A stretch of DNA of 63,142 bases, taken from Thermobrachium celere DSM 8682 (GTDB lineage: Bacteria > Bacillota > Clostridia > Clostridiales > Caloramatoraceae). Position 1 is the first letter of the stretch, and the number at the start of each line of letters is the position of its first letter. The notes below the pieces were generated by a model. That model was given only the letters and a program-made list of their open reading frames with translations. It searched no databases and had not been told where the DNA came from. Positions 1 to 63,142 of this stretch are shown piece by piece. Location: positions 220,909-284,050 of the forward strand of contig NZ_HF952018.1 in NCBI RefSeq assembly GCF_000430995.1, read 5' to 3'. The position numbers were made by a program, and so were the translations under genes.

Positions 1-843
1 TAGTTTCGAAGTCGTGGAATGATGGTAGCAGTGCATGAAGATTACATCTGGATTTTCAGTTGCCTTTAACATATCCATTGTTACTCTGTATGGAGTTAGA
101 AGTCTTACTCTTTCAGCAAGTTGAGCTTCTTCTCCCATTGATGCCCAAACATCTGTATAGATAACGTCTGCACCCTTTAGAGCTTCAATGTTGTCAGTTA
201 TTTCAATTACAGCACCAGTTTCCTTTGCAACTTCACGAACCTTTTCAACTATATCTTCTTGTGGCCATAATTCCTTTGGACCATATCCTACATAGTGCAT
301 TCCCATCTTTGCACATCCATACATCCAAGCATATGCCATGTTGTTTCTTGTATCTCCAACGAATACAACTTTAACCTTGTTAAGTGGCTTTGCAACGTGT
401 TCTTCAATTGTCATAAGGTCAGCAAGTATTTGAGTTGGGTGGTCAACGTCAGTTAAACCATTCCATACAGGAACTCCTGAGAATCTAGCTAAGTCTTCAA
501 CTACCTTTTGATCAAATCCTCTGTACTCAATACCATCATAATATCTTCCAAGAACTTTAGCAGTATCTTCTAATGATTCCTTCTTACCCATTTGTGAGCT
601 GTTTTGATCAAGGAATGTAACGTGAGCACCTTCGTCAAGAGCTGCAACTTCAAAAGCACATCTTGTTCTTGTTGAAGTCTTTTCAAATAGAAGAACTATA
701 TTCTTTCCAGCAAGAAGGTTGTTTCTTATTCCAGCTCTCTTTTTAGCTTTTAAGTCATGTGATAGGTCAAGTAGGTATCTTATTTCCTCTGGAGTAAAGT
801 CCATAAGTGTTAAAAAGCTTCTTCCTTTTAAATTAACTGGCAT
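1..843 (-). CDS. arcB: Ornithine carbamoyltransferase, 3' end missing and frameshifted near the edge
   Basis: Transfers carbamoyl between ornithine and citrulline; next to arcA it most likely works catabolically, cleaving citrulline to ornithine and carbamoyl phosphate in the cytoplasm. Translation from ATG at 843 gives [16 protein letters not shown], the carbamoyl-phosphate motif STRTR (residues 57-61) and HPTQ (135-138). An SD GGGGAAA lies just upstream, 35 bases after the arcA stop. At residues 269-272 the frame reads FMHC but then YHHSTT instead of the family's HCLPxFHD. Adding one base at about position 27 restores C-L-P-S-F-H-D-F-E. So there is an apparent one-base deletion in the ornithine-binding HCLP motif, about 25 bases from the window edge. 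It may be a sequencing or assembly error or a real lesion. The biosynthetic name argF is equally possible; the catabolic name rests on the neighbours. Confidence 0.93.
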
Positions 844-878
844 AGTAAATTTCCCCTTTCTTTATGTAAATTATTTTT

Positions 879-2108
879 TTACAGTTTAATATTTTCTCTA
901 TATAGTGGCATACTCATACATCTTGGGCCACCACGACCACGTGATAGTTCTGAACTTGGTATTGTTAATACCTTTATTCCTTTCTTATCAAGGATTTCAT
1001 TTGTAACATAGTTTCTTTCATAAGTTACAACCACACCTGGAGCAATTGCTAAAGTGTTTGAACCATCGTTCCATTGTTCGCGTCCAGCAACTATGAAGTC
1101 GCCTCCGCCACATTTTATAAGTTCAACACTATCAAGGTTTAAAGCATCCTTTAATATCTCTTCAAGTGGGCTTGTATTGTGTTTAAATTTTAATGTATTG
1201 TTGGCACCCTTAGTTACTTCATATACACTAAGTGGTCCTTGAATTGCAGGGTGAATTGTAAACTTGTCATAATCAACCATAGTAAATACAGTATCAAGGT
1301 GCATAAATGCTCTACATTTTGGTATTTCAAATACAAGAACCTTTTCAAATCCTGTATTTGCTTCAAATAAATTTTTAGCAACTATCTCAATAGCCTCTGG
1401 AGAAGTTCTTTCACTGCATCCTATTGCAACAACCTTGTCAGAAAGAACTAGTTCATCTCCACCTTCTATTGAGAATGGCATAGTTCTGTCATACCAAAGA
1501 GGTACATTAGCTTCTCTAAAATCTTTGTGATATTTATGGATATATTTTAAAAATAGTGTTTCACGGCGTCTTGCATCTGTTTGCATTCTATTTAGTGTTA
1601 TACCATTACCAATTGATGCACCTGGATCGCGAGTAAAATATAGATTTGGCATAGGATCTAAATAGAATGGATAATCATCCATCATTAAATCTGCTAAAGA
1701 AGAAACTTCCTTAACTTCTACTTCTTCTTTCCTGATACCTGCCATTATCTTGTCAACCATCTCTCTAGTTGGCATAGATAATAGGTATTGCATTAGTGTT
1801 TCCTTAAGTGATGGTGAATAAATCTTACTTTCATGAAGCATTTCTTCTAAAAACTCTATCTTAGCTTTTTCATCTTCTAATGCTGAAGCTGCAAGTTCTT
1901 CTAAATATACAACTTCAACACCATTTTCACGAAGAACCTCTGCAAACCTATCATGTTCCTTTTGAGCTATTTTTAAATATGGAATATCATCGAAAAGTAG
2001 TCTTCCGAGATACTCTGGAACTAAGTTTTCAACTTCATTTCCAGGTCTATGAAGTAGAACCTTTTTTAGCCTACCAATCTCGGAGGTGACATTAATTAAG
2101 TTGCTCAT
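879..2108 (-). CDS. arcA: Arginine deiminase
   Basis: Hydrolyses arginine to citrulline and ammonia, the first step of the cytoplasmic arginine deiminase fermentation pathway. The 409-residue product has family length, the [10 protein letters not shown] block in the first half of the catalytic fold, a GGGD motif and the C-terminal nucleophile Cys397 in [12 protein letters not shown]. The start at 2108 ([16 protein letters not shown]) is chosen because a GGGGGG ribosome site lies just upstream and homologues begin there. An in-frame ATG at 2171 would add 21 residues unlike the family and has no good SD. It is followed at 35 bases by ornithine carbamoyltransferase, so the two are probably one operon transcribed leftward. 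Carbamate kinase (arcC) is not in the window and may lie beyond the left edge. Confidence 0.97.
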
Positions 2109-2606
2109 GCATATCCCCCCTACTTCTTTTGCAACTTTTATTGCGTCTGCCTTACAGTATTCATTATACATTTCATGTATAAAACAGGTAAAATTCGATA
2201 TGGCACCAAATTACATGAAATTAATCTAATTATTCAAAATATTTTGCACTTTGCTCAATATTTCATGAAAATACTAATGATTATGAAAAGTGAAAAAATT
2301 TATGCAATTATGCGTTTATTTAAACATTTTGAATGTATAAAACATAATAATTATGCAATTTGAACCCTTGAAAAATGTTAACTATGTGTTAAATGTGTAT
2401 AAATAACCGAATATTGTATGTATAAATTATCAAAAATTTAACAAATAGTGTATATTAAGAAGTATACAAAAGAAAAATAAAGAAATTTCAGTATATTTTT
2501 AAAATATTATGTCGAAAAAAATATATAAACAAAAAATACAATATTTGCATAAAAATATTTTTATGTATAAACTAAAGCTAACATCAGGTAAATAGGGGGT
2601 ACGACG
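2109..2606. promoter_or_regulatory. Divergent promoter region of the arginine genes with an 18-bp palindrome
   Basis: About 500 bases of very AT-rich DNA separate leftward arcA from the rightward dipeptidase. I see no convincing gene; a 62-codon frame at 2175-2363 has no SD. The motif TGTATAAA or close variants recurs (near 2173, 2334, 2396, 2418, 2564). A perfect 18-bp palindrome CATAAAAATATTTTTATG lies at 2548-2565, 42 bases before the dipeptidase ATG. These are candidate sites for an ArgR-type arginine regulator, by analogy with ADI loci elsewhere. That assignment is inference. Confidence 0.4.
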
Positions 2607-3935
2607 ATGGATTACTTTAAGAAGGTAGAAGAGTATAGAGAAGAAATGGTAAATTCAATTATTAAGATTGTAAATATACCTAGTGTATATAGGGATGATG
2701 AAGAATTACCGTTTGGAAAAGAAATAGATAGAGCTTTAAAGGAAACATTAAAGCTGTGTGAAGGTTTAGGATTTAGAACATATTATAATAAATATTATGG
2801 TTTTGCAGAGGTTGGAGAAGGTGATGAATTAATTGGTATACTAGGACACCTTGATGTTGTTCCTGCTGGGGATTTAAACTCTTGGAAATACCCACCCTTT
2901 GATGCAAAGGTTGTAGATGGGAAAATATATGGAAGGGGAACCCAAGATGATAAAGGACCTACTATATCAGCAATATATGCAGTAAAGTCACTATTAGATT
3001 CAGGAGTAAAGTTTAATAAAAGAGTTAGATTTATATTTGGATTAGATGAAGAAAATCTTTGGAGAGATATAAAGGAATATTTAAAAAATGAAGAAGTACC
3101 AAGCTATGGTTTTACACCAGATTCAACATTTCCATTGATTAATGCTGAAAAAGGGCTTTTACAGTTTATATTAAGATCAAGAAAGGGAAGCTCAGTTAAT
3201 TTAAAAGTGGGAGAGGCGTTTAATGCTGTTCCAGATAAGGCAACATACAATGGAGAAAAAATTGAAGAATTAGAGAAGGAACTTAAAAAATTAGGTTATG
3301 ACTACACAAAACACAATGGAATAACAGTGCTAGGAAGAGCAGCTCATGCATCAAAACCAGAAAAGGGAATTAATGCAATTTCAAGACTATGTATTGCACT
3401 AAATAACATTGGAATCAACTCAAGGGCAGTTAAATTTATTGCTGAGGTTATAGGTGAAACATACAATGGAGAAAATATCTTTAGTGGGTGTGAAGATGAA
3501 GTATCAGGTAAATTAACAGTTAATGTAGGGAAGATTGATTTAAATAGCGAAGAGGAGAAAATTTGTATTGATGCAAGAATACCTGTTACGTTTGATAAGG
3601 ATGAATTTGTAAAAAGGGTTATAGATGTGGCTAAAAAATATGAACTAGAATATGAAGAATACGACTATTTAAAGGCTATATACGTACCTGAAGAACATAA
3701 GTTAATAAAGACTTTAAGAAGGGTATTTGAAGAAGAAACAGGATTAGACTCAAAGCCATTATCATCAGGTGGAGCAACGTATGCAAGGGCTATGGACAAC
3801 TTTGTTGCCTTTGGTGCAGTATTTCCAGGAAAACCAAAGACAGAGCATCAAGCAAATGAATATGTTGTAATTGATGATCTGATTAAAGCTGCCAAAATAT
3901 ATGCAAAGGCAGTATATGAACTTATACATAATTAA
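2607..3935 (+). CDS. pepV: M20 family (PepV-like) dipeptidase
   Basis: Zinc metallopeptidase that should cleave dipeptides in the cytoplasm. The metal and catalytic pattern of family M20 is complete: H81 and D83 in GHLDVVPAG, D114 in GRGTQDDKGP, E148/E149 in GLDEEN, D172 in TPDSTFP and H414 near the C-terminus in TEHQANE. The 442-residue length fits PepV/Sapep. The ATG follows GGGGG with good spacing. It is 20 bases upstream of a YfcC-type transporter and divergent from arcA. Streptococcal arginine deiminase loci carry a similar M20 peptidase (ArcT) next to a YfcC-type exchanger (ArcD), so this gene may feed arginine from imported peptides into the pathway. The family assignment is firm; the arginine link is inference from context. 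Confidence 0.88.
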   Translation: MDYFKKVEEYREEMVNSIIKIVNIPSVYRDDEELPFGKEIDRALKETLKLCEGLGFRTYYNKYYGFAEVGEGDELIGILGHLDVVPAGDLNSWKYPPFDAKVVDGKIYGRGTQDDKGPTISAIYAVKSLLDSGVKFNKRVRFIFGLDEENLWRDIKEYLKNEEVPSYGFTPDSTFPLINAEKGLLQFILRSRKGSSVNLKVGEAFNAVPDKATYNGEKIEELEKELKKLGYDYTKHNGITVLGRAAHASKPEKGINAISRLCIALNNIGINSRAVKFIAEVIGETYNGENIFSGCEDEVSGKLTVNVGKIDLNSEEEKICIDARIPVTFDKDEFVKRVIDVAKKYELEYEEYDYLKAIYVPEEHKLIKTLRRVFEEETGLDSKPLSSGGATYARAMDNFVAFGAVFPGKPKTEHQANEYVVIDDLIKAAKIYAKAVYELIHN

Positions 3936-3955
3936 GAGACTAAGGGGGAATTATT

Positions 3956-5374
3956 ATGCAAAAGAAGAGATTTAAAATGCCTACAGCCTATACAATACTA
4001 TTTTCAATAATAGTATTAGTGGCAATACTTACTTGGATTGTTCCTGCAGGTCAATATGATTATGTTGATCCTAATGCAGCAAAGAAACAGCCTATACCAA
4101 ATACTTATCACATAGTTGAAAGAACACCTCAAGGTCTTAAAGACATTGCGATGGCACCAATAAATGGATTTTATGATGCTGTTGATGTAGCACTGTTTGT
4201 TCTTGTTATTGGTGGATTTTTAGGTATAGTAATGAAGACAGGTGCAATTGAGGCTGGTATTGCAAATGTAACAAGAAAGCTAAAGGGAAGAGAAAAATGG
4301 ATGATACCTATACTTATGATACTATTCTCACTTGGTGGTACAACATTTGGTATGGCAGAAGAAACAATAGCATTCTACCCACTTTTGATACCAGTATTTT
4401 TAGCAGCAGGATATGATACGATAACTGCAGTTTCAGTTATAATGCTTGGAGCTGGAGTTGGAGTATTAGGTTCAACTGTAAATCCATTTGCAACAGGAAT
4501 AGCTTCAGGTTTTGCTAATATTTCAATAGGTGACGGAATTATATTTAGACTCTTAATATTAGTTTTAGGTGAAGCAGCAGCAATTCTATTTGTAATGAGA
4601 TATGCAGAAAAAGTAAGAAAAGATCCAACTAAATCATTAGTATATGAAACATTAAAGGAGGACAAAGAACACTTCCTTGCACATAAAGAAGGAACGGAAT
4701 TCCCAGAACTTACAGGAAAAAGAAAAATTGTACTATATATGTTTGCAGCTACATTTATAATAATGGTATTTGGAGTAATTCCATTCTCAGACATCGGTAT
4801 AACTGCTATTCCAACACTTGGATGGTGGTTTGGAGAATTAACAGCTCTGTTCTTAGTTTCAGCAATTTTAATAGGACTTGTATATGGAATGAATGAAAAA
4901 GAGCTTACATCAACTTTTGTTGATGGTGCAAGAGATCTTCTTGGAGTTGCCTTAATAATAGGTGTATCAAGAGGAATTACAGTAGTAATGAATGCTGGAA
5001 AAATAACAGATACTGTATTACACTTAGGTGAACAAACACTTGCAGGTACAGGTTCAGTAGGATTTACAATACTTTCATACCTATTCTATATACCACTTTC
5101 ATTCCTAATTCCTTCAACATCAGGACTTGCGACACTATCAATGCCGATTATGGCACCACTTGCAGACTTTGCACATGTTGCAAGACACATAGTAATTACT
5201 GCATACCAATCAGCATCAGGAATTGTTAATTTAATTACACCAACAAGTGCTGTTGTTATGGGTGGCCTTGCAATAGGAAGAGTTTCATATGATAAATGGC
5301 TAAAACATGTTTGGAAACTACTTGTAATACTAATGGTTATAATAATCGCAGTTCTTACAGTAGGAGCCCTCTAA
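3956..5374 (+). CDS. YfcC/DcuC-type transporter, likely arginine-ornithine exchanger
   Basis: Polytopic inner-membrane carrier of 472 residues with about 11-12 hydrophobic segments, starting MQKKRFKMPTAYTILFSIIV. The N-terminal KxRFxxPTAYTILF and the IVPAGQYDY block after the first membrane segment are typical of the YfcC (C4-dicarboxylate anaerobic carrier-like) family. Some Gram-positive members serve as the arginine/ornithine antiporter of the deiminase pathway. Its position behind the dipeptidase and opposite arcA-arcB supports arginine or peptide uptake with ornithine export; the substrate is not readable from sequence. The stop TAA at 5372-5374 overlaps the first bases of a dispersed repeat, which is followed by a terminator. 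Confidence 0.85.
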   Translation: MQKKRFKMPTAYTILFSIIVLVAILTWIVPAGQYDYVDPNAAKKQPIPNTYHIVERTPQGLKDIAMAPINGFYDAVDVALFVLVIGGFLGIVMKTGAIEAGIANVTRKLKGREKWMIPILMILFSLGGTTFGMAEETIAFYPLLIPVFLAAGYDTITAVSVIMLGAGVGVLGSTVNPFATGIASGFANISIGDGIIFRLLILVLGEAAAILFVMRYAEKVRKDPTKSLVYETLKEDKEHFLAHKEGTEFPELTGKRKIVLYMFAATFIIMVFGVIPFSDIGITAIPTLGWWFGELTALFLVSAILIGLVYGMNEKELTSTFVDGARDLLGVALIIGVSRGITVVMNAGKITDTVLHLGEQTLAGTGSVGFTILSYLFYIPLSFLIPSTSGLATLSMPIMAPLADFAHVARHIVITAYQSASGIVNLITPTSAVVMGGLAIGRVSYDKWLKHVWKLLVILMVIIIAVLTVGAL

Positions 5375-5406
5375 AGTGCCACCCAAGTGAAATGTGACAT
5401 TTTCAA
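5373..5406 (+). repeat. Stop-associated dispersed repeat, copy 1
   Basis: AAAGTGCCACCCAAGTGAAA then TGTGACATTTTC. It begins inside the stop codon of the YfcC gene and lies just before the terminator at 5439. One of nine copies in the window. Confidence 0.85.
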
Positions 5407-5438
5407 AAAATTGGAAACAAATTTTATACAGTTAAAAA

Positions 5439-5476
5439 ACTTCCATTAGCTAGCTGTTCCTAATGGAAGTTTTTTT
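5439..5476 (+). terminator. Rho-independent terminator after the dipeptidase-transporter operon
   Basis: Stem ACTTCCATTAG (5439-5449) pairs with CTAATGGAAGT (5460-5470), followed by a run of T. Confidence 0.9.
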
Positions 5477-5649
5477 AATTTCGTCAATTTCCCTCAAATT
5501 TAAATTTATATCCAACAAATTATTGTTATTCTATGGATGGTAGTTTAATAAACTTTTCTAACATGTAAATAAAACAATTTAATATTAAAAAAACATGTAT
5601 TTTAATATACATTAATATATAGTGTTAATACAGCCATGGGGGGATAAAT

Positions 5650-6225
5650 ATGTACTTTAAGAGGTTTATAGGGGAGAGAATTTATTTGTCGCCATTAAAT
5701 CCGGATGATTATTTAAAGTATGCAGAGTGGATAAATGACTTGGAAGTTAGTATTGCATTATTTGAAATGAAAACACCAATTACTGCTGAAGGTGAAAGGC
5801 AGATTATAGAAGATTTAGCTAAAGAAAATGTATTTGCGATAGTTTTAAATGAAGTAGATAAATTAATAGGAAATGTTGGCCTACATAATATTAATTGGAT
5901 ATCAAGAACTGCTGAACTTGGCATAGTAATAGGAGATAAATTTTATTGGGGACAGGGTTATGGAAAAGAAGCAATAGAACTCATACTAGATTATGCATTT
6001 AATATGTTGAATTTACACTCAGTATATCTTAAGGTTTATAGTTACAACGTAAATGCAATTAAATGCTATGAAAAAGTTGGATTTAAATATGCTGGAAGGC
6101 TAAGGGAAGCAATAGAAGTTGCTGGTGAAAGATATGATATTATTTATATGGATATCTTAAAAAATGAATTTAAGTCAGTTTATATTAAAGAAGTTGTAGA
6201 AAAGAAAAAAGTGTCACCCAAGTGA
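5650..6225 (+). CDS. GNAT family N-acetyltransferase (RimJ/RimL type)
   Basis: Acetyl-CoA-dependent acetyltransferase of the RimJ/RimL-like branch; the acceptor may be a protein N-terminus, polyamine or small amine and cannot be read from sequence. The 191-residue product has the acetyl-CoA loop GQGYGKEA after the strand TAELGIVIG, and the motif B region NVNAIKCYEKVGFKYAGRLR. It starts at ATG after GGGGGGA. The last five residues KVSPK and the stop TGA come from the dispersed repeat at 6208-6242, so the native C-terminus was probably replaced or extended. It appears monocistronic and converges on the MFS gene across a shared terminator. Confidence 0.88.
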   Translation: MYFKRFIGERIYLSPLNPDDYLKYAEWINDLEVSIALFEMKTPITAEGERQIIEDLAKENVFAIVLNEVDKLIGNVGLHNINWISRTAELGIVIGDKFYWGQGYGKEAIELILDYAFNMLNLHSVYLKVYSYNVNAIKCYEKVGFKYAGRLREAIEVAGERYDIIYMDILKNEFKSVYIKEVVEKKKVSPK

Positions 6226-6242
6226 AATGTGACATTATCCAA
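6208..6242 (+). repeat. Stop-associated dispersed repeat, copy 2 (supplies a C-terminus)
   Basis: AAAGTGTCACCCAAGTGAAA then TGTGACATTATCCAA. Its first 18 bases are translated as the last residues and stop of the GNAT gene. Confidence 0.85.
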
Positions 6243-6253
6243 TAAATGTAAGT

Positions 6254-6281
6254 AAAGTTCCACTTAAAAAAGTGGAACTTT
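6254..6281. terminator. Bidirectional terminator between convergent genes
   Basis: Stem AAAGTTCCACTT (6254-6265) and AAGTGGAACTTT (6270-6281) with A and T runs on either side. The stop of the leftward MFS gene lies within the hairpin. Confidence 0.9.
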
Positions 6282-7502
6282 TTTATAAGCCTTTTTGTGC
6301 CTGATTAAGAACAACAATCCCGATACAAATCTTAAAACTCCAATAATTATAAGTGCTGTTTTTATTGTTGTTAATTTATATAATTTCATACCAACCCAAG
6401 GCGCAATTACAAGGGTAATATTAGTTAGTAGGTTATAGCATGCAATATATGAGGTTCTGTTTTCTCTTGGTGTAACTTCAAATAGAGAATTTAAAAGAAG
6501 TAGCATAACACCTGATACACTAAGCCCTGTTATAACAACAAAATATGCAATATGATATATTTTAGTTGAAAGGGCATATAAAAATGGTGCAAAGGACATT
6601 CCAATTGCTGAAATTGTAAGGGCTACTGCATTTCCCTTTTTTCTTGAGAATTTTCCCCAAAATCTATATCCAAAGGCCATAGCAAGTCCATTTATGGTTG
6701 ATATAATAGATGTCCAAAATTCATTCGTATGTAAGTAGTCTACTTCGTATGTCAAAAGCAAAGGCCACGCCATTTGCCATGTAAAATGAAAGGCAACCAC
6801 TATAACTATGAATATTAAATACTCTCTTTGATTTTTTAAGTTTTTTAAAAATGCTATTGAAATTTTATTTTGTTCTGTAGATATTTCTGCAAAGGATGTT
6901 TTGGGATTATACTTGTGTTTTAGTAGTGTATAAACTTCTAATAATCCAAATATAAATGCAATAACAAATATTATTTGATATATCTTGATTAGCTCAGATT
7001 TTGTATTTGAAAGAGTGGTTAAAAGATATCCAGCAATTAGAGTTGTTGTCGTTCCTGCCACTGTTGAGATGCTATTTCTAATTGAAAGATATTGTTCTCT
7101 TTCACCAGGAGGGAATATATCAGCAAAAAATGATTGCCATAAAAATACAGCTATAGAGTTAGGAAAGTTCATCGCACCATATAAAATAACAAAAACAAAA
7201 GCTCTATATTTTTCATTTAGAAGCGGTACAAGGGCCATTAATATATAAAAGGCTCTTGTTATAAGAAAAGTAATGGAAGTTGTTCTTTTTTTATTTTTTG
7301 TAGAACCTAATACTATGCCACCTATGAAGATGGCCATTATACTGAAAAAAGCTGGAAGAGAATTAAAAAGAGAAACAAGATAATCTCCTGCATTCAACCT
7401 TTTTAAAAATAGACCTGCAAAGGATGTTGCAAGATTTAATGCAATAACTTGGAATATACCATTTAGTATATTAAGATAATAATTGTTTTTTAACCTACAC
7501 AA
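6264..7502 (-). CDS. Major facilitator superfamily transporter
   Basis: Polytopic membrane protein of 412 residues with about 11-12 hydrophobic helices and the general MFS layout; substrate unknown. The start is a TTG at 7502, preceded at good spacing by GGGGGTG; the same SD-TTG arrangement is used by the neighbouring ogt gene. After the charged N-terminus the first helix reads IFQVIALNLATSFAGLF. The region after helix 6 holds a charged loop (HKYNPKTSFAEISTEQNK). It is monocistronic. An efflux or sugar-type role cannot be separated by inspection. Confidence 0.8.
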   Translation of the reverse strand: MCRLKNNYYLNILNGIFQVIALNLATSFAGLFLKRLNAGDYLVSLFNSLPAFFSIMAIFIGGIVLGSTKNKKRTTSITFLITRAFYILMALVPLLNEKYRAFVFVILYGAMNFPNSIAVFLWQSFFADIFPPGEREQYLSIRNSISTVAGTTTTLIAGYLLTTLSNTKSELIKIYQIIFVIAFIFGLLEVYTLLKHKYNPKTSFAEISTEQNKISIAFLKNLKNQREYLIFIVIVVAFHFTWQMAWPLLLTYEVDYLHTNEFWTSIISTINGLAMAFGYRFWGKFSRKKGNAVALTISAIGMSFAPFLYALSTKIYHIAYFVVITGLSVSGVMLLLLNSLFEVTPRENRTSYIACYNLLTNITLVIAPWVGMKLYKLTTIKTALIIIGVLRFVSGLLFLIRHKKAYKKVPLF

Positions 7503-7673
7503 ATTAGCACCCCCATTCCCCTAAAGATGATTATAAACTAATTTTAATATATGTTACAAGGAAAAAATAAATATGGAAAATTCTCTATTGATGTAGTAAT
7601 ATAAAATGGTGTGCTATTTAATATTAAAATTCTTGTATTTTTAATGGTAGCACAAAAATAGGGGGTGCGTGTT

Positions 7674-8138
7674 TTGAGTTCTATTTACATATCTTTCTAC
7701 GATTCACCAATAGGATTAATTAAAATATCTGCCAATGAGAGGGCAATTGTTTCTTTAGATTTTGTGTATAAAAAATCAAAGGAAAAGGAAAATGAAATAA
7801 TTAAAGCGTGCAAAAAGCAGCTTGATGAGTATTTTAAAGGGACAAGAAAAGAGTTTGATATAGATATTGAAATAGAAGGCACTGAGTTTCAAAAGATGGT
7901 TTGGAGAGAACTAAAAAAGATACCATACGGCCAAAAGAGAAGCTATAAGGATATTGCAATTGCAATAGGAAACGAAAAAGCTGTTAGAGCTATAGGTGGA
8001 GCAAATAATAAAAATAAAATAGCAATTATAATACCATGTCATAGAGTTGTTGGAAGTGATGGTTCTCTTACAGGATATGCAGGAGGTCTTTGGAGAAAGC
8101 AGTGGTTATTAGAACATGAGGAGAAGTATAGTAAGTAA
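7674..8138 (+). CDS. ogt: Methylated-DNA--protein-cysteine methyltransferase
   Basis: Suicide repair protein that removes alkyl groups from O6-alkylguanine in DNA onto its own cysteine. The conserved active-site motif IIPCHRVVG is present (Cys122 from the start used here). It follows the DNA-binding stretch GQKRSYKDIAIAIGNEKAVR and the Asn of GGANN, and precedes GYAGGLWRKQWLLEHE. I choose the TTG at 7674 (MSSIYISFYDSPIG) because GGGGGTG at 7661-7667 then has normal spacing. The GTG at 7665 overlaps that SD and would add three residues. Length of 154 residues is normal for Ogt. Monocistronic, ending in a long hairpin. Confidence 0.95.
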   Translation: MSSIYISFYDSPIGLIKISANERAIVSLDFVYKKSKEKENEIIKACKKQLDEYFKGTRKEFDIDIEIEGTEFQKMVWRELKKIPYGQKRSYKDIAIAIGNEKAVRAIGGANNKNKIAIIIPCHRVVGSDGSLTGYAGGLWRKQWLLEHEEKYSK

Positions 8139-8152
8139 TATGTTATATTAAA

Positions 8153-8211
8153 GGCCCCATGATAGATTTTGTGTAAATTAAGTTTTATCCACAAAATCTA
8201 TTAATGGGGCC
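8153..8211. terminator. Long hairpin terminator between ogt and the EamA gene
   Basis: GGCCCCAT plus TAGATTTTGTG (8153-8172) pairs with CACAAAATCTA plus ATGGGGCC (8190-8211). The long stem probably stops transcription from both sides. Confidence 0.8.
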
Positions 8212-8230
8212 AAAACTTTTAAAATATATT

Positions 8231-9139
8231 CTATTCTCCTACAACTTCTGTCTTAATATCTTCTGTTTTAATTCCAAATTTTGTTTCAACAGCAAGAATG
8301 GATATAAAAATTAATGCACATCCTATGAACATGTTAATTGTGAATTTTTCATGAAGTAGCAAAACAGAAAATAAAGTTCCAAATACAGATTCTGTACTCA
8401 AAATAATTGCAGCCTTTGTTGAAGATGTATACTTTTGACCAACAGTTTGAAATACAAAGGCAATACATGTACTAAGTAGAGCAAGATATAAGATAGACAT
8501 AATAGCTGTTGTATTCTGTGAAGAAGGTATACTTTCAAATATAAAAGCACAAATTAAGGACAATATACCTGAAAGTCCAAATTGAATTATAGACAAAATA
8601 ACAGGATCAAGATTTTCAGCAAAGTATCCAGTTGCAACAATATGTCCTGCATATAAGAGTGCACATATAAGAGTGAGGATATCTCCTAAGTTTAAATTTA
8701 CTCCAATTCCACCTTCGTATGTTAGTGTGGCAATTCCAATAAAACAAAGAAAAGCTCCTAAATAAGAAAATATATCTGGCCTCTTTTTATATACAAACCA
8801 ATACAAGAATGGTACCATTACTACATTTGTTCCTGTTAAAAAGGCCTGCTTAGAAGGAGTTGTAAACTGAAGGCCAATGGTTTGGCTTGTGAAGGCAGTA
8901 AATAAAAATATCCCTATTATTATTCCACCTTTTAAATCTTCTTTTGTAATTGACATTACTTTTTTATAGAAGATAGCAGAAAGCAAAAAGAAGGCAATTA
9001 AAAACCTTGCAGCCATTAAATAAAAAGGCGTGATGTGTTCTAATCCATTTTTAGTTGCTACAAACCCACCGCCCCAAATTATTGCTGTTGTAAGTAGTGC
9101 TAACATTGCTAATATTTCTTGTTTCTTTGCTTTATCCAT
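8231..9139 (-). CDS. EamA/DMT family metabolite transporter
   Basis: Integral membrane protein of 302 residues made of two five-helix EamA halves (about residues 11-145 and 155-290). Signs include FVATKNGLEHITPFYLMAAR in the first half and STCIAFVFQTVGQKYTSS near the end of the second. Drug/metabolite transporters of this class export amino acids or other small metabolites; the substrate is not predictable here. ATG at 9139 follows GGGGGG. The gene diverges from the threonine aldolase gene. A second, distantly similar EamA gene lies at 35250. Confidence 0.88.
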   Translation of the reverse strand: MDKAKKQEILAMLALLTTAIIWGGGFVATKNGLEHITPFYLMAARFLIAFFLLSAIFYKKVMSITKEDLKGGIIIGIFLFTAFTSQTIGLQFTTPSKQAFLTGTNVVMVPFLYWFVYKKRPDIFSYLGAFLCFIGIATLTYEGGIGVNLNLGDILTLICALLYAGHIVATGYFAENLDPVILSIIQFGLSGILSLICAFIFESIPSSQNTTAIMSILYLALLSTCIAFVFQTVGQKYTSSTKAAIILSTESVFGTLFSVLLLHEKFTINMFIGCALIFISILAVETKFGIKTEDIKTEVVGE

Positions 9140-9271
9140 ATTTTCATCCCCCCTTAGTGCTATTCTAACAGAGTTTAATATTTAAGGTAAAGTTAAAAAA
9201 TTAAAAATTATGATAATTAATATAAATTTATGTTAAAATAAATTTAATATAACTAAATTTGGGGGGATATT

Positions 9272-10306
9272 ATGAAAAGTTTTGCTAGCGATAATACATC
9301 AAGGGTTCATCCCAAAATAATGGAGAGTATAGTAAATGCAAACAATTATGATGCAAAGTCCTATGGATATGATGAATATACTCAAAGGGCAGTTGAAAAA
9401 TTCAAAAAGTTATTTGGAGATGATATAGATGTCTACTTTGTCTATAATGGAACAGCTGCAAATATCTTAGGACTTTCAGCAATAACAAATACATATAATT
9501 CAATAATTTGCTCTGAATGGGCACACATAAACACTGATGAATGTGGGGCACCAGAAAAAAACATAGGATGTAAGATAATTTCTCTTTCAAGTAGCGATGG
9601 AAAAATAAAGGTTGAAGATATAAATAAACATTTGTTTGCTATTGGAGTTGAACATCATTCCCAGCCCAAGGTTATATCAATTACTCAATCAACTGAGTTA
9701 GGAACTGTTTATACAAAGGAAGAAATAATTGAGATATCAGAATTTGCGCATAAAAATAATATGTATGTACATATGGATGGTGCAAGAATTGCAAATGCAG
9801 CTTGTCATTTAAAACAAGATGTAAGAGAATTTACAAAGGATGCAGGTGTAGATGTTCTATCCTTTGGTGGAACAAAAAATGGAATGATGTTTGGAGAAGC
9901 AGTTGTATTTTTTAATAAAAATTTATCAGAAGGATTTAAGTATAGAAGAAAACAGTTTATGCAATTACACTCAAAAATGAGATATATTTCAGCACAGTTT
10001 GAAGCCCTTTTAACTGATGATCTGTATTTAAAAAATGCAAGACATGCTAACGAAATGGCAAAATACCTTGAAGAAAGATTAAAAGAGCTCCCAATTGTTA
10101 GGATAACTCAAAAGGTTGAAGCAAATGCTATTTTTGCATCTCTACCAAGAGAGATAATAGATAAGCTTCTAGAAAAGTACTATTTTTATATTTGGAATGA
10201 AGAAAAAAACGAAGTTAGATGGATGACCTCCTTTGATACAAAAAGGGAAGATATAGATGAATTTGTTGATGATTTAAATAAAATAGTGAAAAATGTATTT
10301 AAATAA
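9272..10306 (+). CDS. ltaE: Low-specificity L-threonine aldolase
   Basis: PLP enzyme that cleaves L-threonine or L-allo-threonine to glycine and acetaldehyde in the cytoplasm. The product of 344 residues starts MKSFASDNTSRVHP and has the PLP-lysine motif SFGGTKNGMM (Lys202), the Asp169 of VHMDGARI that contacts the pyridine nitrogen, and the GTAAN phosphate-binding turn near residue 60. Length and motif order match the beta-eliminating lyase family. The ATG has a GGGGGGA site. An M24 peptidase follows after 69 bases, possibly in the same transcript but without tight coupling. Confidence 0.93.
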   Translation: MKSFASDNTSRVHPKIMESIVNANNYDAKSYGYDEYTQRAVEKFKKLFGDDIDVYFVYNGTAANILGLSAITNTYNSIICSEWAHINTDECGAPEKNIGCKIISLSSSDGKIKVEDINKHLFAIGVEHHSQPKVISITQSTELGTVYTKEEIIEISEFAHKNNMYVHMDGARIANAACHLKQDVREFTKDAGVDVLSFGGTKNGMMFGEAVVFFNKNLSEGFKYRRKQFMQLHSKMRYISAQFEALLTDDLYLKNARHANEMAKYLEERLKELPIVRITQKVEANAIFASLPREIIDKLLEKYYFYIWNEEKNEVRWMTSFDTKREDIDEFVDDLNKIVKNVFK

Positions 10307-10375
10307 TTTAAATTTAATGTTATTATAAATTTGTAACAAAGCTGAAAATTTTGAATATACATAGGGGGTAAACAC

Positions 10376-11452
10376 ATGAATCAACAAAGACTAAACAAAG
10401 TATTAGCTGAAATGGAGAAAAGAAATTTAAAACAAATGATTATCTCAGATCCAGCATCCATATTTTACTTAACAGGCAAATGGATACATCCAGGAGAAAG
10501 GCTTTTGGCACTTTATATCAATCTAAACGGAAATCATAAACTTTTCATCAATGAGTTATTCCCAGTTTATGAGGATTTAGGTGTTGAAAAGATTTGGTTC
10601 AATGACACTCAAGATGGAGTTGAAATAATTTCAAATTATGTTATGAAGGATGAGCCAATAGGTATAGACAAAAATTGGCCTGCAAGATTTTTAATCAGAT
10701 TAATGGAATTAAAGGGTGGAAGTACATTTGTAAATGGTTCACCTATTATAGACAGAGTAAGAATGCAAAAGGATGAGAAGGAAATAGAATTGATGAAACA
10801 GGCATCAAGAATTAACGACATGGCAATGGAGGAAATGGTGAAGCTTGTACCAGAAAGATTAACTGAAAAACAAATGGTTTCAAAGCTAGCTGAAATATAC
10901 GAAAAGCTTGGTGCAGATGGATTCTCCTTCGGCCCAATCATAGCATATGGAAAAAATGCAGCAGACCCACATCATGAATCAGACAATAGCCAGCTAAATG
11001 AAGGAGACAGTGTAATTATAGACATCGGCTGTGTAAAGGATTCATACTGTTCAGATATGACAAGAACAGTATTTTATAAAAATGCAAGTGAAGTAGCAAA
11101 GAAGGTTTATAACATTGTACTTGAGGCAAATAAAAGAGCAATAGATATAATTAAGCCTGGAGTTAGATTCTGTGATATAGATAGGGCAGCAAGAGAACAT
11201 ATTGAAAATCATGGTTATGGAAAATACTTTACACATAGAACAGGGCATTCAATTGGTATAGAAGTACATGATTTTGGAGATGTTTCAGCAGTAAATACTG
11301 ATGTTGTTCAACCAGGAATGATATTCTCAGTAGAGCCAGGAATATATTTACCAAATGAAGTAGGAGTTAGAATAGAGGATTTAGTTCTTGTTACGGAAGA
11401 CGGATGCGAAGTATTAAATAAATATGATAAGGAATTAATAATAATAGAATAA
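10376..11452 (+). CDS. M24 family aminopeptidase (Xaa-Pro type)
   Basis: Dinuclear-metal peptidase releasing N-terminal residues before proline or cleaving Xaa-Pro dipeptides. An N-terminal creatinase-like domain (about residues 5-130) precedes the pita-bread catalytic domain (about 135-355). All five metal ligands are visible: D216 (VIIDIGC), D227 (CSDMTR), H291 (RTGHSIG), E320 (SVEPGIY) and E334 (GVRIEDLV). Length of 358 residues fits PepQ/YpdF-like enzymes. The SD is GGGGG. The stop TAA overlaps the first base of a dispersed repeat, then a terminator follows. PepP and PepQ cannot be distinguished by eye. Confidence 0.92.
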   Translation: MNQQRLNKVLAEMEKRNLKQMIISDPASIFYLTGKWIHPGERLLALYINLNGNHKLFINELFPVYEDLGVEKIWFNDTQDGVEIISNYVMKDEPIGIDKNWPARFLIRLMELKGGSTFVNGSPIIDRVRMQKDEKEIELMKQASRINDMAMEEMVKLVPERLTEKQMVSKLAEIYEKLGADGFSFGPIIAYGKNAADPHHESDNSQLNEGDSVIIDIGCVKDSYCSDMTRTVFYKNASEVAKKVYNIVLEANKRAIDIIKPGVRFCDIDRAAREHIENHGYGKYFTHRTGHSIGIEVHDFGDVSAVNTDVVQPGMIFSVEPGIYLPNEVGVRIEDLVLVTEDGCEVLNKYDKELIIIE

Positions 11453-11487
11453 AAGTGCCACCCAAGTGAAATGTGACATTATCCAAT
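11452..11487 (+). repeat. Stop-associated dispersed repeat, copy 3
   Basis: AAAGTGCCACCCAAGTGAAA then TGTGACATTATCCAAT. It starts at the last base of the peptidase stop codon and precedes a terminator. Confidence 0.85.
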
Positions 11488-11531
11488 GATTTCAAGTAAA
11501 TATTTCAAAATTATATGCAAAAACTTTAAAT

Positions 11532-11560
11532 AAGCCCCATGAGTTACATGGGGCTTTTGT
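11532..11560. terminator. Terminator between convergent genes
   Basis: AAGCCCCATG (11532-11541) and CATGGGGCTT (11547-11556) with a five-base loop and TTTGTT after it. Confidence 0.88.
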
Positions 11561-11599
11561 TATAATAGCACTGAATGATTTAAATAATTTGTGTAATAA

Positions 11600-12880
11600 T
11601 TAATTATTTCCTTTTGCGATGTTATTTAACGCATACTTCAACCTATCAATTTCTTCAAATGTATTATATAACCCAAAGCTCAACCTTACCATGCCAGGTC
11701 GTTTTGTTATATCGCTATCCCTAATGATATTTTTTATATCATTTTTAGTTAATTTTAAAAGTTTATGAACATATGGTTGAGCACAGAAACAGCCGTTTCT
11801 TACGCCTATTCCATATTCTTCAGAAAGTATCTTTGCAACTTCATTATGATTTACTCCTTCTATATTAAATGGAATTATTGCAACTTTATTTTCAACTCCG
11901 TCGCAATAGAATTTGATCTTTTCAATTTCCTTTAAAGAAGAGGCTGCATACTTTAAAAGTTCATTTTCATACTTTTCTATGTTGTCAAGTCCGATATAAG
12001 AAAGAGTGTTTATAGCAGAAACTAAAGCAGCAACTCCCATTACGTTAGGCGTGCCCCCTTCTTCTTTATGCGGCAAATCTTCCCATATAACAAAATCATC
12101 AGTAACTACTTTTACAGTACCTCCACCTTTAACATCTGGTACTCCAGAGTTTAAAATTGTCTTATTACCAACTAACACACCAACACCAAAAGGAGCATAC
12201 ATTTTATGAGCAGAGAACGCTATAAAATCTAATTTTTTATTTTCATCTTCATGCTTCATACATATTTTCTTGTGAGCAGCAATTTGGGCACAGTCAACAA
12301 ATATTTTAGCACCGTATTTATGACATAAAGCAGCAATATCATGGACAGGGTTAATATATCCAGTTACATTAGATGCATAGGTTACAGCAACAAGCTTTAC
12401 TATTCCAAAATAGTTTTTAAGTTTCTTCTCAAGATGATCCAAATCTATTCTTCCACATTCATCGGTTTTAACTATATCCACATGAAACCTAAATCTCCAT
12501 GGAAGAAGATTTGAATGGTGCTCCATTTCTGTTGTTAAAACAACACAATTTGGATATTGGCTGCAGATCTTATATGAAAGTTTATTTATTGCTTCTGTTG
12601 TATTTTTTACAAAAATAACCGTATCGTCTTTATTCCCTCCAACAAAATTTAAAATTTCATCCCTTGCCGACTCATAAATTTCAGTGGAAAGTCTTGATTT
12701 GTAACCTTCTCCACGATGAATTGAAGCATAATATTCAGAAAAGTAATTTATAAACCACATGACAGTTTTGAAGGGAGGTGTTGTTGCGGCATTATCAAAA
12801 TTTATATATTTAACCATTGTCCCATCTTTTAATGGTATTATACTGTCAACACCAACAATAAAATCTCTGAAGCATTCCAT
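11600..12880 (-). CDS. Class V aminotransferase, cysteine desulfurase-like
   Basis: PLP-dependent enzyme of the NifS/SufS/CsdA fold, 426 residues. The PLP lysine lies in FIAFSAHKMYAPFG. Other marks are TTEMEHHSNLLPWR (the SufS-like His over the PLP ring) and the C-terminal RNGCFCAQPYVHKLL, where a cysteine sits in the place of the SufS/CsdA catalytic Cys. Cysteine desulfuration is therefore plausible but unproved; no suf, isc or tRNA-thiolation gene is adjacent. I choose ATG 12880, spaced normally from AGGGTGG at 12886-12892. A GTG at 12889 overlaps that SD. The upstream region carries a copy of the dispersed repeat. Confidence 0.85.
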   Translation of the reverse strand: MECFRDFIVGVDSIIPLKDGTMVKYINFDNAATTPPFKTVMWFINYFSEYYASIHRGEGYKSRLSTEIYESARDEILNFVGGNKDDTVIFVKNTTEAINKLSYKICSQYPNCVVLTTEMEHHSNLLPWRFRFHVDIVKTDECGRIDLDHLEKKLKNYFGIVKLVAVTYASNVTGYINPVHDIAALCHKYGAKIFVDCAQIAAHKKICMKHEDENKKLDFIAFSAHKMYAPFGVGVLVGNKTILNSGVPDVKGGGTVKVVTDDFVIWEDLPHKEEGGTPNVMGVAALVSAINTLSYIGLDNIEKYENELLKYAASSLKEIEKIKFYCDGVENKVAIIPFNIEGVNHNEVAKILSEEYGIGVRNGCFCAQPYVHKLLKLTKNDIKNIIRDSDITKRPGMVRLSFGLYNTFEEIDRLKYALNNIAKGNN

Positions 12881-12919
12881 GTAAACCACCCTTTCTATTT
12901 TCCTCTTATATATTATTCA

Positions 12920-12955
12920 AAAGTGCCACCCATGTGAAATGTGAAATTATCCAAT
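12920..12955 (+). repeat. Stop-associated dispersed repeat, copy 4 (between divergent genes)
   Basis: AAAGTGCCACCCATGTGAAA then TGTGAAATTATCCAAT. Unlike most copies it lies between two divergent starts, not at a stop codon. Confidence 0.8.
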
Positions 12956-13121
12956 TTTTTCATAATCAATTCGAAAAAGCAACCGAAAATAATCCTAAAT
13001 TTTTGTAACTTGAATATAATAATATGTTTAATATTCAAAATTTTGATATAATAATCTTGAAGTATCCCTTGCACCAGAGCTCATATCCTGCAGGAGTGAG
13101 ACTCAGAAAGGGGAGGATATG

Positions 13122-13961
13122 TTGAAAATAGGTTTTATTGGCGCCGGAAAGGTAGGAAGTGCCTTCGGACGCTACCTAAAAGAACAGGGTTTAGAAATTT
13201 ATGGATATTTTAGCAAAACATCAGAATCAGCTAAATCTTCTGCTGAATTTACATCATCTAGGGAAGCTTGTTCAATTGATGAGATAGTAGAAAACTGCGA
13301 CTATATATTTATAACAACTCCAGATGATGTTATACTTGAAATAGCTTCACATTTAAAACACTTCAACCTGCAGGATAAAAAAATATTTCATATGAGCGGA
13401 TCACTATCTTCTAATGTATTTTTTGAATTAGAAGAAAAAGGTGCACATGGATACTCACTTCACCCTATCTTTCCATTCCCAGATAGAAATGTATACAAAT
13501 ACTTGAAAAATGCTTATTTTACAATTGAAGGTAAAAACCTAGAATTAATAATTGGATTTTTAGAGAAAATATCTATAAACTATATTGAAATACCTTCATA
13601 TTGTAAGGAAAAATATCATGCGGCTATGGTATTTGCTTCGAATTATATAGTAGCTTTAGCAAAAATATCAAAGGAGCTTTTGAAACAATGTGATTTCCCA
13701 GATGATAAGATTGAAAAAGCTCTATACCCCCTTATGATTTCAGCTGTAGAGAATATAAAAGAAAAAGGGATAGAGGGGGCACTTACAGGTCCAATAGTTA
13801 GAGGTGATGTTGGAACAGTAAAAAAACACTTGCAAAATATAGGGGAATATAAACATATATATAGTCTACTTGGAGAAGTTGCACTTTCCATTACAGCTGA
13901 AAGGAGAAATTTAGATAGTGAAAAGTTACATTTACTTTTAAGAGCTCTAAGGGAGGAATAG
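13122..13961 (+). CDS. panG: Rossmann/DUF2520 reductase, likely ketopantoate reductase of the PanG type
   Basis: NAD(P)-binding protein of 279 residues: GxGxxG motif [16 protein letters not shown] at the N-terminus, a Rossmann domain to about residue 120, then an all-helical DUF2520-type domain with [11 protein letters not shown]. It is the first gene of a pan operon, two bases before panB, and no panE lies in the window. A DUF2520-like ketopantoate reductase (PanG) has been described in Francisella, so the same step here, NADPH reduction of ketopantoate to pantoate, is a fair inference. The TTG at 13122 is preferred. AAAGGGGAGG then has 5-base spacing, whereas the ATG at 13119 is only two bases from GGAGG. 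It could instead serve another dehydrogenase step. Confidence 0.75.
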
Positions 13962-13963
13962 TT

Positions 13964-14800
13964 ATGAAAAAAACAACCACATATTTTAAAGAAGCAAAAA
14001 AAAGAGGGGAAAAACTTACAATGCTAACAGCCTATGATTATTCAATGGCAAAACTTATAGATTCTGCAGGAATAGATGGAATATTAGTTGGCGATTCACT
14101 AGGTATGGTAGTTTTAGGATACGAAAATACGCTTCAGGTAACAGTTGAAGATATAATACATCATACAAGAGCAGTTGCAAGAGGTGCAAAGGATGCACTA
14201 ATTGTTGCTGATATGCCCTTTTTGTCCTACCACATAAGTGTTGAGGATGCTATAAGAAATGCAGGACGAATGATAAAGGAAGGTATGGCCCACGCTGTTA
14301 AATTAGAAGGCGGAGAGGAAATAATAGATAAAGTAAGAGCAATAATAAATGCACAAATACCTGTTATGGGACATTTAGGCTTAACTCCCCAATCAGTAAA
14401 TGTGTTTGGAGGATTTAAAGTTCAGGGTAAAAATAAAAGCCAGATAGAAAAATTAATAAAAGATGCAAAACTTTTAGAGGAAGCAGGTGTGTTTGCAATA
14501 GTTCTTGAAGGAATTCCAAAGGAGGTTGCAGAGCGTATAACTGAAACTGTTTCTGTTCCTACAATTGGAATTGGTGCAGGTGTACATTGTGATGGACAAA
14601 TTCTTGTAACCCAAGACCTACTAGGATTATACAGCGATTTTGTACCTAAATTTGTAAAGCAGTACAGGAAGCTAAGTGTAGATATAATGGAGGCCTTTAA
14701 GGAATATATAAGTGATGTAAAAAAAGGTCAATTTCCAAAAGATGAACATTCATTTAAACTAGATGAACAGACAAAAAATGAACTTGAAAAACTGTATTAA
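13964..14800 (+). CDS. panB: 3-methyl-2-oxobutanoate hydroxymethyltransferase
   Basis: First committed step of pantothenate synthesis: transfers hydroxymethyl from 5,10-methylene-THF to 2-oxoisovalerate to give ketopantoate. The 278-residue product shows the metal and substrate residues D44 (LVGDSLGM), D83 (VADMPF), K113 and E115 (AVKLEGG) and the general base E182 (VLEGIPKE). The block GHLGLTPQS is also typical. The ATG is two bases after the upstream reductase and has GGGAGGAA in front. It is the second gene of a four-gene operon with panC and panD. Confidence 0.97.
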
Positions 14801-14812
14801 AGGAGGAATAAC

Positions 14813-15658
14813 ATGTTAATTATCAAATCAGTTGATGAAATGAAAAGGCATATGAAGGATATAAAAAAACAGGGGAGAAGCATAGGTTTTGTTCCAACTA
14901 TGGGATATCTTCATGAAGGACATATGAGCCTTATAAAAAGAGCTAGAGGAGAAAATGAAGTAGTTGTAGTTAGCGTTTTTGTAAATCCTACACAATTTGG
15001 ACCAAATGAGGACTATGAAAGATATCCAAGGGATGAAGAAAGAGATAAAAAGATGTGCGAAGAGGCAGGCTGCGACATCCTATTTATGCCAAATAAAGAT
15101 GATATGTACAGAGAAAATTATTCAACCTATGTTGAGGTTCATGGCTTAACAGAAGGATTGTGTGGTGCCAAAAGGCCTGGTCATTTTAGAGGTGTTGCAA
15201 CAATAGTAACTAAGCTTTTTAATATAGTAAAGCCAGATAGGGCATATTTTGGCCAAAAGGATGCACAGCAACTTGCAGTTATAAAAAGAATGGTTAAGGA
15301 TTTAGATTTTGATATAGAAATAGTAGGTTGTGAAATAGTAAGAGATGTTGATGGCTTAGCATTAAGTTCAAGAAATACATATTTGTCAGAAGAGGAAAGA
15401 AAACAGGCACCTATATTATATAAATCTTTACTAAAGGCAAAAGAAGAAATAGAAAAGGGAGAAAGAGCTTCAGAGAAGCTAATTGACTTAATAAAGACAA
15501 CAATATTAGAGATGCCAGATGCACAGATAGACTATATAGAGATTGTAAATAACGAAACATTAAAGCCAATAGAAAAGGTAGAGGGTGAAGTTTTAATAGC
15601 ACTTGCAGTTAAATTTGGTAAAACAAGGCTTATTGACAATATGGTGGTGAGAGTATGA
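14813..15658 (+). CDS. panC: Pantoate--beta-alanine ligase
   Basis: ATP-dependent condensation of pantoate with beta-alanine through a pantoyl-adenylate. The nucleotidyltransferase HxGH motif appears as [14 protein letters not shown] near residue 35. The [18 protein letters not shown] block and the adenylate-binding [10 protein letters not shown] follow. Length of 281 residues is normal. The SD AAAGGAGG is strong. The TGA stop overlaps the ATG of panD by four bases (ATGA), showing translational coupling. Confidence 0.97.
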
Positions 15659-16035
15659 TGCTTTGTATGTTAAAGAGTAAAATACATAGGGCAACAGTGA
15701 CAGAAGCAAATCTAAATTATGTTGGAAGCATAACAATAGATGAGGAACTAATGAATGCAGTCGGACTACTTGAAAATGAAAGGGTTCAGATAGTAAATGT
15801 AAACAATGGAGAAAGATTTGATACATATGTAATAAAGGGTGAAAGAGGAAAGGGAGATATATGCCTAAATGGTGCAGCAGCAAGGCTTGTTCATGTAGGA
15901 GATAAGGTTATTATAATGGCATATGCGTATGTTGATGAGGAAGAAGCAAAAAACATGAGGCCTAAGGTTATTTTAGTAGATGATAACAATAGGATACTTG
16001 ATTATTTAACTGAAGAGGCAAAAAAGTCAGTTTAG
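15655..16035 (+). CDS. panD: Aspartate 1-decarboxylase proenzyme
   Basis: Pyruvoyl enzyme making beta-alanine from aspartate for PanC. The self-cleavage site Gly24-Ser25 is in NYVGSITID, with Ser25 becoming the pyruvoyl group. [14 protein letters not shown] before it is the family N-terminus. The start at 15655 (MMLCMLKSK) aligns in length with E. coli PanD and makes an ATGA overlap with panC. An ATG at 15667 would also give a plausible shorter form. Length of 126 residues is right. With panB, panC and the DUF2520 reductase, all steps from 2-oxoisovalerate plus aspartate to pantothenate are encoded together. Confidence 0.96.
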
Positions 16036-16113
16036 TTAAAAATGAAATATAAAGTTTTTCCATATTCATCCGATAAAATAACTAGATTACTTGGTTTAGA
16101 AAGGGGAAGGTAA

Positions 16114-17589
16114 ATGGGTATTGTTGAAAGAGAATTAATAATGATCAACAAGAGAGTTTTACAAATCCACGTATTGATTTTTGTTATTTTTGCATTAGGA
16201 TTTACTGGGGAATATATGAAGGGGAATAGAACACTTGTCTTCATTTTTCCTGTCTTAGCAATTGCACTTGCTGGGCTTGTTCTTTCTTATGCTATATATA
16301 ATAAGAAAAAGGATTCAACAAAAATTAAATGGATTTTGATGGTAAGCTATGGTATTCCATACATTATAACTCTTTTAACTGCAGAAAAGGCAATGACATT
16401 TATATTCTTCTTTCCTTATGCTGTTATATATACACTTTATGCCGACTGGTTATTAACTATAATTCAAAATACAGTTGCATTTGTTACAATAATCTTATTT
16501 ATATTAATAAGGATTAATGCAGGTGCAACAAAAAGTCTTGATACGTCAAATTATATGTTGATGATAGGAACTGTTTTAATGTATATTCCAGCAACTTTTA
16601 CTATAGTTAGAGTAACTAGAAACTTACGTATGCAAACGTTATCAAATTTAGCAGAGCTTGAAAATAAAGAAAAAGACGTAAGAAAGGCAATGGAAAACTT
16701 AATTGAAATCGCAAGTTTAGTAAAGAGTAATTCAAATGAATTAAATAACATAATTGATGAAATTGCGTCATCAACAATGGCCTTTTCAAATGCAGTAGAG
16801 GAGATTGCTCATGGAGCTTCAAATACAGCAGAAGAAATACAAGATGCAAATAATGCAATACAATCTATAAGGGATGAGATAGAAAACACATCAAAAGCAT
16901 CTTCAAAAATAAAGGAAGCAACAGAAGAGACAACAGAAATTGTACAAAGTGGACAAGCAATAATAAATGATCTATCAAATATGTCAAAGGAAGTTAAAGA
17001 AAAGAATGCAAGTGTGAGTCATACAATGGATGCATTAAAGATAAAATCAGATGATATTGTGAATATAACAGGTGTAATTGCGCAGATTGCAGAACAGACA
17101 AATCTTCTTGCACTTAATGCAGCAATAGAGGCAGCAAGAGTTGGAGAAGCAGGACGTGGATTTGCAGTAGTTGCAGATGAAATTAAAAAGCTTGCACTTG
17201 AGAGCAAGAATAATTCAGATAACATTGCAAGAATAATAAATGAGCTTCAAAATGAAACAATAACTTCAATAAAGGCTGTTGCAGAGCTTATTAGGATAAA
17301 TGAAAAACAACAAAAATTAGTTGAAGAAGTAAGCAGTATGTTTGGAAAGATTAATTCAAATGTATCTGATATTAAAGAAAAGACAAATATGCTGAATAAA
17401 ATGATGGAGAATGTAATAGTAGAAATGAATAAAATAGCAAATGCAGGAGAAAACATAGCAGCAGTATCACAGGAGACAATGGCAAATTCTGAAGAGGCAG
17501 CGGCAATGTCAAGAGAACATATTAATCAAGCAGAAAATGCAAAGAGGCTTTCAAATGAGCTTCTAGAGATGGCAAATAGACTTGTTTAA
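16114..17589 (+). CDS. Methyl-accepting chemotaxis protein with multi-pass N-terminal membrane domain
   Basis: Chemoreceptor of 491 residues. The first about 170 residues form five or six hydrophobic helices with only short loops, so there is no large extracellular sensor domain and I see no HAMP domain. The rest is a cytoplasmic coiled-coil signalling domain. The hairpin tip is recognisable at about residues 324-364 ([16 protein letters not shown] then [15 protein letters not shown]), which binds CheA/CheW. It probably senses a membrane-related or intracellular cue. The ATG follows GGGGAAGG. It is monocistronic with a strong terminator. No other chemotaxis genes are near except the receptor at 26292. 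Confidence 0.92.
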
Positions 17590-17590
17590 A

Positions 17591-17630
17591 AAAAGGGCAG
17601 GTTTTGGGCATACCAAAACTTGTCCTTTTT
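17591..17630 (+). terminator. Terminator after the chemoreceptor
   Basis: AAAAGGGCAGGTTTTGG (17591-17607) pairs with CCAAAACTTGTCCTTTT (17613-17629), followed by T. Confidence 0.92.
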
Positions 17631-17670
17631 TACTTGTTCTATTGCATTTTAATCTTACGTTTGTTAAAAT

Positions 17671-17702
17671 GTAATTAGATATTTAGACAAATATCTAATT
17701 AC
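17671..17702. promoter_or_regulatory. Perfect 14-bp inverted repeat, likely operator of the ABC transporter operon
   Basis: GTAATTAGATATTT (17671-17684), spacer AGAC, AAATATCTAATTAC (17689-17702), ending 23 bases before the ATPase ATG. A TTGTTA at 17661-17666 could be a -35 element. With no T-run after it and this symmetry, it looks like a dimer-repressor site, for example for a GntR/YtrA- or MarR-type regulator. No regulator gene is adjacent. Confidence 0.6.
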
Positions 17703-17725
17703 AAATTTTTCAAAGAGGTGTTGTT

Positions 17726-18451
17726 ATGATAAAAATTGAAAATGTATCTAAAACCTATGGAAAAAACAAGGTTAAGGCACTTGATAATATTAATCTTGAG
17801 GTTAGGGATGGAGAAATATTTGGATTTTTAGGTCCAAATGGTGCAGGAAAAACCACAACGATAAAGCTTATAACAGGAATACTTAATATGGATGAAGGTA
17901 GGATATTGGTAAATGGAATAGATGTAAAAAAGAATCCTATTGAGGCAAAAAAGCAAATAGGCTTTGTTCCAGACAACCCTGAAATATTTAATAGACTAAC
18001 AGGATTAGAGTACCTAAATTTTATTGCAGATGTATTTGAGATGGATAGCAAAGAGAGAGCAGATATAATAATGAAACTTGCTGAAGAATTTGAAATAAAA
18101 TCCGCACTTAAAGAGAGCATAAACAGTTATTCCCATGGTATGAAGCAAAAATTAGTTTTAATAGGTGCATTGATGCATAATCCTCCTGTATGGATACTTG
18201 ATGAACCTATGGTGGGGCTTGATCCTAAATCTGCCTTTACGCTAAAAAAGATGATGAGGCAGCACGCAGATAGTGGTAAAACAGTTTTCTTCTCAACCCA
18301 TGTTATGGAGGTTGCAGAAAAGATGTGTGACAGAATAGGAATTATAAAGGGCGGACGAATAATATTTGTTGGAACAGTTGAAGAATTAAAGGAAAGAAAG
18401 AATGATGAGTCATTAGAAAATATATTTTTGGAGTTGATTGAAAATGAGTAA
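17726..18451 (+). CDS. ABC transporter ATP-binding protein (ABC-2 type)
   Basis: ATPase subunit of 241 residues that powers the membrane partner encoded next. Walker A is GPNGAGKTT, the signature motif is YSHGMKQKL, Walker B is VWILDEPMVGLDP and the H-loop His is in FFSTHVMEVAEK. The subfamily resembles Nat/Ecs-type exporters. Its end overlaps the permease start by eight bases. The substrate is unknown; export of a peptide, antibiotic or lipid is possible. A perfect palindrome directly upstream suggests dedicated repression. Confidence 0.92.
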   Translation: MIKIENVSKTYGKNKVKALDNINLEVRDGEIFGFLGPNGAGKTTTIKLITGILNMDEGRILVNGIDVKKNPIEAKKQIGFVPDNPEIFNRLTGLEYLNFIADVFEMDSKERADIIMKLAEEFEIKSALKESINSYSHGMKQKLVLIGALMHNPPVWILDEPMVGLDPKSAFTLKKMMRQHADSGKTVFFSTHVMEVAEKMCDRIGIIKGGRIIFVGTVEELKERKNDESLENIFLELIENE

Positions 18452-20099
18452 GGGATTAAGTTTAGCTAAAATTTATATAAATTCAACGTACGGATTAAGC
18501 AGATTTATAAGGGATTTAAAATATAATAAAAAGAATGCTGTAAAAACGATAGGTTTTATCCTGTTAATTATATTTTCATTAAGTGGAATGTTTGGAATGT
18601 ATCTATACTTTAACATTAAGATGTATGATCTATTGAAAAAAATAAATCAACAAGGAGCAGTAATAACTTTAGCTGTAGTATCTTCCTCAACTTTAACACT
18701 TATGTTTGGTATTTTAACAGTTTTAGCAAATTATTTTTACAACCAAGAGGGAGATATTATATTAGCACTTCCTATAAAAAAGATGGATTTACTCTTTGCT
18801 AAGTTTATAAATGCATACATTGTGGAGTTAGTTGTGACATTTATATTTATGGGAGTTGGCATTGGTGTTTATGGAATAAAATCGGGTGAAGGAATTTTAT
18901 TTTATTTAGTATCAATAATTTCAACTATTTTTATTCCGCTAATTCCACTTTCAATTTGTTATTTTTTAATAATACCCTTGATGAAATATGGAAACTTAAC
19001 AAAGAAAAAAGACCTTTTTATGATTTTAGGTGGATTCTTTGGTATTATAATTGCCCTAATATATCAGGTATCAATAAATAAACTTGCTAGCACTAATGCT
19101 GGATCAGAGGATATAATAAAGAGCTTGATGAGAGAAAATGGATTAATTGATTTGGTTGGAAGGATTTATTACCCATCAATATGGATAAGTAATGGAATAT
19201 TGAATTACAAGAGTATATCAGGAATTTTGTATTTAGTTGCATTTGCTTTATTGTCTATTTTAATTGTATATTTGCTTTTACTTACTACTTCAAATTTATA
19301 TTATTCAAGTATTATTGGAAGCAGTGAGGTTACAAAGAAAAATAGAGAGATTAAAGGTGAAGAGATAGATAAAGTATTTAAGAGAAGAAGCTTATTAAGT
19401 TCACTATTTATAAGAGAAATGAAGCTTATGAATAGAGAGCCTATATATTTTTTAAATGGGCCCTTTGTAGTTTTATTACTTCCACTTATATTTGCTATAA
19501 TGTTTACAGTTAACAAACAAAGTTTGGGTCCGATAGATACATTAATAAAGCAACTTGATAATGTAAAATACTTACTTTTGATTTCAACAGGTATAATAAT
19601 GTTTATTGGTTCTACAACTTCAATAACATCAACCTGTATATCAAGGGAAGGTAGTGGAATATATGTTTTAAAATCACTTCCAATTAGGCCTATTGACATT
19701 ATAAAGGCAAAATTTCTTCACGGTGCCTTCTTTGGGTTTATTGCCTCAATAATTGTAAGTGTAGGTCTTTTATACTTAAAGGTTCCTTTTTATATAATTT
19801 TTCTTTCAGTTGTAATAGGAAACCTATATCTTTTCGTAATCTACCTTGTAGGGATAATCCTTGAATTAAACTGGCCAAAATTAGTTTGGGATAATCCTCA
19901 AAAACCAATGAAACAGAACATTAATGCTGTTTTTATAATATTTATCGATTTTGCTTTGATAGGAATTAACTATCTTATAGCTAAGACGATACCTCAAAGC
20001 ATTCTAATATTAGCATTTTTTATAATACCAATTATATTGCTTTTATTTGTATACCTATATTTAAATAAAAATATTGAGGGACTCTATAGTAGGTTATAA
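18444..20099 (+). CDS. ABC-2 type transporter permease
   Basis: Large hydrophobic protein of about 551 residues with roughly 12 membrane helices and a charged central loop (EVTKKNREIKGEEIDKVFKR). It is the membrane partner of the upstream ATPase. The ATG at 18444 overlaps the ATPase stop; GGAG at 18430-18433 is ten bases upstream. A TTG at 18438 is an alternative start. The layout, long with two similar halves, resembles the putative ABC permeases paired with Ecs-like ATPases in Firmicutes. I cannot predict the substrate. Confidence 0.85.
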   Translation: MSKGLSLAKIYINSTYGLSRFIRDLKYNKKNAVKTIGFILLIIFSLSGMFGMYLYFNIKMYDLLKKINQQGAVITLAVVSSSTLTLMFGILTVLANYFYNQEGDIILALPIKKMDLLFAKFINAYIVELVVTFIFMGVGIGVYGIKSGEGILFYLVSIISTIFIPLIPLSICYFLIIPLMKYGNLTKKKDLFMILGGFFGIIIALIYQVSINKLASTNAGSEDIIKSLMRENGLIDLVGRIYYPSIWISNGILNYKSISGILYLVAFALLSILIVYLLLLTTSNLYYSSIIGSSEVTKKNREIKGEEIDKVFKRRSLLSSLFIREMKLMNREPIYFLNGPFVVLLLPLIFAIMFTVNKQSLGPIDTLIKQLDNVKYLLLISTGIIMFIGSTTSITSTCISREGSGIYVLKSLPIRPIDIIKAKFLHGAFFGFIASIIVSVGLLYLKVPFYIIFLSVVIGNLYLFVIYLVGIILELNWPKLVWDNPQKPMKQNINAVFIIFIDFALIGINYLIAKTIPQSILILAFFIIPIILLLFVYLYLNKNIEGLYSRL

Positions 20100-20224
20100 G
20101 ATGAGTTTAATAAGTTGCAAGTATAATAAGTATTAAATGGGATAGTATATAAAAAATAAGGTTTAAAAGAACAAAAGTTTATTAATGGAATGCTTATAGT
20201 TAAAGGAAATATGAATTAAGTTTT

Positions 20225-20267
20225 AAAGGTTTCAGTTTGGTGAGGTGCAGCCAAATTGAAACCTTTT
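20225..20267 (+). terminator. Terminator of the ABC transporter operon
   Basis: AAAGGTTTCAGTTTGG (20225-20240) pairs with CCAAATTGAAACCTTT (20251-20266), then TATTTTGTT. Confidence 0.85.
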
Positions 20268-20309
20268 ATTTTGTTAAGAACCTTCAATATTTGTGCATAT
20301 GGCATTAAA

Positions 20310-20343
20310 TGGATAATGTCACATTTCACCTGGGTGGCACTTT
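20310..20343 (-). repeat. Stop-associated dispersed repeat, copy 5 (reverse)
   Basis: Reverse complement of AAAGTGCCACCCAGGTGAAA then TGTGACATTATCCA. It lies between a terminator and the apbE promoter. Confidence 0.85.
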
Positions 20344-20366
20344 TATTTACACTTTGTTAATAAAAT

Positions 20367-20394
20367 TTGCATCGTAATGTCACGATGCTACAAT
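20367..20394 (+). promoter_or_regulatory. Sigma-A type promoter with operator-like palindrome in the spacer
   Basis: -35 TTGCAT (20367-20372), 16-base spacer, -10 TACAAT (20389-20394). The inverted repeat GCATCGT (20369-20375) AATGTC ACGATGC (20382-20388) overlaps the -35 element and fills the spacer, a typical place for a repressor. Confidence 0.6.
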
Positions 20395-20413
20395 AGAATT
20401 AACTCATAAGGAG

Positions 20414-21349
20414 GTGTGGACAATTAAAGGGATATATGCCTTAGGAAGCGATATTTATGTTAATGTATCTGGAGCTTTTGGTAAGATAGTTACTGAACTT
20501 ATTTTTAGAAGGGTTTTAAATATTGATAAGAAAATGTCAGCATTTAGTGATGACAGTGAAGTAGGATTAATTAATAAAAATGCAGGTATTAAAGAGGTTT
20601 TAGTAAGTAAAGACACACAATATGTGATAAAAAGAGCACTTGAGTTTAATAAAATATCAGATAAATTTGATATAACAATAAGGCCTTTGGCATTATTATG
20701 GAGTAAAAAACTGAAAGATAATGAAATTCCAAGTAGTGAGGAAATAGAAAATGTAAAATCATTAATTGATTCAAGAGATGTTGTTATAAAAGAAGATTTT
20801 GCTTTTTTAAAAAGAAAAGGTCAGATGATTGATTTAGGTGCAATAGCAAAGGGATATGCAACTGATATATCAAAGGATATTTTAAAGGTACTTTCAATTA
20901 AAAATGCACTTCTTGATTTTGGAGGAAACATATATACCATAGGTAAAAATAAAGAAAATTATTGGAATATAGGAATACAAAATCCATTTTCAATTAGAGG
21001 AGAAATCATAGGAGTTTTAAAATCAACAGATGAGAGTATTGTAACATCTGGAATTTATGAAAGATGCACTAAAATTGGCGATAAAATATATCACCATATA
21101 ATAGACAAGTATACAGGATTTCCTGTTGAAAATGAGCTGGCAAGCGTGACGATAGTATCAAAATCATCTACTGAGGCTGATGCCTTTGCAACGATAATAC
21201 TACTTGAGGGATTAAAGGAAGGAATTAAATTGATGCAGTACTATAATTTAGAAGGAATAATTGTAACAAAGGATAAGGATATATTTATAACGAAGTCCTT
21301 GTTTGAGAGATTTAATTGTGTTTGTAATTATAAAATATTTAAGATATGA
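20414..21349 (+). CDS. apbE: FAD:protein FMN transferase
   Basis: Attaches FMN covalently to a Thr or Ser of FMN-binding domains; the next gene encodes such a domain, so it is the probable target. Family motifs are MSAFSDDSEVGLIN, DLGAIAKGYATD, LLDFGGNIYTIG and the metal-binding region SSTEADAFATIILLEG. About 311 residues. The start is odd. The GTG at 20414 lies inside the SD AAGGAGG (20408-20414). The only codon at normal distance is ATT at 20423, and no ATG occurs upstream before a stop. No signal peptide or lipobox is visible, although ApbE enzymes acting on extracytoplasmic domains usually have one. The N-terminus may be truncated or the start non-canonical. Confidence 0.88.
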   Translation: MWTIKGIYALGSDIYVNVSGAFGKIVTELIFRRVLNIDKKMSAFSDDSEVGLINKNAGIKEVLVSKDTQYVIKRALEFNKISDKFDITIRPLALLWSKKLKDNEIPSSEEIENVKSLIDSRDVVIKEDFAFLKRKGQMIDLGAIAKGYATDISKDILKVLSIKNALLDFGGNIYTIGKNKENYWNIGIQNPFSIRGEIIGVLKSTDESIVTSGIYERCTKIGDKIYHHIIDKYTGFPVENELASVTIVSKSSTEADAFATIILLEGLKEGIKLMQYYNLEGIIVTKDKDIFITKSLFERFNCVCNYKIFKI

Positions 21350-21359
21350 GGAGGTTTTT

Positions 21360-22601
21360 ATGTTAAGAAGAAAAAATTTAGCATATTATTTTAGACTTGC
21401 AATACAAATTATGTTTCTCATTTTAATGCCGGGATTATTTACTATGATTTTTGGACAGATGAAGCAGCTATATACTTCAGTTATTTTAGGGAAGTTTAAT
21501 TTTAATTTAGTGGCTACAACATTACCACTAGTAATTTTAGTAGTTTTAACTATGATATTTGGGAGATTTTTTTGTGGTTATATGTGTGCATTTGGGACAA
21601 TAAATGACTTGATTTATAGATTTTCACCCAAATTTTTTAAGACCAAGTTTAAAGCAAATAAAAGAGTAGATAACTTTTTAAAATTATTAAAATATGCTAT
21701 TTTGTTATTTATTATAATAGTGGTTTGGACCTTGGGAATAAGTGAATTAAACAGCATAAATCCTTGGGATGCCTTTTCACAGCTCATTCAGTTTCCACCA
21801 CAAGTTTTGAGCATTAAAGCATTAATTGTCCTTATAATAATATTTATAGATGCATTATTTATAGAAAGATTTTTCTGTAGATACCTTTGCCCTCTTGGTG
21901 CATTTTTATCAATTCTGCAGGTGTTTAGAATAGTTAAGATAAGAAAGGAAAAAACAGTATGCATAGATGGATGTACTGCTTGTACAAGGAGTTGCCCAAT
22001 GGGTATAGATTTAGACAATGTTAATAGGGTTGATAGTATAGAATGTATTGAGTGTATGAATTGTGTAGGAGTATGCCCAAAGAATAATGCAAAACTAACT
22101 GTATTTGGTAGGGTGGTCAATCAAATACTTGTTATAGCTATATTCGTATTAGCATTTTTAGGATTTAAAGGTCTTGCAGAAAAAGTTATAGAGTTTAAAA
22201 TGATGAAGGAAGATAAAGAGAGAAGTATTAATTTTGGTGAACACATACCAAAACCAGATGGAAAAAGAAGACATAGACATGGTAATGAGGAACAGCAACA
22301 AGTGCAAAATGTTGACGTTGCACAGGGAAAATATAAGGATGGAACATATGTTGGTTCTGCTATAGGTTTTAAACCAGGACTTACAGTTGAGGTTACAATA
22401 AGTGGTGGAAAAATATCTAAAATTGAGATTATAGACCATAATGAAACGCCAAGCTATGCAGAGCTACCGTTTAAAATTATTCCAAATGAGATAATTAAAA
22501 AGCAGTCTACCAATGTGGATGCTGTATCTGGTGCAACAAGAACGAGTGTGGGTATAATGAATGCAGTTGCAGAAGCTCTAAAGCAGGCAGAACAGAAATA
22601 G
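21360..22601 (+). CDS. Membrane polyferredoxin with C-terminal FMN-binding domain (NapH/NosR-like)
   Basis: Predicted membrane electron-transfer protein of 413 residues. Four to five helices carry the NapH-type motifs CGYMCAFGTIND and CRYLCPLGAF. Two 4Fe-4S clusters follow (CTACTRSCP and CIECMNCVGVCP), then one more helix, a basic linker (GKRRHRHGNEEQQQ) and an FMN_bind domain. The latter ends with the flavinylation motif VDAVSGATRTS, where Thr393 is the expected FMN site. Electrons would pass from cytoplasm to an extracellular FMN; donor and acceptor are unknown. ATG 21360 follows GAGGAGG; a frame start at 21303 lies inside apbE and lacks an SD. It is operonic with apbE, with only 10 bases between stop and start. 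Confidence 0.88.
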   Translation: MLRRKNLAYYFRLAIQIMFLILMPGLFTMIFGQMKQLYTSVILGKFNFNLVATTLPLVILVVLTMIFGRFFCGYMCAFGTINDLIYRFSPKFFKTKFKANKRVDNFLKLLKYAILLFIIIVVWTLGISELNSINPWDAFSQLIQFPPQVLSIKALIVLIIIFIDALFIERFFCRYLCPLGAFLSILQVFRIVKIRKEKTVCIDGCTACTRSCPMGIDLDNVNRVDSIECIECMNCVGVCPKNNAKLTVFGRVVNQILVIAIFVLAFLGFKGLAEKVIEFKMMKEDKERSINFGEHIPKPDGKRRHRHGNEEQQQVQNVDVAQGKYKDGTYVGSAIGFKPGLTVEVTISGGKISKIEIIDHNETPSYAELPFKIIPNEIIKKQSTNVDAVSGATRTSVGIMNAVAEALKQAEQK

Positions 22602-22630
22602 TGTTGGCAAAGCTAATATGTTGAAAATGT

Positions 22631-22670
22631 AGCCCCATAAAGGAATATAAAAATCCTTTTTGGGGCTTTT
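22631..22670. terminator. Terminator between convergent genes
   Basis: AGCCCCATAAAGGA (22631-22644) pairs with TCCTTTTTGGGGCT (22654-22667), then TTTTT. Confidence 0.9.
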
Positions 22671-22727
22671 TAAATGAAATTGTATGTTGTTTTGCTAATT
22701 AATAATGTTTGTATATATGTTTTGAGA

Positions 22728-23783
22728 TTATTTTAATGGTTCAAAATGGATAATGTCACATTTCACCTGGGTGGCACTTTCTATTATGTATATTGTGTTT
22801 CTTGCCTCTTCTGCTGAAACAGGAACCTTCCCACCCTCTACAATTGCACTATATAGTTCTTTGTAATATTCCCTATAATCACCACATTCACTTTGTACAG
22901 TTGTTCTTATATCAACTCCATTTAAATTTATATTTAAAATTCCATTTGATGTTTTAGGTTCCTTTCCCCAAGGAGAGTATGTATTAGGTGTAAATCCTTT
23001 TCTTAAATGCTCTTCTTGTACGTCCATTCCATACTTAACAAAGTTTCCATTTTCACCTGTTACTATGTATTTTGGTAGAGGTTCTTTGACAAGCATTGAG
23101 GCCTTAAGTATAACCTTTAAATCATCATAGAATAAAATCAGCTCAAAGCTGTCATCTATCTTTGCAAAGCTTCTTTGTTTTCGTACATCAGCGAAAAATT
23201 TATTTGGTGTTCCAAAAAGATAAAGGGCCTGGTCAATAAGGTGGGAACCTAAATCATATAGTATTCCAGAACCAGGTATGTTTTCTTCTCTCCAATAGTT
23301 TTTAGGAAAATTTCTAAACCTATCAAAGTGTGCCTCAAATTCAATAATCTTCCCTAAAACACCACTTTCAATAATCTTCTTTACTGTTTTAAAGTCGCTG
23401 TCGTATCTTCTATTTTGATATACTGATAAAATTTTGCCTTGCTCTTTTGAAATATTAATTAAATCCTCTGCCTGTTTTGTTGTAACTGTAAAGGGTTTTT
23501 CAACAACAACGTGCTTTCCCTTTAAAAGAGCCATTTTTGCATATTCATAATGGCTTTCATTTGGAGTTGCAACTACAACAAGATCTATGTCGTCACTATT
23601 TAAAATATCATCAACATTGCTACATACTTCTGCGGAGTATTTTTTCTTTGCAACTTCAATGTTGTTTTCATTTTTTGTATATATCTTTTTTAATAAGTAT
23701 CCTTCTGTACAGTCTATAATTGGTGCATGAAATACTTGCCCAGATAGACCAAAACCAATCAATCCAATATTTATTGTTTTCAT
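22728..23783 (-). CDS. Gfo/Idh/MocA family oxidoreductase
   Basis: NAD(P)-dependent dehydrogenase of a sugar or cyclitol, 351 residues. The N-terminal Rossmann motif is IGLIGFGLSGQVFHAP and the EKP motif KHVVVEKPFTVT is near residue 95. The catalytic region has YDLGSHLIDQALYLFG. The profile resembles B. subtilis YvaA/IolW (scyllo-inositol dehydrogenase), but the substrate is not certain. The last about 17 codons (after YIIE) are unusual: SATQVKCDIIH is read from a copy of the dispersed repeat at 22747-22780, so the natural C-terminus was probably overwritten. Monocistronic. Confidence 0.9.
   Translation of the reverse strand: MKTINIGLIGFGLSGQVFHAPIIDCTEGYLLKKIYTKNENNIEVAKKKYSAEVCSNVDDILNSDDIDLVVVATPNESHYEYAKMALLKGKHVVVEKPFTVTTKQAEDLINISKEQGKILSVYQNRRYDSDFKTVKKIIESGVLGKIIEFEAHFDRFRNFPKNYWREENIPGSGILYDLGSHLIDQALYLFGTPNKFFADVRKQRSFAKIDDSFELILFYDDLKVILKASMLVKEPLPKYIVTGENGNFVKYGMDVQEEHLRKGFTPNTYSPWGKEPKTSNGILNINLNGVDIRTTVQSECGDYREYYKELYSAIVEGGKVPVSAEEARNTIYIIESATQVKCDIIHFEPLK
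22747..22780 (-). repeat. Stop-associated dispersed repeat, copy 6 (translated)
   Basis: Sense-oriented inside the 3' end of the Gfo/Idh gene, AAAGTGCCACCCAGGTGAAA then TGTGACATTATCCA on the minus strand. It encodes residues SATQVKCDIIH. Confidence 0.88.
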
Positions 23784-24003
23784 TATTTCACCCCTACTAA
23801 TTTTGTTACATTTATATTACATTAAATCTTAATATGTATCAACTAAAAATTTACAAATAAAATAATTTAGTACAGTTTTATTTAAAAGGGACTTTATAAA
23901 GTTTAAGAAGAAATTATTTCAATATTGGGTTTGATGAAATATAATATAATTAGCTTGGAAACTTATTTAAATGTGTAAATTTAAAAAGATATTCAATAAA
24001 AAC

Positions 24004-24037
24004 TGGAAAATGTCACATTTCACTTGGGTGGCACTTT
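24004..24037 (-). repeat. Stop-associated dispersed repeat, copy 7 (reverse)
   Basis: Reverse complement of AAAGTGCCACCCAAGTGAAA then TGTGACATTTTCCA, lying 19 bases before the DedA-PAP2 start, between divergent genes. Confidence 0.85.
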
Positions 24038-24056
24038 TGAAGGATGGAGGATGAAT

Positions 24057-25340
24057 ATGCAGCAGATACTACAACATTTAGTAAATATATTTCAATCCTA
24101 TGGGATACTTGGTTTAATTGTTTTAGCCTTTGCAGAGTCTTCGTTTTTCCCAATACCGCCAGATGTTGTTTTAATTCCCATGTGTATAATGGATAAAAAC
24201 ATGTCATTGATATATGCACTTTCAACAACACTGTCTTCAGTAGCAGGTGGGGTTTTTGGTTATTACATAGGAAAAAGGTTTGGAAAGCCTATATTAAAAA
24301 AGCTCTTTAAAGAGGATAAGATAGATAAAGTTGGGTACTATTTTGACAAATATGGAGGCTGGTCTATTGTAATTGCAGGCTTTACGCCAATTCCATATAA
24401 GATATTTACAATTGCAGCAGGTGTGTTTAATGTAAACTTTATTACTTTTGTTACGGCATCTTTGATAGGTAGAGGAATGAGGTTTTTCCTTGAAGGAATT
24501 TTAATTTTCTATATGGGGGATAGTGCAAAGTATTTCATAACAAATTACTTTGAATACATAACTATAGGAGTAGCACTTTTATTAATTGTGTTCTATGGAT
24601 TATTTAGATACTTAAAGAAGAAGAATCTACTAAAACTAAACTTTGCGGTTTATAAGAATAAGATATACTCAAAGCTTAACTATTTCCATAAAAAATATAG
24701 AATTGTGGACCAAACAGCCTTTTATGTTTATACCTCAATTGTATTATCCTTCTTCTCATTGTTTGTATTTTTAGAACTTACTGAGGATAACTTTATACAT
24801 AAGGATTATTCCTTAGATATTTATATTATTCAATTAGTACTATCAATAAGGAACAATGTACTAACTAAAATATTTAAGGGGATAACTGTCCTTGGAAACT
24901 ATGAATGGATAATTGCGTTTACTGTTTTAGTTATGACACTTATGATAAGGAATAATAGAAAAAAGTTTTCAGCTTTTTTTGGTCTTAATATAACTTTAGT
25001 GTGGCTATTTAATGAGCTTTTAAAGGTACTTTTTAAAAGGCCAAGGCCAGATCTGATTTATAGGTTGGTTGATGCAAGGGGGTACAGCTATCCAAGTGGC
25101 CATGCAATGATTTCTTTAACATTTGCCCTTATATTAGTTTATTATTTAAACGAAAGAGATTTTAAATATAATTCTATTAAGTTTGCCGTTATAATTTTGG
25201 CTCTCATTATAGGTATTAGCCGCATTTATCTTGGGGTACACTATTTTACAGATGTTTTAGCTGGATGGTCAGTTGCTATAATCTATTCAACAACAAGCAT
25301 TTTAATATATAAAAATGTATTATCAAAAGAGAGGGAATAG
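24057..25340 (+). CDS. DedA (SNARE-associated) domain fused to PAP2 phosphatase
   Basis: Membrane protein of 427 residues. The N-terminal half (about 1-190) is a DedA/VTT domain with FAESSFFPIPPDV, the GYYIGKRFGKP loop and FTPIPYK, typical of undecaprenyl-phosphate or phospholipid flippases. The C-terminal half (about 215-420) is a PAP2 phosphatase with all three motifs: KVLFKRPRPD, YPSGHAM and SRIYLGVHYFTDV. One protein could thus dephosphorylate and translocate a lipid carrier. ATG 24057 is preferred: GGAGG at 24046-24050 is then six bases away. An ATG at 24051 abuts the SD, and a longer frame begins inside the repeat. The following gene overlaps or abuts its end. Confidence 0.9.
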   Translation: MQQILQHLVNIFQSYGILGLIVLAFAESSFFPIPPDVVLIPMCIMDKNMSLIYALSTTLSSVAGGVFGYYIGKRFGKPILKKLFKEDKIDKVGYYFDKYGGWSIVIAGFTPIPYKIFTIAAGVFNVNFITFVTASLIGRGMRFFLEGILIFYMGDSAKYFITNYFEYITIGVALLLIVFYGLFRYLKKKNLLKLNFAVYKNKIYSKLNYFHKKYRIVDQTAFYVYTSIVLSFFSLFVFLELTEDNFIHKDYSLDIYIIQLVLSIRNNVLTKIFKGITVLGNYEWIIAFTVLVMTLMIRNNRKKFSAFFGLNITLVWLFNELLKVLFKRPRPDLIYRLVDARGYSYPSGHAMISLTFALILVYYLNERDFKYNSIKFAVIILALIIGISRIYLGVHYFTDVLAGWSVAIIYSTTSILIYKNVLSKERE

Positions 25341-25341
25341 T

Positions 25342-26193
25342 ATGCTTCAATTTAAAAAGGATAGAGTTATGATTTTAGACGGGGCCATGGGTACAATGGT
25401 GCAAAAATACAAAGGTATAAGGAATATAATTCCAGATACCTTAAATGTTTTGGAAGCAGAACTTATAAAAAAAATACACAATGAATATGCTAATGCAGGT
25501 TGTGATGCAGTAGTAACAAATACATTTAGATCAAATAGATTAACTATGTATGAATGTGGATTTGATTTTAAAGAGGTAATAAAAAGAGGAATAGATATAG
25601 CAAGAAGTGTAAGGAAGGATTTACTTGTTGCACAGGATATTGGTCCAATAGGAAGATTTATTGAGCCCAAAGGACCTATAAGTAAAGGACAGGCCTTTGA
25701 AATTTATAGAGAACAGATTGAGATAGGTAAAGAAGAAGGTGTAGATTTTATACTTATTGAAACTATGTATGATATTGAGGAGTTAGATATTGCTTTAAAG
25801 GCAGCAGATGATTTTAGTATACCTGTATTTGCTTCTATGACTTTTAATAAAGAGGGAAGTACCTTTTTAGGTTATACAGTTTATGACATGGTTAAAACTG
25901 TAGAAAAACATAGGGTTGCAGTAGTTGGTGCAAACTGCTCAACAGGGCCCACTGATATGGTAAATATTGTTAAAAAATTATTAAATACCACAAATATACC
26001 TGTTCTTGCTAAACCTAACGCAGGAATTCCAAGGGATGTAGAGGGTAATTTGGTATATGATGTAAATGAGGACGACTTTGCAGAGTATATATTAACCATG
26101 ATTAACCTAGGGGTTAAGGTTGTGGGGGGCTGCTGTGGAACAACTCCTAGTTATATAAGGAAAATAAGAGTGAAATATGACGTTTTAGGTTAA
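25342..26193 (+). CDS. Homocysteine S-methyltransferase family protein
   Basis: Single Hcy-binding TIM-barrel domain of 283 residues, as in the N-terminal module of MetH or in MmuM/BhmT. The start of the barrel is MILDGAMGTMVQ. Zinc ligands are Cys in GANCSTGP and the CysCys pair in GGCCGTTPSYI. It transfers a methyl group to homocysteine, making methionine. The donor is unclear because no cobalamin or folate domain is attached or adjacent. It begins one base after the DedA-PAP2 stop, so the two are co-transcribed. ATG 25342 is preferred (GAGAGGGA upstream) over a frame start at 25315 inside the previous gene. Confidence 0.88.
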   Translation: MLQFKKDRVMILDGAMGTMVQKYKGIRNIIPDTLNVLEAELIKKIHNEYANAGCDAVVTNTFRSNRLTMYECGFDFKEVIKRGIDIARSVRKDLLVAQDIGPIGRFIEPKGPISKGQAFEIYREQIEIGKEEGVDFILIETMYDIEELDIALKAADDFSIPVFASMTFNKEGSTFLGYTVYDMVKTVEKHRVAVVGANCSTGPTDMVNIVKKLLNTTNIPVLAKPNAGIPRDVEGNLVYDVNEDDFAEYILTMINLGVKVVGGCCGTTPSYIRKIRVKYDVLG

Positions 26194-26291
26194 AATTTAG
26201 TAAAAAAAGAAGAATACTAATGAATTTTGCTATAACTATGATATAATGTTGATTAGAACTGTTTAAAAACATTAGGTGGGGGAGCTATATC

Positions 26292-27986
26292 ATGAAGAAA
26301 AATAGGTTTGGGAAGAATTTATTTAAGCTGGTTTCTCGTATTTTTATAGCAATCTTTACTATTATGGTTTTAGCTTACTCTTTTATTTTCTATTCCATGA
26401 TGTTAACTATTAAACAAAATGTTGAAGATGCAGCAAGTTTTGCAGCAAGACACATAAACGGTGATGAACTAAAAAATGTGTGGAAGTTAAAGGATATGCA
26501 GTCTGAACAGTTCATCAAAATAAAGGAAAAATTGATAGATCTTAAGGCTGAAAGAAGTGTAAAATATCTATACACATTATATGTAGATGGTGAAAAGGCA
26601 TATTTTATTGTAGATGGTTCAATAGAAAATGCAGCAGCATTAGGAGACGAATATGAATTTAGACCTAAGATGAAAAGGGCTATGGAGGGAAACTTATCGT
26701 CCTTAAATTTACCAATTAAGGATGACTGGGGTATGTTTATATCAGGGTATGCTCCAGTTAAAGACTCAAGTGGAAATATTGTAGGTATTATTGCAGCAGA
26801 TATGGATTTTGCAGTATATTATGTTCTTGCTAAAAGACTTTTAGCTGCTCTTATAGGAACTATTATTTTGGCACTTATTTTAACTATTTTAATTACTCAA
26901 GTTTATTCTAAGAAGATAATAGATCAACTTGATCTAACAGTTGATGGAATAAATAGATTATCAAGTGGAGATTTAACTGTTAAGTTAAATATAAAAACTA
27001 AGGACGAGCTTGAAGATATAATTGAAAAGGTAGATGAATTTAGATGTACAATAAATAATATTATGAAGAACTTTAAAGAAGAATTTCAAAAGCTTTATGA
27101 TCAGTCTAATACATTGAGTTTAATATCTCAAGAGCTTCATAGGACTTCTCAAGAAGTTGCTTCATCAATGCAGGAATCTACTCATGAGGTTGACAGTCAA
27201 AGTGAAGGTGTAGAAAAGGTACTAAATTTAACTAAGGAGTTTAATGATACACTAGAAAGTATAATTGAAAATATAAAGAAAATTGAAAAGGATGCCTTAT
27301 CAATTAACAGCCTTTTAGATGAAGGAAGTAAGAATATCGATAATTTCCAAAATTCTATGTTAAGCATTAAGAATTCATTTACTAATGTAGCAGGAAGTAT
27401 TGAAAAATTAAGTGATAATATATCTAAGATAAGTGAAATATCCACTGTAATTAACAACATAGCACAGCAGACAAATTTACTTGCCTTGAATGCAGCAATT
27501 GAGGCAGCACGTGCAGGAGAAGCAGGAAGAGGATTCGCAGTTGTAGCAGACGAGGTTAGAAAACTTGCGGAACAGACATTAGTTTCTTCAAAGAGTATAC
27601 ATGAAATTATAGATTCTGTATCTAATGAAAATATAGCTGTTGTTGAAAACTCAAAGAAAATGGCAGACATGATAGAAGAGCAGATAATAACAAATGAAAG
27701 TACGACAAATATATTTAAGAATATAATAAATACAATAGAAGGTTTAACTAAAAATATAAACCAACTATACAGTTATGTTTCAACAATTGAAAGTGGTAAG
27801 CAGGATATATTAGATAATGTTCAAACACTTTCAAGCTCAATAAGAAATATTTCTGATTCTGTAACATCAACAGCAGCTGCTACAGAAGAGTTGTACTCTG
27901 CAGCAGATGAACTATCAAATTCTGCTGGAGAGCTTGAAAAGATGGCAAATTATATGGTAGAAAGTATAAATAAATTTAAGCTTTGA
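26292..27986 (+). CDS. Methyl-accepting chemotaxis protein
   Basis: Classical transmembrane chemoreceptor of 564 residues. TM1 is about 15-38, an extracellular sensor domain about 40-178 (PAS/Cache-like, ending [15 protein letters not shown]), TM2 about 180-204, HAMP about 205-258, then the cytoplasmic coiled coil. The CheA/CheW tip at about 389-429 reads [20 protein letters not shown] then [18 protein letters not shown]. The ATG follows GGTGGGGGAG. A hairpin and a hemerythrin gene follow closely, which may tie the receptor to oxygen avoidance in an anaerobe. The ligand is unknown. Confidence 0.95.
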
Positions 27987-27991
27987 TGAAA

Positions 27992-28022
27992 ATTCCACCT
28001 AGGTATTATGCTTAGGTGGAAT
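27992..28022 (+). terminator. Hairpin between chemoreceptor and hemerythrin genes
   Basis: ATTCCACCTA (27992-28001) pairs with TAGGTGGAAT (28013-28022). No T-run follows, so it may act as a partial terminator or an mRNA-processing stem instead of a full stop. Confidence 0.55.
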
Positions 28023-28048
28023 CTGTATATAAAAAGGAGGAGAGTTAT

Positions 28049-28438
28049 ATGATAAAATGGAAAGAAGAATATTCAATGGGTGTAGAGCACATAGATAACC
28101 AACACAAACATTTAGTTGATATTGCTAATAAAGCATATGAAGTTTTAAAAAATGATTTGTATATTGATAAATATGATAAGATTGTAGAGATATTGAAGGA
28201 ACTTGAAGACTATACAGTTTATCATTTTAATTCAGAAGAAGAGTATATGAAGGAAATTGGTTATGAAGGATATTTTCTACATAAGATAGAACACAAGCAG
28301 TTTATTGATAAGGTAAAATCAATCGATTTAAATAAAGTTGATGTGGAACAAGACAAGCACCTACTTGATATATTAAATTTCATAGTTGATTGGTTGGTAA
28401 AGCATATATTAGAAAAGGATAAGGCTATTGTTAAATAG
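28049..28438 (+). CDS. Bacteriohemerythrin
   Basis: Cytoplasmic four-helix di-iron oxygen-binding protein of 129 residues. The iron ligands follow the family pattern: H19 (EHIDNQHKHL), H59 and E63 (YHFNSEEEYM), H78 and H82 (HKIEHKQF), H119 and D124 (KHILEKDK). ATG 28049 follows AAGGAGG; an upstream in-frame start at 28016 would include the preceding hairpin and has no SD. In anaerobes such proteins deliver or scavenge O2. It lies 62 bases after a chemoreceptor. Confidence 0.95.
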   Translation: MIKWKEEYSMGVEHIDNQHKHLVDIANKAYEVLKNDLYIDKYDKIVEILKELEDYTVYHFNSEEEYMKEIGYEGYFLHKIEHKQFIDKVKSIDLNKVDVEQDKHLLDILNFIVDWLVKHILEKDKAIVK

Positions 28439-28452
28439 TATTTAAACAATGC

Positions 28453-28481
28453 TTGAATTAACAAAAAATTTAGATTATAAT
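28453..28481 (+). promoter_or_regulatory. Promoter of the thiamine salvage operon
   Basis: TTGAAT (28453-28458), 17-base spacer, TATAAT (28476-28481), directly before the TPP riboswitch. Confidence 0.75.
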
Positions 28482-28507
28482 AAACTTAATAAAAATGAAT
28501 AATTCAG

Positions 28508-28607
28508 CCACAAGGGGAGATGGATTAGGCCATCTGAGAGTAAGGTCCGTTGAAACCTTTGACCCTTTGAACCTGATCTGGTTGATACCAGCGTAGGGAT
28601 GTGGGAT
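28508..28607 (+). ncRNA. TPP riboswitch (THI element)
   Basis: Conserved blocks are visible: ACAAGGGGAG at the start, CATCTGAGAGTAAGG, ACCCTTTGAACCTGATCTGG, then TTGATACCAGCGTAGGGA. Binding of thiamine pyrophosphate should favour the terminator that follows and shut off thiD-cytX-thiM-thiE. Confidence 0.97.
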
Positions 28608-28620
28608 ATAAAATGATTTC

Positions 28621-28649
28621 AAAGCTATTCCCACGGGAATAGCTTTTTT
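28621..28649 (+). terminator. Riboswitch-controlled terminator 1
   Basis: AGCTATTCCC (28623-28632) pairs with GGGAATAGCT (28635-28644), then a T-run. Probably the expression platform of the TPP riboswitch. Confidence 0.88.
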
Positions 28650-28652
28650 GTT

Positions 28653-28680
28653 ACCACCCATGCTGGGTGGTTTTAATTTT
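28653..28680 (+). terminator. Second tandem terminator before thiD
   Basis: ACCACCCA (28653-28660) pairs with TGGGTGGT (28664-28671), then TTTAATTTTT. It lies immediately after terminator 1 and 25 bases before thiD. Confidence 0.7.
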
Positions 28681-28695
28681 TATGGAGGTGATATT

Positions 28696-29505
28696 GTGAA
28701 AAAGGTGTTAACAATTGCAGGTTCAGACAGCTGTGGAGGAGCAGGAATTCAAGCAGATTTAAAAACATTTTCAGCTCATTTAGTCTACGGTATGAGTATT
28801 ATTACCTCAGTGACAGCACAGAATACTCAAGGAGTAATTGATGCCTATGATTTACCAGTGGAGGTGATTGAAAAACAGATTAGAGCTATTTTTAATGACA
28901 TTAATGTTGATGCGGTAAAGATTGGTATGTTGTCAAATAGTAGAATAATTTCTACTGTTGCTGATTTATTAAAATTTTATAGAGCTAAAAATATTGTGTT
29001 AGACCCCGTAATGATTTCCAAAAGTGGATTTAAACTTTTAAAGGATGATGCAATTAGTAGTTTGATTAGCAACTTAATACCTATTTGTACAATAATAACT
29101 CCAAATATTCATGAGGCAAATTTAATAGCACAAATGGATATAAAAAATATAGATGATATGAAGAAAGCTTGTAGGATAATAAATGACTTAGGAGCAAGAT
29201 ATGTACTTATTAAAGGTGGGCATCTAAATGATGATGCAATTGATGTACTATTTGATGGTAAAGGTTATTATCAATTTAAAGGCAATAGAATCAAAACTAA
29301 AAATACCCATGGTACAGGTTGTACACTATCTTCAGCAATTGCAGCTAATTTAGCAAAAGGTTTTGATATTGTTGAATCAATAAGTAAAAGCAAAAATTAT
29401 ATTCAAAATGCAATTGAAAATTCCTTCAGTATAGGTTTGGGGGTTGGACCAGTCGATCATTTTTATGAATTTAGAGGAGTGGAGGTAATTAAATATGAGA
29501 GATAA
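28696..29505 (+). CDS. thiD: Hydroxymethylpyrimidine (phosphate) kinase
   Basis: Phosphorylates HMP and HMP-P to HMP-PP in thiamine synthesis and salvage. The ribokinase-fold protein of 269 residues starts MKKVLTIAGSDSCGGAGIQA, a family hallmark. It has the anion hole and catalytic Cys in NTHGTGCTLSSAIAANLA. The GTG at 28696 has GGAGG at seven bases; a frame start at 28648 falls inside the tandem terminators. It is the first gene behind the TPP riboswitch and overlaps cytX. Confidence 0.96.
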   Translation: MKKVLTIAGSDSCGGAGIQADLKTFSAHLVYGMSIITSVTAQNTQGVIDAYDLPVEVIEKQIRAIFNDINVDAVKIGMLSNSRIISTVADLLKFYRAKNIVLDPVMISKSGFKLLKDDAISSLISNLIPICTIITPNIHEANLIAQMDIKNIDDMKKACRIINDLGARYVLIKGGHLNDDAIDVLFDGKGYYQFKGNRIKTKNTHGTGCTLSSAIAANLAKGFDIVESISKSKNYIQNAIENSFSIGLGVGPVDHFYEFRGVEVIKYER

Positions 29506-30688
29506 AAAAGGAATGTACTTTTTCTTTTTGTGGTTTGGGGCAGCAGTCTCAGTTGCCGAAATAATGGCAGGGGCATTTCTTGGACCACTTGGTATGAAAA
29601 AAGGTTTAGCTGTAATAATTATAGGACATTTAATTGGATGTTTGATTTTAGGATTAGCTGGAATTATAGGACAAGAAAAGGATATGACGGCTATGGAAAC
29701 TTTAAGCTTATCTTTTGGTGTTTATGGTAAATATATATTTTCTGTTTTAAACTTTATACAATTAGTTGGATGGACGTCAATTATGTTAATAACAGCATCT
29801 AATGGTATAAATCAAATATTTAAAAGTCTATTTGGTTATGAAAATTTTTATTTATGGGTTTTAATTATTGCCGCAATAGTTTATTTATGGGCTGAATATA
29901 GTTCCTTTAGATATCCAAAATTAAACTATATATCAGTAGTCCTTCTTATAATTCTTTCATTAACTATGTTTTATATTTTAATAAACTCAAAAAGCAATAA
30001 CGTTTTAAGTAATGAACATATCTCCTTTGGTTCAGGATTAGAACTTAGTATTGTGATGCCTATTTCGTGGTTACCTTTGATTTCTGATTATACAAAACAT
30101 AGTGAGAATAAAATAAGTTCATTTTTGGGAAGCTTTTTTGGATATTTTATTGCAAGTAGCTTTATGTATATTCTTGGGTTACTTTGTGCAATTAAATTTA
30201 ATGAAATTGATATTGTTAATATACTTGTTAAAGGAAATTTTGGAATTGGAGCTTTATTAATAGTTGTTTTATCAACTGTTACTACAACCTTTTTAGATGT
30301 TTATTCAGCTGCAACAACTATTTTTAACATAAAAAGATTGAATAAAAAATATGTGACTTTGCTTATTGTTGGAATTAGTATAATTTTTGCATTGTTTTTT
30401 AAAATGGAACAGTATGAAAACTTTTTGTATTTAATTGGTGCAGTTTTTTCGCCTCTGTTTGCAGTTGTATTATCTGACTATTTTCTACTTAAAAATGTAA
30501 ATGGAAAGGTTGATTATTTTATTTCGTTTATAAGTTTTATCATAGGCTTTGGGTTTTATATTTTAATAAAAGAAAATGGAACTTTCTTTGGAGTTACTAT
30601 ACCAGTTATGCTTTTAACAGCTTTGGTATCTTTAATGTTAAAGAAACTTGGAGGTGTTATATATGGAAATGTTAAACAAAGTATGTGA
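29495..30688 (+). CDS. cytX: NCS1-type transporter, likely HMP permease
   Basis: Membrane permease of 397 residues with about 12 helices, of the cytosine/purine (NCS1) family. The N-terminal WFGAAVSVAEIMAGAFLGPL matches CytX, the riboswitch-associated putative hydroxymethylpyrimidine importer. Its position between thiD and thiM under a TPP riboswitch supports HMP uptake. ATG 29495 overlaps the thiD stop and has GGAGTGGAGG upstream. Its 3' end overlaps thiM by 26 bases. Confidence 0.9.
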   Translation: MRDKKGMYFFFLWFGAAVSVAEIMAGAFLGPLGMKKGLAVIIIGHLIGCLILGLAGIIGQEKDMTAMETLSLSFGVYGKYIFSVLNFIQLVGWTSIMLITASNGINQIFKSLFGYENFYLWVLIIAAIVYLWAEYSSFRYPKLNYISVVLLIILSLTMFYILINSKSNNVLSNEHISFGSGLELSIVMPISWLPLISDYTKHSENKISSFLGSFFGYFIASSFMYILGLLCAIKFNEIDIVNILVKGNFGIGALLIVVLSTVTTTFLDVYSAATTIFNIKRLNKKYVTLLIVGISIIFALFFKMEQYENFLYLIGAVFSPLFAVVLSDYFLLKNVNGKVDYFISFISFIIGFGFYILIKENGTFFGVTIPVMLLTALVSLMLKKLGGVIYGNVKQSM

Positions 30689-31469
30689 GGCATTGGAATT
30701 AGTAAGAAAAGTAAATCCATTGGTTCACCATATAACAAACTATGTATCTGTTAATGATTGTGCAAATATAACATTAACAATTGGTGCTTCACCAGTAATG
30801 AGTGATGAAATAGATGATGTTGGTGACTTAATAAAAATTTCAAATGCGTTAGTTTTAAATATAGGTACCTTAAATAAAAGAACTATTGAGGCAATGTTTT
30901 ATGTTGGTAAAGAAGCAAATAAATTAGGTATCCCGATAGTATTTGATCCTGTTGGTACGGGTGCAACAAAGTTAAGAACAGAAATAGCTATGAAAATTAT
31001 AGATGAGATTGATATAAGTGTGTTAAGAGGAAATATGTCTGAAATAAAATCTTTAATAGGCTTATCTTCCAGTACAAAGGGGGTAGATTCAACTGAAAAA
31101 ATGGAAGGTGCAGAGGAAATATCAAAACTTGCATCAAAGAAGTTTAATTGCGTTGTTGGAATTTCAGGTGAGGTTGATGTGATAAGTGATGGAGAAAGAA
31201 TATATAAGGTTTTAAATGGCCACAGCATATTAACAAAAGTAACAGGGACAGGTTGTATGGTAACATCATTAATTGGTTCATTTTTGGGTGCAGGGTGTAA
31301 TCCATTAACTTCTTGTGTATCAGGATATGTGGTAATGGGGATATGTGGTGAAGAGGTATTTAAAAAGTCAGGAAATAATATAGGAACATTTAAGGTTAAG
31401 CTTTATGATGAGATATTTAATATAAATGAGATAAAAATAAAAGAAGGTGTTTTGCTTGAGAAATGTTGA
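30663..31469 (+). CDS. thiM: Hydroxyethylthiazole kinase
   Basis: ATP-dependent phosphorylation of the thiazole alcohol THZ to THZ-P for thiamine salvage. The 268-residue product has NPLVHHITNYVSVNDCAN near the N-terminus and VTGTGCMVTSLIGSFLG with the catalytic Cys near residue 200. ATG 30663 has GGAGG at eight bases and overlaps the cytX end; a TTG-started extension at 30648 coincides with that SD. It overlaps thiE. Confidence 0.96.
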   Translation: MEMLNKVCEALELVRKVNPLVHHITNYVSVNDCANITLTIGASPVMSDEIDDVGDLIKISNALVLNIGTLNKRTIEAMFYVGKEANKLGIPIVFDPVGTGATKLRTEIAMKIIDEIDISVLRGNMSEIKSLIGLSSSTKGVDSTEKMEGAEEISKLASKKFNCVVGISGEVDVISDGERIYKVLNGHSILTKVTGTGCMVTSLIGSFLGAGCNPLTSCVSGYVVMGICGEEVFKKSGNNIGTFKVKLYDEIFNINEIKIKEGVLLEKC

Positions 31470-32085
31470 TTATAGTTTGTATTTAGTTACAGATAGAAAA
31501 ATGATTGGGGAAAGAAATTTATTAAGATGTGTTGAAGAAGCAATCAATGGAGGAGTTACAATTGTACAACTTAGAGAAAAGGAAATATCTTCCTTAGAAT
31601 TTTATAATACAGCAATAAAACTAAAAGAATTAACTACTAAATACAACATTCCACTTGTAATTAATGATAGGGTAGATATAGCACTTGCTGTTGATGCTGA
31701 TGGTGTACATGTTGGACAAGAAGACATACCAGCTAAAAAGATTAGAGAACTTATAGGTAAAAATAAAATTCTGGGTGTATCTGTAACTAATATAGAAGAG
31801 GCATATAGAGCTGTTGAAGATGGAGCTGATTATATAGGTGTTGGAGCTATATTTCCAACTGATACCAAAAAAGATGCAACAAATTTAAATATAGATGTAT
31901 TAAAAGAAATAAGAAATAAGGTAAATTGTAAAGTGGTTGCTATAGGTGGTATAAATGAAAAAAATATAAATGCTTTAAAAGGATTGTGTGATGGTGTGGC
32001 AGTTGTTTCAGCAATTTTAGGGAAAGAGAATATAGAATTGGCTGCAAAAAAATTAAAGGTTTGTTTTTATAAAAATAAGTGTTAA
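31456..32085 (+). CDS. thiE: Thiamine-phosphate synthase
   Basis: Joins HMP-PP and THZ-P to thiamine phosphate. The TIM-barrel product of 209 residues shows YLVTDRKM, VQLREKEISS, VINDRVDIALAVDADGVHVG, the pyrophosphate loop PTDTKKDAT and AIGGINEKN. The TTG at 31456 is preferred because AGAAGG is eight bases upstream and homologues start near RNVDYSLYLVTD. A GTG at 31447 overlaps the SD. It is the last gene of the operon. With thiD, cytX and thiM but no thiC, thiG or thiF here, the cluster is built for salvage. Confidence 0.96.
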   Translation: MRNVDYSLYLVTDRKMIGERNLLRCVEEAINGGVTIVQLREKEISSLEFYNTAIKLKELTTKYNIPLVINDRVDIALAVDADGVHVGQEDIPAKKIRELIGKNKILGVSVTNIEEAYRAVEDGADYIGVGAIFPTDTKKDATNLNIDVLKEIRNKVNCKVVAIGGINEKNINALKGLCDGVAVVSAILGKENIELAAKKLKVCFYKNKC

Positions 32086-32264
32086 TATAACAATATAACA
32101 TATATATATTTTTTATTTCATAATTTTGTAACTAATTCTTAATTACTAATAAAAAGATAGAGTTATAATCTAATTGATATGTTTAAAAACAATATAAATG
32201 TAAATAATTAGTAAAAGGTGCTCCTTATGGAGTGTTTAATAATTAATTAAAGGGAGGAAAGGGT

Positions 32265-33302
32265 ATGAAAAAGCTTATTTCGTATGTATTAACAATCTTT
32301 ATTGTTTTAAGTAGTAGTTCATTTGTAAATGCTGCTACTAAGACAAGTACCAAAACAACAAGTAAAACAGTTGTAAGAACATTAAAAACAGCAGATAAGG
32401 TAGTTGAAATGGTAAATAAATCAGTTGTTGCAATTATAGGAAGAAATGAAAAATATAAGCCAAGTGAAGAATATTACTCAAAGCTACCTCAAAATCTACA
32501 ACACGGTTCAGGAGTAGTAATAGATAAAGATGGAAAAATATTAACTAATAATCACGTAATAGATGGATTAAATGAAATATACGTTGTTACATACGATGGA
32601 AAAGCCTATAGGGCAAAATTATTGTATTCAGACAAAGATATTGACCTTGCATTGATTCAAATAGATAGAAAAGATTTACCACCTATTAAACTTGCAAATG
32701 AAAAGGATATTAAAGTAGGGATAGATGTTCTTGCAATTGGAACTCCACTTTTCTTTGGATATAGAAATACAGCAACAAAGGGAATTATTAGTGGGTTAAA
32801 TAGACCAGTTGATGGTGTTTATACTTATCTTCAAACAGATGCGGCTATTAATCCAGGTAACAGTGGAGGCCCATTGGTAAATTTATATGGAGAACTTGTG
32901 GGGATTAATACTTATGGGTACTTATTTTTCCAAGGTATGAGTTTTTCAATTCCAGTTGGAAATATTAATTATTTTTTAAACCATTATAATAAGTATGGTA
33001 GAATAAGACGTTGCTATACAGGAATAGAATTTGAAGAAAACTGGGCTGCAATTTTAGGTATTCCAACAGAAGAGGGGTTAAAGGTGGTAGCATTACAAAG
33101 TGATGCTGTTGTAACAGAAAATCAGGTAAAAGAAGGAGATATATTAGAAAGTATAAATGGTAAAAAGGTTACATCAATAGCAGAGTATAATGAAATATTG
33201 AAATCTTATTTACCAGGTGATAAGGTAAAACTTACATTTGATAGAAATGGTAAAAAGTTTACAATAAATGTTGTATTAAAGGAAAAGAAGGGGGAGAATT
33301 AA
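32265..33302 (+). CDS. Secreted trypsin-like serine protease with PDZ domain (HtrA-like)
   Basis: Exported protease of 345 residues. The signal peptide runs MKKLISYVLTIFIVLSSSS to VNA, giving a probable cut after residue 23-24. The catalytic triad is H97 (TNNHVIDG), D127 (DIDLALIQ) and S200 (NPGNSGGPL). A PDZ domain follows (about 255-340), with GDILESINGKKVTSIAEYN. There is no N-terminal membrane anchor beyond the signal peptide, so it may be released or wall-retained. It is followed with only a one-base gap by a 618-residue secreted protein, suggesting a protease and partner pair. The ATG has AGGGAGGAAAGG in front. Confidence 0.93.
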   Translation: MKKLISYVLTIFIVLSSSSFVNAATKTSTKTTSKTVVRTLKTADKVVEMVNKSVVAIIGRNEKYKPSEEYYSKLPQNLQHGSGVVIDKDGKILTNNHVIDGLNEIYVVTYDGKAYRAKLLYSDKDIDLALIQIDRKDLPPIKLANEKDIKVGIDVLAIGTPLFFGYRNTATKGIISGLNRPVDGVYTYLQTDAAINPGNSGGPLVNLYGELVGINTYGYLFFQGMSFSIPVGNINYFLNHYNKYGRIRRCYTGIEFEENWAAILGIPTEEGLKVVALQSDAVVTENQVKEGDILESINGKKVTSIAEYNEILKSYLPGDKVKLTFDRNGKKFTINVVLKEKKGEN

Positions 33303-33303
33303 A

Positions 33304-35160
33304 ATGAAGAAACAGTTGAGTTTTGTGATTGCGTTATCGTTAGTTTTTGGTACTGTTACTCCTGCAATTGCAAAAACTAATACAGTTAATTTATATGAGG
33401 TTTTTTCAAATAAAAAAGATAAATACAAAAATGAGGTTGGAAGCCAAATTTATAAGTGGTCAATGTATCTTCCAAATGATGCACAGATTTTTAAATCAGA
33501 TAAGGCTAACTATTTTAGTATGTATACTAATAGCTATCAATCTAATATTAACTTAGAGGTTAATAGAAACAAATATAATTTGACATTAGAGGATATTTTG
33601 CTTAGGCTAGAAAATAATAATATTTTGTTTGATTTGAATGATATGTTTTCAAAGGGTAAGGAGTATTCGATAGATATTGTTAAAGATGAAAAAGGTCAAA
33701 AATATATAAGAATAGTAAAAACAAACCCATTTTATGATTATTATTTTGTAGATGATGCAGCAGAAGAAAATGGAGATTTTATAGAAAATAGAATATATGT
33801 AGCAAATGGATATATATACAATTTAACTGTAAGTATGAATGGAAGATTTTACAAACAACATAAAGAAATGTTTAATAAATTAATATCATCCTTTAAGACC
33901 ACCTTTGATAGTAAAAATCCATATATAAAGGAGCTAACTGATACAGCAAGTGTTGATAGAGTGTATATAAACAAAACTTATGGATATACAATGTTATTAA
34001 GACCTTATTGGAAGACAGATACGATGAATTATAGAAAACAAACATTTAAGCCTTTATATTCAATTGATGAATTAATAGGAAAACCTGAAGAAGATTCATC
34101 AGATGTAAAAATACAAGAAGGAATAAGTGTTAATGTTGTAAGTTCAGCAAAGGGCGGGGAAAAGGTAAGTGATTGGGCAAATAAAGAAATAGAGTTATTT
34201 AAGCAAAGTTATAACGAAAAAGTATATGAGATATTGGAAAATAAACAAATAAAGTTAAATGGTTTTGATGCCTACTTATTTGAGGTTAGATTTAAAACAA
34301 TAACTTCAAAGTCATATGTTTTAAAAAATATCTATATTATTGGAAATGGATACAAATATCAAATAGTAGCAACAATGTTAGATGAAACCTACGAAGATTC
34401 TACTAAGAAATTAGATTATGATAGGATGATGAATTCTTTTAAACTAGAGAAAAAGTATCTAAGTACAAAGTTAGGTAGACTGCTAAGTGCAAGAGATTTA
34501 GTTGATATGAAACAAACGAGAGATATTAAACTAAAAAAATATGATTTTAAAATAAGTGTACCAAAGAGTTTTGGAAGTTATGATGAAATGTTTTCCTATG
34601 ACGATAACAGCAACAGAAGATATGATTTTGAGGACAATATTAAATATTCAGATGGAAATTTAGAATATATTAATATTTCTGATATGATGAATAGGATGCA
34701 ACTTAGTGTTTTTGCAAGTTTAAGTGTAAGAGATATGAATGAAATAATGAAGCAAAAGTTAGAGATATACCAAAAAGATTCAGAAGTTTTAATGGGAATT
34801 GCAAAGGTTAATATCAAATCTACTAATATAGATGGAACAGAAATTTATAGAATTGATAAAGTATATGATGTAAATAGGATAAATGAATTTGTACAAGAGG
34901 ATTTTGGTAAGCAATATAATTTAGAATTAACTTGTAATCAATATCAGTTAATTATAAAAAGAGGAAATGATTTATATTCTATAAGTTTGACTTTACCTGT
35001 TGCAAATATTACAGATAAAAATATAAATACAATAGAAACAATATTTAAGTCTGTAACAATTAAGGGAAGTAAGTATGGAAACTTAAATTTAAATTGGAAA
35101 CAACGTGAACTTAGTGAGTTTAAATCAGAACAATCTGTATCTACTCAAGATAATAAATAA
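33304..35160 (+). CDS. Secreted protein with three tandem repeats of an unknown domain
   Basis: I do not recognise a named family. The 618-residue product has a signal peptide (MKKQLSFVIALSLVFGTVTP then AIAK) and no membrane anchor. It seems to hold three related alpha/beta domains (about 45-200, 220-380 and 405-590). Each opens with a strand-Pro pattern (YKWSMYLPNDA, YGYTMLLRPYW, YDFKISVPKSF). Each closes with an amphipathic helix and Phe-rich strand (LISSFKTTF, MMNSFKLEK, IFKSVTIKG). The arrangement recalls PsbP-like folds, but that is only an impression. It directly follows an HtrA-like protease gene and ends in a strong terminator, so it is probably a substrate, inhibitor or chaperone partner of that protease. 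Confidence 0.8.
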   Translation: MKKQLSFVIALSLVFGTVTPAIAKTNTVNLYEVFSNKKDKYKNEVGSQIYKWSMYLPNDAQIFKSDKANYFSMYTNSYQSNINLEVNRNKYNLTLEDILLRLENNNILFDLNDMFSKGKEYSIDIVKDEKGQKYIRIVKTNPFYDYYFVDDAAEENGDFIENRIYVANGYIYNLTVSMNGRFYKQHKEMFNKLISSFKTTFDSKNPYIKELTDTASVDRVYINKTYGYTMLLRPYWKTDTMNYRKQTFKPLYSIDELIGKPEEDSSDVKIQEGISVNVVSSAKGGEKVSDWANKEIELFKQSYNEKVYEILENKQIKLNGFDAYLFEVRFKTITSKSYVLKNIYIIGNGYKYQIVATMLDETYEDSTKKLDYDRMMNSFKLEKKYLSTKLGRLLSARDLVDMKQTRDIKLKKYDFKISVPKSFGSYDEMFSYDDNSNRRYDFEDNIKYSDGNLEYINISDMMNRMQLSVFASLSVRDMNEIMKQKLEIYQKDSEVLMGIAKVNIKSTNIDGTEIYRIDKVYDVNRINEFVQEDFGKQYNLELTCNQYQLIIKRGNDLYSISLTLPVANITDKNINTIETIFKSVTIKGSKYGNLNLNWKQRELSEFKSEQSVSTQDNK

Positions 35161-35166
35161 TTTATT

Positions 35167-35206
35167 AAAAAGGGATGATAGATAAATGTCTATCATTCCT
35201 TTTTTG
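35167..35206 (+). terminator. Terminator of the protease operon
   Basis: AAAAAGGGATGATAGA (35167-35182) pairs with TCTATCATTCCTTTTT (35189-35204). Confidence 0.92.
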
Positions 35207-35249
35207 TATCTATTATGTTAGAATATACAAGGTGAATAGGAGGTGGGTT

Positions 35250-36155
35250 ATGAAGAAGTATTTGCCATATCTTGCTGGTGTTACGATGTCTTTAATATTT
35301 GGATTCTCATTTATATTTAGTAAAGCAGCTTTGGAGATGCTATCTACTTTTGAACTTTTATTTTTAAGATTTACAACAGCAACTATTACAATGTCAATTC
35401 TTATATTACTTGGAGTTGTTAAAGTTAATTTAAAGGGTAAAAACATAAAACCATTAATATTAGTAGCTTTTTGGCAACCAATAATCTATTTTATTATGGA
35501 AACAAAGGGACTACAGTATACAACATCATCAGAGGCAGGAGTTATGATGGCCTTTATTCCTGTCCTTGTTGCAATACTTGCAGCATTTTTACTTGATGAA
35601 AAACCAACAAAACTTCAGTGGATTTTTATAGCAGTATCAGTTATCGGAGTTATAACTATTGTGCTAGGTGGAGGAAATCTAGAAACGAAGGGTCAACTTA
35701 AAGGAATTATATTTTTATTATCTGCTGTATTTAGTGCCTCTATGTTTAATATATACTCAAGAAGAGCATCACAAAATTTCACTCCATACGAAACAACCTA
35801 TTCAATGATGATACTTGGAATGATTGTGTTTGGAATACTTTACTTAATACAAGGTTTAATAAATGGAGATATAAACATTTTATCAAAGATTAATACTCAG
35901 GTTTCTATTTCAATCTTCTACCTTGGTGTGTTATCATCTGTTTTTGCCTTTTTACTTGTAAACTACAGTTTATCAAAGCTTCCAGCTTCACAATCATCAG
36001 TTTTTGCTAATCTTACTACAGTTGTATCGGTTATAGCTGGTATTACAATAAGAGGAGAGAGTTTTGAAACTTATAAACTGATTGGAGCTGTAATGATTAT
36101 AGTTGGTGTTTGGGGAACAAACTATTTTGGAATACTTAATAAAAATAGGGCATAA
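35250..36155 (+). CDS. EamA/DMT family transporter
   Basis: Membrane protein of 301 residues with ten predicted helices in two EamA halves. The first half has GFSFIFSKAALEMLSTFELLF and the second ASMFNIYSRRASQNFTPYE. Metabolite export is likely; the substrate is unknown. ATG 35250 has AGGAGGTGG in front. A longer reading from 35175 would run through the terminator of the previous gene and is rejected. Its stop lies in the loop of a bidirectional terminator shared with the convergent GH18 gene. Confidence 0.88.
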   Translation: MKKYLPYLAGVTMSLIFGFSFIFSKAALEMLSTFELLFLRFTTATITMSILILLGVVKVNLKGKNIKPLILVAFWQPIIYFIMETKGLQYTTSSEAGVMMAFIPVLVAILAAFLLDEKPTKLQWIFIAVSVIGVITIVLGGGNLETKGQLKGIIFLLSAVFSASMFNIYSRRASQNFTPYETTYSMMILGMIVFGILYLIQGLINGDINILSKINTQVSISIFYLGVLSSVFAFLLVNYSLSKLPASQSSVFANLTTVVSVIAGITIRGESFETYKLIGAVMIIVGVWGTNYFGILNKNRA

Positions 36156-36167
36156 AGCCCTATTTTT
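36141..36167. terminator. Bidirectional terminator
   Basis: AAAAATAGGGC (36141-36151) and GCCCTATTTTT (36157-36167); the loop holds the stop of the EamA gene. Confidence 0.92.
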
Positions 36168-37488
36168 ATCTATTAAATTTAGTTTTTATCATATTCATAT
36201 AATCTGCATTTTCAAGTCCAAGTCTCCAAATTGCAACTCCAGATAGATTATAGCTATTTACTAAATCAAGCTTATATGAAATGCTCTTGTCATTTTCAAA
36301 CCAAACAGAGTGTGATACCCCATTTACATCTGTATAATTAAAATAAGGCGACTTTGATACATCATCCCAAAGTATAGTTGCATTATTGCTACTTGCAAGG
36401 CTATAAATTCCATTTATACCATATGCCTTTGTACCATTTGATGACCAATCGTATCCGTATGCTGCAAGTCCTAAGAAAATCTTTTCTCTAGGTACAACAG
36501 TAATAGTATAATCTATTACCTTTTGCACCCATCCAATAGATGCAATAGCACCAGGTGTTCCCCCTGGATAGTGTTCATCGTAGGTCATTAATATAAATTG
36601 ATCTACATACTTTGAAAGTTCAGCATAATCATAGGCACCTGTCCAGCTATTTGTTAAACTGTCATAAGTCTTTGCAGGAACAGAAATACCTACTATATAT
36701 CCCTGAGGTTTTAGTGCAGTATAGAGTTCCTTCATAAAGGTTGTAAGATAACTTCTATCATAGTAGTAAACACCTTCAAGATCTATGTTTACCCCTTTAT
36801 ATCCATTTAACTTTAGGGCGTTTAAAATATTATTTATAAGAGCTTGTCTATTTTGTGCATTTTCTAGTAGTTGTTTTGCAATCTCACCGCTAAAATTGTT
36901 ACTTACCATTGCAATAGGAATTATTCCATTGCTATTTGCATAATTTATCTGATCTGTAGGAACTAATCCTGATATATTACCAAGTCCGTCTGTTATATAT
37001 GTGTGTGTAATAACTGTGTTAAGAAGTGAAGTGTTGTTTACCATTGAATTATAGGAGGATTTATCCCCACTGTAATAGTAAGTTGCAAATCCAATAACCT
37101 GCTTTTGATTATTCACAACAACATTTTGTGTAGTTACTTTTATATGAGCAGAATCGCCAGATGTTCCATAGCTATTGTAGGCGCGAACATAAAACCAATA
37201 GACTGTAGCAGGTTTTAAATTTGATACTTTATAGCTTGTTGCTGAAGTTGTTGCAATTTGAGTATAGTTTGAATCATTTGGTGTAGCCATAAATACTTTG
37301 TATCCTGTTGCACCTTGACTGCCTGTCCACGTTAAAGTAACCTCACTTGTCGTTACACCTGATGCACTTATGCTTGAAGGTGCTGTTGGAGGTGTGCCTT
37401 TTTTTACTCTAGCAAAAGCGGTTATAAAACTTGATAAAATAAAAGTTAAAATTAGTAGTGGTATAAGTATTTTTTTGTTTCTATTCAT
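36166..37488 (-). CDS. Secreted glycoside hydrolase family 18 protein with fibronectin type III domain
   Basis: Exported protein of 440 residues: signal peptide MNRNKKILIPLLILTFILSS to ITAFA, an FN3 domain (about 33-122, with PSSISASGVTTSEVTLTW), then a GH18 barrel (about 130-440). The catalytic strand reads GVNIDLEG with E238 as acid/base, and the YDE of ILMTYDEHYPGG and GLAAYGYDW are typical of the YaaH/YdhD branch. That branch includes spore-cortex N-acetylglucosaminidases (SleL), usually with LysM in place of FN3. A peptidoglycan or spore-related role is likely but chitin is possible. The ATG has a GGGGGG SD. Monocistronic. Confidence 0.92.
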   Translation of the reverse strand: MNRNKKILIPLLILTFILSSFITAFARVKKGTPPTAPSSISASGVTTSEVTLTWTGSQGATGYKVFMATPNDSNYTQIATTSATSYKVSNLKPATVYWFYVRAYNSYGTSGDSAHIKVTTQNVVVNNQKQVIGFATYYYSGDKSSYNSMVNNTSLLNTVITHTYITDGLGNISGLVPTDQINYANSNGIIPIAMVSNNFSGEIAKQLLENAQNRQALINNILNALKLNGYKGVNIDLEGVYYYDRSYLTTFMKELYTALKPQGYIVGISVPAKTYDSLTNSWTGAYDYAELSKYVDQFILMTYDEHYPGGTPGAIASIGWVQKVIDYTITVVPREKIFLGLAAYGYDWSSNGTKAYGINGIYSLASSNNATILWDDVSKSPYFNYTDVNGVSHSVWFENDKSISYKLDLVNSYNLSGVAIWRLGLENADYMNMIKTKFNR

Positions 37489-37656
37489 ATACTACCCCCC
37501 CCTTAAAAATTTTATATATTATTTATCGTAATTAATAAATATACAGTTTAAATGTAATATATGGGTTATTTTCCAGTATAACTGCATACCGAAATCTTGA
37601 AAATTTTTATATATTGTGGCAATATTAACCTATAAGCACATACAAGGAGGATAAAT

Positions 37657-38427
37657 ATGGAAGATGTTATAGTAGTAGAAAATTTATTTATGGATTATGG
37701 AAGTGGAGATGTATTAAAGGGGATTAGTTTTAAAGTTCCTAAGGGCCAAATTGTAGGATATATAGGTCCAAATGGAGCTGGAAAAAGTACAACAATAAGA
37801 ATTTTTTTAGGCATGACAAGTGGATATAGAGGTACAGTTAAAATATTTGGTGAGGATATTAGGGATAAATATGAATATAAAAGAAGGATAGGATATGTTC
37901 CTGAAATAGTAGAACTTTATGATAGTCTAACTCCTATAGAATATCTAAATTTTATAGGAAGTATATATGGACTTGAAGAAAATAGATTAAATAATAAAAT
38001 AGATGAACTATTAAATCTTTTTGATTTATACGAAGTGAGAAATACAAGAATTTCATCCTTTTCTAAGGGAATGAAACAAAAGCTTGCAATTATTTCATCA
38101 ATAATACACAATCCAGATCTAATATTTTTTGATGAACCAATTACAGGTCTTGATGCAAATAGTGCCATGGTATTTAAAGAAATGATGCAGGCACTAAAAA
38201 AGGAAGGCAAAACTATCTTTTATTCTTCCCACATAATGGAGGTTGTGGAGAAGGTGAGTGATAGAATAATTCTTTTAAATGACGGACGAATAGTAGCAGA
38301 TGGAAACTTTTATGAACTTAAAGAGAAGGTAGTAGGAAGTAGCCTTGAGGATATATTCAACACATTAACAGGATTTACAAATCATTCAGAAATTGCAAGT
38401 AAGGTGGTTGAGATTATCAACTCATAA
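37657..38427 (+). CDS. ABC transporter ATP-binding protein without adjacent permease
   Basis: Complete ATPase of 256 residues: Walker A GPNGAGKST, Q-loop region IGYVPEIVELYDSLTP, signature FSKGMKQKL, Walker B LIFFDEPITGLD and H-loop SSHIMEVVEK. It resembles the ABC-2 exporter ATPase at 17726. No membrane subunit is adjacent: the next gene, 177 bases on beyond a strong terminator, is a separate unit. It must pair with a permease elsewhere or have lost its partner. The SD is AAGGAGG. Confidence 0.9.
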   Translation: MEDVIVVENLFMDYGSGDVLKGISFKVPKGQIVGYIGPNGAGKSTTIRIFLGMTSGYRGTVKIFGEDIRDKYEYKRRIGYVPEIVELYDSLTPIEYLNFIGSIYGLEENRLNNKIDELLNLFDLYEVRNTRISSFSKGMKQKLAIISSIIHNPDLIFFDEPITGLDANSAMVFKEMMQALKKEGKTIFYSSHIMEVVEKVSDRIILLNDGRIVADGNFYELKEKVVGSSLEDIFNTLTGFTNHSEIASKVVEIINS

Positions 38428-38429
38428 TG

Positions 38430-38476
38430 GAAGCCACATCACTTTAAACCTAGTAAAAGTGATGTGGCTTCTATTT
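38430..38476 (+). terminator. Terminator after the orphan ABC ATPase
   Basis: GAAGCCACATCACTTT (38430-38445) pairs with AAAGTGATGTGGCTTC (38456-38471), then TATTTT. Confidence 0.92.
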
Positions 38477-38604
38477 TAAAGGTTTTAAATGTAAAAAGTA
38501 GATACTAATATTTACTTTACCATATTTTTCTGATAATATAAAATTAGAGATGTTTCAAATTTTAAAATAATTGTTCCATTAAGTACAATAAAGGGGGAAG
38601 ATTT

Positions 38605-39531
38605 ATGTTTCTTTTTGAACAATTATCATTGGCTCAAATAGTTATGTGGTTTGTTGTATTAGCTGCACTTATATTAATTAATGAAATTGCCCGAAGAAAT
38701 AAGTATGTTTCAATTTTTCTATTCATTGTTCTTCCAGCGATATTAACCTTTACAGTATGGCCTAAAACTGCTGGAGAGGGGTCAAGTGTAGGAACTTGGT
38801 TCCATTGGGCAAAGGTTTATTCAGCTCTTGCAGGATGCATAGGTTTTATGGCAATTAGATATATAAAGAAGTTGCAAAAAAATAAATATGCCCTTGCTTT
38901 TCCAGCTTTCATACTTGCTTTAAATATTATGGAGGCAGTAATAAGGGATTTCCAATGCTATAGTTATAATGGACTTGTTGATGGGGTTACAATAATTGGT
39001 GGACCTTGGAATATAATGAATGGTATTGCAGGAATATTAAATATTATAACAATATCAGGTTGGATGGGCATAGTAATTAGTAAGGATAAAAGTCAAGATA
39101 TGATCTGGCCAGATCAACTTTGGTTTTGGATAATAGCATATGACTTATGGAACTTTGCATATGTTTATAACTGCGTTTCAGACCATTCATATTATGCTGG
39201 ACTTGCGTTGCTTTTATCCTGTACAATTCCAGCCTTCTTTATAAAGAAGGGTGCATGGTTACAGCACAGGGCTCAAACACTTGCAGTATGGATGATGTTT
39301 GTAATGTGTTTCCCAAATTTTGTGGATACTTCAAAGTTTGCAGTAAAATCATCCCATAGCACAACAGCACTTTTTGTTGTAAGTTTACTTTCATTATTAT
39401 CAAACGTAGCAGTATTTGTTTATCACTATTATAATATATTTAAGTTTAAGAAAAATCCATTTAAAGAAGAAATACACAATGATCTTAAGTCCTACAAGGC
39501 AGTATTAAGCAATAATAACTTAACCATATAA
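38605..39531 (+). CDS. DUF5692-like multi-pass membrane protein of unknown function
   Basis: Polytopic protein of 308 residues with about eight or nine hydrophobic helices and many Trp residues (VWPKTAGEGSSVGTWFHWAK, WPDQLWFWIIAYDLWNFAYVYN). I associate this pattern with the uncharacterised family DUF5692, but only from memory of its appearance. No catalytic motif is obvious. Conserved-looking polar spots within or next to helices (NIMEAVIRDFQC, CVSDHSYYAG) might bind a ligand. It stands alone between two terminators with an AAGGGGGAAG SD. Confidence 0.7.
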   Translation: MFLFEQLSLAQIVMWFVVLAALILINEIARRNKYVSIFLFIVLPAILTFTVWPKTAGEGSSVGTWFHWAKVYSALAGCIGFMAIRYIKKLQKNKYALAFPAFILALNIMEAVIRDFQCYSYNGLVDGVTIIGGPWNIMNGIAGILNIITISGWMGIVISKDKSQDMIWPDQLWFWIIAYDLWNFAYVYNCVSDHSYYAGLALLLSCTIPAFFIKKGAWLQHRAQTLAVWMMFVMCFPNFVDTSKFAVKSSHSTTALFVVSLLSLLSNVAVFVYHYYNIFKFKKNPFKEEIHNDLKSYKAVLSNNNLTI

Positions 39532-39559
39532 AGAGCATCTGATTTTCAGATGCTCTTTT
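39531..39559 (+). terminator. Terminator
   Basis: AAGAGCATCTGA (39531-39542) pairs with TCAGATGCTCTT (39546-39557), then TT. Confidence 0.92.
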
Positions 39560-39655
39560 ATTTATAGCATTTAACCCTATTAAAGTTGAATCATACTTTT
39601 ATAAGGTATAAAATATAGTTAAATTGAAAAATTTTCAAGTTATTGGGGTGATATT

Positions 39656-42600
39656 TTGTTTAATAAAATTGTAGATACAATAAAGAGCAACAAAAGGGTT
39701 ATTTATCTTGCTCCAACAAGGGAACTTATTGAACATGTAAGAGGCGAAATATTAAATAGGGTAGGTTCACTGTATAATGTTGATGTTATAACCTTTGATG
39801 ACTTATCAAGAAAAATTTTAAAACATCATGTAGGTAGTTTTGAATTAATCACCTACGAAGCATCCCTTGTTCTCCTTGAAGAAATACTAAAGGAACTTGG
39901 AGAAAAAAACATTAAATATTTTAATAGAGTTTATGATAAAAAAGGTTTTGCAGTAAATGCATTAAATGCAATAAGAACGATAAAAAAAGAATATGTTGAT
40001 ATTGATGATTTTATAAATATTATAGTTTCTTTAGGTGATGATATATTAAAAAGAAAAACAGAAGACTTAGTAACAATTTACAATGCATATCAAAACAAAC
40101 TTCATTCATTAAACCTAATAGATATGGATGACATAATTAAGATTGCTATATATAATGTAGAAAAAACAACTTATTTCGAAGATGTGTCTTTATTTATTAT
40201 AGATGGTTATATAGATATATTTAATAGTGAAAAGAAACTTCTAGAAGTTATAAAGAATCAGTTTCCTAATATAGAATTTATATATCATCTTCCTATAAAT
40301 ATACCTTATGTAGTTGATTTTGCAAAAAGGGAAGCACTAGGTTTTGTACAAAATAAAGGGTTTGAAATAAATTATAGTGACTTTTTAAATACGAAGTATA
40401 GAAGGCTTGCAGAGGTTTTATTTAACGACAATACCTTAAATGAGGGTATAGATGTTAAAATACTTGATGCACCATGTATTGAAGATGAAGTAAGGCAGGT
40501 TGCAGCAAATATAAAAGAGATATATAAAGAAAAAAATATAGAGCTTGATAGGATAGCAGTAATAGTTCCAGATAGAGAGGAATATGAGGATATATTGCTT
40601 GAAATATTCAATGAATATGGAATTCATATATCCTTAAGTGATACAGAACTTCTTTCAAAGATGCCATTTATAAAAACTATTGTATCACTGCTTAGGCTTA
40701 AAAATGAAAGATACAATAAAAATTTATTAGAGGATATAATTACAAGTCCATACATAAATGTATCTGAAAAATATAATGTTTTAAAGGTTTTAGATAGATA
40801 TTTTAAAGGGAAGGATACATCAGAGTTCCTTGCAAAACTTCCAGATGATTTTAAAGTTGAAGATGAAGATCAACAGGATAATTATATAGAAAAAATATCT
40901 AAATTAAAAAAGAGCTATGATGAATTTGATAGTTTCATAAATAATATACTATCAAAGCTAAAAACTAACGCAAGTTTTAAAGAATATAAGCAGACATTAA
41001 TAGATATTTTAGATGAGCTAAATATAAAAAAGAACATAATCTGCCTCTACCAAAAAGGTAAAATATCACAGGATATAATGATTCGTGACTTGAAGGCTCT
41101 TTTTGGTTTCATTGATATGTTAAATAATCTAAATGAGATATATAAACATAAAAATTCAGAAATTGAATATGCAGATTTCCTTAGCATACTAGATGAAAAT
41201 ATAACTATGACAACTGTTACCTTAAGTTCTAAAAAAAGCTATGGTGTAAAGGTACTAACCCCTGATCTAATAAGAGGTACAAGTTATGATTACGTATTTA
41301 TAATGGGGCTTAATGAAGGTAAATTTCCAAAGCTTTCAAAGGCAACAGGAATATATACAACAAGGGAAAAAGAGATGATATATAGGCAGGGAATAAACTT
41401 TGGAAGCAACATATTTGAGATGGAGAAGGAAAAAATAAGATTTATTCTATCAATTGCTTCATCAAAGGAAGGTTTATTCCTATCCTACAGAACATCAGGA
41501 GAGGATGGTTCATATGTATCAAAGTCCCAGTTTTTAGATGAAGTTATATATAAACTTGGACTTCAAAAATCTTTAGAGGAAAGAAAAGTAAGAACCATGA
41601 GGGATAGGTTTAAATTAAATAAAATATATAGCAGAGAAGAGCTTATAAAAAAATACTGCATTACAAAGGATAGTAGAATAATTAAGGATATCCAAATAGA
41701 TTACTTAGATAAAGCAATAAAAGTAGAAGAGATGAGAAACAGCAGTCATTTTACAGAATATGATGGGCTTATTGATATAGAGAGACTTAAAGAGAGTAAC
41801 AAAAGTGATGTTTTTAGTGCTTCAAAGATTATGTCCTATAATAAGTGCCCATTTAAATACTTTATAGAAAATGTACTTAACATAAGAAAATGGGAAGATG
41901 ATATATATTCAAGTTTAAATTTTGGGAATATTTATCATTATGTACTTGAAAAATACTACAAAGAGTATATAGGAAAACAGCTTGAATACAGAGAAGATAA
42001 GATTGTAGACCTTGCAAATGAAGCATTTAAAAATTATGGTTTAGTATTAGATGACAGCTATACAGGGATAACTAAGGAACAACTTCTTAAAAACATTAAA
42101 AGCTTTATAAAAGTTGATGTTGAATATAAAAATGAAATAAATTTTAGACCATACTATATTGAAAAAGAATTTGAACTTGATGATTTAATTGAAGGAGTCA
42201 AGATAAAGGGAAGAATTGATAGAGTTGATATGGAGTATGACGGAGATATTCCAACAGGAAGGTATATAATACAGGACTATAAAATATCAAATACAAAAGC
42301 ACTTGGAGAAATACTTAAGGGAGAGGCTATTCAAGTTGTGCTCTATTATTATAAAGTAAATAAAATTTTACAAGAAGAATTAAAAAAATCTCCAGAATGC
42401 CTTGCACTTGTTTACTACGACATAAATTCTTCAATAAAAGAAAACAAGAAAAAGATAAGTGGTATTATTGTTGCAAAGGATAAAGATGAATTAAAAGTAC
42501 TTAAAACACACCATACAACAAGAACTGTTGCAAGAGAAAACTTTGAAGTTGTTTTAACACATATAACCCAAAACTTTATTAATGAAAGTATAGAAAAAAT

Positions 42601-42730
42601 TAAAAAAGCTATATTTACTCTCCCTAAAATATGTGAGTTTCAAAAGGCTTTTAATTTTAGCTGTGATTACGAAGATGTGTGTAGATATAGCAAACAAAGG
42701 CTGTCAGGTAAAAGCGAGGTGAAAATATGA
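39656..42730 (+). CDS. addB: ATP-dependent helicase/nuclease subunit B
   Basis: Partner of AddA in the RecBCD-like enzyme that processes double-strand breaks for recombination. The 1024-residue product has a UvrD-like fold with a degenerate nucleotide site at the N-terminus (VIYLAPTRELIEHV) and a PD-(D/E)XK nuclease at the C-terminus (GRIDRVD then IIQDYKIS). It has the four-cysteine iron-sulfur staple: C731 (YNKCPFKYF), C993, C1003 and C1009 (CEFQKAFNFSCDYEDVC). Slightly shorter than B. subtilis AddB. The start is a TTG with GGGGTG upstream. The stop overlaps addA as ATGA. Confidence 0.9.
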   Translation: MFNKIVDTIKSNKRVIYLAPTRELIEHVRGEILNRVGSLYNVDVITFDDLSRKILKHHVGSFELITYEASLVLLEEILKELGEKNIKYFNRVYDKKGFAVNALNAIRTIKKEYVDIDDFINIIVSLGDDILKRKTEDLVTIYNAYQNKLHSLNLIDMDDIIKIAIYNVEKTTYFEDVSLFIIDGYIDIFNSEKKLLEVIKNQFPNIEFIYHLPINIPYVVDFAKREALGFVQNKGFEINYSDFLNTKYRRLAEVLFNDNTLNEGIDVKILDAPCIEDEVRQVAANIKEIYKEKNIELDRIAVIVPDREEYEDILLEIFNEYGIHISLSDTELLSKMPFIKTIVSLLRLKNERYNKNLLEDIITSPYINVSEKYNVLKVLDRYFKGKDTSEFLAKLPDDFKVEDEDQQDNYIEKISKLKKSYDEFDSFINNILSKLKTNASFKEYKQTLIDILDELNIKKNIICLYQKGKISQDIMIRDLKALFGFIDMLNNLNEIYKHKNSEIEYADFLSILDENITMTTVTLSSKKSYGVKVLTPDLIRGTSYDYVFIMGLNEGKFPKLSKATGIYTTREKEMIYRQGINFGSNIFEMEKEKIRFILSIASSKEGLFLSYRTSGEDGSYVSKSQFLDEVIYKLGLQKSLEERKVRTMRDRFKLNKIYSREELIKKYCITKDSRIIKDIQIDYLDKAIKVEEMRNSSHFTEYDGLIDIERLKESNKSDVFSASKIMSYNKCPFKYFIENVLNIRKWEDDIYSSLNFGNIYHYVLEKYYKEYIGKQLEYREDKIVDLANEAFKNYGLVLDDSYTGITKEQLLKNIKSFIKVDVEYKNEINFRPYYIEKEFELDDLIEGVKIKGRIDRVDMEYDGDIPTGRYIIQDYKISNTKALGEILKGEAIQVVLYYYKVNKILQEELKKSPECLALVYYDINSSIKENKKKISGIIVAKDKDELKVLKTHHTTRTVARENFEVVLTHITQNFINESIEKIKKAIFTLPKICEFQKAFNFSCDYEDVCRYSKQRLSGKSEVKI

Positions 42731-45700
42731 GTATACAACAAATAAAGGATGTGTATGGCGTTAATGATGAACAGGCAAGAGCCCTTGATATAAACAAAAA
42801 CATTGCCCTTCATGCTGGGGCAGGTTCTGGTAAGACAAGGGTTTTAACTAGGAGGTTTCTAAGGCTACTTCTTGAGGGTGGTGCAAAGGTAGATGATATT
42901 GTAGCAATAACATTTACAAAAAAGGCAGCTCTTGAGATGAAGGAGAGGGTTGTAGATCTAGTAAATAAATTTATAGAACAGGAAGATGATGCTAAAAAAA
43001 GAGAAGTCTTGAGAAAGATAAAAGAGGAAATTCCTCTTGCCAACATATCAACCTTTCATAGCTTCTGCGATACTATTGTTAAAGAGAACTATCATATTAT
43101 TGGAATAGAGCCTATGTATAAAATAGTTGAAGAGGTTGATACTCTAACTATACTTAACAGAATAGCTAATGAGGTTTTTGATGAGTTTGTAAATAGTATT
43201 GAATATAAAGATAAATTTCAAACTGTTGCAGATGTTTTAGGCGTAGATTATTTAAGCAAGAAAAAGATAATAGAAGATGTTAAATCTATATATAAAGAAA
43301 TTAAGACAAAGGGAGACAGCATAGAGGATGCAAAGCAGTTTACAAATAACAATATAAATGAGTTTAATTCTAAATATAAGCAATCTGAAGAGGGAAATAA
43401 ATCAAAAATAGTTGATAAAGATATTTTAAATAAACTTCAAACAATTATCCAACTTGTTATGGACTTAGTAGAGGCAATAGATATAAAGTATACAGAGGAA
43501 AAGAAGAGGTTAGGTGTATTGGATTTTAATGATTTAGAAAAATATACTCTTGAGATACTTAAAAGAGTGGATGTAGGAAATAGGATAAAGGAAAGATATA
43601 AATATTTTCTTGTGGATGAGTTTCAGGATACAAATGATGTTCAGTTAGAGATACTAAAATATCTAACAGAAGAGGGAGACAAAATACAACAGGGTAAGCT
43701 ATTTGTTGTTGGCGATATAAAGCAGTCTATATACCTCTTTAGAGGTGCAAACTATAAAGTATTTGAGAATGTAACAGATAAGATTGAAACTTCAGGTGGG
43801 AAGCAATTAGAACTTTCAACAAACTATAGAAGTCATGATGAAATTGTTGAAATTATAAATAATATGTTTGAAATTCTAATAGACGGGTATAAACCGTCAG
43901 AGAAGTCAAATAGTATAAAGGGTGAGGCAGGATTTGACTTTAAAATATTGGAGTCAGAAGAAAAAGATAAATTTGATGTAAAACAGCTAAAGGAAAGAAA
44001 GGTAGAAATAGATGAGCTTAAGGTCTTTTTAGAAAAAGAGGACAAAGACGAAAAGAGGAGAAATGAAGCAGAGTATGTAGCAGAAAAGATATTAGAGCTA
44101 AATAAAAAGGGAATTGAATATAAAGATATTGCTATCCTATTTAGAGGAAGAAGTGGGATATTAGAATTTGAAAATTCCTTAAAGAAGAGGCAAATACCGT
44201 ATACAGTACTTGGGGGAATAGGATACTTTGAAAGGCAGGAGATAAGGGATTTAATAAATCTGGTAAGGTTTATATATAGATACGAAGACAAACTTTCCCT
44301 GCTTGGTGTATTAAGGAGTCCCTTTATTGGTCTATCCGATAATGAAGTATTGGATGTTTATAACATAATCAACGAAAATAACAATATAAACTCAGCAGAA
44401 GGGTATAACGATAAGGTAAAGAAACTTTTTGAACTAAAAGAAGAAGCTCCTTTATATAGCGTATCAAGTTTTTTAAAGAGATTGGATGAAGAACTAAAAA
44501 TAAAAGAGATACTTCTTCTTCAGGAGGATGGAGTACAGAAATATAGAAATTTTGAAAAGTTTTTAGAGATTGCAGAGGAGTTTGATAGAAAGGGAATTTA
44601 TTCATCACTTGAGTTTGTTGACTATATAGAAAATTTAATTGAAGTATCAGATAAAGAGGCACAGGCCTTTTTAGACACAGAAAACAGTAATGCAGTAAAG
44701 ATAATGACAATACATGCATCAAAGGGACTTGAATTTGAGGCGGTGTTTATTCCTTCACTTGATTATGAGATTGAAAAAAGTAATAGAAATAAATTTGTAT
44801 ATGACAAGTTTGAAGGTGATAAGGGAAGATTTGGGATAGTCATAAACCATGATGCTGTAAAGGATGATTTGTATAAGTATGTTGAAGACAAAAGGAAGGA
44901 AGAAGAGAAGAAGGAAGAAATAAGGATATTTTATGTTGCAGTAACAAGAGCAATAAGGTATATATCATTGAGTGCTGTTGTTAAGAAGAGTGAAAAGACA
45001 TTGATTAAACATCTAATCGAAAGAGGAGTAAACCTTGAAGAACTAGTTAAAAAAACAAGTGCATTTAAGGATTATGTTAAAGAGAAAGAAGAGAATGATG
45101 AGGAAGATAATATTGATATTGAAAGTTTTTTAGAAAACATAGATTTAAATATTGAATATATACCAAAGTCAATATTTAGTATATCAAGATATATGCTCTA
45201 TAAAGATTGTCCAAGAAAATACTTTTTTAGATATATAGCAAAAATAGATGAAGATTTGTTAGATACTGATTTTTCAATTAAAAATGAAGAGGAAGACGAA
45301 GTAGATGTGGTAAAAAATATAAAAGCTTCAGAAATAGGTAATATTGTTCATAGTATACTTGAGGATGTTTCAAAGGGATATAAGGTTAATATTGAAGAGA
45401 GAATAAATAAAGATTTAGGTGAAATAGATGAAAAATATAAGGAAAAAATATGCAGGATGGTTAAAAACTTTGAAAAAATAGAAAAGAGCATAAGAATAAA
45501 TGGTGAAAAAATAATTTCAAATAGAGAATTTAGTTTTAGAGTACCTCTTCCAAATACAGAGATTATCTTAATGGGAATAATTGACAGGTTAGATATATAC
45601 AAGATTGAAGACACCAAAAAAGCAGTTATTATAGACTACAAAACAAATAAAGTAAATGGTGAAGAGGATAAAGAGAGGATAAAAAATCACTACATTCCTC

Positions 45701-45939
45701 AATTTGTTGCCTACAGCTATGCAGTAAAGAAGATATACGATATAGAAATCGAAAAGATGTATCTATATCTTCTAGATATAGGAGAGTATGTAGAAATTGA
45801 TCTTACGGATGAAGATATACAAAGGGGTATAAAAGATATTGTAGAAGTATTTAAGTTTATGGAATTAAATAAAGATTTTGATAAGTACGATGCATGTACA
45901 AATTGTAATTTTTGTAGCTATAAGTTAGTATGTGAGTAA
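42727..45939 (+). CDS. addA: ATP-dependent helicase/nuclease subunit A (UvrD helicase plus nuclease)
   Basis: Superfamily 1 helicase-nuclease of 1070 residues. Walker A is HAGAGSGKTRV (K36), motif II is VDEFQDTND (about 296-303), later helicase motifs include GDIKQSIYLFRGA, STNYRSHDEIV and FYVAVTRA. The C-terminal PD-(D/E)XK nuclease has GIIDRLDIY (about 949) and IIDYKTNK (about 969). It also has an iron-sulfur-type cysteine set: C828 (DCPRKYFF), C1057, C1060, C1063 and C1069. Bacillus AddA is not noted for such a cluster, so this protein resembles AddB-like or RecB-like nucleases in this respect. Coupled to addB by a four-base overlap. Confidence 0.9.
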   Translation: MSIQQIKDVYGVNDEQARALDINKNIALHAGAGSGKTRVLTRRFLRLLLEGGAKVDDIVAITFTKKAALEMKERVVDLVNKFIEQEDDAKKREVLRKIKEEIPLANISTFHSFCDTIVKENYHIIGIEPMYKIVEEVDTLTILNRIANEVFDEFVNSIEYKDKFQTVADVLGVDYLSKKKIIEDVKSIYKEIKTKGDSIEDAKQFTNNNINEFNSKYKQSEEGNKSKIVDKDILNKLQTIIQLVMDLVEAIDIKYTEEKKRLGVLDFNDLEKYTLEILKRVDVGNRIKERYKYFLVDEFQDTNDVQLEILKYLTEEGDKIQQGKLFVVGDIKQSIYLFRGANYKVFENVTDKIETSGGKQLELSTNYRSHDEIVEIINNMFEILIDGYKPSEKSNSIKGEAGFDFKILESEEKDKFDVKQLKERKVEIDELKVFLEKEDKDEKRRNEAEYVAEKILELNKKGIEYKDIAILFRGRSGILEFENSLKKRQIPYTVLGGIGYFERQEIRDLINLVRFIYRYEDKLSLLGVLRSPFIGLSDNEVLDVYNIINENNNINSAEGYNDKVKKLFELKEEAPLYSVSSFLKRLDEELKIKEILLLQEDGVQKYRNFEKFLEIAEEFDRKGIYSSLEFVDYIENLIEVSDKEAQAFLDTENSNAVKIMTIHASKGLEFEAVFIPSLDYEIEKSNRNKFVYDKFEGDKGRFGIVINHDAVKDDLYKYVEDKRKEEEKKEEIRIFYVAVTRAIRYISLSAVVKKSEKTLIKHLIERGVNLEELVKKTSAFKDYVKEKEENDEEDNIDIESFLENIDLNIEYIPKSIFSISRYMLYKDCPRKYFFRYIAKIDEDLLDTDFSIKNEEEDEVDVVKNIKASEIGNIVHSILEDVSKGYKVNIEERINKDLGEIDEKYKEKICRMVKNFEKIEKSIRINGEKIISNREFSFRVPLPNTEIILMGIIDRLDIYKIEDTKKAVIIDYKTNKVNGEEDKERIKNHYIPQFVAYSYAVKKIYDIEIEKMYLYLLDIGEYVEIDLTDEDIQRGIKDIVEVFKFMELNKDFDKYDACTNCNFCSYKLVCE

Positions 45940-46016
45940 AATTAACTATATTTTTACCATTTTAAAATATAAATTGAGTAGAATAATAATAAATAAATAT
46001 TAATGAGGTGGGATAT

Positions 46017-46703
46017 ATGAGGTATAGGGTTATTGGTGAAGGCTTACCTGTTGTTATTTTAAATCTTGATAGGGGCGAGACAGTAATAACAGAGTCTGGC
46101 GGAATGGCTTGGATGAGTGATGGTATAGATATGTCAACAAACATGGAGGGTGGTCTTTTTAAAGGTATTGCAAGGGCCTTTGGTGGAGAGTCTGTGTTTT
46201 TGACAAGATATACAAGTATACGAGATAATTCGGAAATAGCATTTTCGTCATCATTTCCCGGGAAAATAATTCCCATAAATTTGTCAAATGGACAGTCAAT
46301 AATATGCCAAAAACATGCATTTTTATGTGGTGAAAGTTCAATCAAGCTAGATGTAGTGTTTACTAAAAAGCTTGGTGCAGGATTTTTTGGAGGAGAAGGT
46401 TTTATTCTACAAAAAATAACAGGTGCAGGTATATGTTTCCTTGAAATTGATGGTGAGGCAGTTGAATACAACCTTGCACCTGGTGAAATTCTAAAAGTTG
46501 ATACAGGCCACGTAGCAGCCTTTGAGCCAACAGTTAGCTATGACATTGTAACTGTAAAGGGCTTCAAAAACATATTATTTGGAGGAGAAGGATTATTCTT
46601 AACTGAACTAAGAGGACCAGGTAAGGTAATACTTCAATCATTACCTATATCAAATTTAGCAAGGGAGATAATACCGTATTTACCTGTAAAAAGGAATGAA
46701 TAA
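46017..46703 (+). CDS. AIM24/TIGR00266 family protein
   Basis: Beta-rich protein of 228 residues of the AIM24 family, widespread but of unclear function; some members have been linked to membrane or stress roles. Recognisable features are repeated Gly-rich turns: MSTNMEGGLFKGIARAFGGE, GAGFFGGEGFILQKITGAG and NILFGGEGLFLTELRGPG, reflecting an internal repeat. ATG 46017 follows GAGGTGG with five-base spacing; a GTG at 46008 overlaps that SD. Monocistronic between addA and a terminator. Confidence 0.9.
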   Translation: MRYRVIGEGLPVVILNLDRGETVITESGGMAWMSDGIDMSTNMEGGLFKGIARAFGGESVFLTRYTSIRDNSEIAFSSSFPGKIIPINLSNGQSIICQKHAFLCGESSIKLDVVFTKKLGAGFFGGEGFILQKITGAGICFLEIDGEAVEYNLAPGEILKVDTGHVAAFEPTVSYDIVTVKGFKNILFGGEGLFLTELRGPGKVILQSLPISNLAREIIPYLPVKRNE

Positions 46704-46728
46704 AATTAAATAAACTATTATTTATAAT

Positions 46729-46749
46729 GCAGCCGATGGCTGCTTTTTT
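46729..46749 (+). terminator. Terminator
   Basis: GCAGCC (46729-46734) pairs with GGCTGC (46738-46743), then TTTTTT. Confidence 0.85.
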
Positions 46750-46805
46750 ATATTTAATTTTTATCCTAAAAGTTCATTTTTTCCGAATTAATTGGAAAAA
46801 CAATG

Positions 46806-46832
46806 TATATTCGAAATGTTTTTTATATTCGA
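46806..46832. promoter_or_regulatory. Direct repeat upstream of the PTS operon
   Basis: TATATTCGA at 46806-46814 and again at 46824-46832, 18 bases apart, about 110 bases before the PRD regulator. A candidate regulator or CcpA-independent activator site; speculative. Confidence 0.35.
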
Positions 46833-46941
46833 TAAATTATATATAATAAAATTAAATAAGAAAATTGTAATAGAAACATATTAGATTAATAAGTTTATTT
46901 TTGTAATTTCATAAAAATGAAAAATATAGGTGTGATGCTAT

Positions 46942-48255
46942 ATGGAAATAAAAAATAAAGAAATTGAGATAATAAAATATTTGTTTCAAAAGGATGATTA
47001 TGTAAAAGTTAAAGAATTAGCAGAAATGTACAATGTTACAGAAAGAAGTATGAGATATACATTAGATAAAATTGAGAAATTTTTAGTTAAGAATGGATTT
47101 AGATATTTAGAAAGGAAGCATAATAAAGGAATTAAAATAATTAAACAAGAAGGGTTAAAAGAATTAATTGATAGTTACATAAAACAACCTGTACCGTATA
47201 AATATTTTTACTCAAAAGAAGAAAGATTTAAATATATAATAACCAAAATTATACAGTCAGACAAACCAATAAAAATAGATGAATTACAAAAGACACTCTA
47301 TGTATCTAAGAATACAATTTTAAAAGAATTAGATGAAATTGAATTATGGCTTAGTAAAAAAAATTTAAAACTTTTAAGAAAACAAAAGATAGGTATTAGC
47401 GTAGAAGGAAGCGAATATGACAAAAGAAGAGCATTATTAGATTTAGTTGTAGATACAGTATCAACTGAAGATATATTAAATTATGTCAATAATAGAATTG
47501 CACATTCAAGAATAAAAAATATGCAATTAGATATATTATTTTCTGATTTAAATATTGATTTTCTTGATAATTTGATTAGAAGGGCAGAAATACAACTTGG
47601 TAGAAGATTCAGTGATGATGCTTATGGCAGTTTATTAACGCATCTAGCTATAATGATAAAAAGAATACAATTAAATAAAACATTGTATTTACAAAATGTT
47701 GATTTTGATACAGTTGAATGTAGTGTTGAATATGAAGTTGCTGTTTATATGATAAATGAAATAGAAAATTATTATAAAATTGTTGTGCCAACAGAAGAAA
47801 TTAGATATATAGTATATCACTTATTAGGATCAAGAATTTATAAGCAAAGTATCGATGATTTAAAAATACAAGTTGATGATCAATTAAGTATTGTAATAAA
47901 AAAAATGATAGATGAAATTAAAGAGTTGTATAATGTAGATTTAAACGAACAGGAAGATAAGTTGTTTGAAGGACTTTTAATGCATATAAGACCTGCTATT
48001 TTTAGATTAAAATATAACAAAATATTAGAAAATCCATTATATAATGACATAAAAAACAAATATAGTAAGTTGTTTAAAGATGTACAATTTGTTTCAAGGC
48101 ACCTAGAAGAATATATTGGTAAAAAGATTAATGAACATGAAATTTCGTATTTAGTTATGCATATAGGAGCAACACTTGAAAGTGCTTTACCTAATAAAAA
48201 GAAAACAAAAGTAGTAGTTATATGCGCGGGACAGGCATTGGAACAGCTAGAATAG
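46942..48255 (+). pseudogene. PRD-type (BglG/MtlR-like) PTS regulator, front part, broken by a frameshift
   Basis: Front 437 codons of a transcriptional regulator controlled by PTS phosphorylation. Two helix-turn-helix regions (about 1-60 and 80-150) and two PRDs (about 185-290 and 300-405) are visible. Candidate phospho-histidines are in SLLTHLAIM, LLMHIRPAIF and LVMHIGATLE. It then enters an EIIB domain but loses frame in the P-loop: VVICA is followed by GQALEQLE and a stop, while the next frame continues TGIGTARIVSTQ. Removing two bases near 48224-48230 gives the family-like VVICATGIGTARIV. Whether this is an error, a decay event or programmed shifting is unknown. Activity without EIIB and EIIA regulation cannot be excluded. 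Confidence 0.82.
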
Positions 48256-49076
48256 TTTCTACACAAATTAAAAATCAATTTGATGTTGAGATTGTAGACA
48301 CTATTTCTTATAGAGAAATAAGTAAATTAAAATATTTAAATTATGATGTAATTATTAGCACAGTTGAACTTAATAGTTATGATAAAGAGCATTATATAAA
48401 AATAAATCCAATTTTACTTAAACATGATTATGAGAAATTAGAAAAGATTTTAAGAAGAAAATATAGTAATGATATTAATTATGAAAATGAAATTGAAATA
48501 GTTAATAGATTTATAAGTATAGTTGAAAAATATTGTACAATTCAAAATAAAGAGCATTTAATTTATGAGTTGATGTATGAAATTAAAAAGACAAAGAATG
48601 TTTTACAAATGGGAAGGAGGGTATATATGCTTTCAGATTTATTGACAGAAGATATGATAAGAATAAATGTTGAGGCTAATAATTGGGAGGAGGCAATTAG
48701 AGAAGGAACAAAAATCATGAAGAAAAAAAACTATGTAGAAGAATGTTATGAAGAAACAATAATAAATAATATAAAAACATTAGGACCTTATATGGTTATT
48801 GCACCAGGTATAGTTTTATCGCATGCAAGACCTGAAAATGGAGTAAAAAAATTATCTATGAGTTTAACGCTACTAAAAAATCCTGTTGTTTTTGGACATG
48901 AAACTAATGATCCAGTAAAATTAGTAATAACAATTGCTGCAGTTGATAATGAAACTCATTTAAAAGCATTGTCACAATTAATGGAATTGTTGATGAATGA
49001 AGTAGATATGGAAAGGATTTTTAACGCTAAAAGTAAAGATGAAATTATAAGTATAATAAATAAATATAAAAATTAA
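48222..49076 (+). pseudogene. EIIB remnant plus EIIA domain, back part of the frameshifted PRD regulator
   Basis: Continuation of the regulator in another frame. TGIGTARIVSTQIKNQFDVE is the P-loop and first strand of a GatB-like EIIB domain without its phospho-cysteine, which remains in the upstream frame. From residue 136 a complete EIIA follows. There is no SD for the ATG at 48222 itself, so translation of this part depends on the frameshift or on the strong internal start at 48627. Confidence 0.75.
48627..49076 (+). CDS. PTS EIIA component (UlaC/MtlA-like), probable internal start
   Basis: 149-residue phosphocarrier of the fructose/mannitol EIIA superfamily, ascorbate-type branch: MLSDLLTEDMIRINVEA at the N-terminus and the phospho-histidine H66 in GIVLSHARPENGV. 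The ATG is six bases after GGAAGGAGGG (48612-48621), an excellent SD that is itself read in frame as Gly-Arg-Arg in the regulator. Stand-alone EIIA proteins of this family begin just here. So the EIIA is probably made separately and phosphorylates the EIIB encoded 11 bases downstream. Alternatively it is only the C-terminal domain of a fused regulator. Confidence 0.75.
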   Translation: MLSDLLTEDMIRINVEANNWEEAIREGTKIMKKKNYVEECYEETIINNIKTLGPYMVIAPGIVLSHARPENGVKKLSMSLTLLKNPVVFGHETNDPVKLVITIAAVDNETHLKALSQLMELLMNEVDMERIFNAKSKDEIISIINKYKN

Positions 49077-49087
49077 GGAGGGGTAAT

Positions 49088-49369
49088 ATGAAAATACTTG
49101 TTTGTTGTGGTAGTGGACTAGGGAGTAGTTTTATGATTGAGATGAATATTAAAAAGGTTTTAAAAGAGTTAAATTTAAATGTTGAAGTGGATCATTCGGA
49201 TCTTGCATCTGCTAAAGGGATAAAGGCAGATATATATGTTGGTACAAGAGATATTGCAAATCAGTTAGTAAGTCTAGGGGGGGAGGTCGTTTCATTAAAT
49301 AGCATGATTGATATGAAAGAGTTAAAAGAAAAGTTGTGTAATGCTATTGAAAAAGTTAAAAACAAGTAA
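49088..49369 (+). CDS. PTS EIIB component, ascorbate/lactose-type
   Basis: 93-residue cytoplasmic phosphocarrier that hands phosphate from EIIA to the sugar. The P-loop is LVCCGSGLGSSFM with Cys6/Cys7, as in UlaB/SgaB. The remainder (ADIYVGTRDIANQL) also matches that group. It lies between the EIIA and the EIIC genes with an AGGAGGGG SD. Most likely one subunit of an UlaABC-type permease; the real substrate is uncertain because no ulaD-G-type catabolic gene is near. Confidence 0.92.
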   Translation: MKILVCCGSGLGSSFMIEMNIKKVLKELNLNVEVDHSDLASAKGIKADIYVGTRDIANQLVSLGGEVVSLNSMIDMKELKEKLCNAIEKVKNK

Positions 49370-49392
49370 TTTTAAATTTAGGAGGGGGTTTT

Positions 49393-50655
49393 ATGTTAAA
49401 ACTAATACTTGATATTTTAAGCGTACCTTCTATATTAGTTGGTTTAGTAGCAATGATAGGTTTAATTGCACAAAAAAAATCTCTATCTGATATTATCAAA
49501 GGAACCATAAAAACAGTAATGGGATTTTTAGTATTAGGAGGAGGAGCAGGGATAGTTGTTGGTTCGTTAAATAGTTTTGGTGCAATGTTTCAAAAGGGGT
49601 TTGGTATACAAGGTATAGTTCCTAATAATGAAGCTGTTGTTGCACTTGCTTTAAAGACTTATGGAACACAAACAGCACTTATAATGACTTTGGGAATGTT
49701 GGTTAATATTTTAATAGCGAGATTTACAAAGCTAAAATATATATTCTTAACAGGACATCATACGTTATATATGGCTTGTATGATTGCAGCAATTTTAGTT
49801 GCTGGTGGTATGAAAGGGGTATCATTAGTTATATTAGGTTCAATTATATTAGGGTTTGTAATGGCTATATTCCCAGCTATAGCACAACCAACAATGAGAA
49901 AAATTGTTGGACATGATGATGTAGCATTTGCACATTTTGGAACAGTTGGATATGTATTATCAGCATTTGTAGGCAAGTTAGTTGGTAAAAATTCAAAATC
50001 TACAGAAGAAATGGAAGTTCCACAAGGACTAAGCTTTTTAAGAGATACTTCTGTAGCAATAAGTTTAACAATGGGTATTTTGTATTTAATAGTTGCAATA
50101 GCAGCAGGTAAATCATATGTAGAAACAGAACTTAGTGGTGGACAAAATTTCATTGTTTATTCAGTTATTCAGTCAATAACATTTGCTGGAGGAGTATATG
50201 TAATTTTAGCTGGTGTAAGATTAATATTAGCAGAGATAGTACCAGCTTTTAAAGGAATTGCCGAAAAAATAGTACCAGATGCAAAACCAGCTCTTGACTG
50301 TCCAGTTGTATTCCCATATGCTCCAAATGCTGTTTTAGTAGGATTTTTATCTAGTTTTGTAGGTGGAATTGTTGGTATGTTAATTTTATTAAAATTAAAT
50401 GCACCAGTTATTCTACCAGGTGTTGTACCTCATTTCTTCTGTGGTGCAACAGCAGGAGTATTCGGTAATGCTACTGGAGGAAGAAAAGGTGCTATATTAG
50501 GTTCGTTTGTTCATGGACTTTTAATAACATTTTTACCAGTTTTACTACTTCCAGTTTTGGGGGACTTAGGGTATGCAAATACAACTTTTAGTGATGCAGA
50601 TTTTGGAGTGGTAGGTATACTTCTTGGAAATATATTAAAGCTATTTGTTCATTAA
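49393..50655 (+). CDS. PTS EIIC component, ascorbate (UlaA/SgaT) family
   Basis: Membrane transporter subunit of 420 residues with about ten or more helices. Typical UlaA features are the N-terminal IGLIAQKKSLSDIIKGTIKT, then FLVLGGGAGIVVGSL, IFLTGHHTLYMAC with the substrate-site region, VGHDDVAFAHFGTVGY and VVPHFFCGATAGVFGNATGG. It takes up and phosphorylates a sugar acid or sugar together with EIIB and EIIA upstream. The SD is AGGAGGGGG. It is the last gene of the operon and is followed by a weak terminator. Confidence 0.92.
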   Translation: MLKLILDILSVPSILVGLVAMIGLIAQKKSLSDIIKGTIKTVMGFLVLGGGAGIVVGSLNSFGAMFQKGFGIQGIVPNNEAVVALALKTYGTQTALIMTLGMLVNILIARFTKLKYIFLTGHHTLYMACMIAAILVAGGMKGVSLVILGSIILGFVMAIFPAIAQPTMRKIVGHDDVAFAHFGTVGYVLSAFVGKLVGKNSKSTEEMEVPQGLSFLRDTSVAISLTMGILYLIVAIAAGKSYVETELSGGQNFIVYSVIQSITFAGGVYVILAGVRLILAEIVPAFKGIAEKIVPDAKPALDCPVVFPYAPNAVLVGFLSSFVGGIVGMLILLKLNAPVILPGVVPHFFCGATAGVFGNATGGRKGAILGSFVHGLLITFLPVLLLPVLGDLGYANTTFSDADFGVVGILLGNILKLFVH

Positions 50656-50681
50656 TTTTAAAAGTCAATTTTTAATAGTTG

Positions 50682-50710
50682 GGACAAGCATTTATAATGC
50701 TTGCCCTTTC
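50682..50710 (+). terminator. Terminator of the PTS operon
   Basis: GGACAAGCATT (50682-50692) pairs with AATGCTTGCCC (50696-50706), with one mismatch, then TTTC. Confidence 0.75.
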
Positions 50711-51187
50711 TAATTTAATTGGTATTAAAAAAATGAGTTAAGTTAAAATAATTTTACCAAAATATACAACAAAATGCCAACTAAAGTTAAAGTTTAAAAT
50801 ATGATAAAGTTTAATTAAATTAATAAATAATTATATTTTTTATATTTATTAAAAATTTTATAGTTGAAAACATTTGTTTAATTATTTTAACCATGCTATT
50901 AAATTTTACTTAGATGGAGGAATTAATCATTTCAATAATATAACTAATATATTGTTAAAAAAGAAATTTATTGAAATAAATTCTTTGTCATGTTTTTATT
51001 TATTTTTAATAAGTATAAGCTTTTTCAAATTAAGTATTATGAAATTTTTATTATAATAACATCTTTGAAATCAAATAAGCCTTTGAAATTTATTAATATG
51101 TATTTTTGAATGCTTCTTTAACAATAAAATTTTTTTTAGCTAATTTTATTGTTTTAATTATCAAAATAGGTGAGTAATTTTTGTATA

Positions 51188-51219
51188 AAAAATGTTGGAG
51201 CATAGCCCCAACATTTTTT
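51188..51219 (-). terminator. Terminator of the AtoE gene
   Basis: Reading leftward, AAAAAATGTTGGGGC pairs with GCTCCAACATTTTT across 51188-51219, with T-rich tail. Confidence 0.88.
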
Positions 51220-51229
51220 TAACCTATTA

Positions 51230-52537
51230 TTATAACAATACAAATATCAAACCAATGATTATACCTGAATATATCAAATCAACTAAACAATATCCCATAA
51301 TATCCTTTGCACCAAGTTTGGCAAGTCCTAGAATTGGCAGTGCCCAGAATGGTTGAATCATGTTTGTCCATGCATCTCCCCAAGCTAGAGCCATAACAGC
51401 CTTTCCAAGTGGAACATTGAGTGATTGAGCAGCCTTTACAACAATTGGACCTTGAGCAACCCATTGTCCTCCACCAGAAGGGATGAAAAGATTAATAAGC
51501 CCTGCACTTAGGAATGTGAATAAAGGCAGTGTTTTTGCTGTAGAAATACTTACAAACCAATTAGCTATTATTGATGCAAGACCAGAATCAACCATAATAC
51601 CCATAATACCCCCATAGAATGGGAATTGTAGCACTATACCTGCTGTTCCCTTTATAGCATTATCTACCGCTTTAATATATCTTATTGGAGTTTTATGCAG
51701 TAAAATTCCTGTAAATAGGAATATTAAATTTACAGAGTCTAGTGATAAAGTTCCACCATTTGAAAAATATTTTATTATATACGCAAAACCTAGAATAGAA
51801 ATTATTATTGTCAATAACCTACTATTTTCAAGTTTAGAAGAGAATGAATTATCGATTGTAATTTCAAACTCTTTTTCCTCTTCTGGTTTAAATTCAATCG
51901 TTTTATCTTTATCTGGAATCATAAAGTAATTTATTAAAGGTAGTGTTAATATAAGTATAATTGATATTGAAAGGTTAAAGTTTGAAAAAAGTGTCTGGGA
52001 TAAAGGTATGCTATCAAATTGAACCCCCTTTAGTCCTCCACCAGCTTCAACAACTTTAAGTGGGATAGAACCAGATAAACCTCCATGCCAAACTAAAAAT
52101 CCGGAGTAGGCACTAGCAATTAGAAGCCTATAGTCAACTCCTTTAACTTTTCTTGCTAATTCTTTAGCAAGAAGTCCTCCGATAACAAGACCAAATCCCC
52201 AGTTTAACCAGCAGGCAATCGCAGATACAAAGGTTACTAATAGAATTGCTGAAGCAGGTGTTTTGGCAATACTTGCAATTCCTGTTAATGCTTTTTTGAC
52301 AACAGGTGCCTGAGCTAGAGCATGTCCAGTAACGAGAACTAAAACCATTTGCATTGAAAATCCTAGAAGACTCCAGAAACCCTTACCCCAAAATGTAACT
52401 AAATCAACTGCTGATTTGCCAGTTTTGAAGATTGCTAAAACGTAAACAATGATTGTGAGCAGGATTGCAAAAATAAATGCATCTGGCAAATAGCGTTCAA
52501 CAAATTTGACGCATGCGTTTGTAATTTTTTTAAACAT
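51230..52537 (-). CDS. atoE: Short-chain fatty acid transporter family protein
   Basis: Polytopic membrane carrier of 435 residues with about 12 helices of the AtoE/TIGR00366 family. Signs are FVERYLPDAFIFAILLTIIV, a central WLNWGFGLVIGGLLAKEL, HGGLSGSIPLKVVEAGG and FIPSGGGQWVAQGPIV. Family members are proposed to move short-chain fatty acids such as acetoacetate or butyrate; the substrate here is inferred. No acyl-CoA genes are adjacent. The ATG follows GGGGGATGAGG. Monocistronic. Confidence 0.9.
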   Translation of the reverse strand: MFKKITNACVKFVERYLPDAFIFAILLTIIVYVLAIFKTGKSAVDLVTFWGKGFWSLLGFSMQMVLVLVTGHALAQAPVVKKALTGIASIAKTPASAILLVTFVSAIACWLNWGFGLVIGGLLAKELARKVKGVDYRLLIASAYSGFLVWHGGLSGSIPLKVVEAGGGLKGVQFDSIPLSQTLFSNFNLSISIILILTLPLINYFMIPDKDKTIEFKPEEEKEFEITIDNSFSSKLENSRLLTIIISILGFAYIIKYFSNGGTLSLDSVNLIFLFTGILLHKTPIRYIKAVDNAIKGTAGIVLQFPFYGGIMGIMVDSGLASIIANWFVSISTAKTLPLFTFLSAGLINLFIPSGGGQWVAQGPIVVKAAQSLNVPLGKAVMALAWGDAWTNMIQPFWALPILGLAKLGAKDIMGYCLVDLIYSGIIIGLIFVLL

Positions 52538-52768
52538 AACCTCATCCCCCTAAAAAAATAATCTCAATTACAGTATATAATATTATTTTAAAATTATAAA
52601 AATTCTAAAAATATGATTTAAGTTTTTGCTATATTTTTAACAAGAATTATATTTTAATAAATCTCTATAATTAATTTTTTTGCCTTTTTAATTGCTAAGT
52701 TTTATCAAACTAGATATATATTTCAAAAATATGCCTTATATAATATAATCGTTGTATGGGGTGATTTT

Positions 52769-53383
52769 ATGTGTGGACGTGTTCTTTTAGAGAGTGAGTT
52801 TAAAGAGATTTTGATAAGATATAATATATATGGTGCTGGAGATAGGGAATTTAAAAGAGGAGAGGGATTTCCAGGAGACAATATCCCAGCTATATTTAAC
52901 GACGATGGGTTACAAGTTGATTTGTTTAACTGGGGATTTATTTTAAATGGAAAGAGAATAATTAATGCAAGAGCGGAGACGGTTTTAGAAAAACCCTTTT
53001 TTAAAAGGCATTTTATATTTAATAGATGTATTGTACCTGTTAATGCATTTTTTGAATGGAGGAATGAAGGCAATAAAAAGATAAAATATAAAATCAGCCT
53101 TAAAGATGATAAAATAATGTCCCTTGCAGGAATGTATGGAGTTTTTAAAGATAAAGATGGAAGTGTTAAAAAATGTATAACAGTACTTACAACAGAACCA
53201 AATAGTGAAGTAAAGGATATTCACAATAGAATGCCGGTTATTTTAGTCAGAGAAAAAGAGCAGCTATATTTAAGAAAAGAATTTAATATTGAGATTTTAG
53301 ATTTGTTAAAGCCGATAGATGAGGGAAGGCTAGTAATAGAAAATGTAGATAAGAATGAGTATGAAAATATAAGTTTCTTTTAA
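52769..53383 (+). CDS. yedK: SOS response-associated peptidase (SRAP, YedK/HMCES type)
   Basis: Covalently caps abasic sites in single-stranded DNA through the N-terminal cysteine after Met removal. The 204-residue product begins MCGRVLLE with Cys2. It contains N66 (IINARAETV), E96 (NAFFEWRN) and H152 (DIHNRMPVIL), the active-site set of the family. Position next to an MFS gene (16 bases) looks operonic, but no functional link is evident. The SD is GGGGTGA. No SOS box was identified. Confidence 0.95.
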   Translation: MCGRVLLESEFKEILIRYNIYGAGDREFKRGEGFPGDNIPAIFNDDGLQVDLFNWGFILNGKRIINARAETVLEKPFFKRHFIFNRCIVPVNAFFEWRNEGNKKIKYKISLKDDKIMSLAGMYGVFKDKDGSVKKCITVLTTEPNSEVKDIHNRMPVILVREKEQLYLRKEFNIEILDLLKPIDEGRLVIENVDKNEYENISFF

Positions 53384-53399
53384 AAAGGAGGGGGATGAG

Positions 53400-54623
53400 G
53401 TGAAGGGATTTAGGTATAAGTTATTTGGTGGGCTAGAAGGTAACGCCTATTATAGTGTTATAATGGAACCACTTTGGGCAATATTTGGAGGGATGATATT
53501 TTTCTATCAACCCCTTTATATGAAACATCTTAATGTAACAGAGGTGCAGATGGGATTTTTAAATTCGCTTGCATCTGCCCTTGCTGTTATAACAGCCTTT
53601 ATTGGAGGACCAATAACAGATAGGTTTGGTAGAAAAAATACAACCCTAGTTTTTGACCTTATAGGTTGGAGTGCTACTATGTTCATTTGGGCTGTTTCAC
53701 AAAATTATCTGTATTTTTTAATTGCTGTAATTACAAATTCCTTTTGTAAGATCTCGTACATATCTTGGACATGTTTATCAGTAGAGGATACTCCAGAGGA
53801 TAAGAGGGTATACTTTTTTAGCCTTATAATGATTATTAATTTAGCGTCTGGTATTTTTGCCCCTATTGCAGGTGTCTTAGTTGAGAAGATAGGCGTTGTT
53901 TATGCAATGAGGATAATTTATGGTTTAGGTTTTTTAAGTATGACTTCAATGTTTTTGATAAGACATAAACTTGTTAAGGAAACAGAGCTTGGAAAAAAAC
54001 TTATCAAACAGCATAATCAGTTTTCTTTAAAAGAAAAGATTTTGGATTACAAAGAAGCTATAATATATTTTTACAAAAATAGGGTTACATTTCTTGTGTT
54101 TTTCATTCTTTTAATTGGACAGCTACAAATGTATTTTTTATATTACCAATCTGTATATTTAAAGGATGTTATAGGTATAAAAGAATCACTAACTTCAATG
54201 GTACCTGGCATATCAGCAGTGACTAATTTGATAGTATATTTTCTTTTTATGGAATTGTTAAGGAGTAAGGGGGATAAGGACAGTTTAGCAATAGGATTAT
54301 TCTTACATGCTGTTGGAGTGATATTACTTTTATTAGTAAGGCCTAAAGGTTATATAATTCTTCTATTAAGTACTATTTTTATGGCAGCAGGTAATTTGAT
54401 AACCATAACCTTTAGAGAAACGCTGTGGAACAACGTTATAGGAGAAAAGGAAAGGGCAAAGGTATTCTCAACAGCAAGTGGACTTGTTGCATTAATTTCA
54501 ATTCCAGCAGGATATGTATCGGGACATCTATATAACCTAAATCCAGCATATACATTTGTGGTTAGTTTAATAATGTTTGTTGTTGGATTTATAATAGCAA
54601 TTAGGATAAAGAGAATTTCTTGA
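53400..54623 (+). CDS. Major facilitator superfamily transporter
   Basis: Membrane carrier of 407 residues with 12 predicted helices. The MFS loop motif between helices 2 and 3 is GGPITDRFGRKNTTL, and ISYISWTCLSVEDTPEDKRVYFF follows helix 4. The substrate is unknown; drug or sugar-type transport is possible. The start is a GTG with AGGAGGGGG nine bases upstream. It sits 16 bases after yedK and 17 bases before nagA, so it may bring in or export an amino-sugar derivative handled by NagA. That is inference. Confidence 0.85.
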   Translation: MKGFRYKLFGGLEGNAYYSVIMEPLWAIFGGMIFFYQPLYMKHLNVTEVQMGFLNSLASALAVITAFIGGPITDRFGRKNTTLVFDLIGWSATMFIWAVSQNYLYFLIAVITNSFCKISYISWTCLSVEDTPEDKRVYFFSLIMIINLASGIFAPIAGVLVEKIGVVYAMRIIYGLGFLSMTSMFLIRHKLVKETELGKKLIKQHNQFSLKEKILDYKEAIIYFYKNRVTFLVFFILLIGQLQMYFLYYQSVYLKDVIGIKESLTSMVPGISAVTNLIVYFLFMELLRSKGDKDSLAIGLFLHAVGVILLLLVRPKGYIILLLSTIFMAAGNLITITFRETLWNNVIGEKERAKVFSTASGLVALISIPAGYVSGHLYNLNPAYTFVVSLIMFVVGFIIAIRIKRIS

Positions 54624-54640
54624 TAGAGAAGGAATGAACT

Positions 54641-55777
54641 ATGAAGGCGATTATAGGAGGAAAATTAGTAACAAAAGATCAAATATTATATGGAAAGGCT
54701 GTTATATTTCAAGATCGGATTGTTGATATTGTTGATGAAGATTGTATAAATAAAAGTAATTTTGAAATAATTAATGCTCAAGGTAATTATGTATCACCAG
54801 GATTTATTGATATTCATGTTCATGGATTAGGTGGCTATGATACAATGGATGCAACCTTTGAGGCATTAGATAATATGAGTAAAACTGCAGCAAAATGTGG
54901 AGTTACAGCATTCTTACCTACTACAATGACTATGCCAATAAGTGATATTTATAGAGCACTAGATAATGTTATTAAAAATAAAGATATGGTATCAGGGGCT
55001 AAGGTTTTAGGAATACACTTAGAAGGACCTTTTATAAATAAAAAATATAAAGGTGCTCAAAACGAGAAGTATATATTAAAACCTTGCTTTGATTATATAC
55101 AAAAGTATATAGATGTTGTAAAAATAATAACTCTTGCTCCTGAATGTGATGAAGGGTTTAAATTTATAGATTATCTTTCAAGAAATTATGATGTTGTTCT
55201 TTCGATGGGACACACGAACACAGATTATAATACGGCAGTAGAGTCTATAAAAACAGGAATAACACATGCCACCCACACCTTTAATGCAATGAGCTCCTTT
55301 AATCACAGAGAACCTGGGGCTGTTGGTGCAGTATTTAATACAGATATAACATGTGAAATAATTGCTGACTTTGTACACGTTCATCCTGAAGCAATGAGGT
55401 TATTACTTAAAATAAAAGGAACAGATAAAGTAGTGCTAATAACAGATTCAATGAGGGCAGGATGTATGGATGAGGGTGTGTACGATTTAGGTGGTCAGAA
55501 GGTTTATGTAGATAAAACTTCTGCAATGCTTGAGGACGGAACATTAGCAGGTAGTATTCTTACATTAAATAATGCTGTGTATAATGTTAAAAATAAATTG
55601 GGAATAAATATAGTTGATGCTGTTAAGATGGCATCTTTAAATCCAGCAAAGGTAATTAAAGAGGATAGTAGGATTGGAAGTATAGAAATAGGGAAGAATG
55701 CAGACATAATAATTTTTGATGAAGATATCGACATTAAGCTTACAATAATTAATGGCAAAATTATCTTTAAAGCATAA
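54641..55777 (+). CDS. nagA: N-acetylglucosamine-6-phosphate deacetylase
   Basis: Removes acetyl from GlcNAc-6-P to give glucosamine-6-P, feeding glycolysis or cell-wall synthesis. The amidohydrolase-fold product of 378 residues has the metal site H59/H61 (IDIHVHGLGGYD), Glu in LEGPFINK, the His residues of MGHTNTDY and THTFNAMS, and the catalytic Asp in LITDSMRAG. Length and order match NagA. No nagB is adjacent. The SD is GAAGGA, weaker than most here. Last gene of a possible yedK-MFS-nagA unit. Confidence 0.95.
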   Translation: MKAIIGGKLVTKDQILYGKAVIFQDRIVDIVDEDCINKSNFEIINAQGNYVSPGFIDIHVHGLGGYDTMDATFEALDNMSKTAAKCGVTAFLPTTMTMPISDIYRALDNVIKNKDMVSGAKVLGIHLEGPFINKKYKGAQNEKYILKPCFDYIQKYIDVVKIITLAPECDEGFKFIDYLSRNYDVVLSMGHTNTDYNTAVESIKTGITHATHTFNAMSSFNHREPGAVGAVFNTDITCEIIADFVHVHPEAMRLLLKIKGTDKVVLITDSMRAGCMDEGVYDLGGQKVYVDKTSAMLEDGTLAGSILTLNNAVYNVKNKLGINIVDAVKMASLNPAKVIKEDSRIGSIEIGKNADIIIFDEDIDIKLTIINGKIIFKA

Positions 55778-55985
55778 GTTAGGAGGAAATAAGAATAAAG
55801 GTGGGATTTTGTCTGAGGGTTATTTTGAAATATTTGTCTGTAGTAATCGAAATTAAGTATTTTTAGTTATATTTTTATCCCCCATTTAAAAATAATTATA
55901 CACTAAATTAATATTTATCTGTAAAGAAAATTAAAAATATGTTATAATTTAGCTAACAAAGTAGAAGGAAGAGGGGTTTGGTATT

Positions 55986-57032
55986 TTGAGAAAAAGAATG
56001 GTCAATATTAATGATTGTTCTATTGGAGATAAAGTAGCTTTAGATGTAATATCTGACACCGGGGCTACTATTGTTACTGAAGGAACGCTCTTAAATGAAT
56101 TTATAATTAATAAGTTAAAGCAACTAGGAATTAAGCAGATACATATATATGCTAATGAGAGTTCGTATTTAAGTCAAAAAGAAATTTATTTTGAACAGTT
56201 TACAAAAAAATATACACAAAATGTAGATACAATAAAAAATTTAATAGGAGATTTAGCATCAGGTAAAAAACTTGACTACACTACAATAACTTCTATATCT
56301 GAGGATATAAAGAAAGAGATAAATGAAAAGGATAATATTATAAAATTTTTATCCACCCTTAAGGCATATGACCAATATACATACAATCATAGCATGAATG
56401 TTGCCTTTTATAGTATGCTACTTGGAAAATGGCTTAAGTTACCAGATGAAATAATAACAGAACTTACAAAGGCAGCTGTAATGCATGATTTAGGAAAAGC
56501 AAAAATTCCAGATGAAATATTAAACAAAAAGGGACCACTTAATAAAGATGAATTTGAAATAATGAAGAAACATGCTCAGTACGGATATGAAATTGCAAAG
56601 CAGGATACAAGAGTAAACATTGAAGTTTTAAAGGGAATACTTATGCATCATGAAAGAGAAGATGGGACAGGCTATCCTCTAAAGTTAAAAGGCGATAAGA
56701 TAAATCTATTTGCAAAGATAATTTCAATATGTGATGTTTATGATGCATTAACTCAAGAGAGAGTATATAAGGGCAGAATGACTCCCTTTGATGCATTTAA
56801 AATGATAGAATTAGATGGATATACTAAGTTTGATACAGCAATTCTTTTAACATTCCTTCAAAACATAGCAAGTTACTACATAGGTATGCAGGTAGTATTA
56901 AACGATGGACGAGTTGGTGAAGTAGTTTATATAACACCTAAAAATGTAGCTTATCCAATTATTAAAGTAGGCGATGAACTTATTGACTTAATGAACAAAA
57001 AGGATTTAAAAATAGTTTCTTTACTAAACTAA
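55986..57032 (+). CDS. HD-GYP domain protein, probable cyclic di-GMP phosphodiesterase
   Basis: 348-residue cytoplasmic protein with an N-terminal segment of unknown fold (about 1-115), an HD-GYP domain (about 120-290) and a short beta-rich tail. The metal motif HD is at H167-D168 (VMHDLGKAKIP) and the GYP signature is intact in HHEREDGTGYP (221-231), so hydrolysis of cyclic di-GMP or a related dinucleotide is likely. The start is a TTG at 55986 with GAGGGG nine bases upstream; the next ATG is too far from it. The stop overlaps a dispersed repeat. Confidence 0.93.
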   Translation: MRKRMVNINDCSIGDKVALDVISDTGATIVTEGTLLNEFIINKLKQLGIKQIHIYANESSYLSQKEIYFEQFTKKYTQNVDTIKNLIGDLASGKKLDYTTITSISEDIKKEINEKDNIIKFLSTLKAYDQYTYNHSMNVAFYSMLLGKWLKLPDEIITELTKAAVMHDLGKAKIPDEILNKKGPLNKDEFEIMKKHAQYGYEIAKQDTRVNIEVLKGILMHHEREDGTGYPLKLKGDKINLFAKIISICDVYDALTQERVYKGRMTPFDAFKMIELDGYTKFDTAILLTFLQNIASYYIGMQVVLNDGRVGEVVYITPKNVAYPIIKVGDELIDLMNKKDLKIVSLLN

Positions 57033-57065
57033 AGTGCCACCCAAGTGAAATGTGAAATTATCCAA
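57031..57065 (+). repeat. Stop-associated dispersed repeat, copy 8
   Basis: AAAGTGCCACCCAAGTGAAA then TGTGAAATTATCCAA. Its first two bases are the end of the HD-GYP stop codon TAA (57030-57032). Confidence 0.85.
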
Positions 57066-57100
57066 ATTTTGTACATAAATTTTCATTGATATGCTCCCTT

Positions 57101-57140
57101 TATGGTAGACAGATTAAAAATGTAAAAACTGTTTGCTATA
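57101..57140 (+). promoter_or_regulatory. Putative structured RNA leader before the acylphosphatase gene
   Basis: TATGGTAGACAG (57101-57112) can pair along its full length with CTGTTTGCTATA (57129-57140) if G-U pairs are allowed. The flanks carry the similar strings ATGCTCCCTTT (57091-57101) and ATGCACCCTTT (57146-57156). No known riboswitch class was recognised. Confidence 0.35.
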
Positions 57141-57204
57141 AATAGATGCACCCTTTCAAGCATATAGCTGAAGAATATAAATTTTTTTAAGGTGGAGTGA
57201 TACC

Positions 57205-57477
57205 ATGAAAAGATATAGATTTAGATTTTATGGTAGGGTTCAAGGAGTTGGGTTTAGATATTTTGTTTATACAAAGGCATATGCCTTAGGCTTAAATGGT
57301 TTTGTAAAAAATTTAGATGATGGAACAGTTGAGGCTGAAGTTGAGGGAGAAGAAAAAGAAATTTTAAAGTTTCTTGATTTAGTATTAAAGGGTAATGGTA
57401 TTTCAAGGATTGATGATGTGGAAAAAGAAGAGATCGATATTAAAGGGGATAGAAAGTTTAAAATACTATATTATTAA
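57205..57477 (+). CDS. acyP: Acylphosphatase
   Basis: Small enzyme of 90 residues that hydrolyses acyl phosphates such as acetyl or carbamoyl phosphate. The signature GRVQGVGFRYF contains the phosphate-binding loop and catalytic Arg, and GFVKNLDDGTVEAEVEG contains the catalytic Asn. The SD is AAGGTGGAG. It lies between two copies of the dispersed repeat, the second forming its terminator. Confidence 0.96.
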   Translation: MKRYRFRFYGRVQGVGFRYFVYTKAYALGLNGFVKNLDDGTVEAEVEGEEKEILKFLDLVLKGNGISRIDDVEKEEIDIKGDRKFKILYY

Positions 57478-57478
57478 A

Positions 57479-57508
57479 AAAGTGTCACCCAGGTGAAATG
57501 TGAAATTT
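57479..57508 (+). repeat. Stop-associated dispersed repeat, copy 9 (within a terminator)
   Basis: AAGTGTCACCCAGGTGAAAT then GTGAAATTT, one base after the acylphosphatase stop. The copy is shorter at its 3' end. Confidence 0.8.
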
Positions 57509-57528
57509 CGCTTTGGTGACATTTTTTT
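57483..57528 (+). terminator. Terminator partly built from the repeat
   Basis: TGTCACC (57483-57489) from the repeat pairs with GGTGACA (57515-57521), extended by A and T runs and followed by TTTTTT. Confidence 0.8.
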
Positions 57529-57642
57529 ATTAATAAATTTTAATCAAAAAATAATCATGTACTAAAAATAAAAATTTGACTCCTTTTTATCTTTAGCAGG
57601 AATTTGAATTGTATGTATAGAAAGTAAAAAAGGGGTGATTTT

Positions 57643-59715
57643 ATGAGAGTAGAAAAAAGTGTTTGTATAAATTACGATAAAGGTATTCATACAAGAGTAG
57701 CTGCTGCAATAGTTAAAAAAATAAGTGATATAAAGAAAAAGTATAACGTTGATGTTTATATATCAGCTTTTGGTAAAAAAGTTCCTTTATCAAGTATGAT
57801 ACTAATTGTAGGGTTAAAAATTAAAAAAGGTGATATAGTATCAATAGAGGTTATGGGTGAAAATGAAGAGATTTATAAAGCAATTGATGAAATATGTGAA
57901 TTTTTAAGTCAGAACGAAATTGATGAAATAGAAAAGGATGAACTTGATAATATAATTAATCAGGATGCTCTGACTTTAGAACAAATCATAAATAGTATGG
58001 CAAATGCTGTAATTGCAATCGATGTAAATGGAAAGATAACATTAGTTAATAAAGCTATGCTCAATATTTTAAAATGTAATATTGTAGATGTTTTAAATAA
58101 AGATATTGATGAGGTAATACCAAATTCAATTTTAAATATTGTTAGAATTAGTAAGAGACCAAGATTAGGTATAAAAGTTAAAATAAACGATGCTACTTTA
58201 TTAGGAAATTTCACCCCTATAATTATTGATAATCAGTATAAAGGAGTACTAGCTATTTTTGAAGATATTTCAAGAATAGAGAAGATTACAGATGAACTTT
58301 TACAGGTGAGACAGCTAAAGGAAGAATTGCAAGTTGTGTTAGATACTGTTCAGGATGGTATTTGTATAATTGATTCGGAAGGTAATATAAGATATGTAAA
58401 TGATGCATATGCAAATATTGTAGGTGAAAGTAAAGAGACTATCATTAATAAGAATATTTTAGATATTTCTCCCAATGGTGTTAGAGCAAGAGTATTAAAA
58501 ACAGGAGAAAGAGTTAATGGTGAAATAATAAAAAAGAAGAATGGTGTAACAATTATAGCAAATGTAAACCCAATAATAGTTGATAATCAACTTTGTGGAG
58601 TTATATCTGTTATAAAGGATGTTACAGAAATAAATATGCTTTATGAAAAATTAAATATGTATGATGATAAAACAAAGTATCTACAAGATGAATTAATGAG
58701 AATAAGAAAGCCTAATGGAGCATTTTCAAATTTTAAAGGCTATAGTGGTAAAACTATAGAAGTAATAACAGCTGCTGAAAAAGCTGCAAAAACTAATTTT
58801 AATGTATTAATTTTAGGGGAGAGTGGTACAGGTAAAGAAATTATTGCAGAAGGAATTCACTATGCAAGCAATAGAGCAAATGGACCATTTGTTCGTGTAA
58901 ATTGTGCCGCTATTCCTGAAAACTTAATTGAAAGTGAACTGTTTGGATATGAAAAGGGCGCATTTACAGGTGCTTTTAAAAGAAAGCATGGTAAATTTGA
59001 GTTGGCAAATGGTGGGACTATTTTTTTAGATGAAATAGGTGATTTGAATATTAATGTACAAGCTAAGATATTAAGAGCAATACAAAATAGAGAAATCCAA
59101 AGGATCGGTGGAGAAGACATAGTAAAGGTAGATGTCAGGATAATTGCTGCAACTCATAAGGATTTAAAAACCATGGTAAAAGAAGGAAAATTTAGAGAAG
59201 ATTTATATTATAGATTAGATGTGATATCAATAAATATACCACCGCTGAGAGAAAGAAAAGAAGATATACCATGTCTTCTAGAGCACTTTATTAATTTACA
59301 TAAAGGGAATAAAAATATAAAAGGTGTTGATAAAAAGGTAATAGATGCATTAATAAGATACGATTGGCCAGGTAATGTTAGAGAACTAGAAAATGTAGTA
59401 GAAAGAATATTGGCTTTTATAGATGAAAAAGATTTTATAACTTTAGATATGTTACCTATATATATAAATAAAACTGATAACAATATAAACAAAGAATCTA
59501 ATAGGTTAATAAAAAATGTTATAATCAACGAAATATTTGAAAAGGATGAAATACTTCCTTGGAAAGAGTATGAAAAAATAATTATAGAAAAAGCTTTAAA
59601 AAAATATGGAAGTTATAATGCCGCAGCAAAGGCATTAGGGTTAACGCATAGGACAGTAGCCTTAAAGGCAAAGGAATATGGAATAGAAAAGAGTATAAAG
59701 TGGATAAGTAGGTAG
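57643..59715 (+). CDS. Sigma-54-dependent activator with HPr-like, two PAS, AAA+ and Fis domains
   Basis: 690-residue enhancer-binding protein. An N-terminal HPr-like domain (about 1-92) keeps the phosphoacceptor His16 ([10 protein letters not shown]) and a serine region like HPr Ser46 ([10 protein letters not shown]). PAS domains lie at about 115-220 and 230-340. The AAA+ domain has Walker A GESGTGKE (about 391) and the sigma-54 contact motif GAFTGA at 439-444. The C-terminal Fis-type helix-turn-helix is [20 protein letters not shown]. The next operon, dhaKLM, has a -24/-12 promoter and two palindromic sites in between, so this is most likely its activator, playing the role of DhaR. A PTS or DhaM phosphoryl signal through the HPr domain is inference. 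Confidence 0.93.
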
Positions 59716-59746
59716 ATAAAAAATATCAAATTGATAAAAAATATCA
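59715..59746 (+). promoter_or_regulatory. Upstream activator sites: two identical 14-bp palindromic repeats
   Basis: GATAAAAAATATCA at 59715-59728 and again at 59733-59746, 18 bases apart. Each has GATA and TATC arms around AAAAA. They lie 60-90 bases upstream of the sigma-54 promoter, the usual place for enhancer-binding protein sites; the first begins in the activator's stop codon. A larger dyad AAATTGATAAA (59728-59738) and TTTATCAATTT (59759-59769) overlaps the second and may also terminate the activator gene. Confidence 0.65.
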
Positions 59747-59804
59747 TAGTGTAAAAAATTTATCAATTTTTTTATCCAAAAATACTAATAGATTGAGCAT
59801 TAAG

Positions 59805-59821
59805 TTGGTATGGTTTTTGCT
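59805..59821 (+). promoter_or_regulatory. Sigma-54 (-24/-12) promoter of dhaKLM
   Basis: TTGGTATGGTTTTTGCT. GG at 59807-59808 and GC at 59819-59820 are separated by exactly ten bases, matching the consensus YTGGYAYN5TTGCW. It lies 59 bases before the dhaK ATG. Confidence 0.88.
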
Positions 59822-59879
59822 ATAGGTATAATAAAAGCATGCCATACCAATTTTATTTTTTAAAGGGGAGGATATAGAA

Positions 59880-60875
59880 ATGAAAAAGGTTATAAACAAT
59901 CCTAATTATGTAGTTGAAGAAATGATAAATGGTTTAATTAAGGCTTATCCTGAATATTTAAAAAGAGTTGATAATTACAATGTTATTGTTAGAAAAAGTG
60001 CACCAAACAAAAAAGTTGCTCTTGTAAGTGGTGGAGGAAGTGGTCATGAACCAGCTCATGCTGGATATGTAGGTTATGGTATGTTAGATGCAGCTGTTTT
60101 AGGAGAAGTGTTTACATCACCAACTCCAGATCAAATTTATGAGGCAATAAAGGCAGTAGATGCAGGAGATGGTGTATTACTAATAATAAAAAATTATACA
60201 GGAGATGTTATGAATTTTGAAATCACTAAGGAAATGGCAGAAATGGAAGGTATAAAGGTCGAAAGTGTAATTGTAAATGATGATGTTGCTGTTGAGAACA
60301 GTTTATATACAGCTGGAAGAAGAGGAATTGCTGGTACTGTTTTTGTACATAAGATTGCTGGTGCAATGGCTGAGGAAGGAGCAAGTCTAGAAGAAGTTAA
60401 AAGAGTTGCTCAAAAGGTTATAAATAATGTTAGAAGTATGGGAATGGCGTTAACTCCTTGTACAGTTCCTGCAGCAGGAAAACCTAATTTTACGCTTCAA
60501 GAAGATGAAATGGAAATAGGAATGGGTATACATGGAGAGCCAGGTACTCATAGAGAAAAGATTAAACCTGCTGATGAAATAGTAGAACATATGTTAAATA
60601 AAATATTTGATGATATGCCTCTATCAGAAAATGATGATGTGGCAGTTATGGTAAATGGATTATCAGGTACACCATTAATGGAACTTTATATAGTTAATAA
60701 TAAAGTAAATGATGTATTAAAATCCAAAGGAGTAAATGTTTATAGAACATATGTAGGTGAGTATATGACTTCACTTGAAATGGCAGGATTTTCAATATCT
60801 ATTCTAAAATTAGATGAAGAATTAAAAAGACTTCTAGATGCAAAAGCAAATACAGTTGCATTTAAAGTTTTATAG
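59880..60875 (+). CDS. dhaK: Dihydroxyacetone kinase subunit K
   Basis: Binds dihydroxyacetone covalently for phosphorylation by DhaL. The 331-residue product has H218 in GMGIHGEPGTH, the hemiaminal-forming histidine at the same number as in E. coli. It also has H56 (GGGSGHEPAH) and D109 (NYTGDVMNF) of the active site. The SD is GGGGAGG. First gene of dhaK-dhaL-dhaM behind a sigma-54 promoter. Confidence 0.97.
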   Translation: MKKVINNPNYVVEEMINGLIKAYPEYLKRVDNYNVIVRKSAPNKKVALVSGGGSGHEPAHAGYVGYGMLDAAVLGEVFTSPTPDQIYEAIKAVDAGDGVLLIIKNYTGDVMNFEITKEMAEMEGIKVESVIVNDDVAVENSLYTAGRRGIAGTVFVHKIAGAMAEEGASLEEVKRVAQKVINNVRSMGMALTPCTVPAAGKPNFTLQEDEMEIGMGIHGEPGTHREKIKPADEIVEHMLNKIFDDMPLSENDDVAVMVNGLSGTPLMELYIVNNKVNDVLKSKGVNVYRTYVGEYMTSLEMAGFSISILKLDEELKRLLDAKANTVAFKVL

Positions 60876-60890
60876 AGGGGGAACATACAG

Positions 60891-61532
60891 ATGAGTTTAA
60901 ATGGACAACAAATTAAGCAGATTATTTTTAAGATTGCTCAAATGATTGATGAAAATAAAATGTATCTTACAGAGCTAGATGCTGCAATTGGTGATGGAGA
61001 TCATGGAATAAATATGAGTAAAGGTTTTCAGGCTGTTATTGATAAGATAAAGGATGATAATGGGGATAATATTGGAGATATGTTAAAGAAAGTAAGTATG
61101 GCTTTAATTGCTAATGTTGGTGGTGCATCAGGACCATTGTATGGAACAGCTTTTATGAAAGCTGGTATGTGGGTTGGTAATAGGAGAGAAATTAGTATTG
61201 AGGACTATTACAATATGTTGTTAGAAGCATTAAACGGAATTAAGGCACGAGGAAGGGCTAGTATAGGAGAAAAGACAATGGTAGATTCACTTGAACCTGC
61301 TATTAATGAGCTGAAAGTATCAATTGATAACAAATTTAATGAATTAGAATGTCTTGAAAAAATGGTTAATTCAGCTAAGTTAGGAATGGAAAATACTAAA
61401 AACATAGTAGCAACAAAAGGTAGAGCAAGTTATTTAGGAGAAAGAAGCATTGGACACTTAGATCCTGGAGCAGTTTCATGTTATTTAATATTAAAAACAA
61501 TATTTGAAGAAGTTAAAAAAATAAAAGGGTGA
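60891..61532 (+). CDS. dhaL: Dihydroxyacetone kinase ADP-binding subunit L
   Basis: 213-residue helical-barrel subunit that holds ADP and passes phosphate from DhaM to dihydroxyacetone. The Mg-ADP site is ELDAAIGDGDHGINMSKGF. The GGASGPLYGTAF and RGRASIGEKTMVDSLEPA blocks and the C-terminal RASYLGERSIGHLDPGA are family hallmarks. The SD is GAGGGGG, 15 bases after dhaK. It overlaps or abuts dhaM. Confidence 0.97.
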   Translation: MSLNGQQIKQIIFKIAQMIDENKMYLTELDAAIGDGDHGINMSKGFQAVIDKIKDDNGDNIGDMLKKVSMALIANVGGASGPLYGTAFMKAGMWVGNRREISIEDYYNMLLEALNGIKARGRASIGEKTMVDSLEPAINELKVSIDNKFNELECLEKMVNSAKLGMENTKNIVATKGRASYLGERSIGHLDPGAVSCYLILKTIFEEVKKIKG

Positions 61533-61537
61533 AAAAC

Positions 61538-61921
61538 ATGGTATCATTAGTAATTGTTTCTCATAGTGAAAAAATTGCAAAAGGTATTAAGGAACTTGCT
61601 CTACAAATGGCACCTGATGTTAAAATTGAAATTGCAGGGGGAACAGGTGATGGAAGAATAGGGACAGATTGTTTAAACATAATGAATGCTATTAATAATG
61701 CATATTCAGATGATGGAGTATTGATATTGTTTGATTTAGGTAGTGCATTAATGAATTCTGAAATGGCATTAGATTTTATGGAAAACATAGACAAAAGCAA
61801 GGTAAAGATAGCAAAATGTGCCATTGTGGAAGGAGCAATTGCAGGAGCAGTTGAAGCAAGTATTGGAAAAACGATTGATGAAATATTAGAAGCACTAGAA
61901 TCGTATAGGATAAATAAATAA
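61538..61921 (+). CDS. dhaM: PTS-dependent dihydroxyacetone kinase phosphotransferase subunit M
   Basis: 127-residue EIIA-mannose-type phosphocarrier that re-phosphorylates ADP bound to DhaL, taking phosphate from HPr. It begins MVSLVIVSHSEKIAKGI with the phospho-histidine His9 in VSHS, and has GTGDGRIGTD and LFDLGSALMNSEMAL. It is the single-domain form, without the HPr and EI domains of E. coli DhaM. ATG 61538 aligns with the family; a GTG at 61529 overlaps the dhaL stop. The operon ends in a strong hairpin. Confidence 0.95.
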   Translation: MVSLVIVSHSEKIAKGIKELALQMAPDVKIEIAGGTGDGRIGTDCLNIMNAINNAYSDDGVLILFDLGSALMNSEMALDFMENIDKSKVKIAKCAIVEGAIAGAVEASIGKTIDEILEALESYRINK

Positions 61922-61935
61922 TTTTTAATCCTGAT

Positions 61936-61980
61936 AAACGTGTCCTATATGTTTAGTTTAAACTATAGGACACGTTTTTT
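61936..61980 (+). terminator. Terminator of the dha operon
   Basis: AAACGTGTCCTATA (61936-61949) pairs with TATAGGACACGTTT (61964-61977), then TTT. Confidence 0.93.
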
Positions 61981-62056
61981 GGTGTTTTTTATTTAAAAAA
62001 GAATACTGCTGACTCCCATTGAATAAAATGTAATAGTTTAATTAAGGGGGAGTTTT

Positions 62057-62407
62057 ATGTTTTGTAAAAGTTGCGGACATGAGTGTCCAGATGATGCTGT
62101 TTATTGTTTAAAGTGTGGAAGCAAATTAAATGATTTTTCAAGCAATGAAACAAATAAATACAGTGAACCAAGTATAGCAGACAAACCTCCAACATATTTA
62201 GCACAAGCTATTTTAGTAACATTGTTTTGTTGTTTACCCTTTGGAATTGTTGCAATTGTTTATGCTTCTCAAGTTGATTCAAGATGGGCAGCTAAAGACT
62301 ATTATGGAGCACAAGAGGCATCAAATAAGGCAAGGGCGTGGTGTATAGCTTCGTTAGTTATTGGAATTATAATAGGAATATTCTATTTCATTGCAGCTTT
62401 AGGTTAG
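62057..62407 (+). CDS. Zinc-ribbon and CD225 (dispanin) domain membrane protein
   Basis: 116-residue protein: an N-terminal zinc ribbon (CKSCGHECPDDAVYCLKCGS), a polar linker, then a CD225/dispanin-type region with two hydrophobic segments. The first segment is YLAQAILVTLFCCLPFGIVA followed by the conserved Ala-rich turn of the family. The function of bacterial members is unknown. The ATG follows GGGGGAG. It is 9 bases upstream of a DUF2752 gene, a pairing I recall from other genomes. Confidence 0.88.
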   Translation: MFCKSCGHECPDDAVYCLKCGSKLNDFSSNETNKYSEPSIADKPPTYLAQAILVTLFCCLPFGIVAIVYASQVDSRWAAKDYYGAQEASNKARAWCIASLVIGIIIGIFYFIAALG

Positions 62408-62416
62408 TGAGTAAAT

Positions 62417-62827
62417 ATGAAGGTAAGTGTTAAGAATAAAAAATTATTTTATATTATGTTAATATTATTCTGTTTATCAGTTTTGTATTTTTATAAAAAT
62501 AATCCAGCAACATCAAAATACCCAACCTGCCCATTCTTGTATATAACAGGGTATTATTGTCCAGGTTGTGGATCATCAAGGGCATACTATAATTTAATGC
62601 ATGGAAGAATAAAAGATGCCTTTTCACTAAATCCTTTAATGGTATTATCAATTCCTTTTGTTATCTATTATTGTATTGGTGAAATAGGAATATATGTTAA
62701 TGATAGGCCAATTATAAGAAGGACAGTTATATCAAAAAAAGGTTATAAAATTATTTTTTTCATAATCGTTCTTTACTGGATATTAAGAAATATTCCGTAC
62801 TATCCTTTTATTTTATTAGCACCATAG
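62417..62827 (+). CDS. DUF2752 domain membrane protein
   Basis: 136-residue protein with three predicted helices. The family motif is complete: TCPFLYITGYYCPGCGSSRA followed by LMHGRIKDAFSLNPL. The CxGCG motif might bind a metal or be redox active, but no function is known. The SD region is weak (AGTGAGTAA), suggesting translation coupled to the CD225 gene 9 bases upstream. Confidence 0.9.
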   Translation: MKVSVKNKKLFYIMLILFCLSVLYFYKNNPATSKYPTCPFLYITGYYCPGCGSSRAYYNLMHGRIKDAFSLNPLMVLSIPFVIYYCIGEIGIYVNDRPIIRRTVISKKGYKIIFFIIVLYWILRNIPYYPFILLAP

Positions 62828-62848
62828 AAATATGGTGCTCAGATTGTT

Positions 62849-62884
62849 GATAAACCTCTTGATTCTAAAAATCAAGGGGTTTAT
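62849..62884. terminator. Hairpin at the boundary with the insertion sequence
   Basis: ATAAACCTCTTGATT pairs with AATCAAGGGGTTTAT around CTAAA. It may stop the DUF2752 transcript, the transposase transcript or both, or lie near the IS end. Confidence 0.7.
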
Positions 62885-63142
62885 TTATGCGGTAGCATAT
62901 AAATTTTCACAGTAAATTTCTGATTTTAACATAAATATTTTATTAATACCTTTAAAAAATAAAAGGGATAGTACCCTTGCAATCTTTTTCATATTTTGAA
63001 CTGCTGCTGTAAGTAAGCATTGTTCGCTTACTTTAGCTAATCCGCGGAAGCGACAATAGCGAAGCCCATGTAATTCTTTCGAATCTGCAAAGCTTCGCTC
63101 TATTGTTTCCTTTCTTCTTTTGTATATTCTTTTACCTTTATC
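62885..63142 (-). mobile_element. IS1182-family transposase, C-terminal fragment cut by the window edge
   Basis: On the minus strand a frame open from the edge to a TAA at 62885-62887 encodes 85 residues. It holds the DDE-domain end typical of IS1182-type transposases: [18 protein letters not shown] then [18 protein letters not shown] and [14 protein letters not shown]. The glutamate of TIERSF would be the last of the DDE triad. The start and most of the gene lie beyond 63142, so intactness cannot be judged. The terminal repeat of the element was not located. Confidence 0.88.

Follow-up and report, generated by a model that had tools for sequence, protein, structure and literature searches.

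A dispersed repeat that probably belongs to a RAYT-type transposase docks at stop codons in Thermobrachium celere and encodes the C terminus of a Gfo/Idh oxidoreductase

The last residues of a Gfo/Idh/MocA-family oxidoreductase in Thermobrachium celere DSM 8682 are encoded by a copy of a dispersed repeat, which raises the questions of what this repeat is, how it came to lie inside a coding sequence and whether the protein has put it to use. The window analyzed here is a stretch of 63,142 nucleotides (contig NZ_HF952018.1, positions 220,909 to 284,050, forward strand) in which the oxidoreductase and further copies of the repeat are located (Table 1). The oxidoreductase ends in IIESATQVKCDIIHFEPLK, followed by a stop. 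The repeat AAAGTGCCACCCAGGTGAAATGTGACATTAT lies on the gene's own strand at 22750 to 22780 with no mismatches; residues 336 to 346 (SATQVKCDIIH) are encoded by the 33 nt at 22746 to 22778 and are followed by FEPLK and a TAA at 22728 to 22730. A preliminary description had proposed that these residues are encoded by the sense strand of the repeat, in a frame other than that used by a GNAT gene, and both points were borne out: the GNAT ORF ends in KVSPK at the TGA of the repeat itself, whereas the oxidoreductase uses frame 2.

Table 1. Positions of the oxidoreductase, of the repeat copies in the window and of a second gene with an in-frame repeat
Feature	Position	Strand	Basis or remark
Repeat copy directly after stop of 472-aa ORF 3956-5374 (transporter-like, by eye)	5373..5406	plus	
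Repeat copy, frame 0, end (KVSPK, stop) of GNAT ORF 5650-6225	6208..6241	plus	
Repeat copy at stop of 358-aa ORF 10376-11452 (peptidase-like, by eye)	11452..11485	plus	
Repeat copy, conserved end toward 5' side of minus-strand ORF 11600-12889	12920..12953	plus	
Repeat copy, conserved end toward 5' side of plus-strand ORF 20414-21349	20310..20343	minus	
Gfo/Idh/MocA-family oxidoreductase, 351 aa	22728..23783	minus	ORF, Pfam and PDB alignments; last 16 residues SATQVKCDIIHFEPLK
Repeat copy (REP-like), frame 2, oxidoreductase residues 336-346	22747..22780	minus	Exact copy; same place and frame in C. proteoclasticus
Repeat copy, conserved end adjoins ribosome-binding region (by eye) of plus-strand ORF 24024-25340	24004..24037	minus	
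Repeat copy at stop of 348-aa ORF 55986-57032, then insertion-sequence-like stretch	57031..57064	plus	
Repeat copy directly after stop of 90-aa ORF 57205-57477 (acylphosphatase-like, by eye)	57479..57512	plus	
Class-IV aminotransferase (PabC-like, assigned from sequence)	L103 3336-, equal to G000:C32:1664292-1665050; L121 10714+; L235	minus in G000	

The Pfam domains GFO_IDH_MocA and GFO_IDH_MocA_C are matched in the oxidoreductase, the latter reaching residue 339, and the alignments with nine PDB relatives (E of 1e-30 or better) stop at residues 336 to 339; the repeat therefore supplies a C terminus beyond the conserved fold. Oxidoreductase matches at an E of 1e-60 or better were found in 4 of the 40 genomes searched, including the genome of this strain (G000). 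The orthologue in genome G003, taken here as C. proteoclasticus DSM 10124, is 90% identical and ends in ILESATQVNCDIIQFIPYK, with the repeat at the same place and in the same frame, and two relatives from other genera (43% and 39% identical) end without the repeat. A tblastn search of plasmids returned only relatives of less than 60% identity. Because the repeat is common to both orthologues and read in the same frame, its insertion is older than the divergence of this strain from C. proteoclasticus, and we infer that it replaced an older end of the gene. The genome of the orthologue sharing these residues itself carries the repeat family, in agreement with the preliminary attribution of the residues to the repeat.

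Aligned copies of the repeat share about 31 strongly conserved bases (AAAGTGCCACCCARGTGAAATGTGAMATTWTCCA), with the conserved end AAAGTGCC, followed by an AT-rich and variable right part. Eight copies with three or fewer mismatches lie in the window, versus 0.00 in 100 dinucleotide shuffles, and the 21-nt core gives nine. The whole genome contains 72 matches to the 22-nt core at three or fewer mismatches and none to the reversed pattern; counts below refer to a set of 67 copies that omits contigs C5, C12 and C51 or to a set of 71 that includes them. The repeat is present in five of five genomes of the Caloramator genus (this one counted; G001 with a single match, G002 with 49) and in none of 35 others, and all 42 stretches returned by an exact-pattern scan of public genome contigs are titled Caloramator. 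Matches in plasmid and phage collections were at chance level only (E of 0.4 or higher). At gathering thresholds, Rfam recognized only a TPP riboswitch in the window (RF00059, 79.8 bits; 28503 to 28616, plus strand), which lies upstream of thiamine-like genes.

When folded as single-stranded DNA, three copies with an inverted partner gave z scores of -12.1, -10.9 and -6.3, and the Gfo/Idh copy, the one singlet folded, gave 0.00, equal to shuffles. A good inverted partner was found within 75 nt of 4 of the 67 copies and a partial one near 12, against 2 of 67 in a direct-orientation control; the corresponding counts in C. proteoclasticus were 3, 9 and 2 of 44. In the latter genome, tandem copies 47 bp apart (L126, 9075 and 9122) occupy a site where strain mosi_1 (L077; probably genome G004) has one copy, which suggests an element of about 47 bp. 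Another short element of C. proteoclasticus, with ends like AGCTCCGAAAAAAT and ATTTTTTCGGAG, seemingly lies inside a repeat at L059 with CCAC on both sides, and five repeat copies of that genome (CTCCCACCC) have the same altered left end.

Two Y1-type genes are present in the T. celere genome. One (ORF C32:638328-639185) is a putative REP-associated tyrosine transposase (RAYT) that narrowly passes the NCBIfam cut-off (NF047646; 81.8 bits, cut-off of 80). It contains HYH and YIHRNP, and HYH and Y-x-HRNP are invariant across the seven proteins aligned. Inverted repeat copies flank the gene, the downstream copy lying at its stop. The second gene (L135) scores 51.6 bits, under the RAYT cut-off, and no repeat was found in its locus. 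The long C-terminal part of the RAYT gave only subthreshold matches of helix-turn-helix (HTH) type, near residues 247 to 284 in three of four proteins scanned, and a phmmer search of the PDB with the RAYT returned nothing at an E of 0.1.

The RAYT of C. proteoclasticus (80% identical) likewise has inverted repeat copies on both sides, and the downstream copy encodes the C-terminal SATQVKCDIL of the transposase itself (L127 8286-). In G004 the gene is in broken frames, surrounded by copies at 2581354- and 2582282+. Since the surroundings of the RAYT are rich in repeats, which often occupy gene ends, flanking in one genome could be due to chance, and the changed repeats beside more distant RAYTs appear to be the stronger argument. 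The RAYT of G001 is 58% identical and is flanked by doublets of a variant repeat with GAAAATRGAAT; this variant, at no more than one mismatch, occurs eight times in G001 (two being the RAYT flanks), three times in G002, four times in G004 and in neither G000 nor G003. The RAYT relatives of G009 and G077 (47%) each lie between inverted copies of TCTCCGGTGCCWGGCACC, one of the two copies in G077 carrying a single base change. Matches to this palindrome number 52 in G009 and 46 in G077, some of them being both strands of one palindrome, versus none in G000 and G074, one each in G005 and G008 and none to the reversed pattern. This palindrome, distinct from the Caloramator repeat and also written GGTGCCAGGCACCGGAGA, is dispersed in G009 and G077, which represent two other clostridial genera, beside the RAYT relatives, often as doublets in G077.

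In total, the flanks of 16 RAYT loci were read by eye, those of G016, G019, G021, G068 and G047 being left unjudged. Matching palindromes or repeats are also visible in the flanks of the RAYT relatives of G008, G074 and G005; no clear matching pair was seen by eye in G013 and G015, among eight relatives at 42 to 48% identity. No Y1 gene was found in G002 despite its repeat matches, so that either repeats may outlive the RAYT gene or the draft assembly may miss it. Repeat type thus follows RAYT type between genomes in G001 and in G009 and G077, with G002, G013 and G015 standing against this pattern.

A same-strand stop ends between -8 and +1 of the GTG of the repeat in 27 of 67 copies, compared with 1.5 expected for random noncoding places and 2.6 when the four preceding bases are matched (maximum of 10 in 5,000 draws); ORFs of at least 80 aa were called greedily and are not gene-finder output. 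No opposite-strand stop abuts the other end of any of the 67 copies. The stop lies inside the repeat in 10 copies and beyond it in 2. In C. proteoclasticus, 13 of 44 copies are docked in this way, a count made without a null expectation, and 11 have the stop inside or beyond the repeat. Two copies follow tRNA-Ser genes, at a distance of 4 nt in L100 and 2 nt in L108, and several of the remaining ones, judged by eye, have the conserved end just upstream of the ribosome-binding region of a divergent gene. The listed TTG start of ORF 24024-25340 falls inside the repeat, and the real start is probably further in. For the palindrome of G077, 23 of 51 matches (48 distinct sites) lie within -20 to +8 of a stop, a wider criterion than that used for the Caloramator repeat, versus 3.0 expected, and none do so at the other end.

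Open frames of at least 100 codons enter 12 of the 67 copies, and all three frames of the repeat are used: frame 0 by two copies (ending VSPK and VPPM), frame 1 by seven (ending CHPSEM, CHPCEM or CHPREM) and frame 2 by three (ATQVKC and onward, or ending ATHVKCE). In the C. proteoclasticus stretches analyzed, 11 of 44 copies are entered by long open frames. The preliminary description had the repeat exapted as coding sequence in more than one frame; its coding in several frames is confirmed, and the exaptation of the Gfo/Idh tail is not upheld, as this strain and C. proteoclasticus disagree at 3 of the final 7 positions of the protein and the core of noncoding copies is about equally conserved.

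The age of the copies was examined at orthologous sites in C. proteoclasticus, where at least 250 nt of flank had to align. Of the 67 copies, 41 were comparable (26 lacked a usable flank); 33 sites were filled, a share biased upward because the C. proteoclasticus DNA compared had been selected for containing repeats, and at 8 the repeat was not found. Among these eight, the sites of L093 2416 and L103 2178 are not empty and hold a disrupted copy, and L105 2115 is the second copy at a place that has two. Within the window, the repeat was not found in C. proteoclasticus at the sites of the GNAT copy and of the acylphosphatase-like ORF. Core identity at the 33 filled sites is 94.7%, or 97.6% without two variable sites (23 sites), and nonorthologous cores are 93.0% identical. 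Positions 31 to 59 are 43.7% identical at filled sites and 33.5% between nonorthologous copies. At repeat site 10, A predominates here (36 of 66 copies) and G in C. proteoclasticus (32 of 43). The old copies thus stay close to a single consensus, which differs by species.

Such conservation would be expected if the repeat were a 3'-end regulatory element of translation or RNA stability, of whatever origin, kept by selection at stop codons. This explanation, which we regard as possible and somewhat doubtful, fits the docking at stop codons in this genome, in C. proteoclasticus and by the G077 palindrome, and the core identity between species across the 33 pairs is high against the 60.2% at fourfold degenerate sites (4,707 of 7,816, 70 genes). 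Furthermore, E. coli REPs less than 16 nt from a stop have been reported to lower translation, in work cited by the RepRanger paper (PMC12306157). It is weakened by the mean mismatches over the 23 sites, which differ little between stop-docked copies (0.46, 13 pairs) and those with no stop nearby (0.63, 16 pairs), with 0.5 (6 pairs) for copies read as protein; these are small numbers without a statistical test, from an earlier 35-pair set that includes at least three doubtful pairs (L108, paired through a tRNA paralogue; L105 2115, where the alignment ran through the repeat; and L112, which is a duplicate contig). In addition, the similarity of orthologous and nonorthologous identities points to a shared consensus or homogenization rather than to selection gene by gene, and 20 of 71 copies (2 more being undetermined) have an opposite-strand ORF upstream. 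Selection specific to docking was considered as the cause of core conservation and rejected, since no clear excess of conservation was seen in docked copies.

Upkeep of the repeats could instead depend on the RAYT. Pairwise identities over 25 nt and over the first 17 nt are 83.5 and 88.0% in G002, 93.2 and 94.0% in G000, 93.7 and 93.8% in G003 and 85.9 and 96.5% in G004, all measured with one pattern. The more diverse copies of RAYT-less G002 only hint at such dependence, because G004 is close to G002 over 25 nt and G002 is one draft genome.

A true exaptation of the Gfo/Idh tail, with the repeat-derived residues kept for folding or function of the protein, appears improbable. The tail and its frame are common to C. 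proteoclasticus, and 9 of the 11 repeat-encoded residues are identical, but residue identity says little when the core is as conserved without a nearby stop as when it is read; the divergence of the last seven residues and the presence of the tail in only one other genome found also speak against retention for function. The idea gains more from a class-IV aminotransferase, in which three Caloramator genomes (G000, C. proteoclasticus and G004) carry the repeat in frame ahead of a conserved FME[KR]YF and G001, of the same genus, lacks it; this gene would be the better candidate for exaptation. Exaptation is thus not proven for the Gfo/Idh tail, which probably arose as a side effect of docking at stop codons. 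Most simply, an element with a preference for gene ends would have inserted a few codons ahead of the stop, so that its own sequence took the place of the final residues of the oxidoreductase.

It is very improbable that the repeat has nothing to do with the RAYT and is a MITE or the terminal repeat of an ordinary insertion sequence of IS21 or IS3 type, since the same IS-like sequence that follows three copies here and at least one copy in C. proteoclasticus (L074) adjoins few copies, starts outside the core and looks like an IS entering beside the repeat, an apparently intact IS21-type pair in a 7-kb stretch has no match to a 20-mer of the repeat at up to five mismatches, and among the stretches examined no IS was seen that is bounded on both sides by the repeat as its terminal repeats. 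IS21 ends were likewise rejected as the source of the repeat, the IS21-type pair (IstB by Pfam and IstA by eye) having no repeat nearby. The copies at window position 57034, L091 3084 and L104 2037 are followed by the IS-like left end GATATGCTCCCTTTATGGTAGACAG, with small changes in L104, as if an insertion sequence preferred the right flank of the repeat.

From these observations, we consider it likely, with good confidence, that the repeat, which docks at stop codons, is a REP-like element of a RAYT (HUH/Y1) transposase and that the Gfo/Idh tail arose by read-in. Paired in inverted orientation, two copies give a REPIN-like doublet with a hairpin of about 26 bp, probably the form moved, and most copies are singlets, in which the right half would have been lost or replaced. 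The RAYT would mobilize the repeat with single-stranded hairpins as the substrate. The conserved end docks in sense orientation at a stop codon or a few bases after it, and where it lands slightly inside the reading frame, the ribosome would run into the repeat. Two of the three frames meet a TGA within the repeat, and the third remains open, adding SATQVKCDI and flanking codons. The latter outcome is that of the Gfo/Idh gene, reached before this strain and C. proteoclasticus separated, and the resulting tail may be translated and neutral.

In comparison with described systems, the repeat shares features of REPs and differs from them in several respects. As in REP/RAYT systems (TnpAREP, REPtron), best known from gammaproteobacteria (PMC2817692 and PMC6006769), a dispersed repeat stands in inverted copies on both sides of an HUH/Y1 transposase gene, the repeat differs with the RAYT between genomes, and copies lie mostly outside genes or at gene ends. 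Canonical REPs are similarly mostly extragenic and near ORF 3' ends; Di Nocera (PMC3733652) describes REPs within 20 bp of ORF 3' ends, REP ends that supply stop codons and intragenic REPs. Unlike canonical REPs, the repeat has no GT[AG]G foot, and a single copy is not a stem-loop, a clear hairpin being found only in doublets. Nunvar (PMC2817692) reports that RAYTs are always flanked by inverted REPs, that suitable homologues occur only in gammaproteobacteria and that REP copy number is usually over 100, whereas the host here belongs to Clostridia and has about 70 copies. The long C-terminal part of the RAYT, with its weak HTH-like matches, is a kind of domain reported for subclass 2.1, which Quentin (PMC6006769) lists along with subclass 2.3 as having extra C-terminal domains and no REP-like sequences.

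TIRYTs are RAYT relatives flanked by other inverted repeats (PMC3733652). As in these TIRtrons, the inverted repeats here are unrelated to GTAG REPs, and some TIRs form moderately abundant families; unlike them, the repeat has no GGGGWSAS motif, and closeness to ORF 3' ends is described in that source for GTAG and CGTC REPs rather than for TIRs. The inverted doublets form hairpins like REPINs, in which singlets are derived and are considered defunct remnants by Bertels and Rainey (PMC3116915), but singlets are the majority here, and their core is highly conserved between species at shared sites. Translation of the repeat in or at the end of unrelated proteins, with repeat ends supplying stops, recalls intragenic REPs and the Rickettsia palindromic elements (PMC3733652), from which the present cases differ in being C-terminal, the part of the proteins that the search covered, and in using three frames. 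Searches of open-access papers, largely at the level of listings and passages, showed no description of a clostridial or Firmicutes REP/RAYT repeat system, and passages of two Geobacillus genome papers (PMC9693769 and PMC4847372) only list a RayT COG.

A broader proposal, which we hold to be rather unlikely when all its parts are taken together, is that a clostridial RAYT class of a kind reported to be REP-less keeps genome-wide singlets at gene 3' ends, that these stay near one consensus at old sites and shift together between species, a sign of continual rewriting or reading by the RAYT or a partner, and that their spread adds C-terminal tails to proteins. Singlets are here taken not to be dead remnants because their core is 97.6% identical at old sites while fourfold sites are at 60%.

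Through this association, a clostridial repeat that had lacked an explanation is linked to a family of transposases, and the range of RAYT-linked repeats would come to include Clostridia, where the repeat is of another design. Docking at stop codons would provide a route by which C-terminal tails repeatedly join proteins. REP singlets in this lineage look conserved rather than decaying, so a role of REPs at gene ends may be testable in relatives with and without the RAYT.
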